IMG/VR virus record: IMGVR_UViG_3300047552_000689
Location: 1 to 56,432 of that record
DNA from: a virus
Length of the DNA: 56,432 nucleotides
Strand: one strand, 5' to 3'
The position numbers and the translations under genes are program-made. Shown one piece after another: positions 1 to 56,432 of the stretch (within the stretch, counting starts at the first letter, position 1; the number at the start of each line of letters is the position of its first letter). The notes below the pieces were generated by a model, which had not been told where the DNA came from, made no database searches, and worked only from the letters and a program-made list of their open reading frames with translations.

Positions 1-86
1 CAATTGTGCTATGCGCGCGCGCCGCGCGCCGCGCAATAGTGCCGCCGCGCCGTTAACCGAAAATTAACCATCGCACCAGCGGGTAC

Positions 87-115
87 TTGCAAAACGCGGC
101 GCGCCGCGTTATGTT
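87..115 (+). promoter_or_regulatory. Candidate sigma70-like promoter with palindromic operator
   Basis: A -35-like TTGCAA (87-92) and a -10-like TATGTT (110-115) are separated by 17 bases. The spacer is almost exactly a perfect 18-base palindrome, AACGCGGCGCGCCGCGTT (93-110). A dimeric regulator bound there would cover the promoter. It lies about 55 bases upstream of the first small gene, whose product looks like a DNA-binding protein, so autoregulation is possible (inference). No transcript evidence is available. Confidence 0.45.
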
Positions 116-171
116 TAGATCATGGAAGCGCGGAGATAGTCGAAGCGCCCATAACCGAAAGGAAACTAAAA

Positions 172-441
172 ATGTCTAAGGAAATCGCAAAGTTGGCCGT
201 TGTCGCCCCGGTGTCCCGTTCGCAGGCCGCGCCGTTCGCCGACAAAGTGCGTGAAATGTGCAGCGGCGCGGGCGCAAGTGTCGCGCAGATCATGGCGGCG
301 CTGAAACTGTCCGACCGGGAAGCGCGCCGCGTTATCGACCACATCCGCGCGAAGGAAAGTTACGACGCCTTCCCGCGCGTCGGAAAGGCCTTCGTTTATC
401 GTGGGCTCGACGGCAAGGGGTTCGCCCCGAAGGCCAAGTAA
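172..441 (+). CDS. Small winged-helix-like DNA-binding protein (89 aa)
   Basis: Not recognised as a named family. The start at 172 is preceded by a good ribosome site (GAAAGGAAAC). Residues about 25-75 look like a helix-turn-helix or winged-helix unit: VREMCSGAGASVAQIMAALK, then SDREARRVIDHIRAK, then the strand-like KAFVYRGLDG. The protein is small and basic. It follows the palindromic promoter at 87-115, so it may be a transcription regulator acting on that site. Codon use is extremely GCG/CGC-rich, unlike the genes beyond 0.9 kb. Its role is inferred only. Confidence 0.6.
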   Translation: MSKEIAKLAVVAPVSRSQAAPFADKVREMCSGAGASVAQIMAALKLSDREARRVIDHIRAKESYDAFPRVGKAFVYRGLDGKGFAPKAK

Positions 442-445
442 CACA

Positions 446-475
446 AACGCGGCGCGCCAATGGCGGCGCGCCGCC
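446..475. repeat. Two adjacent GGCGCGCC-centred inverted repeats
   Basis: The gap between the first two genes holds GGCGCGCC twice: at 451-458, and at 465-472 inside the 14-base palindrome GGCGGCGCGCCGCC (462-475). The left copy is preceded by AAACGC, like the promoter palindrome at 93-110. A further perfect palindrome, CATGGCGCGCCATG, lies at 540-553 inside the next gene. Repetition of the same core suggests a protein-binding or modification site, but low-complexity GC-rich sequence could also produce it. Confidence 0.5.
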
Positions 476-493
476 CCTCAAGGGTCTAAGGCA

Positions 494-622
494 ATGTCCA
501 ATCTTTCCCCCGCCCAACGCGCCGCCCTAGTAGATCAGGCATGGCGCGCCATGCAAACCGCAACCACCGACGCCGCATTTGAGCGCGCGCGGGCAGAATA
601 TGAAAGGCTAATCAAATGTTAA
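494..622 (+). CDS. Very small hypothetical protein (42 aa)
   Basis: ATG at 494 gives a short, Ala/Arg-rich, probably helical protein (MSNLSPAQRAALVDQAWRAM...). The pattern PAQRAALVDQAWRAMQ...AFERARAEYERL suggests two amphipathic helices. The ribosome site is weak (AGGGTCTAAGGC). Its stop overlaps the start of the next gene by 7 bases (ATGTTAA), which supports translational coupling. No family recognised. Confidence 0.5.
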   Translation: MSNLSPAQRAALVDQAWRAMQTATTDAAFERARAEYERLIKC

Positions 623-807
623 CGAAGTTCTACGCGCCGCGCGCCATTGCTCACCCCGCCGCTTGCGATGCAACAAAGCGCAAGGCTAACCGCGCGGCAA
701 TCCAAGCGCGCCACAGGGCGAAGAATAAACTTTTAATCGAAGCGCGCGCCATGTGCATTATTGTTGCGCCGCCAATTCGTAAGCCCCGCTATACCGGGCG
801 CGCATAG
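616..807 (+). CDS. Small basic hypothetical protein (63 aa)
   Basis: Starts inside the end of the preceding gene, with GAAAGGC just upstream as a ribosome site. The product is strongly basic (KRKANRAAIQARHRAKNK), so nucleic-acid binding or pure compositional bias are both possible. It ends just before a perfect 11-bp hairpin, so the three small genes may form one transcript. No family recognised. A weak case rests on overlap spacing and an open frame in a GC-rich region. Confidence 0.4.
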   Translation: MLTKFYAPRAIAHPAACDATKRKANRAAIQARHRAKNKLLIEARAMCIIVAPPIRKPRYTGRA

Positions 808-810
808 CTA

Positions 811-838
811 AAGGCGCGGCGTACCCCCGCCGCGCCTT
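811..838 (+). terminator. Strong hairpin, likely terminator of the first small operon
   Basis: Perfect 11-bp stem AAGGCGCGGCG (811-821) / CGCCGCGCCTT (828-838) with a 6-base loop TACCCC. It stands directly after the third small gene. A short TTAA follows rather than a T-tract, so termination efficiency is uncertain. Confidence 0.6.
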
Positions 839-915
839 AACCCCCTGTTAACCGCATAGGGTCCGTTAACTATACGGGGCCGGGGGGATCCCAGGCGTCG
901 GTCGAGTTCATCCCT

Positions 916-945
916 GGGGGAGACCCCCTCATTCCTGAGAGGGTC
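916..945 (-). terminator. Hairpin downstream of the minus-strand 77-aa gene
   Basis: GGGGG (916-920)/CCCCC (924-928) forms a small stem. An alternative longer stem pairs GACCC..CTC with GAG..GGGTC across 922-945. It lies just past the stop of the minus-strand gene at 958, in a convergent position between that gene and the first plus operon. No T-run is seen. Confidence 0.35.
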
Positions 946-957
946 CCCTTCTGGGTC

Positions 958-1191
958 TCAGTGCACCTTCCTGTTCTCGAAATATGAGAAGCTGGTCTCA
1001 GTGCTCCCAGGGTCGGTGTGGCAGTCCACAAGCAGCCGTGGCACGCCATCCTCCTTGTAGACGAGCAGAGCGTCACTGCCATCAGGCCCATCGGCCTGCC
1101 GCGATGACAACTCGTGCTCGTGCCCTCGCCCGAGCCGCTTGAAGCGGTCGAAGCTGATGGCCTTCCAATGCACGTTGAGCAGGTCTCTCAT
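958..1191 (-). CDS. Hypothetical protein (77 aa)
   Basis: Start chosen at 1191 (MRDLLNVHWKAISF...), because GGGAG lies about 9 bases upstream on the minus strand. A longer frame to 1260 has no ribosome site. The product is hydrophilic with aromatic residues and an acidic/basic mix (HEHELSSRQADGPDGSDALLVYKEDGVPRLLVDCHTD), with a plausible beta-hairpin (ALLVYKEDGVPRLLVDC). No family recognised. It lies beyond the isolated plus-strand membrane gene and is oriented like the minus-strand operon at 1.5-2.85 kb. Confidence 0.55.
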   Translation of the reverse strand: MRDLLNVHWKAISFDRFKRLGRGHEHELSSRQADGPDGSDALLVYKEDGVPRLLVDCHTDPGSTETSFSYFENRKVH

Positions 1192-1274
1192 GTGGAGACT
1201 CCCAGGCGACCAAGCGCCTAGCACTACCCTGCACCCATGATTGTCCCTCGCAAGTGCCAAAGGTACACAGGGCC

Positions 1275-1523
1275 ATGGGAGAGACTCCAGCAGAGATCAG
1301 CAGCTACCGCCGCGACACGCGCGTCATACGAGCGGTGATTATCTCAGGCTGGGTGATGACACTGCTCATGACCTTCGGCCTCATAGGCGCGGCGGTGGCA
1401 CTGTGGTACGCGGGGATCGAGGTCCCAGACGAGCTGAAGCAGTGGGCGGCGATGAGCCTCGGCTTTCTCTTCGGGACTTTCCCGACGATGCTCCGCGACT
1501 ACATCGCAGCCGCGTCTGACTAG
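1275..1523 (+). CDS. Small membrane protein (82 aa), possibly holin-like
   Basis: ATG at 1275 with AAAGG upstream; a GTG at 1254 is an alternative. One strong membrane segment (VIISGWVMTLLMTFGLIGAAVALWYAG, about residues 20-48) is followed by a second moderately hydrophobic stretch (WAAMSLGFLFGTFPTML). The basic N-terminus suggests N-in topology. Its 3' end overlaps the 3' end of a minus-strand gene by 4 bases, and it is the only plus-strand gene among minus-strand neighbours. The size and form suit a holin or other small phage membrane protein, but nothing is specific. Confidence 0.6.
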   Translation: MGETPAEISSYRRDTRVIRAVIISGWVMTLLMTFGLIGAAVALWYAGIEVPDELKQWAAMSLGFLFGTFPTMLRDYIAAASD

Positions 1524-1996
1524 AGCTGGCCGATCAGCCTGATCATCAGGTCCATCCGCGTCTTGTCAGGGATGCCCTCTGAGAGGGGGTGGGCCAGGTG
1601 CTTGAGCTGCTGGACAGTCCGGTCGTGGTCGCCGTCCAGCGCCAGGAACGGGACCCCCATGAAGTGGAACACCTCCCCCTGCCGGAGCTTGAGCGACGCG
1701 GCCTCGCCGATGAGCCTCTGCCGCAGGCGCTCGTGGTCCTCCATGGACAGCACGATCTTGGCGCTGCCGTTGATGTCGAGCCGCGTGAGCGCCTCGCTCA
1801 GGTCGATCATCAGCAGGTTGGTCGGGTTGTCTCTCTTCACATGTGCCATGTCGTCCTCCTTGATGATGGTGCCTCGTCTCTTGATCATGTCAACCTCCGG
1901 GCTCCCACCAGTGTAGAGCGAGCATCGCGAGGCCTCCTCTGGGCCTCCGCACCGAGGCTTGGTGCTCACGTTGCAGTACCAGCATGGATGGTCCAT
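1520..1996 (-). CDS. Hypothetical protein with Cys-rich N-terminus and strong internal start (158 aa)
   Basis: The start at 1996 overlaps the stop of the upstream gene (TGATG) and has GAGGGGG upstream. Residues about 4-25 hold Cys residues spaced like a small zinc site (CWYCNVSTKPRCGG...RC). Inside the same frame, at 1849, an ATG is preceded by AAGGAGGACGAC, a near-ideal ribosome site. It would give a 109-aa form starting MAHVKRDNPTNLLMIDLSEAL. The second half is helical with a SMEDHERLRQRLIGEAASLKLRQGE stretch. No family recognised. Either one protein with two starts, or the short form is the main product. Confidence 0.6.
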   Translation of the reverse strand: MDHPCWYCNVSTKPRCGGPEEASRCSLYTGGSPEVDMIKRRGTIIKEDDMAHVKRDNPTNLLMIDLSEALTRLDINGSAKIVLSMEDHERLRQRLIGEAASLKLRQGEVFHFMGVPFLALDGDHDRTVQQLKHLAHPLSEGIPDKTRMDLMIRLIGQL

Positions 1997-2259
1997 CACC
2001 AACCCCCTCGAAATTCCTCGCGGTGCTCAGGGTAGCCCTCGTCAGTGTCACCGAGCTCGCGACGCCAGTGAGTGCACCTGAACCACCTGTCATCATCATC
2101 GCTGACCACGGTGCGGATCTGGTATCGCTCGAGCCAGACCTTGCTGTAGGGTCCGGTCCTCACCGGGAGCCAGGCGAACTTGGTTCGCCAGAGAGCCTCG
2201 AAATCCCTGATCATCTTGCGGACAGCAGGGTTGTCCATGTCGATGCTGCTGAATCTCAT
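1996..2259 (-). CDS. Hypothetical protein (87 aa)
   Basis: Start at 2259 (MRFSSIDMDNPAVRKMIRDF) overlaps the stop of the gene before it by ATGA-type coupling, which fixes the start. The product is rich in aromatic and charged residues (KVWLERYQIRTVVSDDDDRWFRCTHWRRELGDTDEGYPEHREEF). It has no membrane segment and no motif I recognise. It is the fourth of five coupled minus-strand genes. Confidence 0.65.
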   Translation of the reverse strand: MRFSSIDMDNPAVRKMIRDFEALWRTKFAWLPVRTGPYSKVWLERYQIRTVVSDDDDRWFRCTHWRRELGDTDEGYPEHREEFRGGW

Positions 2260-2462
2260 TCGCCCAGCACCATGCGCAGCATGCGCGCCGTCGAGATCAG
2301 GTTGGCGAGGTTGACCCCCATCGCCTGCTCGAGGCCCCGATGCTGAGGGGCGGCCGAGCCGGGAGGGGGCAGCATCATCACCGCCTCGTCGAGAGCGCGC
2401 AGGAAGTTGTCGAGTGCCACCTTGCGCTTGGCGATGGCCACGATGTTTGGGGTCTCGGTCAT
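2256..2462 (-). CDS. Small helical hypothetical protein (68 aa)
   Basis: ATG at 2462 has an AAAGGAGACGAC ribosome site and overlaps the stop of the preceding gene (ATGA). The product MTETPNIVAIAKRKVALDNF... is mostly helical, with a Pro/Gly-rich break (MLPPPGSAAPQ) and a hydrophobic C-terminal helix (NLANLISTARMLRMVLGE). No known family. Confidence 0.65.
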   Translation of the reverse strand: MTETPNIVAIAKRKVALDNFLRALDEAVMMLPPPGSAAPQHRGLEQAMGVNLANLISTARMLRMVLGE

Positions 2463-2653
2463 GTCGTCTCCTTTGGTTCGAATAGTCTTCCGCCAAGGCA
2501 CTTGCCACCAACGTCGCGCTCCTCGCGGCAGTCGCCCCAGATGGCCTCGCCATCGACAGGGTCGATACCCATGATCTGAGGGTGCTTGCAGAAGTGGCTG
2601 TGGCTCAGCTTCTTGTGCCACTTGCACTCGATGCAGAGGGACTGGCTCTTCAC
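2459..2653 (-). CDS. Small Cys/His-rich, probable zinc-binding protein (64 aa)
   Basis: GTG start at 2653 overlaps the upstream stop (GTGA). It carries a Cys/His array CIECKWHKKLSHSHFCKHP (about residues 7-25), then GDC and KC further on. This suggests a small zinc-binding knuckle, perhaps nucleic-acid or protein binding. The function is unknown. It lies second in the minus-strand operon. Confidence 0.6.
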   Translation of the reverse strand: MKSQSLCIECKWHKKLSHSHFCKHPQIMGIDPVDGEAIWGDCREERDVGGKCLGGRLFEPKETT

Positions 2654-2853
2654 GAGCACAGCCTCTTGACGCGATCCATGACCGAGCCGACCTGCTCCAC
2701 GCACTTGAGCGACTCCTCCTCGCCAACGATGCAGATGCTGGTGCCGCCGTCGGCGGTGCCTGTTATCCGCGTGATGTGGGCGATGTTCACATAAGTGCCG
2801 AAGGTGCCGTTCCCGAAGACGGGGCGGCACTCTAGATGGATGAACTTGGACAT
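2650..2853 (-). CDS. Small beta-rich hypothetical protein (67 aa), first gene of the minus operon
   Basis: ATG at 2853 with CGGAGG upstream. The sequence MSKFIHLECRPVFGNGTFGT YVNIAHITRI is beta-rich with an alternating pattern (YVNIAHITRITG...TSICIVG), followed by a helix (ESLKCVEQVGSVMDRVKRL). This resembles small one-domain proteins that bind a partner, but no family is recognised. It would be transcribed from the divergent region 2854-2953 shared with the terminase. Confidence 0.65.
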   Translation of the reverse strand: MSKFIHLECRPVFGNGTFGTYVNIAHITRITGTADGGTSICIVGEEESLKCVEQVGSVMDRVKRLCS

Positions 2854-2953
2854 TGCACCTCCGTTGGTTGCACCCCCTATGTGCCCCCTGGGGTTGTCGC
2901 GGGCTATCCACAACTGTATGTCGATCGGCACCGGATGTCCGGAGGAGTGGTAG
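2854..2953. promoter_or_regulatory. Divergent intergenic region between minus operon and late block
   Basis: This 100-base gap separates the first minus-strand gene from the large terminase and must hold control signals for at least one direction. TTGTCG followed 15 bases later by TGTATG is a poor promoter candidate for the plus strand. CTATCCACA (one mismatch to a DnaA box) occurs near 2903. GGAGGAG at 2941-2947 is the terminase ribosome site. No confident promoter is seen. Confidence 0.35.
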
Positions 2954-4420
2954 ATGTCTGCCGAGCAGAATGTCATTTGGCGACCCCAGGCGGGATCGCA
3001 GGAGATCTTCCTAACAAACGAGATCCCAGAGCTGCTGTACGAGGGCACACGCGGCCCCGGCAAGACAGACGCGCTCATCATGGACTTCTGCCGCGATGTC
3101 GGACAGGGCCATGGCCCAGCGTGGAAGGGCATTCTCTTCCGGCAGACCTACGCGCAGCTCACGGACGTGATCTCAAAGTCCAAGAAGTGGATCCCCCAGA
3201 TCTGGCCGGGCGCGCGGTACAACTCCGCCGAGCACTTCTGGCACTGGCCGAGCGGCGAGCAGCTTCTCCTCCGCCACTTCATGAAGGAGGACGACTACTG
3301 GAACTATCACGGTCACGAGTATCCATGGATCGGGTGGGAGGAGCTCTGCAACTGGGCCATGCCTGGAGGCTACCTCCGCATGATGTCCACGAACCGAAGC
3401 TCGGTCAAGGGTGTGCCGAAGCGGATTCGCGCGACGACCAACCCGTATGGACCCGGCCACAACTGGGTGAAGTTCCGGTGGCGTCTCCCAAGCCATCGAA
3501 ACAAGATCATCACCGACAGTCTCGACGAGGACGGTCGCATTGAGCCGCCGCGCGGGTCGATCTTCGGCAGTCTCTACGAGAACAAGATTCTCCTCGAGAA
3601 CGACCCGGACTACATCAGCCGACTGCGCAGCTCCGCGCGCAACGACGCCGAGCTCCAGGCGTGGCTGTATGGATCGTGGGACATCGTCGCTGGCGGCATG
3701 TTCGACGACGTCTTCCGCTACAACTACAATGTGGTGAAGCCATTCGCGATTCCGCACTCGTGGCGCGTCGACCGCAGCTTCGACTGGGGCTCGAGCAAGC
3801 CCGCGTCCGTGGGTTGGTGGGCAGAGTCGGATGGCAGCGACTACATCGACCATCGCGGCAACGTGCAGTCCTCTGTGCGCGGCGACATCTTCCGGATCCA
3901 GGAGTGGTACATCTGGAGCGGCAAGCCGAACGAGGGGCGGCGCATGCTGGCGACGGACATCGCGGCGGGCATCGTCCAGCGCGAGGTCTCCTGGGGCATC
4001 CACGAGCGCACGCGGCCCGGCCCGGCCGACGCGTCGATCTTCGACGTCGAGAACGGGCTGAGCATCGCCCAGGACATGGGCAAGAACGTGCGTCTCAAGT
4101 CTGGTCGCGTCTACAGGGGCGTCTCCTGGGTCAAGGCCGACAAGACGCCCGGCTCCAGAAAGAACGGCTGGGAGCTCATGCGCAAGATGCTCCAGAACGC
4201 CCACCCGCCGAAGAATGGAGGCCCCAGGGAGCACCCTGGTCTGTTCATCTTCGACTGCTGCGAGAACTGGATTCGCACCGTGCCAGTCCTGCCACGCGAC
4301 GAGCGTGACATGGATGACGTCGACACGGACACCGAGGACCACATCGCGGACGAGTCGCGCTACCGGGTCCGGGCCTCGAGCATGCGTCACAAGAGCAACC
4401 GATCGATCGGCTTGTTCTAG
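2954..4420 (+). CDS. terL: Terminase large subunit (488 aa)
   Basis: DNA-packaging motor: the ATPase drives DNA into the prohead and the nuclease cuts concatemers. A Walker A-like loop EGTRGPGKTD occupies residues about 30-39, and the Walker B region YPWIGWEEL ends in the acidic pair near 129-130. RATTNPYG (159-166) is the coupling motif common in this family. An RNase H-like nuclease start FDWG lies near residue 276, with further acidic residues downstream. Length is normal for the family. GGAGGAG precedes the start at 2954. No small terminase subunit is recognisable upstream, where the genes run on the other strand. It heads the late block. Confidence 0.93.
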   Translation: MSAEQNVIWRPQAGSQEIFLTNEIPELLYEGTRGPGKTDALIMDFCRDVGQGHGPAWKGILFRQTYAQLTDVISKSKKWIPQIWPGARYNSAEHFWHWPSGEQLLLRHFMKEDDYWNYHGHEYPWIGWEELCNWAMPGGYLRMMSTNRSSVKGVPKRIRATTNPYGPGHNWVKFRWRLPSHRNKIITDSLDEDGRIEPPRGSIFGSLYENKILLENDPDYISRLRSSARNDAELQAWLYGSWDIVAGGMFDDVFRYNYNVVKPFAIPHSWRVDRSFDWGSSKPASVGWWAESDGSDYIDHRGNVQSSVRGDIFRIQEWYIWSGKPNEGRRMLATDIAAGIVQREVSWGIHERTRPGPADASIFDVENGLSIAQDMGKNVRLKSGRVYRGVSWVKADKTPGSRKNGWELMRKMLQNAHPPKNGGPREHPGLFIFDCCENWIRTVPVLPRDERDMDDVDTDTEDHIADESRYRVRASSMRHKSNRSIGLF

Positions 4421-4465
4421 GAGACGGGGCGGGATATCAGGGTCTCATCAACTCAGGAGGGCGAC

Positions 4466-4615
4466 ATGCTCGAGTTCTTTCTCAGTCTCAAGTTCATCTC
4501 CGGCGTCGTGACGGGTCTGGCCATCCAGTACCTGTTCCCCAAGGCCATCGCCGCGATGAACGCCCGGATCAAGGCCAGGGTCGACGACATCGACATCTAT
4601 CCCGACGTGAAGTGA
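4466..4615 (+). CDS. Tiny membrane protein between terminase and portal (49 aa)
   Basis: ATG at 4466 follows a very good ribosome site (AGGAGGGCGAC). The product has one membrane segment (FFLSLKFISGVVTGLAIQYLF, about residues 4-24) and a charged C-terminal tail ending DDIDIYPDVK. It sits between terL and portal with short gaps, so it is co-transcribed. Function unknown. Confidence 0.65.
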   Translation: MLEFFLSLKFISGVVTGLAIQYLFPKAIAAMNARIKARVDDIDIYPDVK

Positions 4616-4623
4616 GCTGATCC

Positions 4624-6117
4624 ATGGCGACCGCGCGGACAGGCGTCCAGACGACGCACCCCCAGTACGATGAGCACCTGGCCGATTGGCAGATGCTCGA
4701 GGACGCATACAAGGGTGAGCGTCATGTGAAGGCCAAGGGCTCAGTCTATCTGCCGCCCACCTCCGGCATGGTCGCGGATGGCATCGCCAACTCCGCCCAG
4801 CTCGGCTATCAGGCCTACGAGGCGTATCTGACCCGCGCCGTCTTCCCAGAGTTCATGACCGAGTCGGTCAACACCTGCATGGGCATGCTCTGGTACAAGG
4901 ATCCCGTGATCAAGCTGCCCAAGGTTCTCGAGCCGATGCTCGATCGCGCGTCCGTCAAGGGCGAGACGATGAAGCAGCTCCTGCGCCGGATTCACGAGCA
5001 GGTTCTCAGCGTCGGTCGCTGCGGTCTGCTGCTGGATCTTCCCGAGACAGTCCCCATCGACACCCCGGTCCTCCCGTACATCGCCATGTACGAGGCCGAG
5101 AACATCATCAACTGGGATGACGGTCGCGTCGGTGGCCCCACACTGCAGACGCTCAACTTCGTTGTGCTCGACGAGAGTGAGATGGTCCGCAAGGGCTTCA
5201 CCTGGGAGCAGGAGGATCGCTACCGCGTCCTCTATCTTGGCGACGAGGCCACCAACGAGTCCATGGGCAAATATTTCGTCCGCGTCCTCTCCTCGGACGA
5301 GACCGAGATCAAGAGCCCGATCATGCCCATGTTCGCAGGCAAGGCGCTCGACGAGATCCCGTTCGTCTTCGTCAACGCCAAGGATCTGCTGCCGGACCCG
5401 GATGTCCCGCCGCTGATCTCGCTGGCGCGTCTCTGCATGACCATCTACCGTGGCGAGGCAGACTATCGCCAGAACCTCTTCATGCAGGGCCAGGACACGC
5501 TGGTCATCATCGGCTCCGACAACCAGGACCAGAAGTTCCGCGTCGGTGCCAACGCTGTGCTCGAGCTGCCTGTCGGCGGCTCCGCCGAGTACATCGGTGT
5601 GAACTCCAAGGGTCTGGCCGAGCAGCGGCTGTCCCTCGAGAACGATCGTCGTCTGGCTGCGTCCCGCTCTGGGCAGCTCGTGGACACCACTTCACGCCAG
5701 CGTGAGTCTGGAGACGCGCTTCAAACGCGAGTGGCCGCGCAGACCGCCACGCTCAACGACATTGCACTGACATCGGCTGGGGCGCTCGAGCGCATCCTGA
5801 AGATGGCAGCACGGTGGGTTGGTGCGAATCCCGACGAGGTCTCGATCCAGCCGAACCTCGACTTTGTGAACGTGCAGCTTACCTCCCGCAGCATTGTCGA
5901 GCTCCAGACTGCCAAGAAACTGGGCGCGCCGATCTCGCAGAAGACCATCCACTCGATCATCAAGCAGCGCCAGCTCACCTCGATGGACTTCGAGGAGGAG
6001 CTCGCCGCGATCAAGGCGGAAGAGCCACTCGTAGAGGAGGAAGTTGATGCCGGAGCCAACGAAAACCAGCAGGCCGGATCTCAGGGTGGTGACGGACGCG
6101 GGACTGCGGGTGTCTGA
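4624..6117 (+). CDS. Portal protein, DUF4055-like (497 aa)
   Basis: The portal forms the dodecameric ring at one capsid vertex through which DNA passes. The N-terminal block YLPPTSGMVADGIANSAQLG YQAYEAY and overall length fit the DUF4055 portal family, and the position after terL agrees. The middle has the usual alpha/beta stem-wing pattern. The C-terminal acidic helix (FEEELAAIKAEEPLVEEEV) is typical of the crown. The start at 4624 has only a weak GTGAGCTGA upstream. Its 3' end overlaps the next gene by 71 bases in another frame. Confidence 0.88.
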   Translation: MATARTGVQTTHPQYDEHLADWQMLEDAYKGERHVKAKGSVYLPPTSGMVADGIANSAQLGYQAYEAYLTRAVFPEFMTESVNTCMGMLWYKDPVIKLPKVLEPMLDRASVKGETMKQLLRRIHEQVLSVGRCGLLLDLPETVPIDTPVLPYIAMYEAENIINWDDGRVGGPTLQTLNFVVLDESEMVRKGFTWEQEDRYRVLYLGDEATNESMGKYFVRVLSSDETEIKSPIMPMFAGKALDEIPFVFVNAKDLLPDPDVPPLISLARLCMTIYRGEADYRQNLFMQGQDTLVIIGSDNQDQKFRVGANAVLELPVGGSAEYIGVNSKGLAEQRLSLENDRRLAASRSGQLVDTTSRQRESGDALQTRVAAQTATLNDIALTSAGALERILKMAARWVGANPDEVSIQPNLDFVNVQLTSRSIVELQTAKKLGAPISQKTIHSIIKQRQLTSMDFEEELAAIKAEEPLVEEEVDAGANENQQAGSQGGDGRGTAGV

Positions 6118-6424
6118 CCCTCCGGGGTCTGAAGAGCTCACGGTCATCGAGGACGTTGCCGACGAGGACGTGGACAACAAGTTCACGGCCATGATTGACC
6201 GGATGGGCGACGGTGTCGAGAAAGGCATCCGCGCCGGACACACAGAGGGCCTCGTCATCACCTTTGGCGAGGATGGCAGCTTCGGCTTCGAACTGACCAA
6301 CAACGTGTCTCTCATCCAGGTGGTTGGAGTGCTTGACGTGCTGAAGGCTGACTTCATCGACGACTTCCGGTGTGGCCAGTCAGACCCAGAGGATGCAGAA
6401 GAGGATGGCCCGATCTCGTCTTAA
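6047..6424 (+). CDS. Acidic hypothetical protein after portal (125 aa)
   Basis: ATG at 6047 has GAGGAGG upstream, inside the portal gene, so the two genes overlap by 71 bases. The product is very acidic (DVADEDVDNK..., C-terminal QSDPEDAEEDGPISS). It has a beta-hairpin core (GLVITFGEDGSFGFELT) and a short helix (LIQVVGVLDVLKADFIDDF). No family recognised. Its location suggests a head-assembly role, which is inference. Confidence 0.65.
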   Translation: MPEPTKTSRPDLRVVTDAGLRVSDPPGSEELTVIEDVADEDVDNKFTAMIDRMGDGVEKGIRAGHTEGLVITFGEDGSFGFELTNNVSLIQVVGVLDVLKADFIDDFRCGQSDPEDAEEDGPISS

Positions 6425-6740
6425 GATCGACATGCGACGCCCGCCAGTACTGGTGATTCGGCGTCTCGGTCGACATCAGGCAGACGGGCTGGCCTACATC
6501 TGCCCCAGCGATCCCGCGCACAAGCAGGGCACCATGGAGGTGGATATCACCCTCACTGGTCGCCGTCTGCTAGAGACTGTCATCCACGAACTCATCCACC
6601 TCGTCTTCCCTGGGATGCTGGAGGAGGACGTCGCACGACTCGCCCGATACCTGGCGCTCTGCCTCTGGGCTTGGGGAGTCAGGATTGACGAGGAGCACTT
6701 CAAGGCCCTTGTCCAGGGGCGAGATCCGGACGAAGTCTAG
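6405..6740 (+). CDS. Putative zinc metallopeptidase-like protein (HExxH, 111 aa)
   Basis: The central helix carries IHELIHLVF, with H61, E62 and H65 in HExxH arrangement counted from the start at 6405. It is followed by GMLEEDVARLARYLALCLW, where an acidic residue could be the third ligand. This matches small SprT-like or minigluzincin-type phage proteins. Starts at 6393 and GTG 6372 are also possible, and CAGAGG upstream could serve any of them. It overlaps the previous gene and precedes the scaffold. It may process head proteins or merely be a degenerate fold; the catalytic motif is visible, the substrate is not. Confidence 0.6.
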   Translation: MARSRLKIDMRRPPVLVIRRLGRHQADGLAYICPSDPAHKQGTMEVDITLTGRRLLETVIHELIHLVFPGMLEEDVARLARYLALCLWAWGVRIDEEHFKALVQGRDPDEV

Positions 6741-6779
6741 CGAGCCGGGATGACCCGGTGACACAGAAGGAGACGAGGC

Positions 6780-7598
6780 ATGGCCCTCAAGGCAGTGTAT
6801 GATAGTGCAGACCAGATCCCCAGCGGCTTCGCGGAGTTGTACTCAGAGCGAGGTGGTAAGTGGGAGCTGACGGGCATCGAAGGGGTCAAGACCCAGGCCG
6901 ATGTCGACCGTCTTCAGACGGCTCTCACAAACGAGCGCAACGAGCACAAGACCACGAAGGAGCGTTTGAGCCCCTGGCTGTCTCTCGGCAAGAAGCCGGA
7001 AGAGATCCAGTCTCAGCTTGATCGCGTGGGCGAGCTCGAGCTGCTCACCAAGGACAAGGACCCGGCTGCGGTCGAGGCCCTCGTCGAAGCGCGCGTCAAG
7101 GGGCGGATCGCCCCCATCGAGCGCGAGCGTGACCAACTCAAGGTCGAGGTGGGTGAACTCAAGCAGGAGAACACCCAGTACAAGACCAAGGAGAAGACCC
7201 GCACCATCCACGACGCGGTCCGTCAGGCGGCCACCAAGGTCGGCCTCCTGCCCACTGCGATCGAGGATGCTCTCATGTACGGCGAGCGCGTGCTCGACGT
7301 GGATGACGAGGGCAAGGTCCGCACCAAGGACAACGTCGGCGTCACGCCCGGTATCGACCCGGATGTGTGGCTCGGCGACATGAAGCAGACCCGCTCGCAC
7401 TGGTGGGGCCAGACCGTCGGTGGCGGCGGCTCCGGTGGCGGCGGTGGCAATCGCTTCACCAACAACCCGTGGTCGGCAGACCACTGGAACATGACTCGCC
7501 AGGGCGAGATCTACCGTGAGGATCCGAAGAAGGCCGAGCAGATGGCCAAGGCAGCGGGTTCCAAGATCGGTGGTCAGCGTCCGGCCCCCAAGAAGTAG
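6780..7598 (+). CDS. Probable scaffolding protein (272 aa)
   Basis: Acts transiently inside the prohead to guide capsid assembly. The sequence shows a long charged helical middle (about residues 45-145: RLQTALTNERNEHKTTKERL..., ERERDQLKVEVGELKQENTQ), consistent with coiled coil. A Gly-rich linker (GGGGSGGGGGN, around residue 220) and a basic Lys-rich C-terminus follow, as expected for capsid binding. It lies between portal and major capsid, the usual place. AAGGAG precedes the start. It could instead be a minor head protein. Confidence 0.72.
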   Translation: MALKAVYDSADQIPSGFAELYSERGGKWELTGIEGVKTQADVDRLQTALTNERNEHKTTKERLSPWLSLGKKPEEIQSQLDRVGELELLTKDKDPAAVEALVEARVKGRIAPIERERDQLKVEVGELKQENTQYKTKEKTRTIHDAVRQAATKVGLLPTAIEDALMYGERVLDVDDEGKVRTKDNVGVTPGIDPDVWLGDMKQTRSHWWGQTVGGGGSGGGGGNRFTNNPWSADHWNMTRQGEIYREDPKKAEQMAKAAGSKIGGQRPAPKK

Positions 7599-7614
7599 CA
7601 ACAAGGAGATCGCC

Positions 7615-8067
7615 ATGAAGTGGATTGTTTCAGCACTGCTCGCCCTCATCCTGGCGATCTCCCCCTCCTGGGGTCTCTCTACAGAGACCATGCCGGAGAG
7701 CGACAACATCGAGCTCGCCAATCAGCGCTGTCCTGACTACGACAACAGCCTGATGCGAGCGCAGCAGTACGTGATCGAGAAGGCCAAGGAGGCCGACTGG
7801 CAGGATCTGAAGATGATCCACATCATCTCAGATGCCACAGTGTCTCAGGTTCTCAACTTTGTCACAGTCCTCCCAACGCTCAGCATGGCCCCGCGCCTCG
7901 AGGAGGTTGTGAAGGCTGAGACCAAGATGATCATGATCGTCTACGCGCCGTCTCGGCCCAGGGCGATCTTCGTCTTCGTGGATAAGAGCGACTGTGTCAT
8001 CGCCAACGGCCCGATCGACTCTGAGACGACCGCGTCGATGCTCAAGATCCTCGAGATTCCGCACTGA
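7615..8067 (+). CDS. Exported hypothetical protein within the head module (150 aa)
   Basis: ATG at 7615 with CAAGGAG upstream. The N-terminus MKWIVSALLALILAISPSWG is a clear Sec-type signal peptide with a likely cleavage near residue 20. The mature part is about 130 residues, with two Cys (near residues 39 and 129) that could form a disulfide. Secretion to the periplasm is odd for a gene lying between scaffold and capsid. It may be a superinfection-exclusion or envelope-acting factor expressed late. No family recognised. Confidence 0.65.
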   Translation: MKWIVSALLALILAISPSWGLSTETMPESDNIELANQRCPDYDNSLMRAQQYVIEKAKEADWQDLKMIHIISDATVSQVLNFVTVLPTLSMAPRLEEVVKAETKMIMIVYAPSRPRAIFVFVDKSDCVIANGPIDSETTASMLKILEIPH

Positions 8068-8182
8068 TCATTTTTCGTTGCCTCCTGAGAGAAACGAGAG
8101 TATCTCCAAGGCACAGCAGCGACTGCCATGTGGCGGCTGACACACTTTCAACCAACCATGACAACCTGAAAGAGGTATCCAC

Positions 8183-9211
8183 ATGGCCGCAGGCACCACT
8201 CGGATCGCGGACGTCGTCGTTCCGGAGATCTTCACCCCCTACGTTCAGCAGATCACCGAGCAGAAGTCTCGTCTGATCCAGTCTGGCCTCATGGCCAGCT
8301 CTCCGCTCCTGGGCAACCTGCTCGCGGGCGGTGGTCTCACCTTCAACGTCCCCGGCTGGAAGGACCTCGACGACGACGCGGAGAACGTGTCGACGGACGA
8401 CCCGTCCACCCTGTCCTCGCCGAAGAAGATCGGCTCCGCGACTGAGATCGCGGTTCGCCTCAACCGCAACCAGTCCTGGAGCTCCATGGACCTCGCCGCC
8501 CAGCTCGCTGGCGACGACCCGATGGAAGCCATCGCCTCCCGCGTCGGTGCCTACTGGGCTCGGCGTCTGCAGGACGTCACCATCGCCACCCTGAAGGGCG
8601 TCTTCGCCGACAACGCCGCTGCCCCCTCCGGTTCGGAGCACACCCAGAACGACATGATCGTCGATATCTCGGGCGTTTCCTACTCGGCTGGTGTGACGGA
8701 CTTCTCGGCCGAGGCCTTCATCGATGCCTGCCAGACCATGGGTGATTCCGCTGAGGACATCGTGGCCATCGCGGTGCACTCGGTGGTCATGGCCCGGATG
8801 CAGAAGAACAACCTGATCGACTTCATCCCCGACTCCGAGGGCCGGATCAACATCCCGACCTTCCTCGGTCGCCAGGTGATCGTCGACGACAAGATGCCCG
8901 TCACCTCGGGTGTCTACACCTCGTGGCTGTTCGGTCGCGGCGCGCTGATGTTCGGTCAGACCAATCCCCCGGTCCCGACCGAGACGGATCGCATCGCCGA
9001 GGCTGGTAACGGCTCCGGTCAGGACGTCCTGCACAATCGCGTGCAGTGGTGTATCCATCCGGTCGGCCACAAGTACGCGGGCACGCCCGCGAACGGCGGC
9101 CCCGGCAACGGCACGGGCTCCAACGACCTGGCGAACGCCGGATCCTGGCAGCGCGTCTACGCCGAGCGCAAGATGATCAAGCTGGCTCAGCTGGTCACCC
9201 GCGAGGCATAA
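8183..9211 (+). CDS. Major capsid protein (342 aa)
   Basis: Forms the icosahedral shell. The sequence starts MAAGTTRIADVVVPEIFTPY and has the layout of coat proteins that follow a separate scaffold: an N-terminal arm with VPEIF..YV, an IGSATEIAVRLNRNQSWSSMDLA segment, and LAGDDPMEAIASRVGAYWARRLQ (peripheral helix). A central VVMARMQKNNLIDF region and a C-terminal SWQRVYAERKMIKLAQLVTREA complete it. Length 342 is typical. GAAAGAGG precedes the start. A hairpin follows the gene. Position and length carry most of the weight. Confidence 0.85.
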   Translation: MAAGTTRIADVVVPEIFTPYVQQITEQKSRLIQSGLMASSPLLGNLLAGGGLTFNVPGWKDLDDDAENVSTDDPSTLSSPKKIGSATEIAVRLNRNQSWSSMDLAAQLAGDDPMEAIASRVGAYWARRLQDVTIATLKGVFADNAAAPSGSEHTQNDMIVDISGVSYSAGVTDFSAEAFIDACQTMGDSAEDIVAIAVHSVVMARMQKNNLIDFIPDSEGRINIPTFLGRQVIVDDKMPVTSGVYTSWLFGRGALMFGQTNPPVPTETDRIAEAGNGSGQDVLHNRVQWCIHPVGHKYAGTPANGGPGNGTGSNDLANAGSWQRVYAERKMIKLAQLVTREA

Positions 9212-9234
9212 GCCACCGGAAACTGAACTCTGGA

Positions 9235-9251
9235 GGGGGCCACTGGCCCCC
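9235..9251 (+). terminator. Hairpin after the capsid gene
   Basis: GGGGGCC (9235-9241) pairs with GGCCCCC (9245-9251) around a 3-base loop ACT, followed by TTCATT. It stands about 20 bases after the capsid stop. It could attenuate transcription or protect the abundant capsid mRNA 3' end. Confidence 0.65.
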
Positions 9252-9271
9252 TTCATTGCATGGAGGGACTG

Positions 9272-9655
9272 ATGAGCACTTGGTATCGGATCTGGCGTCG
9301 TCGGCGCGAGCGCGAGGACTTCAAAGAGTACTCAGAACTGGTCTCGACGCCGCTCGAGGACGGGGCCTTCAACGTGTCGGACACCCTGGACATCCCCCTC
9401 CCTGCCCCTGGGACTCTGCTCATTCGCGCGAGCGCGACGCTCGCCGCTGGTCGAGTCACCGTCTCGACGGGCGATGGCACCACCGCGACTCACCCCGCGC
9501 TGGCCGCCAACGAGGTTCACGTCCTCGGCACCTTCGAGGAGAGCGAGGAAGTCACTGTCACGCGCAACGCGGGTGCCTTCTCCGGTCTGATCGAGATCGG
9601 CGTGCGCGACCCGGCTGGCCGCTTCCGCACTATCGCCGAGCTCACTTGCCCCTGA
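9272..9655 (+). CDS. Small virion-associated protein (127 aa)
   Basis: Start placed at 9272 (MSTWYRIWRRRR), where GGAGGGACTG is directly upstream; an ATG at 9260 is in frame. A basic N-terminal patch RIWRRRREREDF is followed by a beta-rich domain (TLLIRASATLAAGRVTVSTGDG...VHVLGTFEESEEVTVTRNAGAFSGLIEIGV) with an Ig-like or beta-sandwich pattern. Directly after the capsid, it may be a head decoration protein (inference). Confidence 0.6.
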   Translation: MSTWYRIWRRRREREDFKEYSELVSTPLEDGAFNVSDTLDIPLPAPGTLLIRASATLAAGRVTVSTGDGTTATHPALAANEVHVLGTFEESEEVTVTRNAGAFSGLIEIGVRDPAGRFRTIAELTCP

Positions 9656-9704
9656 GACTGACCTGGACTATTCACTGATCATCTAGAACCAAGGGAGAAG
9701 CCTA

Positions 9705-10535
9705 ATGGCCCGCGCATCCATCCGTCGTCGTCACCTCCGTCACGGTCGCTACAATCGCGTCCGTCGCTCCAAGGACATGCTCGCCTGGCTCGCCGCCGAG
9801 CAGGCAGATCTGGCCACCACGATGGCCGCTGGTAAGACGGTCACCATGTCCGGCGCGGTCGCCGCCTCGGCCACCCTGACCCTGGCTGCCAATCCCAGCA
9901 ACAACGACACTCTCACGGTCGGCGCGAAGACCTATCGCTTCCGCAACACCACGGCCCAGGCGAACGACGTCAAGATCGGCGCGTCCGCCGCTGCCACGAT
10001 CACCAACCTGGTCGCCGCGATCAAGGCGAATGGCACGGGCGATGGCACCGACTATCACACGGGCACGACCGCGAACGCGACTGTCGACGCGGCCGATGGC
10101 ACGGGCGACACTGTCACGCTCACCGCGCTCACCGCTGGTGTGGCGGGCAACCTCATCGCTGTCAGCGAGACCTTCACCGACGCGGGCAACGTGCTCTCCG
10201 GAGAGTATCTCTCTGGTGGTCTCGACCTCTCGGTCTTCACGAACACGGGTCACGGCTACGATGTGGGCGAAGGCCCCTTCGTCATCACCGCTGGCACGAC
10301 TCTCCCTGCGGGATATACCGCTGGCGATCTCCTGTGGATCCGCACGGTTCCCACGGCCAACACCTTCACGGTCACCACCGAGAAGGGCAGCCAGATCCTC
10401 AAGACCTTTGTGGATGATGGCACGGGCACGCTCACCTTCCGCCGCAAGGACAGCGAGGAGGCCATCTACGAGCTGCTCAAGCAGAAGAAGTCGGTGCAGA
10501 TCACGAATGCCACCGATATTGACGACCTGACATAA
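9705..10535 (+). CDS. Structural protein, possible capsid decoration or tail component (276 aa)
   Basis: A very basic N-terminus (MARASIRRRHLRHGRYNRVRR) is followed by a Thr/Ala/Gly-rich beta domain. The stretch NDTLTVGAKTYRFRNTTAQA, then ATITNLVAAIKANG and TVTLTALTAGVAGNLIAVSETF, is a recurring domain in phage virion proteins. The C-terminus is FVDDGTGTLTFRRKDSEEAI. AAGGGAGAAG precedes the start. It lies between capsid and connector genes, so a head-surface role is likely. The N-terminal basic arm could contact DNA or capsid. Confidence 0.6.
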   Translation: MARASIRRRHLRHGRYNRVRRSKDMLAWLAAEQADLATTMAAGKTVTMSGAVAASATLTLAANPSNNDTLTVGAKTYRFRNTTAQANDVKIGASAAATITNLVAAIKANGTGDGTDYHTGTTANATVDAADGTGDTVTLTALTAGVAGNLIAVSETFTDAGNVLSGEYLSGGLDLSVFTNTGHGYDVGEGPFVITAGTTLPAGYTAGDLLWIRTVPTANTFTVTTEKGSQILKTFVDDGTGTLTFRRKDSEEAIYELLKQKKSVQITNATDIDDLT

Positions 10536-10545
10536 GGAGCACGAT

Positions 10546-11103
10546 ATGAATCTCGCCGAAGCAATTGCATCGCTCGACCCGAAGAACGACGAGCACTGGA
10601 CCGAGTCCGGTGTGCCCAAGCTCGACGTCATCAAGGAGCTCACGGGCCAGTCCTACTCCCGCAAGGAGGTCACCGAGGCGGCCCCCAAGGTCACTCGCGA
10701 GGCCCTCCTCCTGGGGCAGGACACGAGTGTCAAGCCGCCCCAGGCGGATGTCGCCGCCAACCCCGAGGTGAAGCTCGCCGCCGAGCCGAAGGCCGACGAG
10801 GCCGTCGCCGAGGACGCGCTGAGCAAGGCGAAGGCCGCGCTCGAGTCGATCGAGGCCGAGCGTTACGCCGCCGAGCAGGTCTTCAAGGAGGCCAAGATCG
10901 TCCTGGACGACCTGACCGCGAAGCGGGACAAGCTGTCTCAGGAGGTCGACTCTCTCACCCCGAAGCCGAACACGATGTCGGATATCCAGTTCTGGCTCAA
11001 GCGCCAGCACGAGATCCGCCTCGCCCGTGGTCCCAAGCAGGGTCCGTCCGACCTCGACAAGGGTCTGCGTCTTCGCGCGCGCCCGGCTCGGGGTCTGCTC
11101 TAA
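10546..11103 (+). CDS. Helical head-region protein (185 aa)
   Basis: Start has TAAGGAG upstream. Residues 1-60 contain a small domain (IASLDPKNDEHWTESGVPKL DVIKELTG) found in several phage proteins near the capsid. An Ala/Pro/Lys linker and a coiled-coil stretch follow (LSKAKAALESIEAERYAAEQVFKEAKIVLDDLTAKRDKL, about residues 90-135). The C-terminus is basic (LRLRARPARGLL). Function unknown; a minor head or assembly protein is likely. Confidence 0.6.
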   Translation: MNLAEAIASLDPKNDEHWTESGVPKLDVIKELTGQSYSRKEVTEAAPKVTREALLLGQDTSVKPPQADVAANPEVKLAAEPKADEAVAEDALSKAKAALESIEAERYAAEQVFKEAKIVLDDLTAKRDKLSQEVDSLTPKPNTMSDIQFWLKRQHEIRLARGPKQGPSDLDKGLRLRARPARGLL

Positions 11104-11115
11104 GAGGAGGCAGGC

Positions 11116-11637
11116 ATGCCCTTCACCGTAGAGGATGGCACTGGCGTCACCAACGCCAATGCCTATGTCTCAATCGTCGACAGCGAGGCCTACTGGGCTG
11201 ATCGTGGAGACACGGTGTGGGCAGGTCTGACCGACGCTGTGCAGCAGGCCGCGATCATCAAGGCGACCGACTACATCGACGCTCGCTTCGGCCCCAGGTT
11301 CCGTGGAACCAAGCTGATCACGACCCAGGGGCTGATGTTCCCTCGAGCCGACATCTACGACGAGGACGGCAACGAGATCGAGTACGACAACGGCCTCCCG
11401 GTCCCGTTCATCAACGCGGTCTGCGAGTACGCCTACCGGGCGCGCTCGGCTGATCTCTGGAACGAGCCCGAGCTGAACCGCAAGGGACGGCTCGTCGTTG
11501 AGCGCAGCAAGGTCGGCCCGATCGAGGAGGACATCCGCTACGTCTTCAACCGCGACGTGAGCCAGATCAAGCCCGTCCCTGGGGCAGACCGTCTCATCCT
11601 CAAGTATTGCATCCCCTCCGGCCTCGTGTTCAGGTGA
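11116..11637 (+). CDS. Head-tail connector, DnaT-like/gp6-like (173 aa)
   Basis: Begins MPFTVEDGTGVTNANAYVSI, typical of phage proteins annotated as putative DnaT-like ssDNA-binding but located as head-tail connectors. The helical middle (QQAAIIKATDYIDARFGPRF RG), then LMFPRADIYDEDGN and VPFINAVCEYAYRAR, agrees with this family. GAGGAGG precedes the start. Position after capsid genes and before the tail terminator supports an adaptor ring role at the portal vertex. Confidence 0.78.
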   Translation: MPFTVEDGTGVTNANAYVSIVDSEAYWADRGDTVWAGLTDAVQQAAIIKATDYIDARFGPRFRGTKLITTQGLMFPRADIYDEDGNEIEYDNGLPVPFINAVCEYAYRARSADLWNEPELNRKGRLVVERSKVGPIEEDIRYVFNRDVSQIKPVPGADRLILKYCIPSGLVFR

Positions 11638-11641
11638 CCTG

Positions 11642-12067
11642 ATGGCAGTCAACTACACGCGACTGCAGGCACTGGCGAAACGGCTGATCGAGGAGAATGG
11701 TCGGCAAGTGACGCTGAACAAGCTCGCCCCGGTCACTCCGGCGGACACCAACAAGCCCTGGCGCTCGAAGGCGGCCCCGCGCGACAGTCTCCCGACCGAG
11801 CAGACTGTCAATGTCATCGCGGTCTTCCTCGACACGATCTCGAGCCGCTATCTTGGCATCACCATCCAGGCGGATGGAACCGAGGACGCCGAGGCCAAGT
11901 ACGTGATGATTGCCACGACCTCCGCCCCGGACCATGATCTCCGCTCGTTCAACGAGCTCGTGGACGAGACCGAGGTCTACAAGATCACGACCCTGAACGT
12001 GCTGCATCCCGGCAGTGATGAGATCTTCGTCGCGTTCAAGGCCCAGAAGAGGAAGCTGTTCGAGTGA
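11642..12067 (+). CDS. Probable head closure/stopper protein (141 aa)
   Basis: A small protein after the connector. A helical N-terminus (YTRLQALAKRLIEENGRQVTL) is followed by a beta-rich core (TVNVIAVFLDTISSRYLG.., YKITTLNVLHPGSDEIFVAFKAQKRK). This is the usual build of head-tail stopper proteins that seal the portal. The start is 4 bases past the previous stop. Assigned from order and fold pattern rather than a decisive motif. Confidence 0.68.
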   Translation: MAVNYTRLQALAKRLIEENGRQVTLNKLAPVTPADTNKPWRSKAAPRDSLPTEQTVNVIAVFLDTISSRYLGITIQADGTEDAEAKYVMIATTSAPDHDLRSFNELVDETEVYKITTLNVLHPGSDEIFVAFKAQKRKLFE

Positions 12068-12504
12068 GCCTGACCATCGCACAAGCACGGGACGAGATCC
12101 TGACGATGCTCAAGACGGCCATCGACGCGTCGTCCTATGATGACATCGAGATCCGCTACCAGGACATCCCGGTCGAGCGCGTGAACTCGGTCGCGGGCGC
12201 GGACGAGAATCCGCCGCCCTTCCTGCAGGTCGAGATCATGCACCTCGGTGGAGGCCAGACCTCCCTGGGACCCGTGGCCCGCTGGACCCGGCGCGGTCTG
12301 CTTCGCGTCCAGGTCTTCGCCCCGACCGGACTCGGCATGTCAACCCTGGATGAGATCGCTCAGATTGTCTTGGACGCCTATGAGGGACATAGCTCTCCAG
12401 GAGGCGTCTGGTTTCGGAACGGTCACATCCGTGAGATGGGGCCAGATGGTATCTGGACCCGAATGGATGTACTGGTCGACTTCACCTACAACGAGCGCAA
12501 GTAA
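12064..12504 (+). CDS. Tail terminator, DUF4128-like (146 aa)
   Basis: GTG start at 12064 overlaps the previous stop. The protein has the alpha/beta pattern of tail terminators: an N-terminal helix (IAQARDEILTMLKTAIDA), a strand IEIRYQDIPV, then FLQVEIMHL and RGLLRVQVFAPTGLGMSTLDEIAQIVLDAYEG, ending in DVLVDFTYNERK. It caps the tail tube and joins it to the head. Position directly before the tail tube gene agrees. Confidence 0.78.
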   Translation: MSLTIAQARDEILTMLKTAIDASSYDDIEIRYQDIPVERVNSVAGADENPPPFLQVEIMHLGGGQTSLGPVARWTRRGLLRVQVFAPTGLGMSTLDEIAQIVLDAYEGHSSPGGVWFRNGHIREMGPDGIWTRMDVLVDFTYNERK

Positions 12505-12517
12505 GAGGAACTGAAAC

Positions 12518-14062
12518 ATGGCCCAGGTGGCAAACATCGACAGCAACAGCTCTGGTCTGTCCTTCGCCGAGGAGGCCAGTCTCAAGACGCTTCCGGGCAC
12601 GCCGACTTGGCGTCAGCTCGAGCCCAACAGCTATGGCGATTTCGGCGGCACCAACACGCTGATCGCCCGCAACCCCATCAACGCCGGACGCCAGCGCAAG
12701 AAGGGCGTGGTCGTCGATCTCGAGTCGATGGCCGAGTTCGAGACCGATCTCACCTACTCGCGTGACGAGCTTCAGGAGCTCTGGTCCGGCGCGGTCTGCG
12801 CGGACTTCCACGAGAAGGGTGCCGAGACCGTCACCGCCGTCGACATCGACGCGGGCAACCCGGACGAGTACGAGGTGGCCGCCACCGCTGGCTTCCTGGT
12901 CAACTCGCTCATCATCGGCCGCAACTTCACCAACGCCGCGAACAACGCGCTGAACCTGGTGACTGCCGTCACCACGAACGCCTCGGTCGAGGTAGCCACT
13001 GGCCAGCTCGTGGCCGAGGCCTCCCCGCCCAGCAACGCTCAGATCCTGGTCGTGGGCCACCAGGGCGCGACTGCCGACATCACCGTAGACGTCTCGGGCA
13101 CCTTCCCGGCCTACAAGTCCACCTCGCTCGACTTCACCACGCTGAATCTCAATCCCGGCGAGTGGATCTACGTGGGTGGAGACGCCACGGCCAACAAGTT
13201 CGCCAACGCCGCCAACAACGGCTTCAAGCGCATCCGGTCGATCGCCACGCAGACGCTCACGGTCGACAAGTCGGACGCCACGATGGTGACCGACGCGGGC
13301 ACGGGCAAGGACATCCAGATCTTCTTCGGCCGCTTCCTGCGCAACGAGCAGGGCTCGGACATCGTGAAGAAGACCTACCAGATGGAGCGCACGCTCGGCG
13401 CGCCGGACGACGCCCAGCCCACGCAGATCCAGTCTGAGTACATCACTGGTGCGATGGTGAACGAGGTCGAAATGACCATCGCCGCCGCCGACAAGGTGCT
13501 GGTCAACTGGGCCATGATGGGCCTCGACAACGAGCTGCGTGATGGTGCGACGGGCGTCAAGTCCGGCAACCGTCCGGCGCTCGTCTCCGACGACGCCTTC
13601 AACACCAGCTCGGACTTCTCCCGCATCCGGCTCGCCCCTGTGTCGGCGACGGACGAGGCTCCCACGTCTCAGTTCGTCTACGTCATGGAGATGACGCTGA
13701 ACATCAACAACAACATCACTGCCAACAAGGCGGTGTCTGTCCTGGGCGGCTTCGGTCTCACCCTGGGCACCTTCGAGGTGGGTGCAACGCTGAATGCGTA
13801 CCTGTCCACCATCGACGCCCTACAGTCGGTCAAGGACAACGACAGCGTCACGCTCGACGTTGCCATGGTCAAGGCCAACAAGGGCATGGTCTTCGACTTC
13901 CCGCTCGGCACTCTCGGCGACGGTCGCCCGGACGTCGAGCAGGACCAGTCGGTCATGGTGCCCCTGGAGTTCCAGGCCGCCGAGGCCACGGCAGTCTCGA
14001 CTGACTACGACTACTCGATGTCTATCACCTTCTTCGACTATCTCCCCTCCGCCGCAGGCTAA
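12518..14062 (+). CDS. Major tail tube protein (514 aa)
   Basis: Forms the stacked rings of the tail tube. The start MAQVANIDSNSSGLSFAEEA SL and the segment WRQLEPNSYGDFGGTNTLIARNPI NAGRQRKKGVVVDLESMAEF ETDL match the phage tail tube family that contains extra inserted domains. Length is greater than simple tube proteins, with a likely surface domain around residues 90-250. RBS AAGAGGAAC. A strong hairpin follows before the chaperone gene. Confidence 0.82.
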   Translation: MAQVANIDSNSSGLSFAEEASLKTLPGTPTWRQLEPNSYGDFGGTNTLIARNPINAGRQRKKGVVVDLESMAEFETDLTYSRDELQELWSGAVCADFHEKGAETVTAVDIDAGNPDEYEVAATAGFLVNSLIIGRNFTNAANNALNLVTAVTTNASVEVATGQLVAEASPPSNAQILVVGHQGATADITVDVSGTFPAYKSTSLDFTTLNLNPGEWIYVGGDATANKFANAANNGFKRIRSIATQTLTVDKSDATMVTDAGTGKDIQIFFGRFLRNEQGSDIVKKTYQMERTLGAPDDAQPTQIQSEYITGAMVNEVEMTIAAADKVLVNWAMMGLDNELRDGATGVKSGNRPALVSDDAFNTSSDFSRIRLAPVSATDEAPTSQFVYVMEMTLNINNNITANKAVSVLGGFGLTLGTFEVGATLNAYLSTIDALQSVKDNDSVTLDVAMVKANKGMVFDFPLGTLGDGRPDVEQDQSVMVPLEFQAAEATAVSTDYDYSMSITFFDYLPSAAG

Positions 14063-14086
14063 TCCCTCCGGCTCTGTTGCCCTATC

Positions 14087-14114
14087 GAGGCCCTGGGTGT
14101 ATATCCAGGGCCTC
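14087..14114 (+). terminator. Hairpin between tail tube and tail chaperone genes
   Basis: GAGGCCCTGG (14087-14096) pairs perfectly over 10 bp with CCAGGGCCTC (14105-14114), loop GTGTATAT. There is no T-run after it, so it may be a partial terminator, lowering expression of the chaperone and tape measure relative to the tube, or an mRNA-stabilising element. Confidence 0.6.
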
Positions 14115-14134
14115 ATCTACAAGGAGCAACATAG

Positions 14135-14569
14135 ATGGCGTCTTCTCTCTTCAAGCAGTTCAAGACCGATGCAAAGCTCGAGACCGAGGGTGTGACCTTC
14201 GAGATCGCGGACAGCCGCATCACGATGGCCCGCGCTGGCGTCGGCAATCCCGCCTATGCCACGTCCATGACGAAGCGGACCCAGGCCGTGCGACGGCAGC
14301 TCGCCCGCAACGAGCTCACTCCGGAGCAGGAGGTTGAGATCCTCCGCCAGGTCTACGCCGACTCGATCGTCACCAACTGGGAGGTTCGCGACGGCGAAGG
14401 CTGGCGTCAGGGCATCCCGGCCGAGGACGGCAGCGTCCGAGCCTACAACCGCGACAACGTGGTGAAGATCCTGGCCGAGCTGCCCGAGCTCTTCCTCGAG
14501 CTCCAGAGCCTCGCTTCGAACTTCCAGAACTACCGCGCCGAGGTCCTGGAGTCTGACGCAAAAAACTGA
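14135..14569 (+). CDS. Tail assembly chaperone, G-like short form (144 aa)
   Basis: Lambda gpG-type chaperone that coats the tape measure before tube assembly. It is the upstream frame of a -1 frameshift pair: it ends ESDAKN at an AAAAAAC slip site, and the downstream open frame is in the -1 register. The predicted fold is helical (SMTKRTQAVRRQLARNELTPEQEVEILRQVYADSI, VKILAELPELFLELQSLASN). Location between tail tube and tape measure is canonical. Confidence 0.85.
   Translation: MASSLFKQFKTDAKLETEGVTFEIADSRITMARAGVGNPAYATSMTKRTQAVRRQLARNELTPEQEVEILRQVYADSIVTNWEVRDGEGWRQGIPAEDGSVRAYNRDNVVKILAELPELFLELQSLASNFQNYRAEVLESDAKN
14560..14566 (+). other. Programmed -1 ribosomal frameshift site A_AAA_AAC
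   Basis: The heptamer AAAAAAC is in the correct phase (GCA AAA AAC TGA in the zero frame), immediately before the stop of the short chaperone. After a -1 slip, reading continues CTG AGG GAA CTG into the overlapping frame to 14979. This is the classical slip sequence used for G/GT fusion in siphophages. Confidence 0.88.
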
Positions 14570-14979
14570 GGGAACTGCTCGACTTCCATCTGAAGATGGG
14601 AGTGGGGCAGGCCCGCAAGTTGCGTGAGATGAACGAGAGGGCGGGGCTGCCGATCCCAGAGGATCTGTACCCGCCCATCCTCCCCCTGGGGCTCGAGTCG
14701 CACTTCTCGGCCTTCGTCGACCTCAGCACCACTCGTGTATTCGGACCAACTGGTCCGGCCCAGATCTCCTGGCTGTCAATCGAGGAGTACGCGGACAGGC
14801 TTGGCTTTCACGGCGATGTCAGGCAAGACTTGCACTATCACGTGAGATCTCTCGACGAGCACTACCTCGCCGAGGTGGCCAAGGCAGCGAAGCAGAGGAG
14901 CAAGAGGGCGAAGCCTGATGCGGATTCGAGTGGACATTCTCAGGGCAGACCTCCGCCGAAGCGTCGATCGCGCGGATAA
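14566..14979 (+). CDS. Tail assembly chaperone T extension, made by -1 frameshift
   Basis: Frame 1 continuation, 137 residues added to the 144 of the short form (281 aa fusion). It begins LRELLDFHLKMGVGQARKLREM and contains ISWLSIEEYADRLGF, the Trp/Ile/Tyr pattern of GT-type tails. An internal ATG at 14596 exists but lacks a convincing ribosome site. It ends in a very basic tail (PPPKRRSRG) that overlaps the next gene by 62 bases. Confidence 0.82.
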   Translation: MRELLDFHLKMGVGQARKLREMNERAGLPIPEDLYPPILPLGLESHFSAFVDLSTTRVFGPTGPAQISWLSIEEYADRLGFHGDVRQDLHYHVRSLDEHYLAEVAKAAKQRSKRAKPDADSSGHSQGRPPPKRRSRG

Positions 14980-15334
14980 GGGCATGGTGAAGGCCCTTCG
15001 CGCGTGCACGTCTGCGATGCTGCGCGCGGGCGTCAACATGACCCCAGTCGACACTGGTAAGGCCGTCTCCAACTGGCGCGTCGGCGTCGGACAGCCCACT
15101 CGCGCCGAGGTCGAGGCCCACTCCCCTGGGACCCAGGGGTCGACCGCCTCGGCCAACCGAGCCACTGCGATCGCTGACGGCGAGTCTCGTATTAACTCGA
15201 TCAGCAAGATCCAGGCTGTCTATGTCAGCAACAATGTCAGCTATCTGCAGTACATCAAGCGGCTCCGTGGAGTCGAAGATGTGATGCTCGCGGCTGGCCG
15301 CGTCGCCTTTGAAGCCAACAAGAAGGTGCTCTGA
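14918..15334 (+). CDS. HK97 gp10-like tail completion protein (138 aa)
   Basis: MRIRVDILRADLRRSVDRAD KG... followed by MTPVDTGKAVSNWRVGVG is the characteristic PVDTGxxxxxW signature of HK97 gp10-like/minor tail proteins. These normally lie before the tail tube; here it lies after the chaperone, an unusual order. The start is within the T extension; AGAGGGCG is upstream. It ends TGATG with the tape measure start. Confidence 0.7.
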   Translation: MRIRVDILRADLRRSVDRADKGMVKALRACTSAMLRAGVNMTPVDTGKAVSNWRVGVGQPTRAEVEAHSPGTQGSTASANRATAIADGESRINSISKIQAVYVSNNVSYLQYIKRLRGVEDVMLAAGRVAFEANKKVL

Positions 15335-18006
15335 TGTCGGTCAACCGTCTCATCATCGTCGCCTCCATCGAGGGCGTCGGCAATGTTGTCAAGCGAATCG
15401 GCGACATCGGGAACGCTGCCGCCGCCACCCAGCGGCAGACCGCGCTCCTCGGAAAGTCGCTGGGTGGGCTTGTCGCCGCTGTGGGAATCAGTGGCGTTGC
15501 CCGTCTGTCCGACGAGTTCACCAACCTGGAGAACAGGCTGCGCACTGTGACCACGAGCTCTGAGCAGCTCGGCGCGGTCTACAAGCAGCTCTTCCAGGTG
15601 GCCCAGGAGACGCGCTCCAGCTTCGACGCGACGGCCAAGCTGTTCCAGCGCGTGTCGCTCGCGAGCAAGCAGCTTGGCGGCACGACGCAGCAGAACATCC
15701 GCTTCACCGAGTTGCTGAACAAGGCGACGATCATCTCAGGTGCCTCGACCATCGAAGCCGAGGCCGCGCTCATCCAGCTCTCCCAGGGTATGGCCAAGGG
15801 AAAGCTGAACGGCGACGAACTTCGCTCCGTCCTCGAGCAGCTGCCGATCGTGGCCGACGCCATCGCTATGAAGATGGGCGTCACGCGCGGCGCTCTGCGC
15901 GATCTTGGCGCCGAGGGCCAGATCACGTCCAAGATCGTCTACGACGCGGTCCTCGCAATGAGTGAGTGGGACGCCATGTTCGCAAAGCTGAGCCCGACTA
16001 TGGCTCAGGGTCTCAACAACATCCGCAACGCCTTCGGCAACCTGCTGCGCGACATCAATCAAGTGACAGGTGTCTTTACCGCGATCGGAAATTCCATGCT
16101 GTTCGTCGCGGACAACATGAACATGCTCGCCACGATGCTTGGCGGCGCGGCGATCGTCGCCACGATTGGCTACTTCACCCAGCTCAAGGATGTGACACTC
16201 ACCCTGTCGACTGTCCTGAGTCGGCAGCTCGGCCCGGTCGCGATGCAGGTCGTCCGCAGCATGACGCAGATGCAGCTCGGCCTGCTCATCGTCCGCACCG
16301 CCTTCCTTCAAGCGGCCACCGCTGCAGCAACCTTCGTCCGGTCCAACCCGTTCACTGCCATCGGGGCGGCGCTGGTTGTGCTGCTTCCGCTCATGTATCA
16401 GTACGGCGACTCGATCAACCTTGTGAACCAGAACCAGGCTGGCATGGAGGGCAAGGTCTACACGCTCCGCATGCTGCTCGATCAGCTCGGCATCACCATC
16501 CAGCAGGCAGTCATCCCGATCATGCAGGGCCTGAGCCAGGCATTTCAGACGATCTGGACGCTGCTGCAGACGATGGCCGCGCCGATCTACGCCGCGCTCG
16601 AGGGCTGGCAGCTCATGGGTCAGAATCTGGTTGCGACGGGTGGTACAGTGTTCACGTTCACTGGCGCGCTCTACGCTCTCGCCGAGGGCTTCAGCTTCGC
16701 GCTGCAGACCGCCGTCCTCCCCTTCGGTCTGGCCGCCCAGTCCCTGGGGCAGATCATGTTCAATCTCGGCTGGATCACCGCCGAGTCGCTCAAGGTGATC
16801 AACGACAACACCCAGAGCATCGGCGAGTGGGCCAAGGCCGGACTCGACGCTGGTGAGCGCATCGCCGCATTTGATGAGAAGCTGGCCAAGCTGACCGAGG
16901 AGCTCGGCAAGAACAAGGTCAGTCTCGACGAGGCCAGTGCTGGACTCAGCGGCTACGGTGGAGCAGCAGACGACGCGGCCAACGCGACTGGCAATCTCGC
17001 CAGCAAGCTCAACACCGCCAACGCCTCTATCTGGGACTCGACCGCTGCAGGTCAGGCCCTGCGTGATGAGTTGTTCGGTGTCGGCGAGGGCGCTGGTGCC
17101 GCTGATGAGGCCTATGGTGGCTTCAACAGCACGCTGAATCAGTTCACTGGTATCGACGGTCAAGTCGCCAACGGACTCAACGGCATCGCCTCCGGCCTGG
17201 CAGGTGTCGCCAACGCGGCCAACTCCGCTGCCAACGCGGTCCGCAACTTCAACGCTGCCTCTAGCGGTGGTGGAGGCGGTGGTGGCAGTGGTCCGTCTTC
17301 CACCCCTCTGGGCGGCTTCGGCTTCAAGCTGAAGAGCATGACGGTCATCAGTGGCAAGACGGGCAAGCCGATCTCGGGCGCTCGCGCGAATGGTGGCCCC
17401 GTCAGCGCAGGCAAGACCTACCTCGTTGGTGAGAACGGCCCAGAGCTGTTCACGGCCAAGGAGGATGGTGACATCCACCCCTCGCTTGCCAATGACAACT
17501 GGTACAAGAATCTCAAGCGCAAGTATGACGAGGTCCAGAGCCAGATCAAGGCCTTCTGGGAAGGCCCAGGAAAGAACGGCGCGGTCGGCCCCTACGAGGT
17601 CGGCTCGATCATCGGTCTTCAGAACCGCCGCACTGACATCAAGGAAGATCTCGACGCGTATGTCGCTCGCAAGATGCGAGGCATTGAAGAGAAAGAGCGC
17701 AAGGCGCTCAGGCGCGAGTTCAAGAATGGCTTCCAGGACGATGGCATGATCAACGCCCCTGGCTTCGAGGACTACAACAAGCCCGCGCCAAAGATCGACT
17801 TCCAGACTCCCACCCCGTGGCAGAGCGGCAGCCCAATGCCTCTCCAGGGTGGCTCTGGATCAGGATCTGTTGGTGGTGGGGGAATGCAGATTGTCGTCAA
17901 TATTCAGACGGCTGATGTAGAGTCCTTCCGGCGCAATCGGGCGCAGGTCGAAGAGGATATCCGAGCGACCGTCGAGCGTGCGATGCGTCGCAAGAACCGG
18001 AGGTAG
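15334..18006 (+). CDS. Tape measure protein (890 aa)
   Basis: Sets tail length and exits with DNA. The N-terminus carries the tape-measure domain (LSDEFTNLENRLRTVTTSSE QLGAVYKQLFQVAQETRSSF DATAKLFQRVSLASKQLG... INGAS-like IISGASTIEAEAALIQLSQGMAKGKLNGDELRSVLEQLP). The middle has hydrophobic segments that may cross membranes (MLATMLGGAAIVATIGYF; FTAIGAALVVLLPLMY). Later regions are Gly-rich then charged (MRGIEEKERKALRREFKNG). At about 890 residues and roughly 1.5 A per residue, a tail near 130 nm would be expected. Start couples to the previous stop. Confidence 0.93.
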   Translation: MSVNRLIIVASIEGVGNVVKRIGDIGNAAAATQRQTALLGKSLGGLVAAVGISGVARLSDEFTNLENRLRTVTTSSEQLGAVYKQLFQVAQETRSSFDATAKLFQRVSLASKQLGGTTQQNIRFTELLNKATIISGASTIEAEAALIQLSQGMAKGKLNGDELRSVLEQLPIVADAIAMKMGVTRGALRDLGAEGQITSKIVYDAVLAMSEWDAMFAKLSPTMAQGLNNIRNAFGNLLRDINQVTGVFTAIGNSMLFVADNMNMLATMLGGAAIVATIGYFTQLKDVTLTLSTVLSRQLGPVAMQVVRSMTQMQLGLLIVRTAFLQAATAAATFVRSNPFTAIGAALVVLLPLMYQYGDSINLVNQNQAGMEGKVYTLRMLLDQLGITIQQAVIPIMQGLSQAFQTIWTLLQTMAAPIYAALEGWQLMGQNLVATGGTVFTFTGALYALAEGFSFALQTAVLPFGLAAQSLGQIMFNLGWITAESLKVINDNTQSIGEWAKAGLDAGERIAAFDEKLAKLTEELGKNKVSLDEASAGLSGYGGAADDAANATGNLASKLNTANASIWDSTAAGQALRDELFGVGEGAGAADEAYGGFNSTLNQFTGIDGQVANGLNGIASGLAGVANAANSAANAVRNFNAASSGGGGGGGSGPSSTPLGGFGFKLKSMTVISGKTGKPISGARANGGPVSAGKTYLVGENGPELFTAKEDGDIHPSLANDNWYKNLKRKYDEVQSQIKAFWEGPGKNGAVGPYEVGSIIGLQNRRTDIKEDLDAYVARKMRGIEEKERKALRREFKNGFQDDGMINAPGFEDYNKPAPKIDFQTPTPWQSGSPMPLQGGSGSGSVGGGGMQIVVNIQTADVESFRRNRAQVEEDIRATVERAMRRKNRR

Positions 18007-18008
18007 AA

Positions 18009-18608
18009 ATGATCATCGACAACGTCCGGCTGCCGATCGATGTTGAGCAGGGGGTCAAGGGTGGCCCCCAGTTCAACACGACCATCAACATGACCGATGG
18101 CGGCCACATCATCGCCAACCAGAATTGGGAATATCCACTGTATGTTGGGAATGTCGGCTATGGTATCCAGGATCGCGACGATCTTGAAGCGGTCATCGAG
18201 TTCTTCTATGCCCGACGCGGTCGACTGCGTGGCTTCCTCTTTCGAGACTGGTCTGACTACCAGTTCACGAATGAGAACCTCGGCACAGGAGACGGAGTCG
18301 AGCGCAACTTCCAGTGCATCCGCACCTACTCCGACACGGTCCTCCCATTTGTCCGTCCGCTAAAGTACCCGATCGAGAGCAGCATGACAGTCTACAACAA
18401 CGGGGTCGCAGTCAACGGCTCTCAGTGGTCGCTGCTCAGCACGGGCGAGGTTCGCTTCACCACGGCCCCAGCACTCGGCGAGGTTATCACTGCGACGGGC
18501 GAGTTCAACATCGCCGCGCGCTTCCTCACTGACACGCTCGAGATCGACATGCTGCTGTTCAGCACGGGCTCGATCCCGGCGATCCCCATCGCCGAGGTGC
18601 GCGAATGA
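18009..18608 (+). CDS. DUF2460 distal tail protein, GTA g12-like (199 aa)
   Basis: A distal-tail ring protein. The DUF2460 signature is clear: beta-rich N-terminus, then YGIQDRDDLEAVIEFFYARRGRLRGFLFRDWSDYQ, then GDGVERNFQCIRTYSD and a C-terminal AARFLTDTLEIDMLLFSTGSIPAIPIAEVRE. GGAGG precedes the start. It is the first of four genes in the same order as Rhodobacter capsulatus GTA g12-g15. Confidence 0.9.
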   Translation: MIIDNVRLPIDVEQGVKGGPQFNTTINMTDGGHIIANQNWEYPLYVGNVGYGIQDRDDLEAVIEFFYARRGRLRGFLFRDWSDYQFTNENLGTGDGVERNFQCIRTYSDTVLPFVRPLKYPIESSMTVYNNGVAVNGSQWSLLSTGEVRFTTAPALGEVITATGEFNIAARFLTDTLEIDMLLFSTGSIPAIPIAEVRE

Positions 18609-19459
18609 GGACGATCAACGGCACTCTTCAGACCCGCCTCGCCTCTGGGACCACGACGCTCTGCCACCTGACGCGAATCACGCGCCGGGACGGCACGATC
18701 TTGCGCCTTACAGACCACGACACAGATGTGGTCTTCAGCGGCAACACCTACTCGGCCGACAAGTCCGTCCGCATTGCTGGCATCACCTCGTCGACCAACA
18801 ACGGCATCCAGTCCACCAACTGCGACGTCTTGTTCACGACTGGTGGAATCACCGACGAGGACGTGGTGCGCGGACTCTATGATAACGCCACCGTCGAGTT
18901 CTCAATCGTCGACTACACCAACACCGCGCTCGGCGAGATCCTGCTGATGAAGGGGATCATCTCAGTCTTCTCCATCACGGATAAGGGGCTGGGCGACTTC
19001 GAGATCCGTGGCCTCCTCACGCGCGGTAACGCGCGAGTGGGCGAATACTACTCTGCTGAGTGTCGGGCCGATCTTGGTGACACTCGCTGCGGCGTCTCAC
19101 TGGCCAGCTATCAGGACACGGCGACCGTCTTCAGCGTCTCGACCTCGACCAGTTTCCTGGTCACCCCAGCGGGGAGTCCGGCCAATGGCTTCTACTCCTT
19201 CGGTCTGATCACCTTCACCTCGGGTGATAACAGTGGGCGCACGATGGAGATTCTGTCCCAGGCAGCGGAGAGTGGTAGGCAGCGAATCAAGCTGCCGCTC
19301 GCCTTCCCCTACAACCCTGCCCCTGGGGACACGCTGACCCTGACGGCGGGCTGCGACCATCGCAAGGAGACCTGCAAGACGAAGTTCAACAATCTCCTGA
19401 ATTTCCGTGGAGAGCCTTTCGTCCCCGGCCAGGACATCCTCAATGACCTCGATATCTAG
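18605..19459 (+). CDS. DUF2163 tail hub protein, GTA g13-like, probable Fe-S site (284 aa)
   Basis: Hub protein linking tail tube to tip. N-terminus TTTLCHLTRITRRDGTILRLTDHDTDVVFSGNTY is typical of DUF2163. The C-terminal part has four well-placed cysteines: C153, C162, C250 and C257 (CRADLGDTRC and CDHRKETC), then KFNNLLNFRGEPFVPG. Iron-sulfur binding by such a cluster is known for GTA hub and lambda gpL-type proteins; here it is inferred from the cysteines. Start overlaps the previous stop (ATGA). Confidence 0.9.
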   Translation: MRTINGTLQTRLASGTTTLCHLTRITRRDGTILRLTDHDTDVVFSGNTYSADKSVRIAGITSSTNNGIQSTNCDVLFTTGGITDEDVVRGLYDNATVEFSIVDYTNTALGEILLMKGIISVFSITDKGLGDFEIRGLLTRGNARVGEYYSAECRADLGDTRCGVSLASYQDTATVFSVSTSTSFLVTPAGSPANGFYSFGLITFTSGDNSGRTMEILSQAAESGRQRIKLPLAFPYNPAPGDTLTLTAGCDHRKETCKTKFNNLLNFRGEPFVPGQDILNDLDI

Positions 19460-19871
19460 GCAGGCCATCGTCGACGAGGCCCGCTCCTATCTCGGCTGCC
19501 CCTTCAAGCATCGGGGCCGGACCCGGAATGGCATCGACTGCGTCGGCCTCCCCATTGCCATTGGCTGGTCCCTGGGGCTCCACAAGTACGAGGACGAGGT
19601 CGAGTACACTCGACAGTCTACCGGGCACGTCCTGCTAAAGCCCTTCCTCGAGCACTGCGAGCGCCTCTCGAACCCGGCTCTAGCTCAAGACGGGGACATC
19701 CTAATCCTGCGGGACCAACTCTTCCCGCACCACACGGCGATCCGGGCGAGCAACGGTGAGATGATCACCCTGATCCATGCTTGCGTCTGGAGAGGCCGAG
19801 TGGTAGAAGACGTGTTCACCGACGAGTATCGATCCAAGCTCGTCACCGTGTTCAAGTTCAGGAGCCTGTAG
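19443..19871 (+). CDS. NlpC/P60 cysteine peptidase, GTA g14-like (142 aa)
   Basis: Cell-wall hydrolase at the tail tip that opens peptidoglycan during DNA entry. Start chosen at 19443 (MTSISRQAIVDEARSYLGCP). Catalytic motif GIDCVGL gives Cys33; HHTAI supplies His96/97 and a further His112 lies in ITLIHACV. The fold order (helix, C motif, strand, H motif) agrees with the family. It overlaps the hub gene by 17 bases. Confidence 0.88.
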   Translation: MTSISRQAIVDEARSYLGCPFKHRGRTRNGIDCVGLPIAIGWSLGLHKYEDEVEYTRQSTGHVLLKPFLEHCERLSNPALAQDGDILILRDQLFPHHTAIRASNGEMITLIHACVWRGRVVEDVFTDEYRSKLVTVFKFRSL

Positions 19872-19873
19872 CC

Positions 19874-22800
19874 GTGTCAGCGATCTCCGGTTTCACATGG
19901 AGCCTTCTCCGACAGGGCGGTGTGCTCACCGGGTCCAAGAAGCCTGGCACTGCAGCGCAGGCACTCCTTGACGCCAAGCTCGGTGGTCCACGTGGAAACG
20001 ACATTGTCTCCTACACTGTCATCGAGCCGCCGGATGATCGCTACTATCCGGGGTACAGCTACACCCAGGCGGATGGTGACGTCCGGACGGTCGGCCCGCG
20101 CCTGAAGGATCTGAACATCCCCTTCTCGCTCTACGGCCTGCCCATCCCGTTCACCTTCGGTGTGCGCCGCCTCTACGGGAACATGATCTGGGCGACTCCG
20201 CTCAAGGAGACGGTCAAGAAGAAAAAGAAGGGTGGCAAGGGCAACAAGAAGAAGTCCGAGCTCTACGAATACTTCGCCACCTTCGCAGTCGGCTTTGGCT
20301 ATCCTGGCTTCGGCTCTGCTGGCTCGCGCCAGATCCTGCGCATGTGGGCAGACGGCTCGTTGATCTATGATCGCCGCACCTTCGGCAAGACCAAGGTCGA
20401 GGGGTTGAGCTTCGTGTTCTACCCTGGCACAGAGACGCAGATGCCAGATCCGACGATCGAGGCGCGCGAGGGCTCGGGCAATGTCCCGCCCTATCGTGGC
20501 ATGATGTACGTGGTGCTCAAGGAGCTGCCTGTCGGCCCCTACGGCGACCGTCCGCCTGCGATCTCGATTGAAGTCGGCGACGTCACCTCGCCCACGACCA
20601 CTGTCAACAACATCCAGGCCTCGCTCTACAATGGCAGTCGCTCCATGACGCAGATCGTCGTGGACTGGGATCGCTACCAGGCCTACACGGTCGGCAACGG
20701 AGTGGTCCGCACCTTCGACCTGATCAACAACGTCGAGAGCAACGTCGTCGTCGCCAACCCCATCGGCATGGGTTGGGACACGAACGTGTCCACGATCACT
20801 GGCACTCCGCTCAACGTGATCGGGGTGGGCCTGACCAACGAGGACATGGGCTACATCCCATGGCTCAACAAGATCATCTGCGGTCCCCCTGGGGCTGGCT
20901 CCACGGCTGTTGGTCTCATGGACCCGGCCTCCGGCATTGTCACCCACTGGATCGGCGCGGACGGCCCCGTCACCAACGCGTCCTACCCGAACAACGAGGT
21001 GAGCGCCGCTGACAAGATGATCGATGGCACCAGTGCCTTCTACAGTGGCTACATCCCCGCTGGACGCCGCTACGCCTCGCAGATCTTCTACAACCTGTAC
21101 TGGACTGAGACGTTCATCTTCGTCCAGTCGACGGTCTACAACGACTTCGTGGTCCTGCATCTGCGTGGTAGGGACGACATCCTTGACATGCTCTACATCG
21201 CCAATGGCACCGTCTACGACGAGGTGGTCCCAGGGACGGTCGGTGTTGGCTACTCGGACGTCTACTACGTCTCCGGCAGCACCATCTATCGCAGCCGCCT
21301 AACCGCGCTCACCTTCCGCACCAAGGTCGGCAGCGAGAACACGCCCGGCGACTTTGCCATCACGTCCTGGAAGGTTATGCCCTCTGGGATCAACAACATC
21401 TGGTACTACGCGCCGGATGACGTGCTCTGTGTCCTGCTCGACAACGGCGACTTCTACAAGTATTCCTGCGTCGATGGCAGCGAGCTCCTCAACACCACGA
21501 TCACTGGCACGCTCCCCAGCGCGCACTACGTGAACAAGAATTGCAGCAACATCGGCTATGGGGCCGTCGCCTATGACGTGGGCAGCAACGTCCGCGAACT
21601 CGACCTGATCTTCGGCACGGTCGCCACGCTCACTGGTGGCAGTGGCTGGGCTGCAAGCGGAAACAAGTTCGACTCTGGCAGCCGCTCCATCGTCGGCATC
21701 GGCACGGGTGGCTCGGGCAGCAACGGCACCGGGCAGTCCCAGTCGATGGCGGACGCGGTCACGCGCTGCTTCTACGACCGCATCCAGAACGGGCGCATCC
21801 CGCTGGCAGACTTCCTCGAGGGCGTCGCGATCATGGCTGGCTACGACCCCAGTGAGATCGAGATCAGCTCCAACATCGACGACACGATCGACGGTGCCAT
21901 GATCCTGAACGTCACCACGTTCAACTCGATCATGGACCCTGTGTCCGCGCTCTACCGCTTCGACATCATCGAGTCTGGTGGCAAGATCAAGTTCATCCGG
22001 CAGGCACTCAGCGCCCCGGCAACCAACTTCACGATCGACGAGGGCGAGACGCTCATGTCGAGCGAGAACGCGATGGGCACGCCCACCTTCTCACTTCGTC
22101 GCGAGGAGGAGGCCGAGGTCCCGCAGAAGGTGTCGATCCGCTACCTCGACGCGGCGCTGTCTTTCAACTGGTCGATGCAGTTCAGCTCGCGCTCGCGCAC
22201 GATCACCACCAACGACTCGAACAACCAGATCACCTACGAGGTGCCGATCGTCATGACGGCATCCGAGGCCAAGGCGCTCTCCTACAAGGCGCTCTGGACC
22301 GCGTGGAACAGCCGCGTCGCATACAACTTCCGAGTCAGTCCCGAGTGGCTCAAGATTGAGCCGGGCGACATTGGGACAGTCACCGCTGTCGGTATCACCT
22401 ACACGGTTCGCGCTGTGCAGGTCACCTACAACAACGACTTCACCATCAGCGTCCAGGCGGTCGGCTGGCTCTCGGACGAGGCCGTCGACATCAGCGCGGA
22501 CGAGGGCGCGGGCTATCCCCAGACGATCCCGTACACGGTCGGCGCGGCTGCCTACATCCTCGACATCCCGCTGCTCCAGGAGACGGACGATCTCAACTAC
22601 GCTGGCCAGTTCCCAGTCTACGTGGTCCTCGGTGGTCTCACCCCTGGGTCTGACTGGCCGGGTGGCTCGATGTGGGCAGCCTACGACAGCCTCAACTTCG
22701 AGGAGGACGTGGGCAGCCAGACGGACAGCTATGTGGGCGTCGTCCCGACTGTGCCGACTGTGCCCGACTCCATCCTGGCTCGCGACGACTTGAACACCAT

Positions 22801-23719
22801 GACCGTCTACACCAAGGAGGGTGATGTCACCCTGCTGACCACAGCAAGCGAGCTCGAGGTTCTGAACGGGGCCAACTTCGCCGCCTATGGTGCGAACGGA
22901 CGGTGGGAGGTCATCCAGTTCGAGACCGTCACAGACAACGGCAACGGCTCCTACACGCTCTCTGGCATCTATCGTGGGCAGCGTGGCACCGACTACGCGG
23001 TTGACAACCATCGTCCCGGCGACACCTTCGTGCTGCTCGACTCCGACTGGCTAAACTACATCAGCTTCCCGCTCTCGGACGTGGAGCTCGGCTTCCGCTA
23101 CAAGGGCGTCGGCGTCGGCCAGGACCAGACGCTCATCCCGCCGCAGCTCGTCCAGCTCAATGGCTACGGCGCGCGCCCGTGGCCTCCAGTCAACATCCGG
23201 GCGACCCGGTCGCTCTCGGCCCTCACTGGCGACCTCACTCTCTTCTGGGAGAGGCGCTCGCGCACGAGCGGGAACCTGGTGGACGGCGGCGAGATCGCCC
23301 CGCTCGAGGCCACCGAGGCGAACGACTACCTCGTCTCGATCCGCCGCTGGGCCCACAAGGACTACGAGTGGAGTGGCTCGAACTGGGACGAGGTGACGGA
23401 CACCACCAACGACGTTGTCACCTTCGAGGTGACGGGCGCGACCGAGCTCGTCCTGACCGCCGCCCAGATCCGGACGGCCGAGCTCTACGAGTACGCCGAG
23501 CCTGACAACCCGGCCACCGAGGGCACCTCCTTCACCCAGGTGAGTGGAGACACGATCCCGGCCTCGGCGACTATCAACGAGCAGATCGCGGACTTGGGCT
23601 TTGGCGAGTTCGTACGGATGAAGTATCTCGAGATCATGGTGCAACAGAGGACGACCGTGCCCCACTCGAGTGGATATGGCCCCGGACGGTGGACAACCGT
23701 CCAGATAGAGGACACGTGA
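19874..23719 (+). CDS. Large tail tip/host-specificity protein, GTA g15-like (1281 aa)
   Basis: GTG start at 19874 with AGGAG upstream. The N-terminal region PFSLYGLPIPFTFGVRRLYG NMIWATP is the family signature. A Lys-rich loop (KKKKKGGKGNKKK, about residue 115) precedes YEYFATFAVGFG. The centre (about residues 250-600) has a repetitive beta-rich insertion resembling propeller-like strands (DNGDFYKYSCVDGSELLN). The C-terminal half includes MADAVTRCFYDRIQNGRIPL, an SIRYLDAALSFNWSMQFSSR segment and a fibronectin-like part (TGDLTLFWERRSRTSGNLV DGG). It probably forms the baseplate megatron and contacts the receptor directly or via the next genes. Confidence 0.88.
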   Translation: MSAISGFTWSLLRQGGVLTGSKKPGTAAQALLDAKLGGPRGNDIVSYTVIEPPDDRYYPGYSYTQADGDVRTVGPRLKDLNIPFSLYGLPIPFTFGVRRLYGNMIWATPLKETVKKKKKGGKGNKKKSELYEYFATFAVGFGYPGFGSAGSRQILRMWADGSLIYDRRTFGKTKVEGLSFVFYPGTETQMPDPTIEAREGSGNVPPYRGMMYVVLKELPVGPYGDRPPAISIEVGDVTSPTTTVNNIQASLYNGSRSMTQIVVDWDRYQAYTVGNGVVRTFDLINNVESNVVVANPIGMGWDTNVSTITGTPLNVIGVGLTNEDMGYIPWLNKIICGPPGAGSTAVGLMDPASGIVTHWIGADGPVTNASYPNNEVSAADKMIDGTSAFYSGYIPAGRRYASQIFYNLYWTETFIFVQSTVYNDFVVLHLRGRDDILDMLYIANGTVYDEVVPGTVGVGYSDVYYVSGSTIYRSRLTALTFRTKVGSENTPGDFAITSWKVMPSGINNIWYYAPDDVLCVLLDNGDFYKYSCVDGSELLNTTITGTLPSAHYVNKNCSNIGYGAVAYDVGSNVRELDLIFGTVATLTGGSGWAASGNKFDSGSRSIVGIGTGGSGSNGTGQSQSMADAVTRCFYDRIQNGRIPLADFLEGVAIMAGYDPSEIEISSNIDDTIDGAMILNVTTFNSIMDPVSALYRFDIIESGGKIKFIRQALSAPATNFTIDEGETLMSSENAMGTPTFSLRREEEAEVPQKVSIRYLDAALSFNWSMQFSSRSRTITTNDSNNQITYEVPIVMTASEAKALSYKALWTAWNSRVAYNFRVSPEWLKIEPGDIGTVTAVGITYTVRAVQVTYNNDFTISVQAVGWLSDEAVDISADEGAGYPQTIPYTVGAAAYILDIPLLQETDDLNYAGQFPVYVVLGGLTPGSDWPGGSMWAAYDSLNFEEDVGSQTDSYVGVVPTVPTVPDSILARDDLNTMTVYTKEGDVTLLTTASELEVLNGANFAAYGANGRWEVIQFETVTDNGNGSYTLSGIYRGQRGTDYAVDNHRPGDTFVLLDSDWLNYISFPLSDVELGFRYKGVGVGQDQTLIPPQLVQLNGYGARPWPPVNIRATRSLSALTGDLTLFWERRSRTSGNLVDGGEIAPLEATEANDYLVSIRRWAHKDYEWSGSNWDEVTDTTNDVVTFEVTGATELVLTAAQIRTAELYEYAEPDNPATEGTSFTQVSGDTIPASATINEQIADLGFGEFVRMKYLEIMVQQRTTVPHSSGYGPGRWTTVQIEDT

Positions 23720-23720
23720 C

Positions 23721-25175
23721 ATGACTAATCACCTCGGCCGGACCGAGCTCAGCACGAATATGACCAACAAGGTCGCTGCAATCAACAACAGCGACGGCAT
23801 CCTCGACGCGGCCATCACCTCGGCGCTCACTTTCACGTGGGCGGGCGCTGAGACTCTCAAGACCGCGTCCACGGTCCAGACTCAGCAGAACGTCGCCTTC
23901 GTCTTCGCGGGCTCCACCTCGGGCAGCCCCAGCTTCAAGTTCGGCAACATCCAGCGTGGCATGGTCGTCGTCGTGAACGACATGGCCCAGAACGTCACGG
24001 TCTCGGACTACGCTGGCACCGACTCCTACGTCGCCCTCGCTGGGACCACCACGGTCCTCTACATCGAGGACGATCGCCTCGAGACCATCGTCACCTCCAA
24101 CTCCGTCCCAGAGGCGGCCAACGACGGCGCGCGCTACGTCCGGCAGAGCCTCGGCTGGTCCGACTCTGGCGGCCTGGTCACGGTCGAGACGGGCACCACC
24201 GACTCGCTCACCACGGCAGACGTCGACGACACGATCCAGTACACCAACGCGGGCGCGATCACGGTCACGATCCCGCTGAACTCGTCCCAGGCGATCCGGG
24301 TGGGTGGCACCATCCGCCTCATTCAAGGCCCCTCTGCAGGCGTCGTCACCGCCTCGCCGACTGGTGGCGTCACCCTCCTGGGTGCCACTGCGACCACTGG
24401 CGCGAACACGCAGCTCCTGCTCATCAAGCTGGACACCGACACGTGGCTCGGCGTGGCCGCCTCCGGCATCAGCGACGCGACCAACGACGGCAACATCTAC
24501 GCGCGCCAGAGCGCGACCTGGACTGACATCGGTCAAAAGGTCAACACGACCGCCTCCTCGTCGATCACGCTGGCGCTCACGGACCGCAACGACACGATCA
24601 CCTGCACTGCCTCTGGGGCCATCACCTGTCAGCTGCCCCAGAACAGCACGACTGCCTTCCCCGTGGGCACCTGGATCCGGTTCATCCTCGGCACGGCAGG
24701 CACCTCGCTCACGCTCTCGGCGGGCACGGGTGCGACCGTCCGCGGAACCAAGCTGGTGGCCAATCGTCCCGGCGAGGAGCTGTTCGCCCTCAAGACGGAC
24801 ACCAACACCTGGTATGTCTTCCACGCGGACACTGGTGGCCTCTACAACGTGAGCGGCTTCTTCACCGCCGCGCCTGTGGCCTCCGAGCTGCTGCTCAAGC
24901 ATGTGTTCAGCGAGACGGTCTACTTCCCGGACAACTTCGCTGGCTCGGTCGGCCACGTGGGGACCAACCCCGCAGCCACGTTCGACTGTGACGTCAAGAA
25001 GAACGGCTCGAGCATTGGCACAATCAGTGTCAGCACTGGCGGTGCTGTCACATTCACTACCTCCGGCTCTGGTGAGGAGAGCTTCGCCTCTGGCGATCGT
25101 ATAGAGATTGTCGCTCCGGCCACTCCAGATGCGAGCGTGCTCAACTTCAGTTGGACTCTCAAGGGACGTAAGTGA
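23721..25175 (+). CDS. Tail fibre-like protein with tandem domain repeats (484 aa)
   Basis: Contains at least two tandem repeats of about 110-125 residues. Each begins with a linker seen in many phage fibres (DGARYVRQSLGWSDSGG; DGNIYARQSATWTDIGQ) and continues DDTIQYTNAGAITVTIPLNS / NDTITCTASGAITCQLPQNS, ending in LDTDTWLGVAA / TDTNTWYVFHA. The C-terminal about 110 residues form a different beta-domain (LLLKHVFSETVYFPDNFAGS). This is a trimeric-fibre style architecture, likely host recognition. It starts one base after the tip gene. Confidence 0.75.
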   Translation: MTNHLGRTELSTNMTNKVAAINNSDGILDAAITSALTFTWAGAETLKTASTVQTQQNVAFVFAGSTSGSPSFKFGNIQRGMVVVVNDMAQNVTVSDYAGTDSYVALAGTTTVLYIEDDRLETIVTSNSVPEAANDGARYVRQSLGWSDSGGLVTVETGTTDSLTTADVDDTIQYTNAGAITVTIPLNSSQAIRVGGTIRLIQGPSAGVVTASPTGGVTLLGATATTGANTQLLLIKLDTDTWLGVAASGISDATNDGNIYARQSATWTDIGQKVNTTASSSITLALTDRNDTITCTASGAITCQLPQNSTTAFPVGTWIRFILGTAGTSLTLSAGTGATVRGTKLVANRPGEELFALKTDTNTWYVFHADTGGLYNVSGFFTAAPVASELLLKHVFSETVYFPDNFAGSVGHVGTNPAATFDCDVKKNGSSIGTISVSTGGAVTFTTSGSGEESFASGDRIEIVAPATPDASVLNFSWTLKGRK

Positions 25176-26212
25176 TGGGCATCGTCCACGCCATCAGCTT
25201 TGACGACATGACCGACAACGGGGCGGGCTACGCGCTCTACAACTTCACAGAGCTCACGACCTACGGCAACGTCCCCCGCGCCGCTGGTCGCTATGGAGGC
25301 TATGCCTTCAGCGCGGGCACCACTGGCACCATCGATCGCTCGCTCGAGCTGCCTGCCTTCTCCGAGTCGCTCGAGTGGAACATTGGCTTTGACTTCTACT
25401 ACGCCTCTGGCACTGAGACCGATCCGCGTGGCTTCTTCGACTTGCTTGATCACAACAGTGCCCGCATGTGTCGTCTCGCACTCGCGGCCGATGGCTCGCT
25501 CAAGTGGTATCGTGGCAATGGTGCGACTCTGATCGGCACGACCTCCACGCTGCTGTCCGCCGCGACCTGGTACTTCATTGAGATGCAGTTCCGCCTCAAC
25601 GACACCACTGGCTACATCCAGCTCAAGATCGACGACGTTCTTGATATCAACGTGACCGGGACGGACACGCTCGAGGCGGGCGTCGGCCTCCCCAGCTACT
25701 TCCTCCTGGGCAGCTTCGGCAGCGCCACGGGCCATCGTGAGAAGCGCATCGACAACCTGCTCATCCGCGACGACCTCACCTGGATGGGGCCGCTCAAGGC
25801 AGAGCCGCTCACTCTTACAGCTGACACTGCGGACAAGGATTTCCTGCGCTCGACTGGCTCGGACAACTACGCGCTCATCGACGAGACAGTGGTGAGCGAG
25901 ACCGACTACATCTACTCTGGGACCCCAGGCGACCTTGACCTGTACACGCTGTCCAACCTCTCGGACATCCCGGAGGACATCGCCTTTGTGCAGACCATGA
26001 CCATCGCTGAGATGACAACGGTGGGCACGCGCGTGATCCGATCCAAGATCAAGAGTGGCTCCTCTACAGCGGATGGCGATGAGTTCGGTGTGACTGACAG
26101 TGCCGACCCGTCTCCGATCTTCCAGCGGTTCACCACCGACCCGGCGACGGGTGTGGCCTGGACCAAGTCTGGCATCGATGGCATGACCGCCGGAGTTGAG
26201 GTGGTGCGATGA
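25175..26212 (+). CDS. Lectin-like tail protein, paralog 1 (345 aa)
   Basis: ATG at 25175 overlaps the previous stop (TGATG). The N-terminal 200 residues look like a concanavalin A-like jelly roll (GRYGGYAFSAGTTGTIDRSL ELP...SLEWNIGFDFYYASG, WYFIEMQFRLNDTTGYIQLKIDD, IDNLLIRDDL). The C-terminal half ends in ATGVAWTKSGIDGMTAGVEVV, which matches the next gene product. It is probably a receptor- or glycan-binding virion protein. No catalytic motif seen. Confidence 0.68.
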   Translation: MGIVHAISFDDMTDNGAGYALYNFTELTTYGNVPRAAGRYGGYAFSAGTTGTIDRSLELPAFSESLEWNIGFDFYYASGTETDPRGFFDLLDHNSARMCRLALAADGSLKWYRGNGATLIGTTSTLLSAATWYFIEMQFRLNDTTGYIQLKIDDVLDINVTGTDTLEAGVGLPSYFLLGSFGSATGHREKRIDNLLIRDDLTWMGPLKAEPLTLTADTADKDFLRSTGSDNYALIDETVVSETDYIYSGTPGDLDLYTLSNLSDIPEDIAFVQTMTIAEMTTVGTRVIRSKIKSGSSTADGDEFGVTDSADPSPIFQRFTTDPATGVAWTKSGIDGMTAGVEVVR

Positions 26213-27291
26213 CCACACTCCACTTTGATGGCTTCGACGACTACGCGACCAAGAGCAACTCGGTCACAGGCATCCAGGGAGGCGGGTGGATTGTCGCGGG
26301 CAACACCCAGGGAGGTTGCACGGTGGGAGGGCGCAACTCCGACTTCACGGCCATGGCTCTGCGCTGTCTCGAGTTCGCCAACCCGACGAGTTCGTTCACC
26401 CAGGACGAACGCGATCTCGGGACCAACTACACCTCCCTGGGAGGCGGCCTGGCGATCTATGCCAACGTCATCCCGCGCGACTGGTACAATGCGACGCTGA
26501 AGGGCGAGCGCATCATGGCCTGGTACGACTCCGCTCGCGTCTACCAGTGCGAGTTGGTGATGGACTGGTTCGGCAGGTTCCACTTCTGCCGTGGCTCCAC
26601 GATCCTCGCCTCGTCCACTCTCTCCAATCCGGCCCATCGCCTCCGCGAGGGTCGCTGGGGCGCGCTCGACTGGGAGATCACCTTCAGTCAGACCGTCGGC
26701 ACCTTCGAGCTCTGGCTCAACGATGTCAAGATCATTGACGCCACTGGTCTCGACAACTGTGACACCGCGAATGCCAACTGCCGCTATGTCCGCCTGAGTA
26801 TCAGCAATGGCCTTGACAGCACTCTGTATGTCGACGATTGGTACATCACCGATGGCGCGCGCCTCGAGCACCCCTTTGTGCTGTCCCTCAAGCCCAACAA
26901 CGATGGCGGTGTGAACGTCTGGACGGCGAGCTCCGGCACCGACGAGTTCGCCATGGTCGACGACCCCACGCCGGACACTGACACGACGTACAACCAGGCC
27001 TCCACCGCTGGTGATGAGAGCCGACATGGCTGCGAGAATCTCCCCTCCTATGTGACAGAGGTTCTCAGCGTGGGTGCCCACGCTCTGCTTCGGAAGACAG
27101 ATGCCACGGCGCGGACGGCGCGCGTGCTGCTGAACTCGAACGGGACCGAGTCGCTTGGGAACACCCACACGTTGACCACGACCTATGGCGGCTCCTGGAT
27201 CAACGCTCTTGACACAGATCCTGACACCGCCGCCGCGTGGACACTCTCCGGAGTCAACGCGCTCGAGGTCGGCTACGAGGTGGTGAGCTAA
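26209..27291 (+). CDS. Lectin-like tail protein, paralog 2 (360 aa)
   Basis: Shares layout with the preceding protein: a jelly-roll-like N-terminal domain (TLHFDGFDDYATKS..., RWGALDWEITFSQTVGTFELWLNDVKIIDATG, STLYVDDWYI) and a similar C-terminus (DTAAAWTLSGVNALEVGYEVV). Sequence has diverged greatly between the two, more in the N-terminal part. Overlaps the previous stop (ATGA). Probably arose by duplication and diversified for receptor binding. Confidence 0.68.
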   Translation: MTTLHFDGFDDYATKSNSVTGIQGGGWIVAGNTQGGCTVGGRNSDFTAMALRCLEFANPTSSFTQDERDLGTNYTSLGGGLAIYANVIPRDWYNATLKGERIMAWYDSARVYQCELVMDWFGRFHFCRGSTILASSTLSNPAHRLREGRWGALDWEITFSQTVGTFELWLNDVKIIDATGLDNCDTANANCRYVRLSISNGLDSTLYVDDWYITDGARLEHPFVLSLKPNNDGGVNVWTASSGTDEFAMVDDPTPDTDTTYNQASTAGDESRHGCENLPSYVTEVLSVGAHALLRKTDATARTARVLLNSNGTESLGNTHTLTTTYGGSWINALDTDPDTAAAWTLSGVNALEVGYEVVS

Positions 27292-27458
27292 TGGCAAACG
27301 AGTATCGCGCGACAAAGGCCAATCTTCGCGTCCTGGCCCGCAACGACACCGCCGAGGTGAAGATCTACCACTTCCGCGTGGAGGTCTGGCGTCATCCTGA
27401 CACGGCTGTCTCGACTGGCTCGGGAAGCGGCTCCCGCCGGATGCAGATCATTAGCTAG
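27291..27458 (+). CDS. Small protein after tail fibre genes (55 aa)
   Basis: ATG at 27291 overlaps the previous stop (TAATG). The product MANEYRATKANLRVLARNDT A is basic and ends GSGSGSRRMQIIS. The VKIYHFRVEVW stretch is a possible strand pair. No family recognised; the tight spacing shows it belongs to the tail operon. Confidence 0.6.
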   Translation: MANEYRATKANLRVLARNDTAEVKIYHFRVEVWRHPDTAVSTGSGSGSRRMQIIS

Positions 27459-27464
27459 TCTCAC

Positions 27465-27490
27465 CCTGGGGAACCAGAGGTTTGCCCAGG
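27465..27490 (+). terminator. Hairpin between tail and lysis genes
   Basis: Outer stem CCTGGG (27465-27470)/CCCAGG (27485-27490) and inner stem AACC (27472-27475)/GGTT (27479-27482) with loop AGA. The T-tract is lacking. It ends the tail operon or separates tail and lysis expression. Confidence 0.55.
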
Positions 27491-27531
27491 AAGTCAGAAA
27501 TAGGGCATTCTGAGGCCGAAGGAGACACCTC

Positions 27532-28551
27532 ATGTTTGACAAGACCACGGTTTCAGAGATCCAGAAGATCGCAGACGATCTCGAGGTCCCGGCCCCGGCC
27601 CTCCTGGCTGTGGCCGAGGTCGAGTCGGCAGGCGTCGCACAGTGGCAGGTGGGCTCCAAGAAGCTGCCTCCGATCCGCTTCGAGGGCCACTATTTCTACC
27701 GCCTCCTGAAGGGGAAGCAGCGCGACCAGGCCGTCCGAGCAGGTCTCGCCAACCCCAAGGCCGGGGCGGTCAAGAATCCGAACAACTACGCGGCGCGCTA
27801 TGAGATGCTCGCTCGCGCGGCCAAGATCAACAAGGAGGCCGCCTATGCCTCCACCTCCTGGGGTGTGGGCCAGGTCATGGGCGACCACGCCAAGCGCCTC
27901 GGCTTCGGGACTGCCGTCAAGATGGCCTCCAAGTGCATGGAGGACGTGGCCGGGCAGGTGGAGGTGATGGCCGCCTACATCAAGTCCTTCGGCCTCGTCG
28001 ACGAGCTCCAGAGCAAGGGCTGGGCCGCCTTCGCCAAGCAGTACAACGGCAAGAACTACCGGGCGAACCGCTATGACACGAAGATGGCCGCTGCCTTCAA
28101 GCGGTGGTCGAGCAAGGGCATGACGCCCCAGAGGTCGGAGCGTGGTGCGATCGCCGAGCTTCAGCGCAACCTCAAGTCGGTCGGCTTCTACAAGGGCAAG
28201 GTCGATGGCGTCTATGGGCCTCACACTCGGGCCGCCGTCCGGCAGTTCCAGAAGGAGCAGGGCCTGGTCGTCGATGGCAAGTACGGGAAGATGACCGACG
28301 AGGCTCTCGACCGGGTGATCGCCAACAAGCAGCGGGATCGCGGCGAGAAGGCAATCGGCGCGGGCGGTGGGGCGGTGGGCTCCGGCGCTGCCGTCGAGGT
28401 CATCAACAATCAGGTCGAGAAGCTCGAGACGATCAGCCAGTACTCCGACATCATCACCTACGGTGTCATCGCACTGGTGCTGCTCGGCGTTGGCCTCACG
28501 CTCTACGGCTTCATCAAGCGCCGCCGCGCCTATAGCGATGGAGCTGAGTGA
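27532..28551 (+). CDS. Endolysin: N-acetylmuramidase with peptidoglycan-binding domain and C-terminal membrane anchor (339 aa)
   Basis: Residues 1-190 are a DUF3380-type N-acetylmuramidase (LLAVAEVESAG with Glu29/Glu31 as catalytic candidates, then PIRFEGHYFYRLL, ASTSWGVGQVMG, FAKQYNG). Residues about 198-262 form a PG_binding_1 domain (IAELQRNLKSVGFYKGKVDG VYGPHTRAAVRQFQKEQGL). A membrane segment follows near residues 307-328 (IITYGVIALVLLGVGLTLYG) and a basic tail KRRRAYSDGAE. The C-terminal anchor is unusual: such enzymes are normally soluble or N-terminally anchored. GAAGGAG precedes the start. Confidence 0.87.
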   Translation: MFDKTTVSEIQKIADDLEVPAPALLAVAEVESAGVAQWQVGSKKLPPIRFEGHYFYRLLKGKQRDQAVRAGLANPKAGAVKNPNNYAARYEMLARAAKINKEAAYASTSWGVGQVMGDHAKRLGFGTAVKMASKCMEDVAGQVEVMAAYIKSFGLVDELQSKGWAAFAKQYNGKNYRANRYDTKMAAAFKRWSSKGMTPQRSERGAIAELQRNLKSVGFYKGKVDGVYGPHTRAAVRQFQKEQGLVVDGKYGKMTDEALDRVIANKQRDRGEKAIGAGGGAVGSGAAVEVINNQVEKLETISQYSDIITYGVIALVLLGVGLTLYGFIKRRRAYSDGAE

Positions 28552-28976
28552 TGTTCTTCAGCTTCATCGCCTTCATCCTCACCAAGTTCGTCAGCCCCCT
28601 GGGCCTCAGCTTCCTCGAGCCGCTCCTCAACTTCTTCAACGCGAGAGAGGCCGCTGGGGTCGCCAAGACCGGGCAGTTCACGACCGCGCTGCAATCGGCT
28701 CTCGACGCCGAGGTGCAGTCGCGCCGGATCGCCTCGCAGGAGCGAGTCGCGCTCTGGGGAGATACCTGGTACAAGCTCCTGATATATCTAATCGTCGGCC
28801 CTCCTGCTATATACAGTGGTGCAGTCTTCGCCGACTCGGTCTTCAACTTTGACTTTGTAGTGAATGCCGCACCAGCTCGCTTCGAGGAGTTGGGATTCGG
28901 CATCCTCATGACCTTCATCGGCGCGTCTGGAGCGGTCGGTGCAGTCTCAGGATTGAAGGGCATTTGGAGAAAGTGA
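28551..28976 (+). CDS. Holin-like membrane protein, 3TM type (141 aa)
   Basis: Start couples to the endolysin stop (TGATG). It has a hydrophobic N-terminal segment (FFSFIAFILTKFVSPLGLSF L), a charged stretch (EVQSRRIASQERVALWGDTW), then two membrane segments (LLIYLIVGPPAIYSGAVFA; FGILMTFIGASGAVGAVSG). The layout fits the GTA 3TM holin group. It probably forms lethal inner-membrane lesions that release the endolysin. Confidence 0.75.
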   Translation: MFFSFIAFILTKFVSPLGLSFLEPLLNFFNAREAAGVAKTGQFTTALQSALDAEVQSRRIASQERVALWGDTWYKLLIYLIVGPPAIYSGAVFADSVFNFDFVVNAAPARFEELGFGILMTFIGASGAVGAVSGLKGIWRK

Positions 28977-29242
28977 TGGCGGAACGAGAGAAGATGATCA
29001 ACCTCACGCAAGATGAACTCAAGGCAATCGTGTCAACCACGGTTGACGAGGTGCTCACTCGCATCGGTATCGATCACAGCAACCCGGTTGAGATGCAGAA
29101 GGACTTCGCTCACCTGCGCAAGTGGCGCGGGGCGGTGGACACTGCCCAGTCGACATCCATGCTGGCCGCCCTCGGCATCCTCACCAGCGGCTTCCTGGCC
29201 GCGCTGTGGCTTGGTCTCAAGTCAATGATCCTGGAGAAATAA
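28976..29242 (+). CDS. Small lysis-region protein with C-terminal membrane segment (88 aa)
   Basis: ATG at 28976 overlaps the holin-like stop. An acidic helical N-terminus (MINLTQDELKAIVSTTVDEV LTRIG...HLRKWRGAVDTAQS) is followed by a single membrane segment (MLAALGILTSGFLAALWLGL). Possibly an antiholin, second holin or spanin partner; no lipobox is seen. Grouped with lysis by position only. Confidence 0.65.
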   Translation: MAEREKMINLTQDELKAIVSTTVDEVLTRIGIDHSNPVEMQKDFAHLRKWRGAVDTAQSTSMLAALGILTSGFLAALWLGLKSMILEK

Positions 29243-29244
29243 GA

Positions 29245-30843
29245 ATGAGTGGAGCAGATGTGAAGGGCCTGGACTCGAAGAAGGTCTGGGAGAAGTACCT
29301 CGAGCTCGATCGGAACATCTCAGCGACAGCTCGTCACTTCAAGATCACAAGGCCCACTGTCCTCTACCACCTCCGCAAGATGCCTGGCTTCGGCAAGCCT
29401 GTGATCGGTGGCAAGGTCCATGGCACTCGCGCCGTCAAGGCCGCCCCCTCTGGGGCTGTCCGCCGCTACATCCTCACCTCGGCGCAGAACAACACACTGG
29501 TCCCAGAAAAGCTCTGGGAGAACCTGATGGCGCTGAAGGAGTTCTACCAGGCCGAGCTCATGATCGGCACCTTCACCTACAACAAGAATGCCTACGGTCC
29601 CATGTCCGTCAAGTGGGGAACGGACGATGCCCCAGAGGAGCTCTGGTACGACGAGCGTCTACTTCCTTATATCCGTGATGAACGGGTTGAGCTCGCCAAG
29701 GGATTGGTGTGGTGCGGGGAAATGAACATCCTGCCAACTGCCGTCCGGCCTCTCTCCGAACTTCACACTTACACCGGGATGGACTCCGGCATCTTTCCCC
29801 ATGCCAAGATTGCCCTGAAATGCGTTGCGACAGCGAAGTCGGAGCCGCCCAAGTTCAACTACACAACGGGCGCTTGCACGATGCGCAACTACATCAAGAA
29901 ACTCGCCGGACTTCGGGCAGAGTTTCACCACACGTATGGTGCCCTCCTCGTAGAAGTTGACGTTGACGGCGTGTGGTTCGTCCGTCAGCTTAACGCTGAC
30001 AGCAAGTGGCGCATTCATGACCTCGACGTAGTCGCCGAAGGTGGGGTTGTGCAGACAGACGTTGACGTCGAGGGGATGGTGTGGGGCGATGTACACACGC
30101 CTCGTACAGATGATCAACTCATTGAAGTGTGCTGGGGAAGCGGTGGGATTCTCGATGAACTTCGTCCACGCCATCAGGTCTTTCATGATCTCCTCGATTT
30201 CTACGGGCGCAATCACCACGAGGTGAAGAACCACGTCAAGATGTTCAAGCGGTACGTCAACGGCCAAGACTCGGTCGTCGATGAGATCCGCGCGGCGGCT
30301 GCCTTCCTCGACAAGGCCTACCGTCCATGGTGTACCAGCGTCGTTGTCAACAGCAATCATGACCGGGCACTCGAGCGCTGGGTCGTCGACGCGGACTACA
30401 AGAAGGATCCCAAGAACGCCCTGTTCTACTTGAGAGCAACTGCCGCCTGGTACGAGGCCATCGCCAAGGGAGACACCAACTTCCTCCTGCTCGAGTGGGT
30501 GATGGAGGAGGCCGGGCTCGTCAACGACACCAGGTTCCTCCGCCTCGACGAGAGCTACACCATCCTCGACATCGAGCACGGCTTCCACGGCGACCTGGGG
30601 CCGAACGGGACCAAGGGCGACGCCCGCTCGCTCAGCCACATGGGGCGCAAGCTAACGATGGCCGACAAGCACACTGCCGAGATCCATGATGGCGTCTATG
30701 TCGCGGGCACCTCGTCCCGGCTCGACATGGGCTACAACCATGGTCCATCGTCCTGGAGCCACAGCCACGTGGTCCTCTATCGCAACGGCAAGCGTGCCAT
30801 CATCACCATGCGAGACGGTCGCTGGCGTGTTCCACGCTCCTGA
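29245..30843 (+). CDS. T5 A1-like DNA transfer protein / metallophosphoesterase-like protein (532 aa)
   Basis: The N-terminal 50 residues contain a helix-turn-helix (VWEKYLELDRNISATARHFK ITRPTVLYHLRK). The C-terminal half has the spaced motifs of calcineurin-like phosphoesterases: GDVHTP (about residue 281), VVNSNHDRAL (about 370), HGFHGDLGPNG and SHSHVV (about 505). This combination resembles the A1 protein family of T5-like phages, whose product acts early in host takeover and DNA transfer. Here it lies at the end of the late block. RBS GGAGAAATAAG. The assignment comes from motif memory and should be treated as probable. Confidence 0.7.
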   Translation: MSGADVKGLDSKKVWEKYLELDRNISATARHFKITRPTVLYHLRKMPGFGKPVIGGKVHGTRAVKAAPSGAVRRYILTSAQNNTLVPEKLWENLMALKEFYQAELMIGTFTYNKNAYGPMSVKWGTDDAPEELWYDERLLPYIRDERVELAKGLVWCGEMNILPTAVRPLSELHTYTGMDSGIFPHAKIALKCVATAKSEPPKFNYTTGACTMRNYIKKLAGLRAEFHHTYGALLVEVDVDGVWFVRQLNADSKWRIHDLDVVAEGGVVQTDVDVEGMVWGDVHTPRTDDQLIEVCWGSGGILDELRPRHQVFHDLLDFYGRNHHEVKNHVKMFKRYVNGQDSVVDEIRAAAAFLDKAYRPWCTSVVVNSNHDRALERWVVDADYKKDPKNALFYLRATAAWYEAIAKGDTNFLLLEWVMEEAGLVNDTRFLRLDESYTILDIEHGFHGDLGPNGTKGDARSLSHMGRKLTMADKHTAEIHDGVYVAGTSSRLDMGYNHGPSSWSHSHVVLYRNGKRAIITMRDGRWRVPRS

Positions 30844-30976
30844 CATGAGTTCGCTGAGTATGCTGCTCATTGAGGCCTATTGCCTCTTTACCCTGCATCC
30901 CCCTGGGGTTGAGGTCTACACCCTATCGAACTGGGCCCAGGGGGCGCGTGGGTTGGGTGGCTAGGGTGTGGGCTAT

Positions 30977-31014
30977 TTACTCTCTTCTCTCCTCTCTTAA
31001 AGAGAGTAGAGTAA
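30977..31014. terminator. Two-part hairpin after the late block
   Basis: Outer arms TTACTCT (30977-30983) and AGAGTAA (31008-31014) flank an inner stem CTCTCT (30992-30997)/AGAGAG (31001-31006). It lies in the 224-base gap between the A1-like gene and the helicase, an AT-rich pocket in a GC-rich genome. Likely the main late terminator; an early promoter could also be nearby but I see no good one. Confidence 0.6.
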
Positions 31015-31067
31015 TTAGAGCTAACCCCAAGTCACCACTTGTATAGACCTGGCTCGGCCGCCTCCTC

Positions 31068-32717
31068 ATGGACACTCAACGAACTCATCTCCAGGGACAG
31101 CAGCAAACTGACGCCCAGGGAGAGCTGCTGGGCTATGCAGAGGCCATGGCCCCATTCACCTACAAGACCAAGCCACTTGACCACCAGCGCGCTCACTTCG
31201 AGAAGCACGCTCGCGAGGCGAGGTTCGCCCTGCTCTGGGAGCAAGGCACTGGCAAGACGAAGGAGATGATCGACGAGCTCGCGCTGATGATCGCTGAGAA
31301 GCGGATCGGTTGCATCCTGCTCGTCGCGCCGAATGGCGTCCATCGGAACTGGCTCACCGACGAGATCCCTAAGCACATGCCAGACGAGATCCGCGATCGG
31401 ATCCACCCGTTCATCTACCAGAGCAACAAGGCCTCGACCAAGTGGCACAAGCGCGCGCTGGACCGCTGCGTCGGCATCGATGGCAAGCTGCCGATGCTGA
31501 TCTTCAGCTACGATGGCTTCATGACCGACGCGGGCAAGAAGGCAGCTTGGCGACTGCTGCAGCGTGGCGACTGCTGCTACATCCTCGACGAGGCGCACCA
31601 CATCAAGACCCCAGGGGCGAAGAAGACCAAGTCGATCCTGGCCTCGTCCAAGTACGCGCCCGTCCGCCGCATCATGACGGGCACTCCGATCGCCGTTGGA
31701 CCGTTCGACCTCTACAGCCAGCTCAAGTTCATCGACGAGCACATCTGGGATGACATCGGCTGCTCGACCTTCGCAGCGTACAAGACGTTCTTTGGCGTCT
31801 GGGAGAAGGGCTACAACAAGAAGCAGGGCCGCGAGTTCCCGATCCTGGTCCGCTACCGGAACCTCGACATCCTGCAGAAGAAGCTGGACAAGATCTCGAC
31901 GCGCGTGCTGAAAGACGACGTCCTCGATCTGCCGCCGAAGCTCTTCACGACGCGGTACTATGAGATGACGCGCCAGCAGGCCGAGATCTACGAGACGCTG
32001 AAGAGCGAGTTCATGTACGACCACGGGAACGGCAAGTTCACCAATGCCAGCCTCGCGATCGTCCGGCTGCTTCGCTTCCAGCAGGTTCTCTGTGGCTACC
32101 TGCCCTTCGAGGACGAGCTCGGGAACCGTGGCGTCGAAGTGATCCCAGGAGGCAACCCGAGGCTCGACTTGCTCCACGAGTGCATCGAGGATCTGCCTCA
32201 TCAGGCCATCATCTGGGCGCGCTTCACCAAGGACATCGACCTCATCCTCGACCGGATCAAGGCGATGGGGAAGAGGGCCGGGCGCTATGATGGGCAGTGT
32301 GGAAGCGACGAGCTCGAGCGAACCAAGCGCGGCTTCAACGCGGGCGAGCTCGACTTCTTCGTCGGCAACCAGAGCATGGGCTCCGAGGGCCTCACCCTGA
32401 ACGCTGGCAAGTCGACGATCTACTACAACAACACCTTCCGCTACATCCACCGCAGGCAGAGCGAGGATCGCAACCACCGCTTCGGCCAGGACGGCGCGGT
32501 CCACGAGTTCGAGGCTCTGCCCGACGATCCATACGCGGCATTCCGCGAGCCGGGCGAGGTGCAGCGGACTCCCTCTGGGCCAGTTCGGGGCGTCCTGTAT
32601 ACAGACCTGATTGCCCAAGACACGGTGGACGAGCACTTTGTACGCAACCTGCTCGCCAAGCAGGCGCTGTCCGATCAGATCACTGGTGATCGCGTGAAGG
32701 AGTGGCTGTCGATATGA
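31068..32717 (+). CDS. SNF2-type DEAD/DEAH-box helicase (549 aa)
   Basis: SF2 translocase of Swi2/Snf2 type. Motif I WEQGTGKTKE (about residues 57-66), motif II ILDEAHHIK (about 174), GTPI motif III (IMTGTPI), and the C-terminal motif VI SEDRNHRFGQ (about 463). LLVAPNGVHRNWLTDEIPK is motif Ia. No ribosome site precedes 31068; an in-frame ATG at 31146 (MAPFTYKTKPLDHQ) would keep all motifs, so the start is uncertain. Likely in replication or recombination. Confidence 0.88.
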   Translation: MDTQRTHLQGQQQTDAQGELLGYAEAMAPFTYKTKPLDHQRAHFEKHAREARFALLWEQGTGKTKEMIDELALMIAEKRIGCILLVAPNGVHRNWLTDEIPKHMPDEIRDRIHPFIYQSNKASTKWHKRALDRCVGIDGKLPMLIFSYDGFMTDAGKKAAWRLLQRGDCCYILDEAHHIKTPGAKKTKSILASSKYAPVRRIMTGTPIAVGPFDLYSQLKFIDEHIWDDIGCSTFAAYKTFFGVWEKGYNKKQGREFPILVRYRNLDILQKKLDKISTRVLKDDVLDLPPKLFTTRYYEMTRQQAEIYETLKSEFMYDHGNGKFTNASLAIVRLLRFQQVLCGYLPFEDELGNRGVEVIPGGNPRLDLLHECIEDLPHQAIIWARFTKDIDLILDRIKAMGKRAGRYDGQCGSDELERTKRGFNAGELDFFVGNQSMGSEGLTLNAGKSTIYYNNTFRYIHRRQSEDRNHRFGQDGAVHEFEALPDDPYAAFREPGEVQRTPSGPVRGVLYTDLIAQDTVDEHFVRNLLAKQALSDQITGDRVKEWLSI

Positions 32718-33019
32718 CCAAGAGAGCGCAGGGCCGAGGCACCGTCTCAGTGCAGCACAAGACGAGCGACGACCTAACCGATCACGAGCTCGCATGGGTG
32801 GCCGAGGTCGAATACACGACCGACTACGAGCCATTCGGCAGCACCTATGTTCCCAGAGAGTCAGCTGAGATGCTCGAGGGCCACTGGGAGTGGGACGGCG
32901 AGGAGAAGGCCGAGTGGTGGATCAACAGCAGGCTGCTGATGATGGGCTACAAGATCGAGGAAGTGGGCCAGCTCAAGACGCGGGCCACCGAAAACTGGAA
33001 AGCAGAGGAAGCATTCTGA
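32714..33019 (+). CDS. Acidic hypothetical protein (101 aa)
   Basis: ATG at 32714 overlaps the helicase stop (ATGA). Trp/Glu-rich and acidic (HWEWDGEEKAEWWINSRLLMMGYKIEEVGQL). It has no family I recognise. Co-translated with the helicase, so a partner role is possible. Confidence 0.65.
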   Translation: MTKRAQGRGTVSVQHKTSDDLTDHELAWVAEVEYTTDYEPFGSTYVPRESAEMLEGHWEWDGEEKAEWWINSRLLMMGYKIEEVGQLKTRATENWKAEEAF

Positions 33020-33567
33020 TGACACACGACTACAGCGAGTTCGCCACTCCGATCGGCGACAACAGCATGGCTCGGCTCTCTGGGCTCGCCAAGCTGCAGA
33101 AGGAGCGCGAGCAGCGCGTGGCCGAATTGCAGCGCCAGCTCCAGGAGGCCCAGGACGAGCTCGAGCAGATCGCGGGCAAGGAGTTGCCCGAGCTCATGCA
33201 GGATCTCCGCCTGGAGAACTTCACCACGTCCGATGGCATCACCATCAACATCAAGGAGAGCATCCACTGCTCGATCCCCAAGGCGCGCCAGGACGAGGCA
33301 TTCGAGTGGCTCGAGAAGGCGGGCGACGATGGCATGGTCAAGCGCAAGTTCATCATCGCGTTCAACCGCGACGAGGAGGCCTGGGCCAACAAGTTCCGCG
33401 CCGATCTGGCCAAGCGGAAGAAGCCCGTCAACGCCATCATCGAGCGCAAGGTCGAGCCGCCGACTCTCAAGAGCTACGTGACCAAGAAGCTCGAGGCGGG
33501 CGAGCCGATCCCGCAGGAATTGTTCGGCGTCCACCGTCGGAAGATCGCAACAGTAGAGGTGAAGTGA
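33019..33567 (+). CDS. Coiled-coil phage protein of unknown function (182 aa)
   Basis: The N-terminal coiled coil (LAKLQKEREQRVAELQRQLQEAQDELEQIAGK, about residues 24-57) is followed by a beta/alpha domain. The C-terminus has the recurring pattern EPPTLKSYVTKKLEAGEPIP QELFGVHRR. Similar C-termini occur in small proteins encoded near ssDNA-binding proteins in other phages, function unknown. Starts at the stop of the preceding gene (TGATG). Confidence 0.65.
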   Translation: MTHDYSEFATPIGDNSMARLSGLAKLQKEREQRVAELQRQLQEAQDELEQIAGKELPELMQDLRLENFTTSDGITINIKESIHCSIPKARQDEAFEWLEKAGDDGMVKRKFIIAFNRDEEAWANKFRADLAKRKKPVNAIIERKVEPPTLKSYVTKKLEAGEPIPQELFGVHRRKIATVEVK

Positions 33568-33728
33568 TGGCAAAGAAAGCCAAGAAGCCTGAGAAGACCA
33601 AGGACGAGCTCCGGAATGTATATCCGGATGATGGTCGCACGCACTCGGTGGGCGAAGAACCCTGCTGGTGCGAGCCCAAGGAGGTCGACGGTCAGCGGAT
33701 CCACAATCCTGGCGGGCAGACTGTTTAG
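33567..33728 (+). CDS. Small basic/Cys protein (53 aa)
   Basis: ATG at 33567 overlaps the previous stop (TGATG), with TAGAGGTGAAG upstream. MAKKAKKPEKTKDELRNVYP continues with PCWCEP, a possible zinc or redox pair. Too short to assign. A GC-rich hairpin (GCCCC...GGGGC near 33740-33755) follows in the gap before the next gene. Confidence 0.55.
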   Translation: MAKKAKKPEKTKDELRNVYPDDGRTHSVGEEPCWCEPKEVDGQRIHNPGGQTV

Positions 33729-33851
33729 GAGACCCAGCGCCCCCTCCCTGGGGCATGCTCCACATTGACCGCGCTGGGCGGTATATCCCAGCAAGACGGC
33801 CGATGCACGGAGCGGCCATAAAAGTCTCCCTGCGAACAGAAGGAGGCCCAT

Positions 33852-34667
33852 ATGGGCAACAAGTCTAAGGCCGTCGCCACGGCTGAAAACAAGGCGCTTG
33901 CACCTGTCTACGACTACGGCGACGACGCCGGGGCTGGCTTCGAGGGGACGAAGTCAACCGACCTTGCAATCCCCTTCCTCAATGTCATGCAGTCCAACTC
34001 GCCCTCGGTCGCCGATGGCGTGAACAAGAACGGTGACATCGTCAACTCCGTGACTGGCGAAGTCTGGTCCGGCGACGAAGGAATCCCCTTCCAGGCAGTC
34101 CACCGCGAGCGCAAGTTCGTCAAGTGGAAGCCGCGCGACCAGGGCGGTGGCTTGATCGCCGTCTACGACCCGGAAGACCCCTACGTCGAGAAGGTCAAGT
34201 CGATGAACGCCTCGACCTACGGCAAGCTGAAGACCGAGGACGGCAACGAGCTCATCGAGACTCACTACGTCTACGGCCTCATCCTGAACAACGAGGGCAC
34301 CGAGCAGAATGGCTTCGCTCTCATGGCCTTCACCAGCACCAAGATCACCCCGTGGAAGAAGTGGTTCACGGCCATGAACTTGGTCAAGGGGAAGCCGCCC
34401 ATCTTCGCCTTCCGGGCGCGGATGACCACGACGAATGAGAAGAACGACAAGGGTCAGGCCTACAAGGGCGTCGACTTCAAGCCCCTGATCGGCAAGACCT
34501 GGGTTGACACTCTCATCCCGCCGACCGACCCCATGATGCTCGAGGCCAAGAACCTCCGCGACATGATTCTCTCTGGCATTGCCAAGGCTGACTTCAGCGC
34601 TCAGGAGCGTGGGCCTGAGGGAGACGCCGCTGGCAAGACTGGTGGTGAGAAAGAGGTGCCGTTCTAG
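33852..34667 (+). CDS. Probable ssDNA-binding protein (271 aa)
   Basis: AGAAGGAGG precedes the start at 33852. The N-terminal segment TDLAIPFLNVMQSNSPSVAD G and a central beta-rich region are followed by a charged C-terminus ending EVPF, like the acidic-aromatic tail of SSBs that recruits partners. It is the first gene after a 123-base gap and lies before the Dda-like helicase. Role inferred from tail and context; a recombination mediator is an alternative. Confidence 0.55.
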   Translation: MGNKSKAVATAENKALAPVYDYGDDAGAGFEGTKSTDLAIPFLNVMQSNSPSVADGVNKNGDIVNSVTGEVWSGDEGIPFQAVHRERKFVKWKPRDQGGGLIAVYDPEDPYVEKVKSMNASTYGKLKTEDGNELIETHYVYGLILNNEGTEQNGFALMAFTSTKITPWKKWFTAMNLVKGKPPIFAFRARMTTTNEKNDKGQAYKGVDFKPLIGKTWVDTLIPPTDPMMLEAKNLRDMILSGIAKADFSAQERGPEGDAAGKTGGEKEVPF

Positions 34668-34700
34668 TCGTTCCGCCCCTGCTTCCCGACTAGAACAACA

Positions 34701-34725
34701 GGGGGTGGTCTCATGGGCCACCCCC
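34701..34725 (+). terminator. Hairpin after the ssDNA-binding-like gene
   Basis: GGGGGTGG (34701-34708) pairs perfectly with CCACCCCC (34718-34725), loop TCTCATGGG. No T-run, but placed in the only gap between two oppositely abundant gene types, so it may limit read-through to the helicase genes. Confidence 0.65.
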
Positions 34726-34744
34726 ACTTCATCAGGAGACCATC

Positions 34745-35023
34745 ATGGTTGGAACTTTCAAGAGCATGTTTCGTGGTGGCGTCGCGCCGCCGAGCATCAA
34801 TCACATACTGAGCCAGATGAAGTGGCTCGGGGGACCAGAGATTCCAGAGGAGCCGCGCCGCCTCCGCCTGGGCGAGGGTCCAGTCAATGGCATCCCCAAG
34901 GGCTCCTGGGGACGTCGCGTCGGCGCGTGGGAGGTCGACCCTGACAACCCCAACCGCCTCCGGGCCTTCCACTACACCAAGGGGTGGCGCTACCAGAGGA
35001 ACCCCGATGCAGTGGTCTCCTGA
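34745..35023 (+). CDS. Small basic hypothetical protein (92 aa)
   Basis: CAGGAGACC precedes ATG 34745. Basic, Pro/Gly/Trp-rich (MFRGGVAPPSINHILSQMKW LGG..., SWGRRVGAWEVDPDNPNRLRAFHYTKGWRYQR). Overlaps the next helicase gene by 17 bases. No family recognised. Confidence 0.62.
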   Translation: MVGTFKSMFRGGVAPPSINHILSQMKWLGGPEIPEEPRRLRLGEGPVNGIPKGSWGRRVGAWEVDPDNPNRLRAFHYTKGWRYQRNPDAVVS

Positions 35024-36269
35024 GCAGGACCGGGCGCTCCAGGCCATCGACAAGTGGGCGCGCGACCCAGGGTCGCCACAGGTGTTCAAGCTGTTCGGCT
35101 ACGCGGGCACAGGTAAGACCACGCTCGCGAAGACGATCGCCGAGGGCATCGACGGGCGCGTCCTCTTCGGGGCGTACACAGGCAAGGCAGCTCATGTCCT
35201 CCGGGGCAAGGGCTGCCCGAACGCCGACACGATCCACTCGATGATCTACCACTCTCGCGATCAGAGCGCCCTGCGCCTCAAGCAACTGGAGCTCAGCCTG
35301 CTCGAGTTCAAGCAGGAGATCGCGGCCGAGCACGCACCAGAGGATCGCAATTCGATCGACTGGGGGCAATACAAGCAGTACAACGAACTTTGTCGGGAGA
35401 TCGACGCCGAGCGGATGAACTGCAGCAAGCCCATGTTCAGTCTCAACTTCGAGAGCGAGGTGAAGTACGCGAACCTCGTCATCATCGACGAGTGCTCGAT
35501 GGTGGACACGACCATGGCCGACGACCTGCTGTTCTTCGGAACCAAGGTCCTCGTCTTGGGAGATCCCGGCCAGCTTCCCCCGGTCATGGGCACTGGCTAT
35601 TTCATCCAGGGCGAGCCGGACTTCATGCTCCAGGAGATCCACCGCCAGGCGCGCGACAACCCGATCATCGCCATGGCATCGCACGTGCGCGAGGGCGGGG
35701 CACTCAAGGTTGGAGAGTGGGGTGAGAACCAGATCATCCCAGTCGAGGAGCTGAAGCAGCACGGCCACATCATGACCGAGGCGGACCAGATCCTCGTCGG
35801 TCGCAACAACACTCGTCGCGACTACAACAAGCGCATGCGTCAGGTCCTTGGACGCTCGGCCTCCTGGGACAAGTGGCAGCCCGTCGCCCAGGACAAGCTG
35901 GTCTGCCTCCGCAACAACAAGGAGCTCGGCCTGCTGAATGGTGCGCAGTGGGAGGTCACCTCCGTTCTCAGCTTCACCGAGGACCGGGTGAATATGCAGC
36001 TCCGCTCGCTCGACACGCAGGCGCTGCTCGACGTCGAGGGGCACACTCACCACTTCATGGGCAAGACCGAGGCCATGCCGTGGTGGGAGCGCAAGGAGGC
36101 CGAGGAGTTCGACTATGGATACGTGATGACGACGCACAAGGCCCAGGGGTCGCAGTGGGACAAGGTCGTCGTGTTCGATGAGAGCTTTGTGTTCAGAGAG
36201 GATAGAAGCAAGTGGCTGTATACAGCGATCACAAGAGCGGCTCAGCAGCTCCACATCGTGAAGATGTAG
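35007..36269 (+). CDS. Dda/RecD-like SF1 helicase (420 aa)
   Basis: Start at 35007 (MQWSPEQDRALQAID), a typical Q-motif start. Walker A GYAGTGKTT (residues 31-39), motif Ia YTGKAAHVL, Walker B VIIDECSMVD (about 158), motif III GDPGQLPPV (about 188), motif V YVMTTHKAQGSQWDKVVV, motif VI YTAITRAAQ. This order is that of T4 Dda and RecD. Probably removes proteins from DNA and aids replication start or recombination. Confidence 0.9.
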   Translation: MQWSPEQDRALQAIDKWARDPGSPQVFKLFGYAGTGKTTLAKTIAEGIDGRVLFGAYTGKAAHVLRGKGCPNADTIHSMIYHSRDQSALRLKQLELSLLEFKQEIAAEHAPEDRNSIDWGQYKQYNELCREIDAERMNCSKPMFSLNFESEVKYANLVIIDECSMVDTTMADDLLFFGTKVLVLGDPGQLPPVMGTGYFIQGEPDFMLQEIHRQARDNPIIAMASHVREGGALKVGEWGENQIIPVEELKQHGHIMTEADQILVGRNNTRRDYNKRMRQVLGRSASWDKWQPVAQDKLVCLRNNKELGLLNGAQWEVTSVLSFTEDRVNMQLRSLDTQALLDVEGHTHHFMGKTEAMPWWERKEAEEFDYGYVMTTHKAQGSQWDKVVVFDESFVFREDRSKWLYTAITRAAQQLHIVKM

Positions 36270-36427
36270 GGGCGTGGCTCGAGCGCGTGCATGAGGATAT
36301 AACGCGAGTCGGCCTGCCTGTAGTTATGATGATAGTGAGGCGGCGGATGTCCAGACACCAGATGCTCGCGGTGGCAAGCACTCTAGAGCGTGTTGCAGCT
36401 GACATCAGATCACGCCTTGCTAGTTGA
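36212..36427 (+). CDS. Possible small overlapping protein (71 aa)
   Basis: A GTG at 36212 opens a frame overlapping the helicase end by 58 bases; AGAGAGGAT lies upstream. The part beyond the helicase (ERVHEDITRVGLPVVMMIVRRRMSRHQMLAVASTLERVAADIRSRLAS) reads like a genuine helical protein. The start is uncertain and a shorter GTG start is possible. No family recognised. Confidence 0.35.
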   Translation: MAVYSDHKSGSAAPHREDVGAWLERVHEDITRVGLPVVMMIVRRRMSRHQMLAVASTLERVAADIRSRLAS

Positions 36428-36492
36428 GACATGAGACATTCAGAATGGGAGCCCTGCACGTGATGCAGCAGATCAATTCAAGAGGTTGGGAA

Positions 36493-38226
36493 ATGTACGG
36501 ACCGCAGACGCCGCTCGGACAGGAGATTCATGCAAACAACTATCGTGAGGAGGGGGAGAGTTTCCGCGAGTACGGCAACCGAGTTGCCAGCGCGCTGACG
36601 GACGGGGCCGACGAGTTCCAACTCTTCCGCGACGACCTGCTCACGCAGCGGACGCTGCCCGGTGGTCGCATCCAGAAGGCGGCGGGCTCGATTCGTGGTG
36701 TCACGATGTATAACTGCTTCGTCTCTGGGACCATCGAGGACAGCTTCGTCTCCGGTCCAGGCAATATCATGCAGGCGCTCACCGAGAGCGTCACGACCAT
36801 GCGCCTCGGCGGTGGCATCGGCTACGAGTTCAGCACGCTCCGCCCCAAGAACGCGCCGATCAAGAAGCTCGGCTCGAAAAGCTCCGGGCCGCTCGCGTTC
36901 ATGGACATGTTCGACGCTGGCTGCGGCTGCGTCAAGTCGGCGGGCGATCGCCGTGGAGCCCAGATGGGCACCTTCGACATCCACCACCCGGACATCATGG
37001 ACTTCATCCACGCGAAGCAGGGGTCCGGTCGCTTCAAGAATTTCAACCTGTCCGTCCTCGTGACCGACGAGTTCATGGCCGCGCTCGACGCGCATCAGCC
37101 CTACGAGCTCCGCTTCGCCGGGGAGAGCTATGGGCAGGGTGATCCCAGGGTAGTGTGGGACGCGATCATGCGGTCGACCTACGACTGGGCCGAGCCGGGT
37201 GTGATCTTCATCGACCGGATCAACCAGCGGAACAACCTGTGGTACGCCGAGCGCATCCGTGCCACCAACCCCTGCGGCGAGCAGCCCCTCCCTCCATACG
37301 GGGCCTGCCTCCTGGGTTCGATCAACCTCACCAAGTTCGCCAACCGGGGCTTCGGTGGCCGCTGGGTGTTCGATTGGCAGGGCCTCGCCCAGGCCGCCGA
37401 GCGGTTCGTCCGCGCCCTCGACAACGTGGTCGACCGCAGCATCTACCCCCTCGAGCAGCAGCGTGCAGAGGCCCTCTCGAAGCGCCGCATGGGCATCGGG
37501 GTGACGGGCCTCGCCAATACCATCGAGGCTATGCTCGGCCGCCCTGCCTACGGCGAGGAGGAGTTCGTCGCCATCCAGGACGACATCCTCCGCACGATCG
37601 CCGAGGCCGCCTACAACACCTCCGTCGACCTGGCGAAGGAGCGCGGTCCCTTCCCGCTCTTCGACCGGGACAAGTACCTCTACGGAAACGAGGAGGCCTT
37701 CGCCCAGAGGCGGCTTCCGGAGTGGCTCAAGGAGAAGATCTGGAAGCACGGCATCCGGAACAGCCACCTCCTCTCGATCGCCCCGGCTGGCACGATCTCC
37801 ATCGTCGCGGACAACGTGAGCTCGGGCGTCGAGCCTGTGTTCCTCCACCGCTACGACCGGACGGTCATCACCCCTGCTGGGACCAAGGTCGAGACCGTCG
37901 AGGACTATGGCGTCCGGGTGTTCGGCATCGAGGGCAAGACGACCGAGCATGTCACCGTGGACGAGCACCTCGCCGTGCTGGCGAAGGCCGCCGAATGGGT
38001 TGACAGCGCCGTGTCGAAGACCGTCAACATCCCCGAGTCGTACGACTTCGAGGACTTCAAGAAGGTCTACCGCAAGGCCTACGATCTCGGGGCCAAGGGC
38101 TGCACGACCTTCCGCACTGGCGGGAAGCTCCAGGGCATCCTGCAGCCGACCAAGGAGGAGCCGAAGGAGGAGGCCGTCGAGGCCTGCTTCATCGACCCGG
38201 TGAGCGGCAAGCGCGAGTGCGCCTAG
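36493..38226 (+). CDS. nrdJ: Class II (adenosylcobalamin-dependent) ribonucleoside reductase (577 aa)
   Basis: Converts ribonucleotides to deoxyribonucleotides using B12 without a separate radical subunit. Visible: YNCFVSGTIEDSF (Cys near 75), then NPCGEQPLPPYGACLLGSINLTKF (active-site Cys near 261, Glu two residues on), LSIAPAGTISIVADNVSSGV EP, and C-terminal CTTFRTGGKLQGIL with a final Cys pair region (ACFIDPVSGKRECA). Start at 36493 follows AAGAGGTTGGGAA; in-frame ATGs at 36445 and 36463 lack that. No oxygen or small-subunit gene is nearby, as expected for class II. Cobalamin must come from the host. Confidence 0.88.
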   Translation: MYGPQTPLGQEIHANNYREEGESFREYGNRVASALTDGADEFQLFRDDLLTQRTLPGGRIQKAAGSIRGVTMYNCFVSGTIEDSFVSGPGNIMQALTESVTTMRLGGGIGYEFSTLRPKNAPIKKLGSKSSGPLAFMDMFDAGCGCVKSAGDRRGAQMGTFDIHHPDIMDFIHAKQGSGRFKNFNLSVLVTDEFMAALDAHQPYELRFAGESYGQGDPRVVWDAIMRSTYDWAEPGVIFIDRINQRNNLWYAERIRATNPCGEQPLPPYGACLLGSINLTKFANRGFGGRWVFDWQGLAQAAERFVRALDNVVDRSIYPLEQQRAEALSKRRMGIGVTGLANTIEAMLGRPAYGEEEFVAIQDDILRTIAEAAYNTSVDLAKERGPFPLFDRDKYLYGNEEAFAQRRLPEWLKEKIWKHGIRNSHLLSIAPAGTISIVADNVSSGVEPVFLHRYDRTVITPAGTKVETVEDYGVRVFGIEGKTTEHVTVDEHLAVLAKAAEWVDSAVSKTVNIPESYDFEDFKKVYRKAYDLGAKGCTTFRTGGKLQGILQPTKEEPKEEAVEACFIDPVSGKRECA

Positions 38227-38252
38227 TTATGGATACCCACGGACGGCTGCTG

Positions 38253-38284
38253 GTGCACTATGCACAGGCAGCCCCCTCTGGGGC
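38253..38284 (+). terminator. Paired short hairpins after the reductase gene
   Basis: GTGCA (38253-38257)/TGCAC (38261-38265), then GCCCC (38271-38275)/GGGGC (38280-38284). Both are short, with no T-run. They lie in the 80-base gap before the next gene. Confidence 0.4.
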
Positions 38285-38306
38285 CATCAACTAGGGAAAC
38301 ACTGAC

Positions 38307-38660
38307 ATGCCTGACGAACAATACCCAGGAATGCGCTCGCATCCAGGCTATCATCTGCTGCGTCAAGAGAAGCGACAGCTTGGAGATCTAATCTGGGATC
38401 TCAAGAACGGCGCCATCTACAAGTGGGATATCAACACCCCCTCTGGCCAGTCGTACTTGGCGAAGCTCCGGAACCAGGTTCGCCTGCTCCATATCACACA
38501 CCGCTACTTGCGCGGTCGCACGTATCGCGGCTGCGAGAGCAAGACGCACAACCGACTCTCGAACGAGTGGGTGGCGCGCATCGAGTTCCTTGCCAACCTC
38601 TACGGCGGGCCGCTCCACGGCGACATGCCTCCCGTGTCCGAGTGGGTCAAGGCCAACTGA
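38307..38660 (+). CDS. Hypothetical protein upstream of hypermodification island (117 aa)
   Basis: AGGGAAAC precedes ATG 38307. The product is basic and rich in Tyr/His/Arg (HPGYHLLRQEKRQLGDLIWDLKNGAIYKW..., LLHITHRYLRGRTYRGCESK), suggesting a nucleic acid-associated protein. No family recognised. Its stop overlaps the next start (TGATG). Confidence 0.65.
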   Translation: MPDEQYPGMRSHPGYHLLRQEKRQLGDLIWDLKNGAIYKWDINTPSGQSYLAKLRNQVRLLHITHRYLRGRTYRGCESKTHNRLSNEWVARIEFLANLYGGPLHGDMPPVSEWVKAN

Positions 38661-39235
38661 TGCTGAAGCCGATTCTCATCGGGCAGGCCCCTGGGCCGAA
38701 CACCGACCCAGCCCTCCCGCTATTCCCGCTCCCCAGCACATCCGCTGGGGGGCGGCTCTGCTCTGTCATGGGGCTCTGCTACAAGGACTACATCCGGCGC
38801 TTCGATCGCGCCAACGTCCTCGTCGAGTTCCCAGGGAGGCACAAGCGGGATGACAAGTTCCCGCTCCGTGATGCCAAGCTCGCCGCTCGATCGATGAAGC
38901 AGCTCCTCAAGGGCCGTCATGTCATCCTAGTCGGCCGCAACGTGGCAGCGGTGTTCAACGTGCTGGATCTCCCATTCCACCACGCGAGCGAATATCACGA
39001 TTGGTGCAAGACTCTCGCAGTCGTGCCCCACACCAGTGGTCGCAATCACTGGTACAACTCCGCTGCGAATCGTGAGGAGGCCCGGAGATTCTGGCTTCAA
39101 CACATTCCGGCTATTCTTGACACTAAGCTGTTGCTTTCGGCTGTCAGCCGGGGCACTTATATGCAACACCCGGTGCTGGGTGAGACAGGAGCAAGCTATG
39201 ACGACAGTCACGTATCAGGGCATCCAGTTCACTGA
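38660..39235 (+). CDS. Uracil-DNA glycosylase superfamily-like protein (191 aa)
   Basis: N-terminal LIGQAPGPNTDP...LPSTSAGGRLCSVMGL is the family 4-type UDG motif 1 layout (GxAPGxxxxxxxxPF..SGxxL), with G8-Q9-A10-P11-G12. The middle has VILVGRNVAAVFNVL (strand and helix), and the C-terminal motif VVPHTSGRNHWYN matches the HPSxxN-like loop. It lacks the FeS cysteines of true family 4. In the hypermodification setting it could act on modified or unmodified pyrimidines, or be a non-catalytic reader. Overlaps the next gene by 38 bases. Confidence 0.68.
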   Translation: MLKPILIGQAPGPNTDPALPLFPLPSTSAGGRLCSVMGLCYKDYIRRFDRANVLVEFPGRHKRDDKFPLRDAKLAARSMKQLLKGRHVILVGRNVAAVFNVLDLPFHHASEYHDWCKTLAVVPHTSGRNHWYNSAANREEARRFWLQHIPAILDTKLLLSAVSRGTYMQHPVLGETGASYDDSHVSGHPVH

Positions 39236-39755
39236 ACAGATGCTCCAGGAGGAGAAGACCTCCGACCTGCTGAAGACCTACAACCGCATCGCCGAGGCGA
39301 ACGACGAGAAAGTCGTCAACAAGTTCGCCGACCACGCGACCGCTGTGAAGCGGACGTGGGCCATGCTCCAGAAGCACGGCAAGTCCGTGAAGAAAGAGGT
39401 CAAGGTCGCCACCGAGCGTCGTCTCCGGACGAAGCACTTCAACTATGTCGCAGTCGGCCAGCCCAAGCCTCGCCGCGAGTCCAGCGCCGACAACCCGGTG
39501 CTGCGCGACATGCTGCTGACTCGCCTGCTCACGCCAGAGGGCCTCAGCTTCAACCAGGCCAAGGAAGTCGTCGCCGAGTTCGACGAGCTTCGCGAGCGCC
39601 TCGGCAAGCCCGTCCGCAACGGCGGCGAGCATACCGTCGAGACGCGGGCCTACGAGGGCCTCCGCCTCATCCACTACTATCTCAACTACTCCCTGAAGCA
39701 GGACGGCGAGGGCGACGACGCGCCCATCCGCATCGTCGGCAACAGGAAGTCGTAG
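39198..39755 (+). CDS. Hypothetical protein in the island (185 aa)
   Basis: ACAGGAGC precedes ATG 39198. The start region (TYQGIQFTEQMLQEEKTSDL LKTYNRIAEANDEKVVNKFADHATAVKRTWAML) is helical, with a basic linker KVATERRLRTKHFNYVAVGQ PKPRRES. The second half (MLLTRLLTPEGLSFNQAKEV VAEFDELRERLGKP) is helical. The N-terminal FADHATAVKRTWAMLQ pattern resembles small DNA-binding domains in other phage proteins. No named family. Confidence 0.65.
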   Translation: MTTVTYQGIQFTEQMLQEEKTSDLLKTYNRIAEANDEKVVNKFADHATAVKRTWAMLQKHGKSVKKEVKVATERRLRTKHFNYVAVGQPKPRRESSADNPVLRDMLLTRLLTPEGLSFNQAKEVVAEFDELRERLGKPVRNGGEHTVETRAYEGLRLIHYYLNYSLKQDGEGDDAPIRIVGNRKS

Positions 39756-40633
39756 TGCGGAACTACCAGCGCCTGAGCATCGAGGACTTCGGCGCGCATC
39801 TTCTCAAGACGGGCGACCTCGACCCGATCTACATCGCACTGCAGCGAATGCGACTCCCCGCTGGCCAGCTTCATCGCTGGCTGGCGGCCTACTGGTGCTT
39901 CTACCACGCGGGCGTCGCCTGCCACATGTCCGAGCTCCAGGGCGAGGACTACTGGCGTGAGATGCAGACAGCCACCGAGAACGTGCTCCCCGCCCCTCCT
40001 GGGACGAGGTGGCCCAGAGGTCACGAGCGTCGCCACTTCAGGGGCGAGCAGGGCAATCTCGCCATGCTGAGCCTCCGGTCTCGCTATCCCAACGACGCTG
40101 ACGACTGGCTGCTGACGATCCAGGAGAAGGCGCTTTCCAAGACTGGCACAGGCGCGCATGTACCATTCTCCACGATCTCCGAGATTGTGCAGGAGGAGCG
40201 CGGCTTCGGCCCTTGGATCTCGTTCAAGGTCGGCGACATGCTCGAGCGACTCGACCTGCTCAAGGTAGACTTCACCGAGGCCGAGGTGTTCATGTTCAAG
40301 GACCCCAGGGAGGCCGCGTTCCGGCTCTGGCGGGTCAAGGCTGGGCTGAGCGAGCACGCAATTCCCAAGAATCCTGGTGGTGTCATCACCGATGTGGTGA
40401 CCTACCTGACCGAGCACTTCAAGGACCACGCGGCACCGCCCCGCAAGGAGCGCCCTGTTGGTCTGCAAGAGGTCGAGACGATCCTCTGCAAGTGGAAGTC
40501 CCACATGAACGGACACTATCCGCTCTTCAACGACACGACTGAGATCCGCGCAGGCCTGCTCGAGTGGGATCACACGGAAACTGCTCGCCTGATGTTCAAC
40601 AAGATGCCAGAGGTGCATGATGTACTACCGTGA
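39755..40633 (+). CDS. Putative amino acid:DNA transferase/thymine hypermodification protein (292 aa)
   Basis: GTG start at 39755 overlaps the previous stop. The section LAAYWCFYHAGVACHMSELQ GEDYWREMQTATEN...PPGTRWPRGHERRHFRG (about residues 43-94) resembles the family I know as amino acid:DNA transferase (ADDT) in thymidine-hypermodifying phages. Later parts (ISEIVQEERGFGPWISFKVG DMLERLDLLKVDF) are helical. Assignment is by memory of the family and neighbours, not a full alignment. If right, it would attach a free amino acid to activated 5-hmdU in DNA. Confidence 0.6.
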   Translation: MRNYQRLSIEDFGAHLLKTGDLDPIYIALQRMRLPAGQLHRWLAAYWCFYHAGVACHMSELQGEDYWREMQTATENVLPAPPGTRWPRGHERRHFRGEQGNLAMLSLRSRYPNDADDWLLTIQEKALSKTGTGAHVPFSTISEIVQEERGFGPWISFKVGDMLERLDLLKVDFTEAEVFMFKDPREAAFRLWRVKAGLSEHAIPKNPGGVITDVVTYLTEHFKDHAAPPRKERPVGLQEVETILCKWKSHMNGHYPLFNDTTEIRAGLLEWDHTETARLMFNKMPEVHDVLP

Positions 40634-40790
40634 TGAAGGACCAGACTTGACGTGGCTGCTCGCGTTCGTCGTGCTCATGATGATAGGTGCCGTGGTCCTT
40701 GGGACCGACGAGCAAGAGCAGCGCGTCGCCCGTGGCAAAGTAGACCGCGAGAACGTCCTGGTCGTCTATCCAGAGCAGCTTCGCCAATGA
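40617..40790 (+). CDS. Small membrane protein in the island (57 aa)
   Basis: ATG 40617 overlaps the previous gene; AGAGG lies upstream. Membrane segment LTWLLAFVVLMMIGAVVLG (about residues 11-29), then a charged cytoplasmic or periplasmic tail (TDEQEQRVARGKVDRENVLV VYPEQLRQ). Its stop overlaps the next start (ATGA). Function unknown. Confidence 0.6.
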   Translation: MMYYRDEGPDLTWLLAFVVLMMIGAVVLGTDEQEQRVARGKVDRENVLVVYPEQLRQ

Positions 40791-40894
40791 AGTGGTGGAT
40801 GCTCTGGTGGGCTGGCGCGATCTACGCAATCTTGCAGCTAGGCTTCGTCCTTGGGACAGCCTGGATGCTACTTAATGGAGTGAAGCTGCCATGA
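40787..40894 (+). CDS. Tiny membrane peptide in the island (35 aa)
   Basis: MKWWMLWWAGAIYAILQLGF, continuing VLGTAWMLLNGVKLP: a Trp-rich N-terminus and one membrane helix. It starts at the previous stop (ATGA) and ends at the next start (ATGA), so it is fixed by coupling on both sides. Function unknown. Confidence 0.55.
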   Translation: MKWWMLWWAGAIYAILQLGFVLGTAWMLLNGVKLP

Positions 40895-41697
40895 AAATCG
40901 GCATCGTCGGCAACGGCCTATTCGGGTCCATCATCGGGGACACCTTGCTCCGACAAGGGCATGAAGTCCACAGGTACGATATCGTCCGGCCGAACAATGG
41001 CTCGCAACCCGCTGCTTGCCTCATGAAGCCGGGCTGGCTCAGCAAGGTGCCGAGGCTCAACGAGGTCTTCGACCTGCTCGACGAGCTCTATGGCTTGCAA
41101 GAGTTGACCTTCACGGCGAACGGCATGCTCGACTTCCAAGTGAAGTGGGTGAATCCGCGTCGAATCCTTCACCCGCTTCTATGCGCCACAGAGATCTCCC
41201 ATGTCAACACTGATGGTGTGATCGAAGACAAGCGTGGCGTCGAGATCAAGTTCGACCGCGTGATCGTCGCTGCTGGCGTCTGGACCAAGGAGCTCTGCCC
41301 CTGGGTCCCAGTGGAGGCGCGGTGGGGGATGGCCCTGCTCTGGAGGAACCACCAGGAGAGCGTTCTGCCCTCGACGATCAGCCAGTGGGCTCCGTACAAG
41401 CAGCTCATCGGCTTCCAGCGGGGCGACGGTTTCTGGGGCGGCGACGGCAGCGCACTGAAGAGGTGGGAGCACGAGGCCGAGCAGCGCGTCTACGATCGCA
41501 TCTACGACCACTTCGACCTCGGCCCACACCCTGTCAAGTTGATAGGGCAACGACCGTATGTGGCGCAAACTACACCCGGTCACCCCTGCTGGCTAGAGCA
41601 GCGGGACAAGCTGATTATTGCAACAGGAGGAGCGAAAAATGGAACTGCGGCTGCGGGATTCTGTGCTCTCACCATCCGGGAATGGCTCCGTGGTTGA
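40891..41697 (+). CDS. FAD-dependent oxidoreductase, DAO-like (268 aa), putative flavin-dependent lyase of base modification
   Basis: The N-terminal dinucleotide motif MKIGIVGNGLFG (G7-x-G9-xx-G12) is followed by a helix (SIIGDTLLRQGHEVHRYD) ending in an acidic residue, typical of FAD binding. The second FAD-contact segment FDRVIVAAGVW and the C-terminal LIIATGGAKNGTAAAGF are DAO-like. At 268 residues it is shorter than glycine oxidase (about 360). In related systems a flavin-dependent lyase trims an amino acid attached to thymine. It overlaps the GNAT gene by 59 bases. Confidence 0.75.
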   Translation: MKIGIVGNGLFGSIIGDTLLRQGHEVHRYDIVRPNNGSQPAACLMKPGWLSKVPRLNEVFDLLDELYGLQELTFTANGMLDFQVKWVNPRRILHPLLCATEISHVNTDGVIEDKRGVEIKFDRVIVAAGVWTKELCPWVPVEARWGMALLWRNHQESVLPSTISQWAPYKQLIGFQRGDGFWGGDGSALKRWEHEAEQRVYDRIYDHFDLGPHPVKLIGQRPYVAQTTPGHPCWLEQRDKLIIATGGAKNGTAAAGFCALTIREWLRG

Positions 41698-42166
41698 GCT
41701 CGGACGACCCATCGTCTGCACCTTCGCCAAGCCGACCGACCATGTCAAGCTGGTGAAGCTCGCCAAGACGAGCCCCTACACGAGCCACTTCAGCAACCGG
41801 ATCATGTTCTCGAGTGACGCGGCCTACGCCAAGGGCTGGATCCGCATGCTGTACGACTCGGCCGACCCCGACAACCCGATGGCGCTCACCTGCGTCCGGC
41901 ACAAGTCGCGCGAGCCCAAGTCGACGGCGCTCTACTTCCTGGTGGTCCGGCCCGACCTGCGCGGTCGAGGCTACGGCGACTTGATGATCTTCGACCTGGT
42001 GCAGCAGTCACCATCCAAGATCATCCAGCTCAACGTCGCCAAGGACAACGAGTCGGCCATCCGCTTCTACAAGCGTCACGGATTTGATACCATCGGAGAG
42101 TCGTTGTACGACAAGGACGGCAAGCCGCATGGTTGGCTCATGGAGTTGAAGAGTGCATCCGATTGA
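41639..42166 (+). CDS. GNAT family N-acetyltransferase (175 aa)
   Basis: CAGGAGGAGCG precedes ATG 41639. The acetyl-CoA loop is RPDLRGRGYGDLMI (about residues 104-117, R-x-R-G-Y-G), preceded by the beta4 strand STALYFLVV and followed by IIQLNVAKDNESAIRFYKRH GFDTIGES, the classical beta5/alpha4 of GNATs. It probably acetylates an amine. Its gene overlap with the FAD enzyme and position in the island suggest the substrate is an aminated thymine in DNA, which is inference. Confidence 0.82.
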   Translation: MELRLRDSVLSPSGNGSVVELGRPIVCTFAKPTDHVKLVKLAKTSPYTSHFSNRIMFSSDAAYAKGWIRMLYDSADPDNPMALTCVRHKSREPKSTALYFLVVRPDLRGRGYGDLMIFDLVQQSPSKIIQLNVAKDNESAIRFYKRHGFDTIGESLYDKDGKPHGWLMELKSASD

Positions 42167-42458
42167 CAAGTTCCGCAAAGAAGCAGTAGAGTCCCACCTG
42201 TTCGTCTCTGACCGCGAGGTCGAGTCGTTCATCGAGGGCACACTCGCCTCTCGTCGCGTCTCCTACCGCGCGCAGGAGTTGACATACCCAGAGGCTCAGC
42301 TAGGTGATGACCTGCTGGAACTACTGGAGCAGTTGAAGGGAATACGTGATGATCATCAACTTGAGAGGGACCTCGGGCTCAGGGAAATCCACCCTGATGC
42401 GCCACGTCATGGACTGCTACACCGGATCAAGGCTGCGCTTCAAGCGCGATGGTCGTAA
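42153..42458 (+). CDS. Hypothetical island protein overlapping the kinase (101 aa)
   Basis: GTG 42153 with TGGAG upstream. The N-terminal 60 residues (HPIDKFRKEAVESHLFVSDR EVESFIEGTLASRRVSYRAQ) are plausible; the C-terminal third overlaps the kinase start by 110 bases and may be constrained only by the other frame. No family recognised. Confidence 0.55.
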   Translation: MHPIDKFRKEAVESHLFVSDREVESFIEGTLASRRVSYRAQELTYPEAQLGDDLLELLEQLKGIRDDHQLERDLGLREIHPDAPRHGLLHRIKAALQARWS

Positions 42459-42924
42459 GCAGCCTCTGGGCTACCTCCTGGGACGTGGTGACAACGTCGA
42501 GCCGGGCAAGTCGCTCTTCATCCCAGGGCACTACGAGGTGGCCTGTGGAGGCTGCGACACGCTAGATGGCTATGACACGATCTACGGCCTGGTCCGCACG
42601 GCCCACGCCGCTGGACACGATGTCCTCTACGAGGGCCTCCTGATCAGCGGCGAGAGCGCCCGGCCGATCGCCCTGCACAACGAGGGCTACCCGATCCAGG
42701 TGATCGCCCTCAATACACCAATCGACGTCTGCATCGACTCGATCAACGCGAGGCGGCAGGCGAAGAAGGGGCCGGACGCGCCTCCGGTCAAGGAGCGCAA
42801 CACGATCGCCAAGGCGCGGGCGGTAGAGATCGCAATGGAGAAGATGAAGGAGGCAGGAATACCATGTCAATGGGCAAGTCGGGACGACGCGCTAATCCTG
42901 ATAAGGAACGCGCTCAGAGTATGA
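42349..42924 (+). CDS. P-loop kinase, probable 5-hmdU DNA kinase (191 aa)
   Basis: Walker A GTSGSGKST spans residues 7-15, at the very N-terminus (MIINLRGTSGSGKSTLMRHV). The lid-like region VACGGCDTLDGYDTIYGLVR TAHAAGHDVLYEGLL contains a Walker B-like DVLYEG. A substrate region (NTPIDVCIDSINARRQAKKG) follows. Small DNA or nucleotide kinases of this type phosphorylate 5-hydroxymethyl-dU in DNA of thymidine-hypermodifying phages. Start at 42349 after GAAGGGAATACGTG. Confidence 0.75.
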   Translation: MIINLRGTSGSGKSTLMRHVMDCYTGSRLRFKRDGRKQPLGYLLGRGDNVEPGKSLFIPGHYEVACGGCDTLDGYDTIYGLVRTAHAAGHDVLYEGLLISGESARPIALHNEGYPIQVIALNTPIDVCIDSINARRQAKKGPDAPPVKERNTIAKARAVEIAMEKMKEAGIPCQWASRDDALILIRNALRV

Positions 42925-43082
42925 ACAACACCCCGCTCGCACGGATCGTGTGCGGGCTTCAAGCACAGGTGAAGACGATGGAGCGCCAGCTCCGCCGCCA
43001 GGATATCGACATCAACAACCTCCGCAAGCAGCTCGACGATTTCAGGCGCGAGCAGAACAGAGGCTACCTGGGCTATGACTGA
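42864..43082 (+). CDS. Small coiled-coil protein (72 aa)
   Basis: AAGGAGGCAGGAATACC precedes ATG 42864 inside the kinase end. The product has a basic N-terminus and a coiled-coil stretch (LQAQVKTMERQLRRQDIDINNLRKQLDDFRREQN, about residues 33-66). A shorter start at 42921 is possible. Function unknown; perhaps a partner of the following enzyme. Confidence 0.55.
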   Translation: MSMGKSGRRANPDKERAQSMNNTPLARIVCGLQAQVKTMERQLRRQDIDINNLRKQLDDFRREQNRGYLGYD

Positions 43083-43950
43083 CACGTTCGAGAAGAACAT
43101 CGAGGGCTTCTTCTGGCTGGCGCGAGAGCGGCAGGAGATGAAGCGCAAGCGGGAGGCCTACCTGCCTCCCCCTTGGACCAAGGACTACGTGCTGGCCAAC
43201 TATCGCTTCTGCAACGTGCACAGACGAGACGACAAGGTCAGCGCGTGGATCATCGACAACATCTACGAACCGCTGCATGGCTCTCCAGCCATCTTCATGG
43301 CAGCCTATGTGGCACGGTGGTTCAACAAGATCGAGACGCTCGACCTCATCAAGGATGAGATGAAGGGCGAGTTCGACCTGATGCGGATGAAGGAGATCCT
43401 CCACCCCGTCTTCAGCCAGGGCAACCCGATCTTCGGCTCGGCCTACATCATTCAGAGCCCCACCGGGGAGAACAAGCTTGACGGCATCCTCTGGGCGATC
43501 GGCAACGTGACCAAGCGGTGGACCGAGGGCTACAAGATCGCCACCGAGACCAAGTCCATGGCACAGACGCACGCTTGGCTCCAGCAGTTCCCCCACATGG
43601 GGCCATTCATGGCGTATCAGGTGGTCTGCGACCTGACCTACACGCCGATCCTCGAGAACGCGGTCGACAAGATGGAGTGGACCTGCGCTGGCCCAGGAGC
43701 GGCCCGAGGCCTGGGGTGGCTCTACCACGACCTCGAGGGGGCCTTCAACTACAACGGGGCCAAGGACCAGCTCATCATGAAGGCGCACATGCACGAGGTG
43801 CTAAAGTTGAGCCAGCAAGAAGTCTACTGGCCTAGCATTTGGGGTGCGTGGGAGTTGGCCACTGTTCAGCACTGGTCCTGCGAGTACGACAAGTGGAGGC
43901 GTGGCCACAGTGGCCAGTCTCTGAAGCGGAGGTATGAAGCATGTACGTGA
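43075..43950 (+). CDS. Thymine hypermodification enzyme with RFCNVxRxDD motif (291 aa)
   Basis: YRFCNVHRRDDKVSAWI (residues about 43-59) is the hallmark of phage proteins that I recall annotated either as 5-hmdU DNA kinase helical domain or as alpha-glutamyl/putrescinyl thymine pyrophosphorylase. The central region ETKSMAQTHAWLQQFPHMGP FMAYQVVCDLTYTP contains an HhH-like glycosylase-type element (FPHMGPFMAYQV). The C-terminus is AGPGAARGLGWLYHDL... The activity (DNA kinase partner or amino acid transferase) cannot be set from sequence alone. Starts one frame within the previous stop. Confidence 0.75.
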   Translation: MTDTFEKNIEGFFWLARERQEMKRKREAYLPPPWTKDYVLANYRFCNVHRRDDKVSAWIIDNIYEPLHGSPAIFMAAYVARWFNKIETLDLIKDEMKGEFDLMRMKEILHPVFSQGNPIFGSAYIIQSPTGENKLDGILWAIGNVTKRWTEGYKIATETKSMAQTHAWLQQFPHMGPFMAYQVVCDLTYTPILENAVDKMEWTCAGPGAARGLGWLYHDLEGAFNYNGAKDQLIMKAHMHEVLKLSQQEVYWPSIWGAWELATVQHWSCEYDKWRRGHSGQSLKRRYEACT

Positions 43951-44984
43951 TCGAGGGGCGCAACGCCCAGTCTATCCTGCCAGAGGCGATCCGCCTTCTG
44001 GACATCCACGGAGTCGACCGTGACAGCCGAAACGGCCCGGTGCGCATGTTCCCCATGCCCGCCGCGATCGTCTACGCCCGGCCGACCGAGCGTGTGATCT
44101 TCTGGGAGGAGCGGGATGCAAACCCGTTCTTCCACTTCATGGAGTGCCTGTGGATGATCAACGGGCGCAACGACGTCGCCTGGCTCGACACCTACAGCGG
44201 TGGCATCAAGCGGTACAGCGACGATGGCAAGACCTACCACGGGGCCTACGGTCACCGCTGGCGTCGGCACTTCCAGATGGACCAGCTCATGATGGCCGTC
44301 GAAGAGCTGAAGCGCGACCACAACAACCGTCGCGTCTACATCGCGATGTGGGATCCTGAGTACGACTTGGCCAAGGAGGGGAAGGACTTCCCCTGCAACG
44401 TGGGCCTCACCTTCCAGGTGAACTTCCTCGGGGCGCTTGACATGGTCGTTCACAACCGATCCAACGACCTGGTCTGGGGCGCGCTCGGCGCGAACGCGGT
44501 GCACTTCAGCTTCCTCCAAGAGGTGGTGAGCGCGATGGTCGGAGTCCCAGTGGGTGGCTACTGGCAGGTGAGCAGCAATCTCCATGCCTACCACGACACC
44601 TACAAGAAGGTCGAGGTCCTGAGGCACGCGGCACCCGACCCCTACAGCACCTCCCGTCCCTGGGACCCCTACGCCTACACGACCGACCCTGTGGAACCGT
44701 TCCCGATCATGAGCGTGGCCCCAGACGTCTGGTTCCAGGACCTGGGCATATTCATGAAGGAGGGGCCGATCGTCGGCTTCCGCGATCCGTTCTTCAGGCA
44801 GGTGGTCACGCCGATGTACATGGCTCACAAGGCCTACCGCGACCGCACTGATCCTGACCGCCACCATCGCGCAATTGAGATACTGTCGACCCAGTGTCGG
44901 GCATCAGATTGGCGCAAGGCCGGAGTGGAGTGGCTCGAGCGTCGACTGAAGGCCTGGCTCGAGAGTGACAAGGAGCGCCTATGA
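43941..44984 (+). CDS. Thymidylate synthase superfamily, predicted dUMP hydroxymethylase (347 aa)
   Basis: GGAGG precedes ATG 43941. TS-fold motifs: PFFHFMECLWMINGRNDVAW (helix), TYHGAYGHRWR, the catalytic FPCNVGLTFQV with Cys152, RSNDLVWGALGANAVHF with Asn185 in the position that selects the uracil base, and QVSSNLHAYHDTY. An Asp there would suggest dCMP as substrate; Asn fits dUMP. With the neighbouring kinase and transferase genes, 5-hydroxymethyl-dUMP is the likely product rather than dTMP. True thymidylate synthase is the main alternative. Confidence 0.8.
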   Translation: MYVIEGRNAQSILPEAIRLLDIHGVDRDSRNGPVRMFPMPAAIVYARPTERVIFWEERDANPFFHFMECLWMINGRNDVAWLDTYSGGIKRYSDDGKTYHGAYGHRWRRHFQMDQLMMAVEELKRDHNNRRVYIAMWDPEYDLAKEGKDFPCNVGLTFQVNFLGALDMVVHNRSNDLVWGALGANAVHFSFLQEVVSAMVGVPVGGYWQVSSNLHAYHDTYKKVEVLRHAAPDPYSTSRPWDPYAYTTDPVEPFPIMSVAPDVWFQDLGIFMKEGPIVGFRDPFFRQVVTPMYMAHKAYRDRTDPDRHHRAIEILSTQCRASDWRKAGVEWLERRLKAWLESDKERL

Positions 44985-45205
44985 GACTGCTAAAGCTATT
45001 CACTGTCGACATTCTCACGTTTTGCGCGTGGCTCCTCCTGTTCTTGATCATGGGTCTCGGCTTCGCGCTGATATCGAGCTCGCTGTTCAGCACAGCCTTC
45101 CCACTCGCCGGGCTCGTCTACGGCATCCTCGGGTGGCTGGCGGGTGACGCTGTGCGGCCTGTCTACCTCTGGCTCAGGGAGCAGTTCCATGTTGACCAAT
45201 CTTGA
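44981..45205 (+). CDS. Small two-segment membrane protein (74 aa)
   Basis: AAGGAGCGCCT precedes ATG 44981, which overlaps the previous stop. Two hydrophobic stretches (ILTFCAWLLLFLIMGLGFALI; FPLAGLVYGILGWLAGDAV) and a charged C-terminus. No family recognised. It overlaps the next gene. Confidence 0.6.
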   Translation: MRLLKLFTVDILTFCAWLLLFLIMGLGFALISSSLFSTAFPLAGLVYGILGWLAGDAVRPVYLWLREQFHVDQS

Positions 45206-45764
45206 CATCAAGAATCGAGCCTACGCCATCCTCGGCGCTCGCGCTGGTGGACGAGTGGAGCGGTGCCACAGCATCCCACACCAGGGCTCCTACAGCAACG
45301 CCGCCCACTCCTGGGGCGTCGCCATGCTCATGCAGCAGATCTGGCCGGAGGACTTCCCTCGGCTGGCACTGGCCTGCCTGACCCACGACATTCCAGAGTT
45401 CTGGGTGGGCGACATTCCCGCGCCGACGATGCGCGCGGTCCCAGGGTTGAAGGAGTCCCTGGTGCAGATCGAGGACAGGTGCCTCGAGCGCCTCGAGCTC
45501 CCTGGGCTCGTGAACTTGAGCGAGGAGGACTACCGGAAGCTCAAGGCCTGTGACTGGCTCGAGTTCTGGCTCTGGTGCAAGGATCAAGAGTACATCGGCA
45601 ACGGCTTTGTCAAGGTCTCCAAGATCGAGATCGAGAGCTACATCGAGACGATGAAGCTGCCGAACCCGGCGGACTGGCTCTACGGAGTGCTGAAAGACAT
45701 GGACCCCCTGGTCTCCCAGGGGCCTGTCCTGCGCGACATCATCGGGAGGATGCAAGATGGGTGA
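45189..45764 (+). CDS. HD-domain phosphohydrolase, YfbR-like (191 aa)
   Basis: Metal-binding HD residues: H27/H31 region, H40 (NAAHSWG) and H66-D67 (CLTHDIPEFWVGDIP). YfbR-type enzymes dephosphorylate deoxynucleoside monophosphates. In a phage replacing thymine, removing host dTMP or other nucleotides would favour the modified base (inference). GGGAGCAGTTCC precedes the start at 45189. Confidence 0.8.
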   Translation: MLTNLDIKNRAYAILGARAGGRVERCHSIPHQGSYSNAAHSWGVAMLMQQIWPEDFPRLALACLTHDIPEFWVGDIPAPTMRAVPGLKESLVQIEDRCLERLELPGLVNLSEEDYRKLKACDWLEFWLWCKDQEYIGNGFVKVSKIEIESYIETMKLPNPADWLYGVLKDMDPLVSQGPVLRDIIGRMQDG

Positions 45765-46341
45765 GCACTACGACATCGGTGGTGGTCGAGAGCGATACAT
45801 GGCCGACAAGGCCAAGAGGTTTCGAGAGAGTAACAAGCTCCTTGAACACACTATCAATCTAAACTTGAAGGCAGCGGTCGAGTCCGCGCAGAGGAGAAAG
45901 AAGATGACACACTACGAGGATGACCGCAGCACTTACGAGGCTGGCATCAAGAGCAAGGCCAACGAGAAGCAAGTCGGCGGGAAGCACTACAAGTCTGGCT
46001 ATCAGCACTGGGACCTGGTGCTGGACTTCGGGCTCCACTACCTGGAGGGCTGCTCAACCAAGTACGTCACGCGGCGCAAGGGCAGCCGGGGCGAGGACAT
46101 CGGCAAGGCGATCCACTACATCGAGAAGCTGATGGAGGAGCTCACCGCGCGCAACTTCCCCATCCGCATCGAGGGTCGACTGTCCAAGGAGACCGACTCG
46201 TTCCGTGAGATGAAGCTCAAGGAGTACGCGCTCGCCAACAACCTCACCTTCCGTGAGCATGTGATCATCAAGAACATCGTCTATCACATGGACTACGACC
46301 AGGCGCTCGCGCACATGAAAGAATTGCAGAAGGAGGTTTGA
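45757..46341 (+). CDS. DUF3310 protein with possible second start (194 aa)
   Basis: ATG 45757 lies within the end of the previous gene. The DUF3310 core is NEKQVGGKHYKSGYQHWDLV LDFGLHYLEGCSTKYVTRRK GSRGEDIGKAIHYIEKLMEE (from about residue 70). Before it, at 45904, an in-frame ATG (MTHYEDDRST) follows GAGGAGAAAGAAG, a very strong ribosome site. The N-terminal 49 residues are basic/helical. DUF3310 proteins are common in phages and of unknown role, often near nucleotide metabolism genes. Confidence 0.78.
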   Translation: MGEHYDIGGGRERYMADKAKRFRESNKLLEHTINLNLKAAVESAQRRKKMTHYEDDRSTYEAGIKSKANEKQVGGKHYKSGYQHWDLVLDFGLHYLEGCSTKYVTRRKGSRGEDIGKAIHYIEKLMEELTARNFPIRIEGRLSKETDSFREMKLKEYALANNLTFREHVIIKNIVYHMDYDQALAHMKELQKEV

Positions 46342-46342
46342 A

Positions 46343-46867
46343 ATGCCAATTCGTGACGGCAACATGCCGATTCAAATGCCGCGTCATCGCAAGCAAGCAG
46401 AGTGCGACAAGAGCAAGACGCAGAGAATCAAGTGGCGGACATCTACCATCGGTCAGCTCGCCAAGGTGATCGCCCACGCGGCTGCAGTCTCCAAGGCTGG
46501 CAGCCAGGACGCTCTCCTGCGGAAGCGGGATTGGGCCAAGGAGTTCGGTGTCACAGGAGCCTACCTCCTGCATGTCACCTTGTTCTTCCTGCCTCAGTTC
46601 GAGCGGGAGATGGAGCGGGCCTACCCCGAGATCAGCCCCAGTGAGCGGATGGTCGTGGTTGCGAGGCAGCTTCGGCATCGAGTGTACTACATGTATCACA
46701 AGGACGAGGATGTCGCGACACTGACGGGCAAGCATGCCATCCCGCAGATCAGCGACGAGCATCCGCAGCACGCCTTGATCACCAAGACCAGGTGCTTCAC
46801 TCCCGAGAACATCGAGCTCGGTGAGCGTATCTGGGCCAGGGGCCTCCCGTATCGCCTGGAGAACTAA
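46343..46867 (+). CDS. Hypothetical protein before DNA polymerase (174 aa)
   Basis: GAAGGAGG precedes ATG 46343. The basic N-terminus (MPRHRKQAECDKSKTQRIKW R) is followed by a helical middle (LLRKRDWAKEFGVTGAYLLH VTLFFLPQFEREMERAY). No named family. It ends one base before the polymerase start. Confidence 0.62.
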   Translation: MPIRDGNMPIQMPRHRKQAECDKSKTQRIKWRTSTIGQLAKVIAHAAAVSKAGSQDALLRKRDWAKEFGVTGAYLLHVTLFFLPQFEREMERAYPEISPSERMVVVARQLRHRVYYMYHKDEDVATLTGKHAIPQISDEHPQHALITKTRCFTPENIELGERIWARGLPYRLEN

Positions 46868-48909
46868 TGGCCAAGAAGTCGACAATGCGCAGCGTGGGCG
46901 GGCTTCAACTCCCGCTCATCGCTCCTGAGTGCACGTGGAAGATCCCGAGCCTCTCAGACCTCCCGCCTGATTGGAACGTCTCGAAGCGAGTCGGCTTCGA
47001 CGTGGAGACCAGGGACGAGGACCTGAAGACGCTGGGCATCGGCGTGCGCCGTCCTGGGAACTACATGGTTGGCTACAGCTTCGCCTTCGAGGACGGGCCG
47101 AGCTACTACGTCCCGCTCCGTCACGAGGGCGGTGGCAACATGGAGCACACCGAGGCGGCTCTCCAGTATCTCCGCGACCAGACTCGGAACTACAAGGGCA
47201 TCGTCGTCGGGGCGAACATACAGTACGATCTCGACTACCTCATGGAGGAGGGCGGGAACTTTGACCAGGCCAAGTGGATTCGAGACGTCCAGATCGCCGA
47301 TCCGCTCATCTACGAGCTCCACCAGTCCTACTCCCTCAAGTCCATCGCCGAGCGCCTGAGCGTCGGCACCAAGGACCAAGCCATGCTGGAGGAGGCGGCG
47401 CGGGCCTACGGTCTGGACCCCAAGAACGGCCTCTGGCGCCTCCCTGGGCAGTACGTGGGGCAATACGCCGCCACCGACGCGGCCCTCCCTCTGACTATCC
47501 TGCGCCTTCAGGAGCGGCGCATCGACGCTATGGACCTCTGGGACATCTACAACCTGGAGTCCCAAGTCACGCCCGTGCTCGTGAAGATGAGGCGGCGGGG
47601 CATCCGGATCGACTTCCAGCAGCTCGAGACCATGGAGAACTGGGCCTCGGAGGAGGAGCACAAGGCTCTGAACGAGGTCGAGCGGATCACTGGCTACCAA
47701 GTCGGCTTCGGCAACGTCTGGAAGTCGGAGGCGATGGCAGAGCCTCTCCGGAGGATCGGCCTCACAATCCCGGTGACGGCCCAGGGGAAGGACTCGATCG
47801 ACAAGGACTTCATGTCCGGGATCGACCACCCGGTGGCCAAGCATCTGGCTCGCGCCCGCAAGGTGAACAAGCTGAGAACGACCTTCGCCGCGTCCGTGCG
47901 ACGGTACATGGTCAACGGTCGCATCCACTGCACCTTCAACCAGATTCGCGGCGACGAGGGCGGTGCCCGGTATGGTCGCCTCTCCTGCTCGGACCCGAAC
48001 CTCCAGCAGCAGCCCTCGAGAGACGAGTTCGCCAAGCCCTGGCGGAAGAGCTACCTCCCCGAGGAGTGGGGCCTCTGGTGCTCGAACGACTACAGCCAGC
48101 AGGAGCCTCGATGGACGACGCACTTCGCCGCGTCGTTCCCGTTCGACCACGCTCATATTCGAGAGTCAGCTCTCAGGGCGGCCAAGGTCTACAACGACGA
48201 CCCGAACGCTGATAACCATGACATGATGACCCGCATCGTCTTCGGTGACGAGTGGGTGGCCCAGGCCGACAAGGACGCCTACAAGGCGGCGCGGACGAGC
48301 TGCAAGATCATCTACCTCGGCCTGTGCTACGGCGAGGGCGGGGCCAAGCTCTGCGATGACCTCGGCCTCCCGACGCGGTACGCGGTGGCCTACAAGGATG
48401 TCAACCGGACGCGCGTGATCGAGTACTTTGAGACCGAGGCCGACGCCTTCCGCCGGAACAACGAGGTGGCAGGCTTCTGCTGGCGCGCGGCTGGCGAGGA
48501 GGGACAGCGCATCCTCGACCAGTTCAACGAGAACGCGCCTCACATCGGAGCTCTGGCCAAGGAGGCCACCAAGATCGCCGATGGCCGAGGCTACATCACC
48601 ACCATCCTCGGACGCCGCCTCAACTTCGAGCCAGAGAGCGGTGGCAAGGGTGGCTACAGGTGGACTCACAAGACCCTGAACCGCATCATCCAGGGCTCCT
48701 CGGCCGACCAGACCAAGAAGGCCATCGTCGAGATCGACCGGGCCGGGCATTTCGTCCAGCTCCAGGTCCACGACGAGATTGCCTGCACCGTCAAGGATGA
48801 GAGCGAGGCGCGGGCCATCGCGGATATCATGCGCACCTGCGTCCCGGCGCTCGTGCCGTTCAAGGTTGACACAGAAATCGGCTCCTCCTGGGGCCATAGC
48901 ATGGGATGA
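46867..48909 (+). CDS. polA: Family A DNA polymerase with 3'-5' exonuclease (680 aa)
   Basis: Replicative polymerase. Exonuclease motifs: VGFDVETRDED (ExoI), GANIQYDLDYL (ExoII), QYAATDAAL (ExoIII YxxxD). Polymerase motif A CSNDYSQQEPRW (Asp near 410), motif B RTSCKIIYLGLCYGEG (about 477-492) and motif C QVHDEIA (about 633). In motif B the position equal to E. coli Phe762 is Leu. No 5'-3' exonuclease domain. Preceded by CTGGAG. Flanked by primase-helicase genes downstream, as in many phages. Confidence 0.93.
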   Translation: MAKKSTMRSVGGLQLPLIAPECTWKIPSLSDLPPDWNVSKRVGFDVETRDEDLKTLGIGVRRPGNYMVGYSFAFEDGPSYYVPLRHEGGGNMEHTEAALQYLRDQTRNYKGIVVGANIQYDLDYLMEEGGNFDQAKWIRDVQIADPLIYELHQSYSLKSIAERLSVGTKDQAMLEEAARAYGLDPKNGLWRLPGQYVGQYAATDAALPLTILRLQERRIDAMDLWDIYNLESQVTPVLVKMRRRGIRIDFQQLETMENWASEEEHKALNEVERITGYQVGFGNVWKSEAMAEPLRRIGLTIPVTAQGKDSIDKDFMSGIDHPVAKHLARARKVNKLRTTFAASVRRYMVNGRIHCTFNQIRGDEGGARYGRLSCSDPNLQQQPSRDEFAKPWRKSYLPEEWGLWCSNDYSQQEPRWTTHFAASFPFDHAHIRESALRAAKVYNDDPNADNHDMMTRIVFGDEWVAQADKDAYKAARTSCKIIYLGLCYGEGGAKLCDDLGLPTRYAVAYKDVNRTRVIEYFETEADAFRRNNEVAGFCWRAAGEEGQRILDQFNENAPHIGALAKEATKIADGRGYITTILGRRLNFEPESGGKGGYRWTHKTLNRIIQGSSADQTKKAIVEIDRAGHFVQLQVHDEIACTVKDESEARAIADIMRTCVPALVPFKVDTEIGSSWGHSMG

Positions 48910-48916
48910 GGTGAAA

Positions 48917-49183
48917 ATGATCTCGCTTGAAGAATACCAGCAGTGGATGAAGTACGCGAAGCCAGGAGACTGGATCACGTATCATCGCGGTCCCCACCTG
49001 TTCGGGATCAACGCGAAGAAGAAGGACGCGGCCAACGAGGTCTACAAGGCGGCCATGGACGGAGAGCTTTTCGTCGCCCAGAGGCGAGTCGCAACCGAGA
49101 AGCCGGGCATCTTCGAGTTCGAGTATCGTGCGATGAAGCTCAACACAGACCTCAAGAAGAAGGCCAAGGCATGGGACCGATAG
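48917..49183 (+). CDS. Small basic hypothetical protein (88 aa)
   Basis: GATGAGGTG precedes ATG 48917. EEYQQWMKYAKPGDWITYHR GPHLFGINAKKKDAANEVYK AAMDGELFVAQRRV looks like a winged-helix-type DNA-binding fold with a two-strand wing (LFVAQRRVATEKPGIFEFEYRAMKL). Small transcription regulators of this build occur in phage. Overlaps the deaminase start by 13 bases. Confidence 0.62.
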   Translation: MISLEEYQQWMKYAKPGDWITYHRGPHLFGINAKKKDAANEVYKAAMDGELFVAQRRVATEKPGIFEFEYRAMKLNTDLKKKAKAWDR

Positions 49184-49632
49184 ACAAATGGGACCTCAGA
49201 TTCCTGAAACTAGCAGATCACGTGGCTCAGTGGAGCAAAGATCCCAGCACGAAAGTGGGGGCAGTGATCGTAGACCGCGAGCGCCGGGTGATCTCCCTGG
49301 GCTACAATGGCTTCCCTCGTCGAGTGCACGATCTCGAGGAGCGATACAGCACGAGAGAGCTGAAGTACGAGCTTATTGTGCATGCCGAGGCGAACGCCTT
49401 GCTTACCTCTCCGAGCTCAGTGATGGGCTGCACCCTGTATACAACCCCTCTCCCTACGTGCGCCCGGTGCGCTGGTCTAGTGATTCAAGCTGGAATCGCT
49501 CGAGTGGTGTCAATGACAAAGAGTGACAGCAATATCAACTGGGCCACCTCTTGCGACTTGGCATCACAGATGTACGAGGAAGCAGGGGTAGAGTTCAAGG
49601 TCTATGTCACAGAGGAGAGGCTTGTTGGATGA
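49171..49632 (+). CDS. dCMP deaminase (153 aa)
   Basis: Zinc-dependent deaminase. Catalytic HAE at H71-A72-E73 (IVHAEANALL) and the zinc cysteines PTCARC at C97 and C100. The N-terminal KWDLRFLKLADHVAQWSKDP STKVGAVIVD is typical of deoxycytidylate deaminases. It makes dUMP, the substrate for the TS-like hydroxymethylase, so it supports the modification pathway. Confidence 0.9.
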   Translation: MGPIDKWDLRFLKLADHVAQWSKDPSTKVGAVIVDRERRVISLGYNGFPRRVHDLEERYSTRELKYELIVHAEANALLTSPSSVMGCTLYTTPLPTCARCAGLVIQAGIARVVSMTKSDSNINWATSCDLASQMYEEAGVEFKVYVTEERLVG

Positions 49633-50027
49633 GCGAGCAACATATGCGAAAGCGCGTGCTCCAGTGGCTGAAGCCCTTGGACGCGATCCCAGTGGAGAAC
49701 CCTGCGCAGCCTGGGACGCCAGACGTGAACTACGCCGAGGGCTGGCTCGAGCTGAAGAAACTGACAGGGTGGCCGAAGCGGCGAGAAGATATCGTCACCT
49801 GCCGCCACTTCACACCTCAGCAGCGAAACTGGCTCTTTCTCCGGACGCGCAAAGGAGGAAACGCTTGGCTTCTGCTCCAGGTTAAGAATGAGTGGCTGCT
49901 CTTCCACGGGGCAGACGCGGCGGCCTACTTCGGCAAGGTAGATAGGGAGACCCTTAAGAACCTCGCCACGCGATACTGGCCATCCGGCATGAAGGCCGAG
50001 GAGTTGAGGGCGAAACTGAAATCATGA
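49629..50027 (+). CDS. PD-(D/E)XK nuclease, VRR-NUC-like (132 aa)
   Basis: Start overlaps the previous stop (ATGA). The motif GTPDVNYAEGWLELKK provides D32, E41 and K43, the catalytic set of VRR-NUC and related Holliday-junction or replication-linked nucleases. The C-terminal FLRTRKGGNAWLLLQVKNEW LLFHGADAA fits the strand-helix core. It lies directly before the primase-helicase. Confidence 0.75.
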   Translation: MSEQHMRKRVLQWLKPLDAIPVENPAQPGTPDVNYAEGWLELKKLTGWPKRREDIVTCRHFTPQQRNWLFLRTRKGGNAWLLLQVKNEWLLFHGADAAAYFGKVDRETLKNLATRYWPSGMKAEELRAKLKS

Positions 50028-52441
50028 CTGACGTCAAGCCAGACATCGATGCGACGCTGGCATTCCTGGCTCGCTTTGAGCCTGAGGGGCCGTGGTCGCT
50101 CTACGCGAAGACCGACAACAACAAGTTCATCGTGGACACCTTCCATCCGGGTCAGGAGGACAAGGTGCGCGCGTTCATGGAGAAGCACGCGAGCACGTGC
50201 AACATGTATGTTGCGATCAACCCGCCGATCACCGACCTCCAGAAGAAGGCCAAGCGCGAGGACTTGAAGGAGATGAGGTGGCTCCACGTCGACGTGGACA
50301 GCCGCGCTGGCGAGGAGCTCGAGGACGAGCTCTTCAGGATCAAGACGCTGATGGGCGAGAAGCGCCCGGCCATCCTGCCAGAGCCTACCATGGTGATCTA
50401 CTCAGGCGGTGGCTACTGGGGCCTGTGGCGACTCGAGGAGCCCGTGCCGATCAACGGCTCGGTGGCCACCTGCGAGGATCTCCACCTCTACAACATGCAG
50501 ATCAGCCAGCTCCTCGGTGGTGACAACTGTCACAACCTCGACCGGATCATGCGTCTCCCTGGGAGCATCAACTTCCCGGATGAGAACAAGCGGCGGAAGG
50601 GCCGCAAGGTCACACTCACCACGGTGGCCGAGGCTCGCGACGTCAGCTATCCGCTGGATCGCTTTGTCAAGGCGACACCGCTCCAGACCAAGGACACTGG
50701 ATTCACCAGCGTGTCCAATCCCGGCATCAAGGTCGACATCAGTGGCAACGTCGCAAAGGTGTCCGGCCCAGAGGAGCTGGATCAGTGGAAGGTGCCGGAT
50801 CGCATCAAGCTCATCGCATGGCGCGGCCGAGAGGGCGGCGTCGAGATCCACGGGCCGAAGGAGGGCGACAACAGTCGAAGCGCCTGGCTATTCGATGGCG
50901 TCTGCGGATTGGTGAAGGCCGGGGTGCCAGACGAGACCATCTACTCCATCCTCATGGACAGCGAGTGGGGCATCAGCGAGTCGATCCTCGACAAGGGCAG
51001 CGCGGCCCAGAAGCACGCGCAGCGCACGATCGAGCGAGCCAAGCTCTACACGAAGGACCCCATCCTCGCTGAGATGAACGACAAGTTCGCAGTGATCTCA
51101 TCCATAGGTGGTCGCTGCTTGATCATCGAGGAGATCTACGACGACAGCCTCGACCGCTACCGTCTGGTGAAGCAAGGCTTCGATCACTTCGGCAATCGCC
51201 ACAAGCATCGCAAGGTCGAGATGCAGGGCAAGGATGGCCCTCTCTACATCCCCCTGGGAAAGTGGTGGACCGAGCATCCCGATCGTCGCCAGTACGAGAG
51301 CATCGTGTTCAACCCCGAGCGCGAGGACCCGAGCAAGTACAACCTCTGGCGCGGCCTCGCCTTCGAGGCTCGTCCTGGGGACTGCAGCCTCTACCTGACT
51401 CACCTGAAGGAGGTGGTCTGTGGTGGGAACGAGGAGCACTATCAGTACCTGCTCAAGTGGATGGCACGCGCCGTCCAGTACCCTGGGTCCCAGGGAGAGG
51501 TTGCCATCGTGCTGCGCGGTGAGCAGGGAACGGGCAAGGGCATGACGATCAAGATCTTCGGTCGCCTGTTCGGTCGCCACTTCCTGCAGATCTCCGACAG
51601 TAAGCACTTGGTCGGCAACTTCAACGGCCACTTGCGAGACGCGGTGCTGGTCTTCGCCGACGAGGCCTTCTTCGCAGGCGACAAGAAGCACGAGTCCATC
51701 CTGAAGACGCTGGTCACCGAGCCCCACCTCATGATCGAGTCCAAGGGTGTCGACGCCGAGATCGCCGCCAACTGCATCCACCTCATGATGGCATCAAACT
51801 CGAACTGGGTCGTGCCAGCGGGTGATCACGAGCGGCGCTTCTTCGTGCTCGACGTCAAGAACACCCATCGCCAAGATCGCAACTACTTCAAGGCGATGAT
51901 CAAGCAGATGGAGAGCGGTGGCTACGAGGCCCTGCTCCTTGAGCTGAAGAGCATGAAGGTCGGTCGAGACGACTTCGACGTGACGAGTTTCCCAAGGACC
52001 AAGGCCCTGAGCGAGCAGCAGGACTACACGCTCACCTACGAGGAGAGCTGGTGGTACGAGAAGCTGAAGTCAGGCGATCTCCTCGAGGGGAAGCCGGGCT
52101 GGCCGGATCACGTGGTGAAGGATGCCCTGTTCGAGGATTGGATCCAGCATGCCAAGCGGCTGAACATCCAGCGGCGCGGGACGCAGACTGCTTGGTATCA
52201 CTTCCTCGCTCGTGAGATTGGCACTCTGGCCAGCAAGCAGCGCCTCGTGACGGTGAAGGACTACGACGAGCGCGGTGTCGCCACGGTCCGGAAGGAGCGC
52301 AAGTACACGCTGGAAATGCCCTCGCTGGCTCGCTGCCGGGAGATCTGGGACAGCAACCATGGCGGACGAAACTGGGCTCAGGTCGTGGTTGAGCCGCCTC
52401 CCGAGCTGCCGGACACTCTTCCAACCAAGAGCCCATTCTAG
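50024..52441 (+). CDS. Primase-helicase fusion protein (805 aa)
   Basis: N-terminal half resembles RepB/PrimPol-type primase: WLHVDVDSRAG (about residue 87, the metal Asp pair), VIYSGGGYWGLWRL, and NLDRIMRLPGSINFPDE. C-terminal half is an SF3-like helicase (DUF5906): Walker A RGEQGTGKGMTIKIF (about 499), Walker B LVFADEAFF, sensor MMASNSNWVVPAGDHERRFF V. One protein thus combines priming and unwinding. Overlaps the nuclease stop (ATGA). Confidence 0.87.
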   Translation: MTDVKPDIDATLAFLARFEPEGPWSLYAKTDNNKFIVDTFHPGQEDKVRAFMEKHASTCNMYVAINPPITDLQKKAKREDLKEMRWLHVDVDSRAGEELEDELFRIKTLMGEKRPAILPEPTMVIYSGGGYWGLWRLEEPVPINGSVATCEDLHLYNMQISQLLGGDNCHNLDRIMRLPGSINFPDENKRRKGRKVTLTTVAEARDVSYPLDRFVKATPLQTKDTGFTSVSNPGIKVDISGNVAKVSGPEELDQWKVPDRIKLIAWRGREGGVEIHGPKEGDNSRSAWLFDGVCGLVKAGVPDETIYSILMDSEWGISESILDKGSAAQKHAQRTIERAKLYTKDPILAEMNDKFAVISSIGGRCLIIEEIYDDSLDRYRLVKQGFDHFGNRHKHRKVEMQGKDGPLYIPLGKWWTEHPDRRQYESIVFNPEREDPSKYNLWRGLAFEARPGDCSLYLTHLKEVVCGGNEEHYQYLLKWMARAVQYPGSQGEVAIVLRGEQGTGKGMTIKIFGRLFGRHFLQISDSKHLVGNFNGHLRDAVLVFADEAFFAGDKKHESILKTLVTEPHLMIESKGVDAEIAANCIHLMMASNSNWVVPAGDHERRFFVLDVKNTHRQDRNYFKAMIKQMESGGYEALLLELKSMKVGRDDFDVTSFPRTKALSEQQDYTLTYEESWWYEKLKSGDLLEGKPGWPDHVVKDALFEDWIQHAKRLNIQRRGTQTAWYHFLAREIGTLASKQRLVTVKDYDERGVATVRKERKYTLEMPSLARCREIWDSNHGGRNWAQVVVEPPPELPDTLPTKSPF

Positions 52442-52509
52442 TCAACCCAAGCCCATTGCCCAGCGAACGTCACCGTGGCACGCTGCCCTGGTAGTTAAGG
52501 AGTAAGGCT

Positions 52510-53160
52510 ATGAGCAGTGAGTTGACGAACACGCTCCGGTATCGAGAGGAGTGGCTCCACGAGGGAGTCAACATGATTCGCCCGTGGTTCAAGGATCGGA
52601 ACAAGCCGATCTCCGAGAAGATCTTCATCAGCTGTGGCTTCCCCAAGGGGCGTCACGGTCGAGGCCGTGCCATTGGCCAGTGCTGGCCGCCGCAGGCCAC
52701 GAAGAACGGCGTGGTGCAGATGTTCATCTGCCCGACGCTGGACAACCCGGTCGAGGTTCTGGCCACGGCGGTGCACGAGTGCTGCCACGAGGCGTGCGGC
52801 AACGAGTGCGGACACAAGGGGCCGTTCAAGGAGCTCGCCCTCTCCCTGGGCCTCGCAGGCAAGATGACAGCCACCTACGCCGAGGAGGGCACGCCCCTCC
52901 ACGACGCCCTGAGCTCGATCGCCGAGAGCCTCGGTCCCTATCCCCACTCTGGCATGATTCTCAAGACCAAGGAGAAGAAGCCGAGCAAGTGGATCCGGCT
53001 CCAGTCCCGCATCATCGAGGAGTACACCCTGGTCATTTCCAAGGACTCCATAGACGCCCACGGATGGCCTGTGGATCCCCACGGGATGGCGCTGGTTCCC
53101 AAGAAAGAGTGGGAGTGGGACGGCGGACGCCCGATCCCAGGGACAGAAGATGACAACTAA
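52510..53160 (+). CDS. SprT-like metallopeptidase-fold protein (216 aa)
   Basis: TAAGGAG precedes ATG 52510. AVHECCHEACGNECGHKGPF K contains HExxH (H89, E90, H93) and a following Cys/His group (CGNECGHKG). The C-terminal basic part may bind DNA. SprT/Spartan proteins cut proteins crosslinked to DNA. A role on modified DNA is open. Could also be a structural zinc protein. Confidence 0.72.
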   Translation: MSSELTNTLRYREEWLHEGVNMIRPWFKDRNKPISEKIFISCGFPKGRHGRGRAIGQCWPPQATKNGVVQMFICPTLDNPVEVLATAVHECCHEACGNECGHKGPFKELALSLGLAGKMTATYAEEGTPLHDALSSIAESLGPYPHSGMILKTKEKKPSKWIRLQSRIIEEYTLVISKDSIDAHGWPVDPHGMALVPKKEWEWDGGRPIPGTEDDN

Positions 53161-53161
53161 G

Positions 53162-53193
53162 TTGATACGCTGCGAAAGCTGGGGGCCTATAGT
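53162..53193 (+). promoter_or_regulatory. Weak promoter candidate in the gap before the 67-aa gene
   Basis: TTGATA (53162-53167) and TATAGT (53188-53193) resemble -35 and -10 hexamers but are 20 bases apart, more than the usual 17. It lies in the 56-base gap where a new transcript could begin. Low confidence. Confidence 0.25.
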
Positions 53194-53216
53194 GGGCCTC
53201 TTTATAGGGAGTTGTA

Positions 53217-53420
53217 ATGACTGATTCGCTTACGTTCAAGCTCTTCGCCGTGTATCTGCTTATCGGCATGTGCATCTCACTGGTGGGCGGTGGTTGGCGG
53301 CCACACAACGGGAGTCGGCTGGCTGGCATCGTCGCTGGCATCGCTGGCACTCTACTGTGGCTGCCAACCATCATGGCCTTCACCATCTTCGGCACGCCCA
53401 ACAAGCGAGTCGACGAGTGA
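53217..53420 (+). CDS. Small membrane protein (67 aa)
   Basis: TAGGGAGTTGTA precedes ATG 53217. Two membrane segments (FKLFAVYLLIGMCISLVGGGW; LAGIVAGIAGTLLWLPTIMAFTIF) with a short loop. Function unknown. The next gene starts at its stop. Confidence 0.62.
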   Translation: MTDSLTFKLFAVYLLIGMCISLVGGGWRPHNGSRLAGIVAGIAGTLLWLPTIMAFTIFGTPNKRVDE

Positions 53421-53677
53421 AGCGCCGTCCCCAGGACGCCCGGTGGCTCGGTAAGATGGCCGAGCTCCTGAGGGCAGACGCGATGCAGGTCCGCGAGAGC
53501 GAGGCCGTGCACCAAGGCTACAACACCCCCGCCGACGCCAAGCGGGCGGCTCGCAGAGCTGTTCGCGCGGTGTCGAAGGCGGCTCGAGATGGGGGCAAGC
53601 GCCCCCCAACCCACCTGCAGCGCAAGGTCGCGCTGTTGGTTCCACTAGTGAAAACCAAGGAGAAGCAAGATGGGTGA
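53417..53677 (+). CDS. Basic hypothetical protein (86 aa)
   Basis: GTG 53417 overlaps the previous stop. Rich in Ala/Arg/Lys (ADAKRAARRAVRAVSKAARD GG) and helical, so perhaps DNA-binding. Overlaps the next gene by 8 bases. No family recognised. Confidence 0.58.
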   Translation: MKRRPQDARWLGKMAELLRADAMQVRESEAVHQGYNTPADAKRAARRAVRAVSKAARDGGKRPPTHLQRKVALLVPLVKTKEKQDG

Positions 53678-53906
53678 CAACCCGAGTGTCGTGATCGACG
53701 AGGACTGGCAGCCGCCGACAGCGGTCTCCAACCTCCCCTGGGACAAGCTGGAAGTGGGCCGTGGCTCATTCCGCGTGAAGGGCACCAAGAGCTCGCAGCT
53801 CTCGTCTGCTCGTCAGCGGGCAGAGCGCGAGCTCGGCCGCCAGTTCAAGACCAAGGTGGTGATCGAGGACAACGAGTCCTGGATCCGCGCCTGGCGCGTG
53901 AAGTGA
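53670..53906 (+). CDS. Hypothetical protein (78 aa)
   Basis: CCAAGGAGAAGCAAG precedes ATG 53670. Strand-turn-helix pattern: SFRVKGTKSSQLSSARQRAE RELGRQFKTKVVIEDNESWI RAWRV. The KGTKSSQLSSARQRAEREL region with a final KVVIE strand suggests a small alpha/beta nucleic-acid-binding domain. Not a named family. Confidence 0.6.
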   Translation: MGDNPSVVIDEDWQPPTAVSNLPWDKLEVGRGSFRVKGTKSSQLSSARQRAERELGRQFKTKVVIEDNESWIRAWRVK

Positions 53907-54268
53907 AGCGCGCGCTCTTCAACGCCTGGATCTCGGCCCTGCGCTCCGGTAACTGGAGACAGGGCCGATACCAGCTTGAGAGTCGTGACGGTCATTTCTG
54001 CTGTCTCGGCGTTCTCATCAGGAACGACCGCTGGAGCAAGTTTGAGCGGCGAGCCCACCCCGCGTCTGGAATAATGTTCCGCGACCGGGAGGGTGTGCAG
54101 TTCTATGCTCATCCGAGTCTCGACTATCAGCAGCAGGCAGGGATCGATAACGATCTCGTGTGCAGGCTGATCGACATGAACGACCTTCACGAGAAGACAT
54201 TCGTGGAGATCGCCGACTACCTGGAGTCAATCAAGGAGACCTTCGTTGATGAAGAGAAAGTTGCTTGA
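53903..54268 (+). CDS. FCCLGVL-motif phage protein (121 aa)
   Basis: GTG 53903 overlaps the previous stop. Contains WISALRSGNWRQGRYQLESR DGHFCCLGVL, a motif recurrent in small phage and phage-plasmid proteins of unknown function, then DLVCRLIDMNDLHEKTFVEIADYLE. Likely a compact domain with paired cysteines. No activity known. Confidence 0.7.
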   Translation: MKRALFNAWISALRSGNWRQGRYQLESRDGHFCCLGVLIRNDRWSKFERRAHPASGIMFRDREGVQFYAHPSLDYQQQAGIDNDLVCRLIDMNDLHEKTFVEIADYLESIKETFVDEEKVA

Positions 54269-54875
54269 GCTCCTGGGCGCTGTCCCAGAGCAGGCGTTGA
54301 ACAACGCCATCGATGCCAACCACGCGCTGCTGAAGCGAGTGGAGAACTTGCGACACGAGCTCGACGCGGAGAAGCTGGTGACCGACCGCTTCATCTTCGC
54401 CGACTCGATGGACAAGAGCCTCGACGTGGAGATGAAGACCAACTACGTCGACCGATTGGACGTCACCTGGAAGTGGGGAATCGAGCGCCTCAGCATCCCC
54501 ATTCCGCGCAACGGCCTCACTGGAGACGATCGGGAGAAGCTCAAGCAGCGTGTCAAGACTGCGATGCTGACCCGGCTTGTCAACGCCATATCCGGTATAG
54601 GAATCTCAATCTCTACTGGAGCTCACAATCATTCCGACGGGGAAGGACAAGATGTCAAACAATCAGCTGACACCAGCTCAGGCAAAGGTCGTGTGGGAAA
54701 GAATATTTCCAAACACACCCTTCCCTCCGATCGGATGGCCACTGCTGTTCCAGTCTCTCGAAAGACAGCATCCAATGCGTCTCGGGTTCGAGGTCGGAAG
54801 GCTGCTGCATCCAAGCAAGTACATCGAGCTCGAGGTGGCAAAGCCTCCAGCTCCAAGCGGAGTGTGAAGGGCTAG
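54249..54875 (+). CDS. Helical protein with Lys/Arg/Ser-rich C-terminus (208 aa)
   Basis: ATG 54249 near the previous stop. N-terminal two thirds are helical (LLELLGAVPEQALNNAIDAN HALLKRVENLRHELDAEKL) with a central strand region (WGIERLSIPIPRNGLT; LVNAISGIGISIS). From about residue 135 the chain becomes low-complexity and basic (RKTASNASRVRGRKAAASKQ), and that part overlaps a second frame that looks like a better protein. The true C-terminus is thus uncertain. Confidence 0.55.
   Translation: MKRKLLELLGAVPEQALNNAIDANHALLKRVENLRHELDAEKLVTDRFIFADSMDKSLDVEMKTNYVDRLDVTWKWGIERLSIPIPRNGLTGDDREKLKQRVKTAMLTRLVNAISGIGISISTGAHNHSDGEGQDVKQSADTSSGKGRVGKNISKHTLPSDRMATAVPVSRKTASNASRVRGRKAAASKQVHRARGGKASSSKRSVKG
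54652..54867 (+). CDS. Overlapping small protein in another frame (71 aa)
   Basis: ATG 54652 with GGGAAGGACAAG immediately upstream. The product MSNNQLTPAQAKVVWERIFP continues NTPFPPIGWPLLFQSLERQH PMRLGFEVGRLLHPSKYIEL E, with normal amino acid composition and clear helical hydrophobic spacing. It lies wholly inside the 3' third of the 208-aa frame. No family recognised. The two frames could both be expressed. Confidence 0.5.
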   Translation: MSNNQLTPAQAKVVWERIFPNTPFPPIGWPLLFQSLERQHPMRLGFEVGRLLHPSKYIELEVAKPPAPSGV

Positions 54876-54915
54876 GTCCTCTTGCCTCGTCCCAGAGCAT
54901 CCCTGCTAGTCGCGC

Positions 54916-55020
54916 GCCCCTCTCCCGGCCTACGCCGCCATCCTAGAGGGTGGAAGGCTAATCCTGCGAGAGGGGCCGATCTAGGCAGCCATGGCTGCTG
55001 GATTCAGCGACCGCTAGATC
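54916..55020 (+). other. Structured non-coding stretch, candidate RNA element
   Basis: No credible gene in 54876-55124. GCCCCTCTC (54916-54924) pairs with GAGAGGGGC (54968-54976) over 9 bp and encloses smaller stems (CCATCC/GGGTGG). It is followed at once by GATCTAG (54978-54984)/CTAGATC (55014-55020) enclosing the palindrome GCAGCCATGGCTGC (54985-54998). The arrangement suggests a folded RNA leader or a DNA site such as an origin or packaging site. No tRNA features are present. Confidence 0.3.
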
Positions 55021-55056
55021 CCAGTCTTCTGCGATCTAACCGCCCAACCCGGTTGT

Positions 55057-55073
55057 CCCCTGATTGTCAGGGG
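55057..55073 (+). terminator. Hairpin before the 133-aa gene
   Basis: CCCCTGA (55057-55063) and TCAGGGG (55067-55073) form a perfect 7-bp stem with loop TTG. It ends the structured stretch and stands about 50 bases before the next start. No T-run. Confidence 0.5.
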
Positions 55074-55124
55074 GCCACCATAGTCTCACATCGGCACTAC
55101 CGCCGAGAGGAAATGGAGCGAGAC

Positions 55125-55526
55125 ATGGAATATACAATCAAGATGGTCAAGACTCTGGAGCCGAAGCGCATCCAAGATCTTGTCATCGGCTTCGTCGAGA
55201 GCGGCTACTCCCCCTGGTGCCAGAAGGTCCGGTTCTTCTCCTGGGACGAGAGCAACGAGCCTCACGAGGTTCCCTATGGGACAGTCATCGACGACAGCGC
55301 CGACTTCTTCAAGACGCGCTGGAGCATGGAGCTCCTCGTGGAGAATCCCAAGAGCGACGGGCCTGACTATATCACCGTGCGCGTGGGCTGGAAGAAGCTG
55401 AAGTGGGCCTTCGAGCGCGAGGCGATCCGGAGGCACGTGAGCGACTTCCTCGACGAGAACGACGACGCGAACACATACGACTGCATCATCCAGACGGCAG
55501 TCTTCAAGGAGGTTGTCTATGGCTGA
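55125..55526 (+). CDS. Hypothetical protein (133 aa)
   Basis: Start at 55125 (MEYTIKMVKTLEPKRIQDLV) after GGAGCGAGAC; an ATG at 55113 is also in frame with GAGAGG too close. Alpha/beta pattern (LVIGFVESGYSPWCQKVRFF..., MELLVENPKSDGPDYITVRVGWKKLKWAFEREAIRRHVSDFL). No family recognised. Rich in Asp/Glu near the end (DENDDANTYD). Confidence 0.65.
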   Translation: MEYTIKMVKTLEPKRIQDLVIGFVESGYSPWCQKVRFFSWDESNEPHEVPYGTVIDDSADFFKTRWSMELLVENPKSDGPDYITVRVGWKKLKWAFEREAIRRHVSDFLDENDDANTYDCIIQTAVFKEVVYG

Positions 55527-55722
55527 TGTCAAGTACCCACACATCACCGTCCAGCTCACAGGCGAGGACGGGAACGCCTTCTTCATCATCAGCCGCGTGC
55601 GCGTGGCCTTGAAGAAGAACAAGGTGCCCCAACCAGAGATCACGGCCTTCATGAACGAGGCCATGAGCGGTGACTACCAGCACGTCCTATCAACTGTTCA
55701 GAAATGGGTGAACGTCCAATGA
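55519..55722 (+). CDS. Small hypothetical protein (67 aa)
   Basis: AAGGAGGTTGTCT precedes ATG 55519. Strand-helix-helix pattern: HITVQLTGEDGNAFFIISRVRVALKKN followed by QPEITAFMNEAMSGDYQHVL STVQKWV. Similar small proteins occur in several phages, function unknown. Confidence 0.65.
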   Translation: MADVKYPHITVQLTGEDGNAFFIISRVRVALKKNKVPQPEITAFMNEAMSGDYQHVLSTVQKWVNVQ

Positions 55723-56150
55723 CACAGCTTCCGAAGATTACCACAGATCGCATCAACAGTTTCTTGGAGAAAGCCAGGGTGGCAATGATCCAGGGAGCAG
55801 AGCACGGGATCAAGATTGGCCAGCGCGACGTTGAGATGAATATCTCCATTCGAGAGAGAATCCCACTCACAGAGCGACCAATCATATCCGCCTACACATT
55901 GATGAGCCTGTTGCTCAAGGGCAGGTTCCGGCCGATGACCGCTGACAGAAGGCAGAGCTTCCAAGGAGCAGAGGGCCACACCTTCTACTACGAGACAGCG
56001 GATGACTTGATCGTGGCCGACTTGTGTAATGGGTGCACGACCTTCGAGATCTACGACGCCGACAGCGTCGAGTCTGGTGCCCGTCAAAGTCTCCAACTCT
56101 GGCACGACAATCTAGACTCGGAGCTAGCATCGCTCCGGACAACCCCCTAG
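55719..56150 (+). CDS. Hypothetical protein (143 aa)
   Basis: ATG 55719 overlaps the previous stop (ATGA); an in-frame ATG at 55704 is less likely. Mixed alpha/beta (RINSFLEKARVAMIQGAEHG IKI..., HTFYYETADDLIVADLCNGCTTFEIYD). No family recognised. Confidence 0.6.
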   Translation: MTQLPKITTDRINSFLEKARVAMIQGAEHGIKIGQRDVEMNISIRERIPLTERPIISAYTLMSLLLKGRFRPMTADRRQSFQGAEGHTFYYETADDLIVADLCNGCTTFEIYDADSVESGARQSLQLWHDNLDSELASLRTTP

Positions 56151-56208
56151 TCCTGAGATTATCAGCGGGGCAAGCTAGTCACAGTGGCACTTCCGCCACA
56201 TGGAGGAC

Positions 56209-56432
56209 ATGATGAAGTACCGTTTGATCTACATTTGTCGAGAGGAGCGTGGAGGCCGTGCTCAGTGCGTCTACGATCGCGACTGGGAGGGGCTCGACTT
56301 CGCGAAAGGCTTCTGCGCCTCGTACCACCAGATGTTCGGTCATCAGCACCTTGGCGTTCCTCACATCCTCGATGTGAAGCACGGGATCTGGTACTGGTGG
56401 GATGGCGTCGCCTTCCAGGACGTCTGCGGCGA
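56209..56432 (+). CDS. Partial hypothetical protein, cut by window end (74+ aa)
   Basis: TGGAGGAC precedes ATG 56209. Translates MMKYRLIYICREERGGRAQC continuing VYDRDWEGLDFAKGFCASYHQMFGHQHLGVPHILDVKHGIWYWWDGVAFQDVCG and remains open at 56432, so the gene continues past the window. Aromatic- and His-rich. No family recognised. Confidence 0.6.
   Translation, partial: MMKYRLIYICREERGGRAQCVYDRDWEGLDFAKGFCASYHQMFGHQHLGVPHILDVKHGIWYWWDGVAFQDVCG

Follow-up and report, generated by a model that had tools for sequence, protein, structure and literature searches.

The gene cluster at positions 38660–45764 of the viral DNA analysed here (the window, 56,432 nucleotides in all) raises the question of whether the phage hypermodifies its thymidines and, if so, which base its enzymes would make. 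According to the original prediction, the phage carries a set in which 5-hmdU in DNA is phosphorylated, given an amino acid and then tailored by a flavin lyase and an acetyltransferase. A matching gene is present for each of these steps. The six genes named (39755, 40891, 41639, 42349, 43075 and 43941) are found at these positions in the list of open reading frames, each with a family match, and all lie on the + strand, as do the other features described below. Together with an HD protein they form an island in the order amino acid:DNA transferase (ADDT), flavin lyase, GNAT, P-loop kinase, HMUDK_hel, thymidylate synthase (TS)-fold enzyme and HD protein. The genes mostly overlap or nearly abut, as had been noticed; intergenic distances are −59 to +1 bp, and the sole exception is a 182 bp spacing between GNAT and kinase. 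The ADDT/FAD/kinase/HMUDK_hel/TS neighbourhood is kept across IMG/VR contigs. A chance origin of the island is excluded because of the profile E-values and because the gene order is kept in phage PaMx11 and in IMG/VR contigs.

The island very probably represents a thymidine hypermodification pathway of the PaMx11 type, which involves glycine, a flavin lyase and an acetyl group, in a phage that is known from metagenomic contigs alone. PaMx11 (NC_028770; Mesyanzhinovviridae, Abidjanvirus) has the same seven genes in the same order (gp46–gp52), with a family A polymerase after them. Identities to gp46–gp52 are, in that order, 48, 36, 40, 50, 40, 50 and 37%. The gene combination is thus compact, as proposed, but it is not new, and a novel gene order for the island is rejected. 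Similarly, the earlier attribution to phages of the M6 or ViI type holds with respect to thymidine hypermodification, but the closest system is that of PaMx11.

There are also differences from PaMx11. The window adds small predicted membrane open reading frames between ADDT and lyase, and also after the TS gene; it has an extra gene for a uracil-DNA glycosylase (UDG)-fold protein, of which PaMx11 shows no counterpart by genome comparison; and it encodes a class II ribonucleotide reductase (RNR) where PaMx11 has NrdA/NrdB. As to possible membership of the Mesyanzhinovviridae, pairwise protein comparison gives a mixed picture: the terminase large subunit is 60% identical to that of PaMx11 and the replication block is shared, whereas the capsid and most tail genes are largely unrelated and find no match. 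The island sits in a divergent mosaic phage. At the DNA level, a search of GenBank phages with the island yields only one match, 73% over 0.6 kb in the TS gene of Pseudomonas phage Epa5. The pathway type, already known from PaMx11, is here extended to a new, divergent lineage, which supplies diverged copies of every pathway enzyme for work on mechanism and specificity.

Two other phages have comparable loci. Epa5 (NC_052964) has the same ADDT-FAD-GNAT-kinase-HMUDK_hel-TS order, with a GNAT 46% identical to that of the window; unlike in the window, an HD homologue was not detected after TS. Rhizobium phage RHph_TM26 shares ADDT, flavin lyase (39%), kinase, HMUDK_hel, TS and class II RNR, but its lyase gene precedes ADDT with an extra small P-loop protein between the two, and the GNAT is missing.

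The identities and order of the genes are evident from the matches, and the enzyme activities are predicted by homology. This prediction is strongest for glycine transfer and for the lyase step, because solved structures of homologues have been deposited under those names. With the full enzyme set, many DNA thymidines are predicted to become acetylated aminomethyl-uridine.

The pathway would begin with the TS-fold enzyme (43941–44984; PF00303, E 4.8e-20; phrog_5131, E 1e-123; PaMx11 gp51 homologue), a predicted dUMP hydroxymethylase that would convert dUMP to 5-hydroxymethyl-dUMP. N185 is the uracil-selecting Asn reported for this protein, and C152 its catalytic Cys. All 31 of 31 phage TS homologues keep the two residues, and N185 has the Asn as its aligned counterpart in a solved thymidylate synthase structure (chain 4fog). 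The YfbR-like HD-domain phosphohydrolase (45189–45764; PF12917, E 1.8e-7; PaMx11 gp52 homologue) may remove competing dTMP/dTTP. The family A DNA polymerase (46867–48909; 52% to PaMx11 gp55, with PolA-type NCBIfam matches) is expected to copy hmdUTP into DNA, setting 5-hmdU opposite A. In phage phiW-14, hmdUTP is made from dUMP, a dTTPase appears, and modification follows polymerization (PMC5977210). Nucleotide supply may involve the class II (B12-dependent) RNR NrdJ (36493–38226, start possibly at 36424; TIGR02504, E 2.8e-148), which is 54% identical both to M6 gp46 and to the RHph_TM26 enzyme.

The hydroxymethyl group of chosen 5-hmdU residues in DNA would then be phosphorylated by a kinase pair, both members of which are present. 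The P-loop subunit (42349–42924; PF06414, E 1e-6; 50% to PaMx11 gp49) has the Walker A motif GTSGSGKST, and a PDB sequence search with it gave nothing useful. Its family, phrog_800, carries the database label 'terminase small subunit'. The predicted helical partner, HMUDK_hel (43075–43950; 40% to PaMx11 gp50 and 29% to M6 gp55), contains the expected RFCNVxRxDD hallmark as RFCNVHRRDDK, and profile search places it in the HMUDK_hel family (PF18723, E 2.7e-49). A scan of IMG/VR with this single sequence recovered a near-identical contig only; alignment-based queries were needed for wider homologue detection. A small open reading frame (42921–43082) separates the two kinase genes. It should be pointed out that 'aGPT-pyrophosphorylase' is an older GenBank-record name for the protein families found here.

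Next, the ADDT (39755–40633; PaMx11 gp46 homologue) would attach glycine through its amino group in place of the phosphate, which yields N-alpha-glycinylthymidine. The resemblance to amino acid:DNA transferases that had been noticed is borne out by profile search (PF18724, E 1e-19), and the protein matches a solved structure titled 'Glycinyltransferase' (PDB 8z2m, E 3e-82). Placement of 39755 and 43075 outside the ADDT and HMUDK_hel families would have counted against the original prediction, and it withstands this check. In the ADDT tree the window falls in the M6/PaMx11 clade (95/96 support), although the fork that places it inside is without resolution; ViI and phiW-14 lie outside on very long branches. 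That the amino acid is glycine is predicted from this clade, of which few members have been tested.

The carboxymethyl part would be removed by the flavin enzyme (40891–41697; 36% to PaMx11 gp47), and this predicted cleavage of the glycine adduct would leave 5-aminomethyl-dU (5-NmdU). The protein had been read as an FAD oxidoreductase, and it matches phrog_16743 (E 3e-36) and a PDB entry named 'flavin-dependent lyase' (8z2o, E 7e-37). Invariant residues and conserved motifs are shared with its homologues in alignment, and NCBIfam-type profile search shows weak similarity to glycine oxidase ThiO. Such lyases are rare, with 18 found in 50,697 phage records. The tRNA enzyme MnmC carries out a flavin-dependent removal of the carboxymethyl group from 5-carboxymethylaminomethyl uridine (cmnm5U) (PMC9626948). 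The reaction predicted here is the same chemistry, but the substrate of MnmC is tRNA (PMC9626948).

Finally, the GNAT acetyltransferase (41639–42166; PF00583, E 6e-11; 40% to PaMx11 gp48) is predicted to acetylate the amine of 5-NmdU. The gene is where it was originally placed, but its start is ambiguous: the ATG at 41639 has a strong Shine-Dalgarno sequence, and an alternative GTG at 41690 is a better fit to homologues. As in PaMx11, the gene lies directly 3′ of the lyase gene. A survey of IMG/VR shows that the slot after the lyase holds a GNAT in 7 clusters (this phage and six others) and a glutamine-synthetase-fold amidoligase in 16, and in none are both found. In the 16 viral clusters the amidoligase is usually paired with a low-molecular-weight phosphatase. 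We tentatively suggest that a 'cap' slot follows the lyase, in which enzymes acting on 5-aminomethyl-dU are swapped: the GNAT would add an acetyl group, the predicted amidoligase a carboxylic acid. If so, the window shows just one form of a modular system in which phages exchange the end group, and the amidoligase clusters would produce larger amide-linked thymidine hypermodifications, in which an amino acid or another acid is joined. We know of no description of such modifications so far, and a literature search on amidoligases and thymidine hypermodification found nothing relevant. The alternation between GNAT and carboxylate-amine ligase folds predicts candidate DNA bases and offers a direct handle on the end-group variation that restriction enzymes meet.

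It might be asked whether the pathway instead ends at 5-aminomethyl-dU, the GNAT having its target elsewhere, e.g. a protein of the host or a metabolite resembling an antibiotic. GNATs are versatile, this one has weaker NCBIfam matches to RimI and other acetyltransferases, and several lyase-bearing clusters are without a GNAT. However, all 15 of the 15 phage records with a GNAT homologue also have the lyase, the GNAT is immediately downstream of the lyase at the loci examined, and loci that lack it usually have another predicted amide-forming enzyme beside the lyase. A target outside the pathway is thus unlikely.

More improbable are two readings that change the outcome altogether. The ADDT shares 49% identity with M6 gp51, and the RNR and UDG-like genes also resemble those of M6, which might suggest the 5-(2-aminoethyl)-dU (5-NedU) of M6, a Yuavirus; the P-loop kinase family, HMUDK_hel, TS (52%) and HD protein are common to both phages as well. 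Yet M6 has radical-SAM and PLP enzymes at the slot where the window has flavin lyase and GNAT, and neither (gp52/gp53) is matched by any open reading frame of the window. The M6-type pathway is rejected on these grounds. Nothing points to the ViI base, 5-(2-aminoethoxy)methyl-dU (5-NeOmdU), and the ViI ADDT is too remote to place. Either of these final bases is extremely unlikely. It is also very unlikely that the island is a decaying remnant in a lineage that no longer makes the modified base. In one contig (L001), which matches at 99.98% identity along 9,307 bp, codon 253 of the ADDT gene is a stop and falls within a conserved motif. As the sole other difference in that contig is synonymous, this stop could reflect a variant or an error of assembly. 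In the window copy every gene is open, and the catalytic motifs are intact at 36–50% identity to PaMx11, which would need long purifying selection. An intact PaMx11-type pathway is therefore the preferred reading, and its product should protect virion DNA from bacterial restriction enzymes.

The interval contains further genes that were not part of the original prediction. In addition to the HD phosphohydrolase at 45189, there are predicted membrane open reading frames at 40617–40790 (small, overlapping its neighbours and outside the known pathway), 40787–40894 (very small, 35 amino acids) and 44981–45205 (small). A small protein at 39198–39755 occupies the position of PaMx11 gp45 and is 25% identical to that region (E 2e-5). 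The UDG-fold protein (38660–39235) has the motifs GQAPG and PHTSG and is 60% identical to M6 gp48, and its relatives are annotated as uracil-DNA glycosylase. A PDB sequence search with it yielded nothing useful; its predicted structure (pLDDT 82.6) has UdgX as the top Foldseek match (E 6.9e-5).

The original prediction of a thymidine hypermodification island in the window is right. All six genes that it named are found, starting at 39755, 40891, 41639, 42349, 43075 and 43941, on the + strand and in a tightly packed run. Profile searches bear out the proposed amino acid:DNA transferase (ADDT) at 39755 (PF18724, E 1e-19), HMUDK_hel at 43075 (PF18723, E 2.7e-49), GNAT at 41639 (PF00583, E 6e-11) and thymidylate synthase (TS)-fold protein at 43941 (PF00303, E 4.8e-20). 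The uracil-selecting Asn noticed in the TS-fold protein is N185 and the catalytic Cys is C152, and both are kept in 31/31 collected phage homologues. A Walker A motif is present in the predicted P-loop kinase at 42349, and the FAD protein at 40891 falls in phrog_16743 (E 3e-36). The kinase (42349–42924) belongs to phrog_800, a family to which PHROGs and RefSeq phage records give the name ‘terminase small subunit’; this label is apparently a propagated misannotation. Three small predicted membrane open reading frames (40617–40790, 40787–40894 and 44981–45205) are embedded in the island via short overlaps, and are unmatched in the compared stretches of PaMx11, M6 and Epa5.

With these small reading frames left out, the seven island genes from 39755 to 45764 correspond one-to-one, and in identical order, to gp46 to gp52 of Pseudomonas phage PaMx11. 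Amino acid identities are 48% for the ADDT, 36% for the flavin lyase, 40% for the GNAT, 50% for the kinase, 40% for HMUDK_hel, 50% for the TS and 37% for the HD protein (45189–45764). Searches of solved structures link the window ADDT to 8z2m, ‘Glycinyltransferase’ (E 3e-82), and the FAD protein to 8z2o, ‘Flavin-dependent lyase’ (E 7e-37). We take these structures to be PaMx11 gp46 and gp47, which reportedly make N-alpha-glycinylthymidine and 5-aminomethyl-dU. For phage PaMx11, PMC11946847 cites Wen et al. (2024; PMC11472151). The radical-SAM and PLP enzymes of Pseudomonas phage M6 have no counterpart in the window. In a tree of ADDT sequences the window is inside the M6/PaMx11 clade (support 95/96), from which the very long branches of phages ViI and phiW-14 are excluded; this placement favours glycine as the amino acid, without being decisive. 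The island adds a divergent new member to the PaMx11-type pathways and does not constitute a new kind of pathway; its end product is a prediction.

The window as a whole, an IMG/VR virus record, has 56,432 bp and 61.7% G+C. It shares 60% identity with PaMx11 in the terminase large subunit, and the helicases, polymerase and primase of the replication block are ordered as in PaMx11 and M6. Capsid genes and most tail genes gave no match in this comparison. The ribonucleotide reductase is of class II, as in M6 and Rhizobium phage RHph_TM26 but unlike that of PaMx11, and the genome is therefore a mosaic.

The identity, order and conserved motifs of the island genes are established, and we infer the activities of the pathway. 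dUMP would be converted to 5-hm-dUMP, and 5-hm-dU would then be incorporated into DNA and phosphorylated there. Substitution by glycine would follow, and flavin-dependent cleavage would leave 5-aminomethyl-dU (5-NmdU), which would be acetylated last. Flavin-dependent removal of the carboxymethyl group from cmnm5U by tRNA MnmC (PMC9626948) is an exact chemical precedent for the predicted flavin step. The early logic is illustrated by phage phiW-14, where hm-dUMP is formed from dUMP, dTTP is lost via a dTTPase and modification occurs after polymerisation (PMC5977210). By analogy, the island HD protein is a candidate for the enzyme of the dTTP/dTMP step. Measurements on related modified phages show that they resist a large proportion of type II restriction enzymes (PMC6449724).

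The GNAT probably belongs to the pathway, judging by its co-occurrence with the flavin lyase. A GNAT homologue is found in 15 of 50,697 phage records (E 1e-5) and the lyase in 18 of them, and all 15 GNAT-bearing records are among the 18. A scan of IMG/VR with the flavin-lyase alignment as query gave 31 loci, most with an island-like neighbourhood; merging of near-identical pairs and addition of GenBank relatives resulted in 31 distinct clusters. Seven of these have the GNAT. Sixteen (L006, L030–L035, L038, L040–L044, L049, L053 and L056) have instead an Amidoligase_2-like protein beside the lyase, mostly together with an LMW phosphatase, and in L033, L043 and L053, where the lyase is ahead of the ADDT, the amidoligase is placed before the lyase. 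Eight clusters, some of them fragments, have neither enzyme, and none has both (Fisher p 0.0024, shared ancestry ignored).

One amidoligase was modelled with AlphaFold (pLDDT 83.7) and displays a glutamine-synthetase/glutamate-cysteine-ligase fold; the matches listed by VIA (Z about 10) are in that superfamily, though the Foldseek E value is only 1.6e-3. On the ADDT tree the GNAT and amidoligase labels each require four changes, which suggests that the two enzymes have been exchanged among clusters, although the labels predate the fuller amidoligase count and are a rough guide. In our reading, the enzyme at the position adjoining the lyase would cap the 5-aminomethyl group, with acetyl in the window and with other acids elsewhere. 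No earlier report of such a capping position was found in searches of openly accessible papers, which did not include the main pathway paper. The RHph_TM26 cluster contains an extra small P-loop protein (L004:1228–1719) and the Sonora cluster a PF18757 ‘nucleotide modification’ protein (L007:7588–8298); both are possible further tailoring enzymes.

Upstream of the ADDT gene, 38660–39235 encodes a uracil-DNA-glycosylase-fold protein with the motifs GQAPG and PHTSG, closely similar to M6 gp48. It may act on uracil or 5-hmU in the DNA of the phage. Since homology ends at about residue 150, conservation may not extend to the C-terminal 40 residues.

A near-identical contig, L001, is 99.98% identical to the window over 9,307 bp. 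Its ADDT gene has a stop at codon 253, within a conserved motif (window position 40511, L001 position 623), and the sole other difference between the two sequences is synonymous.
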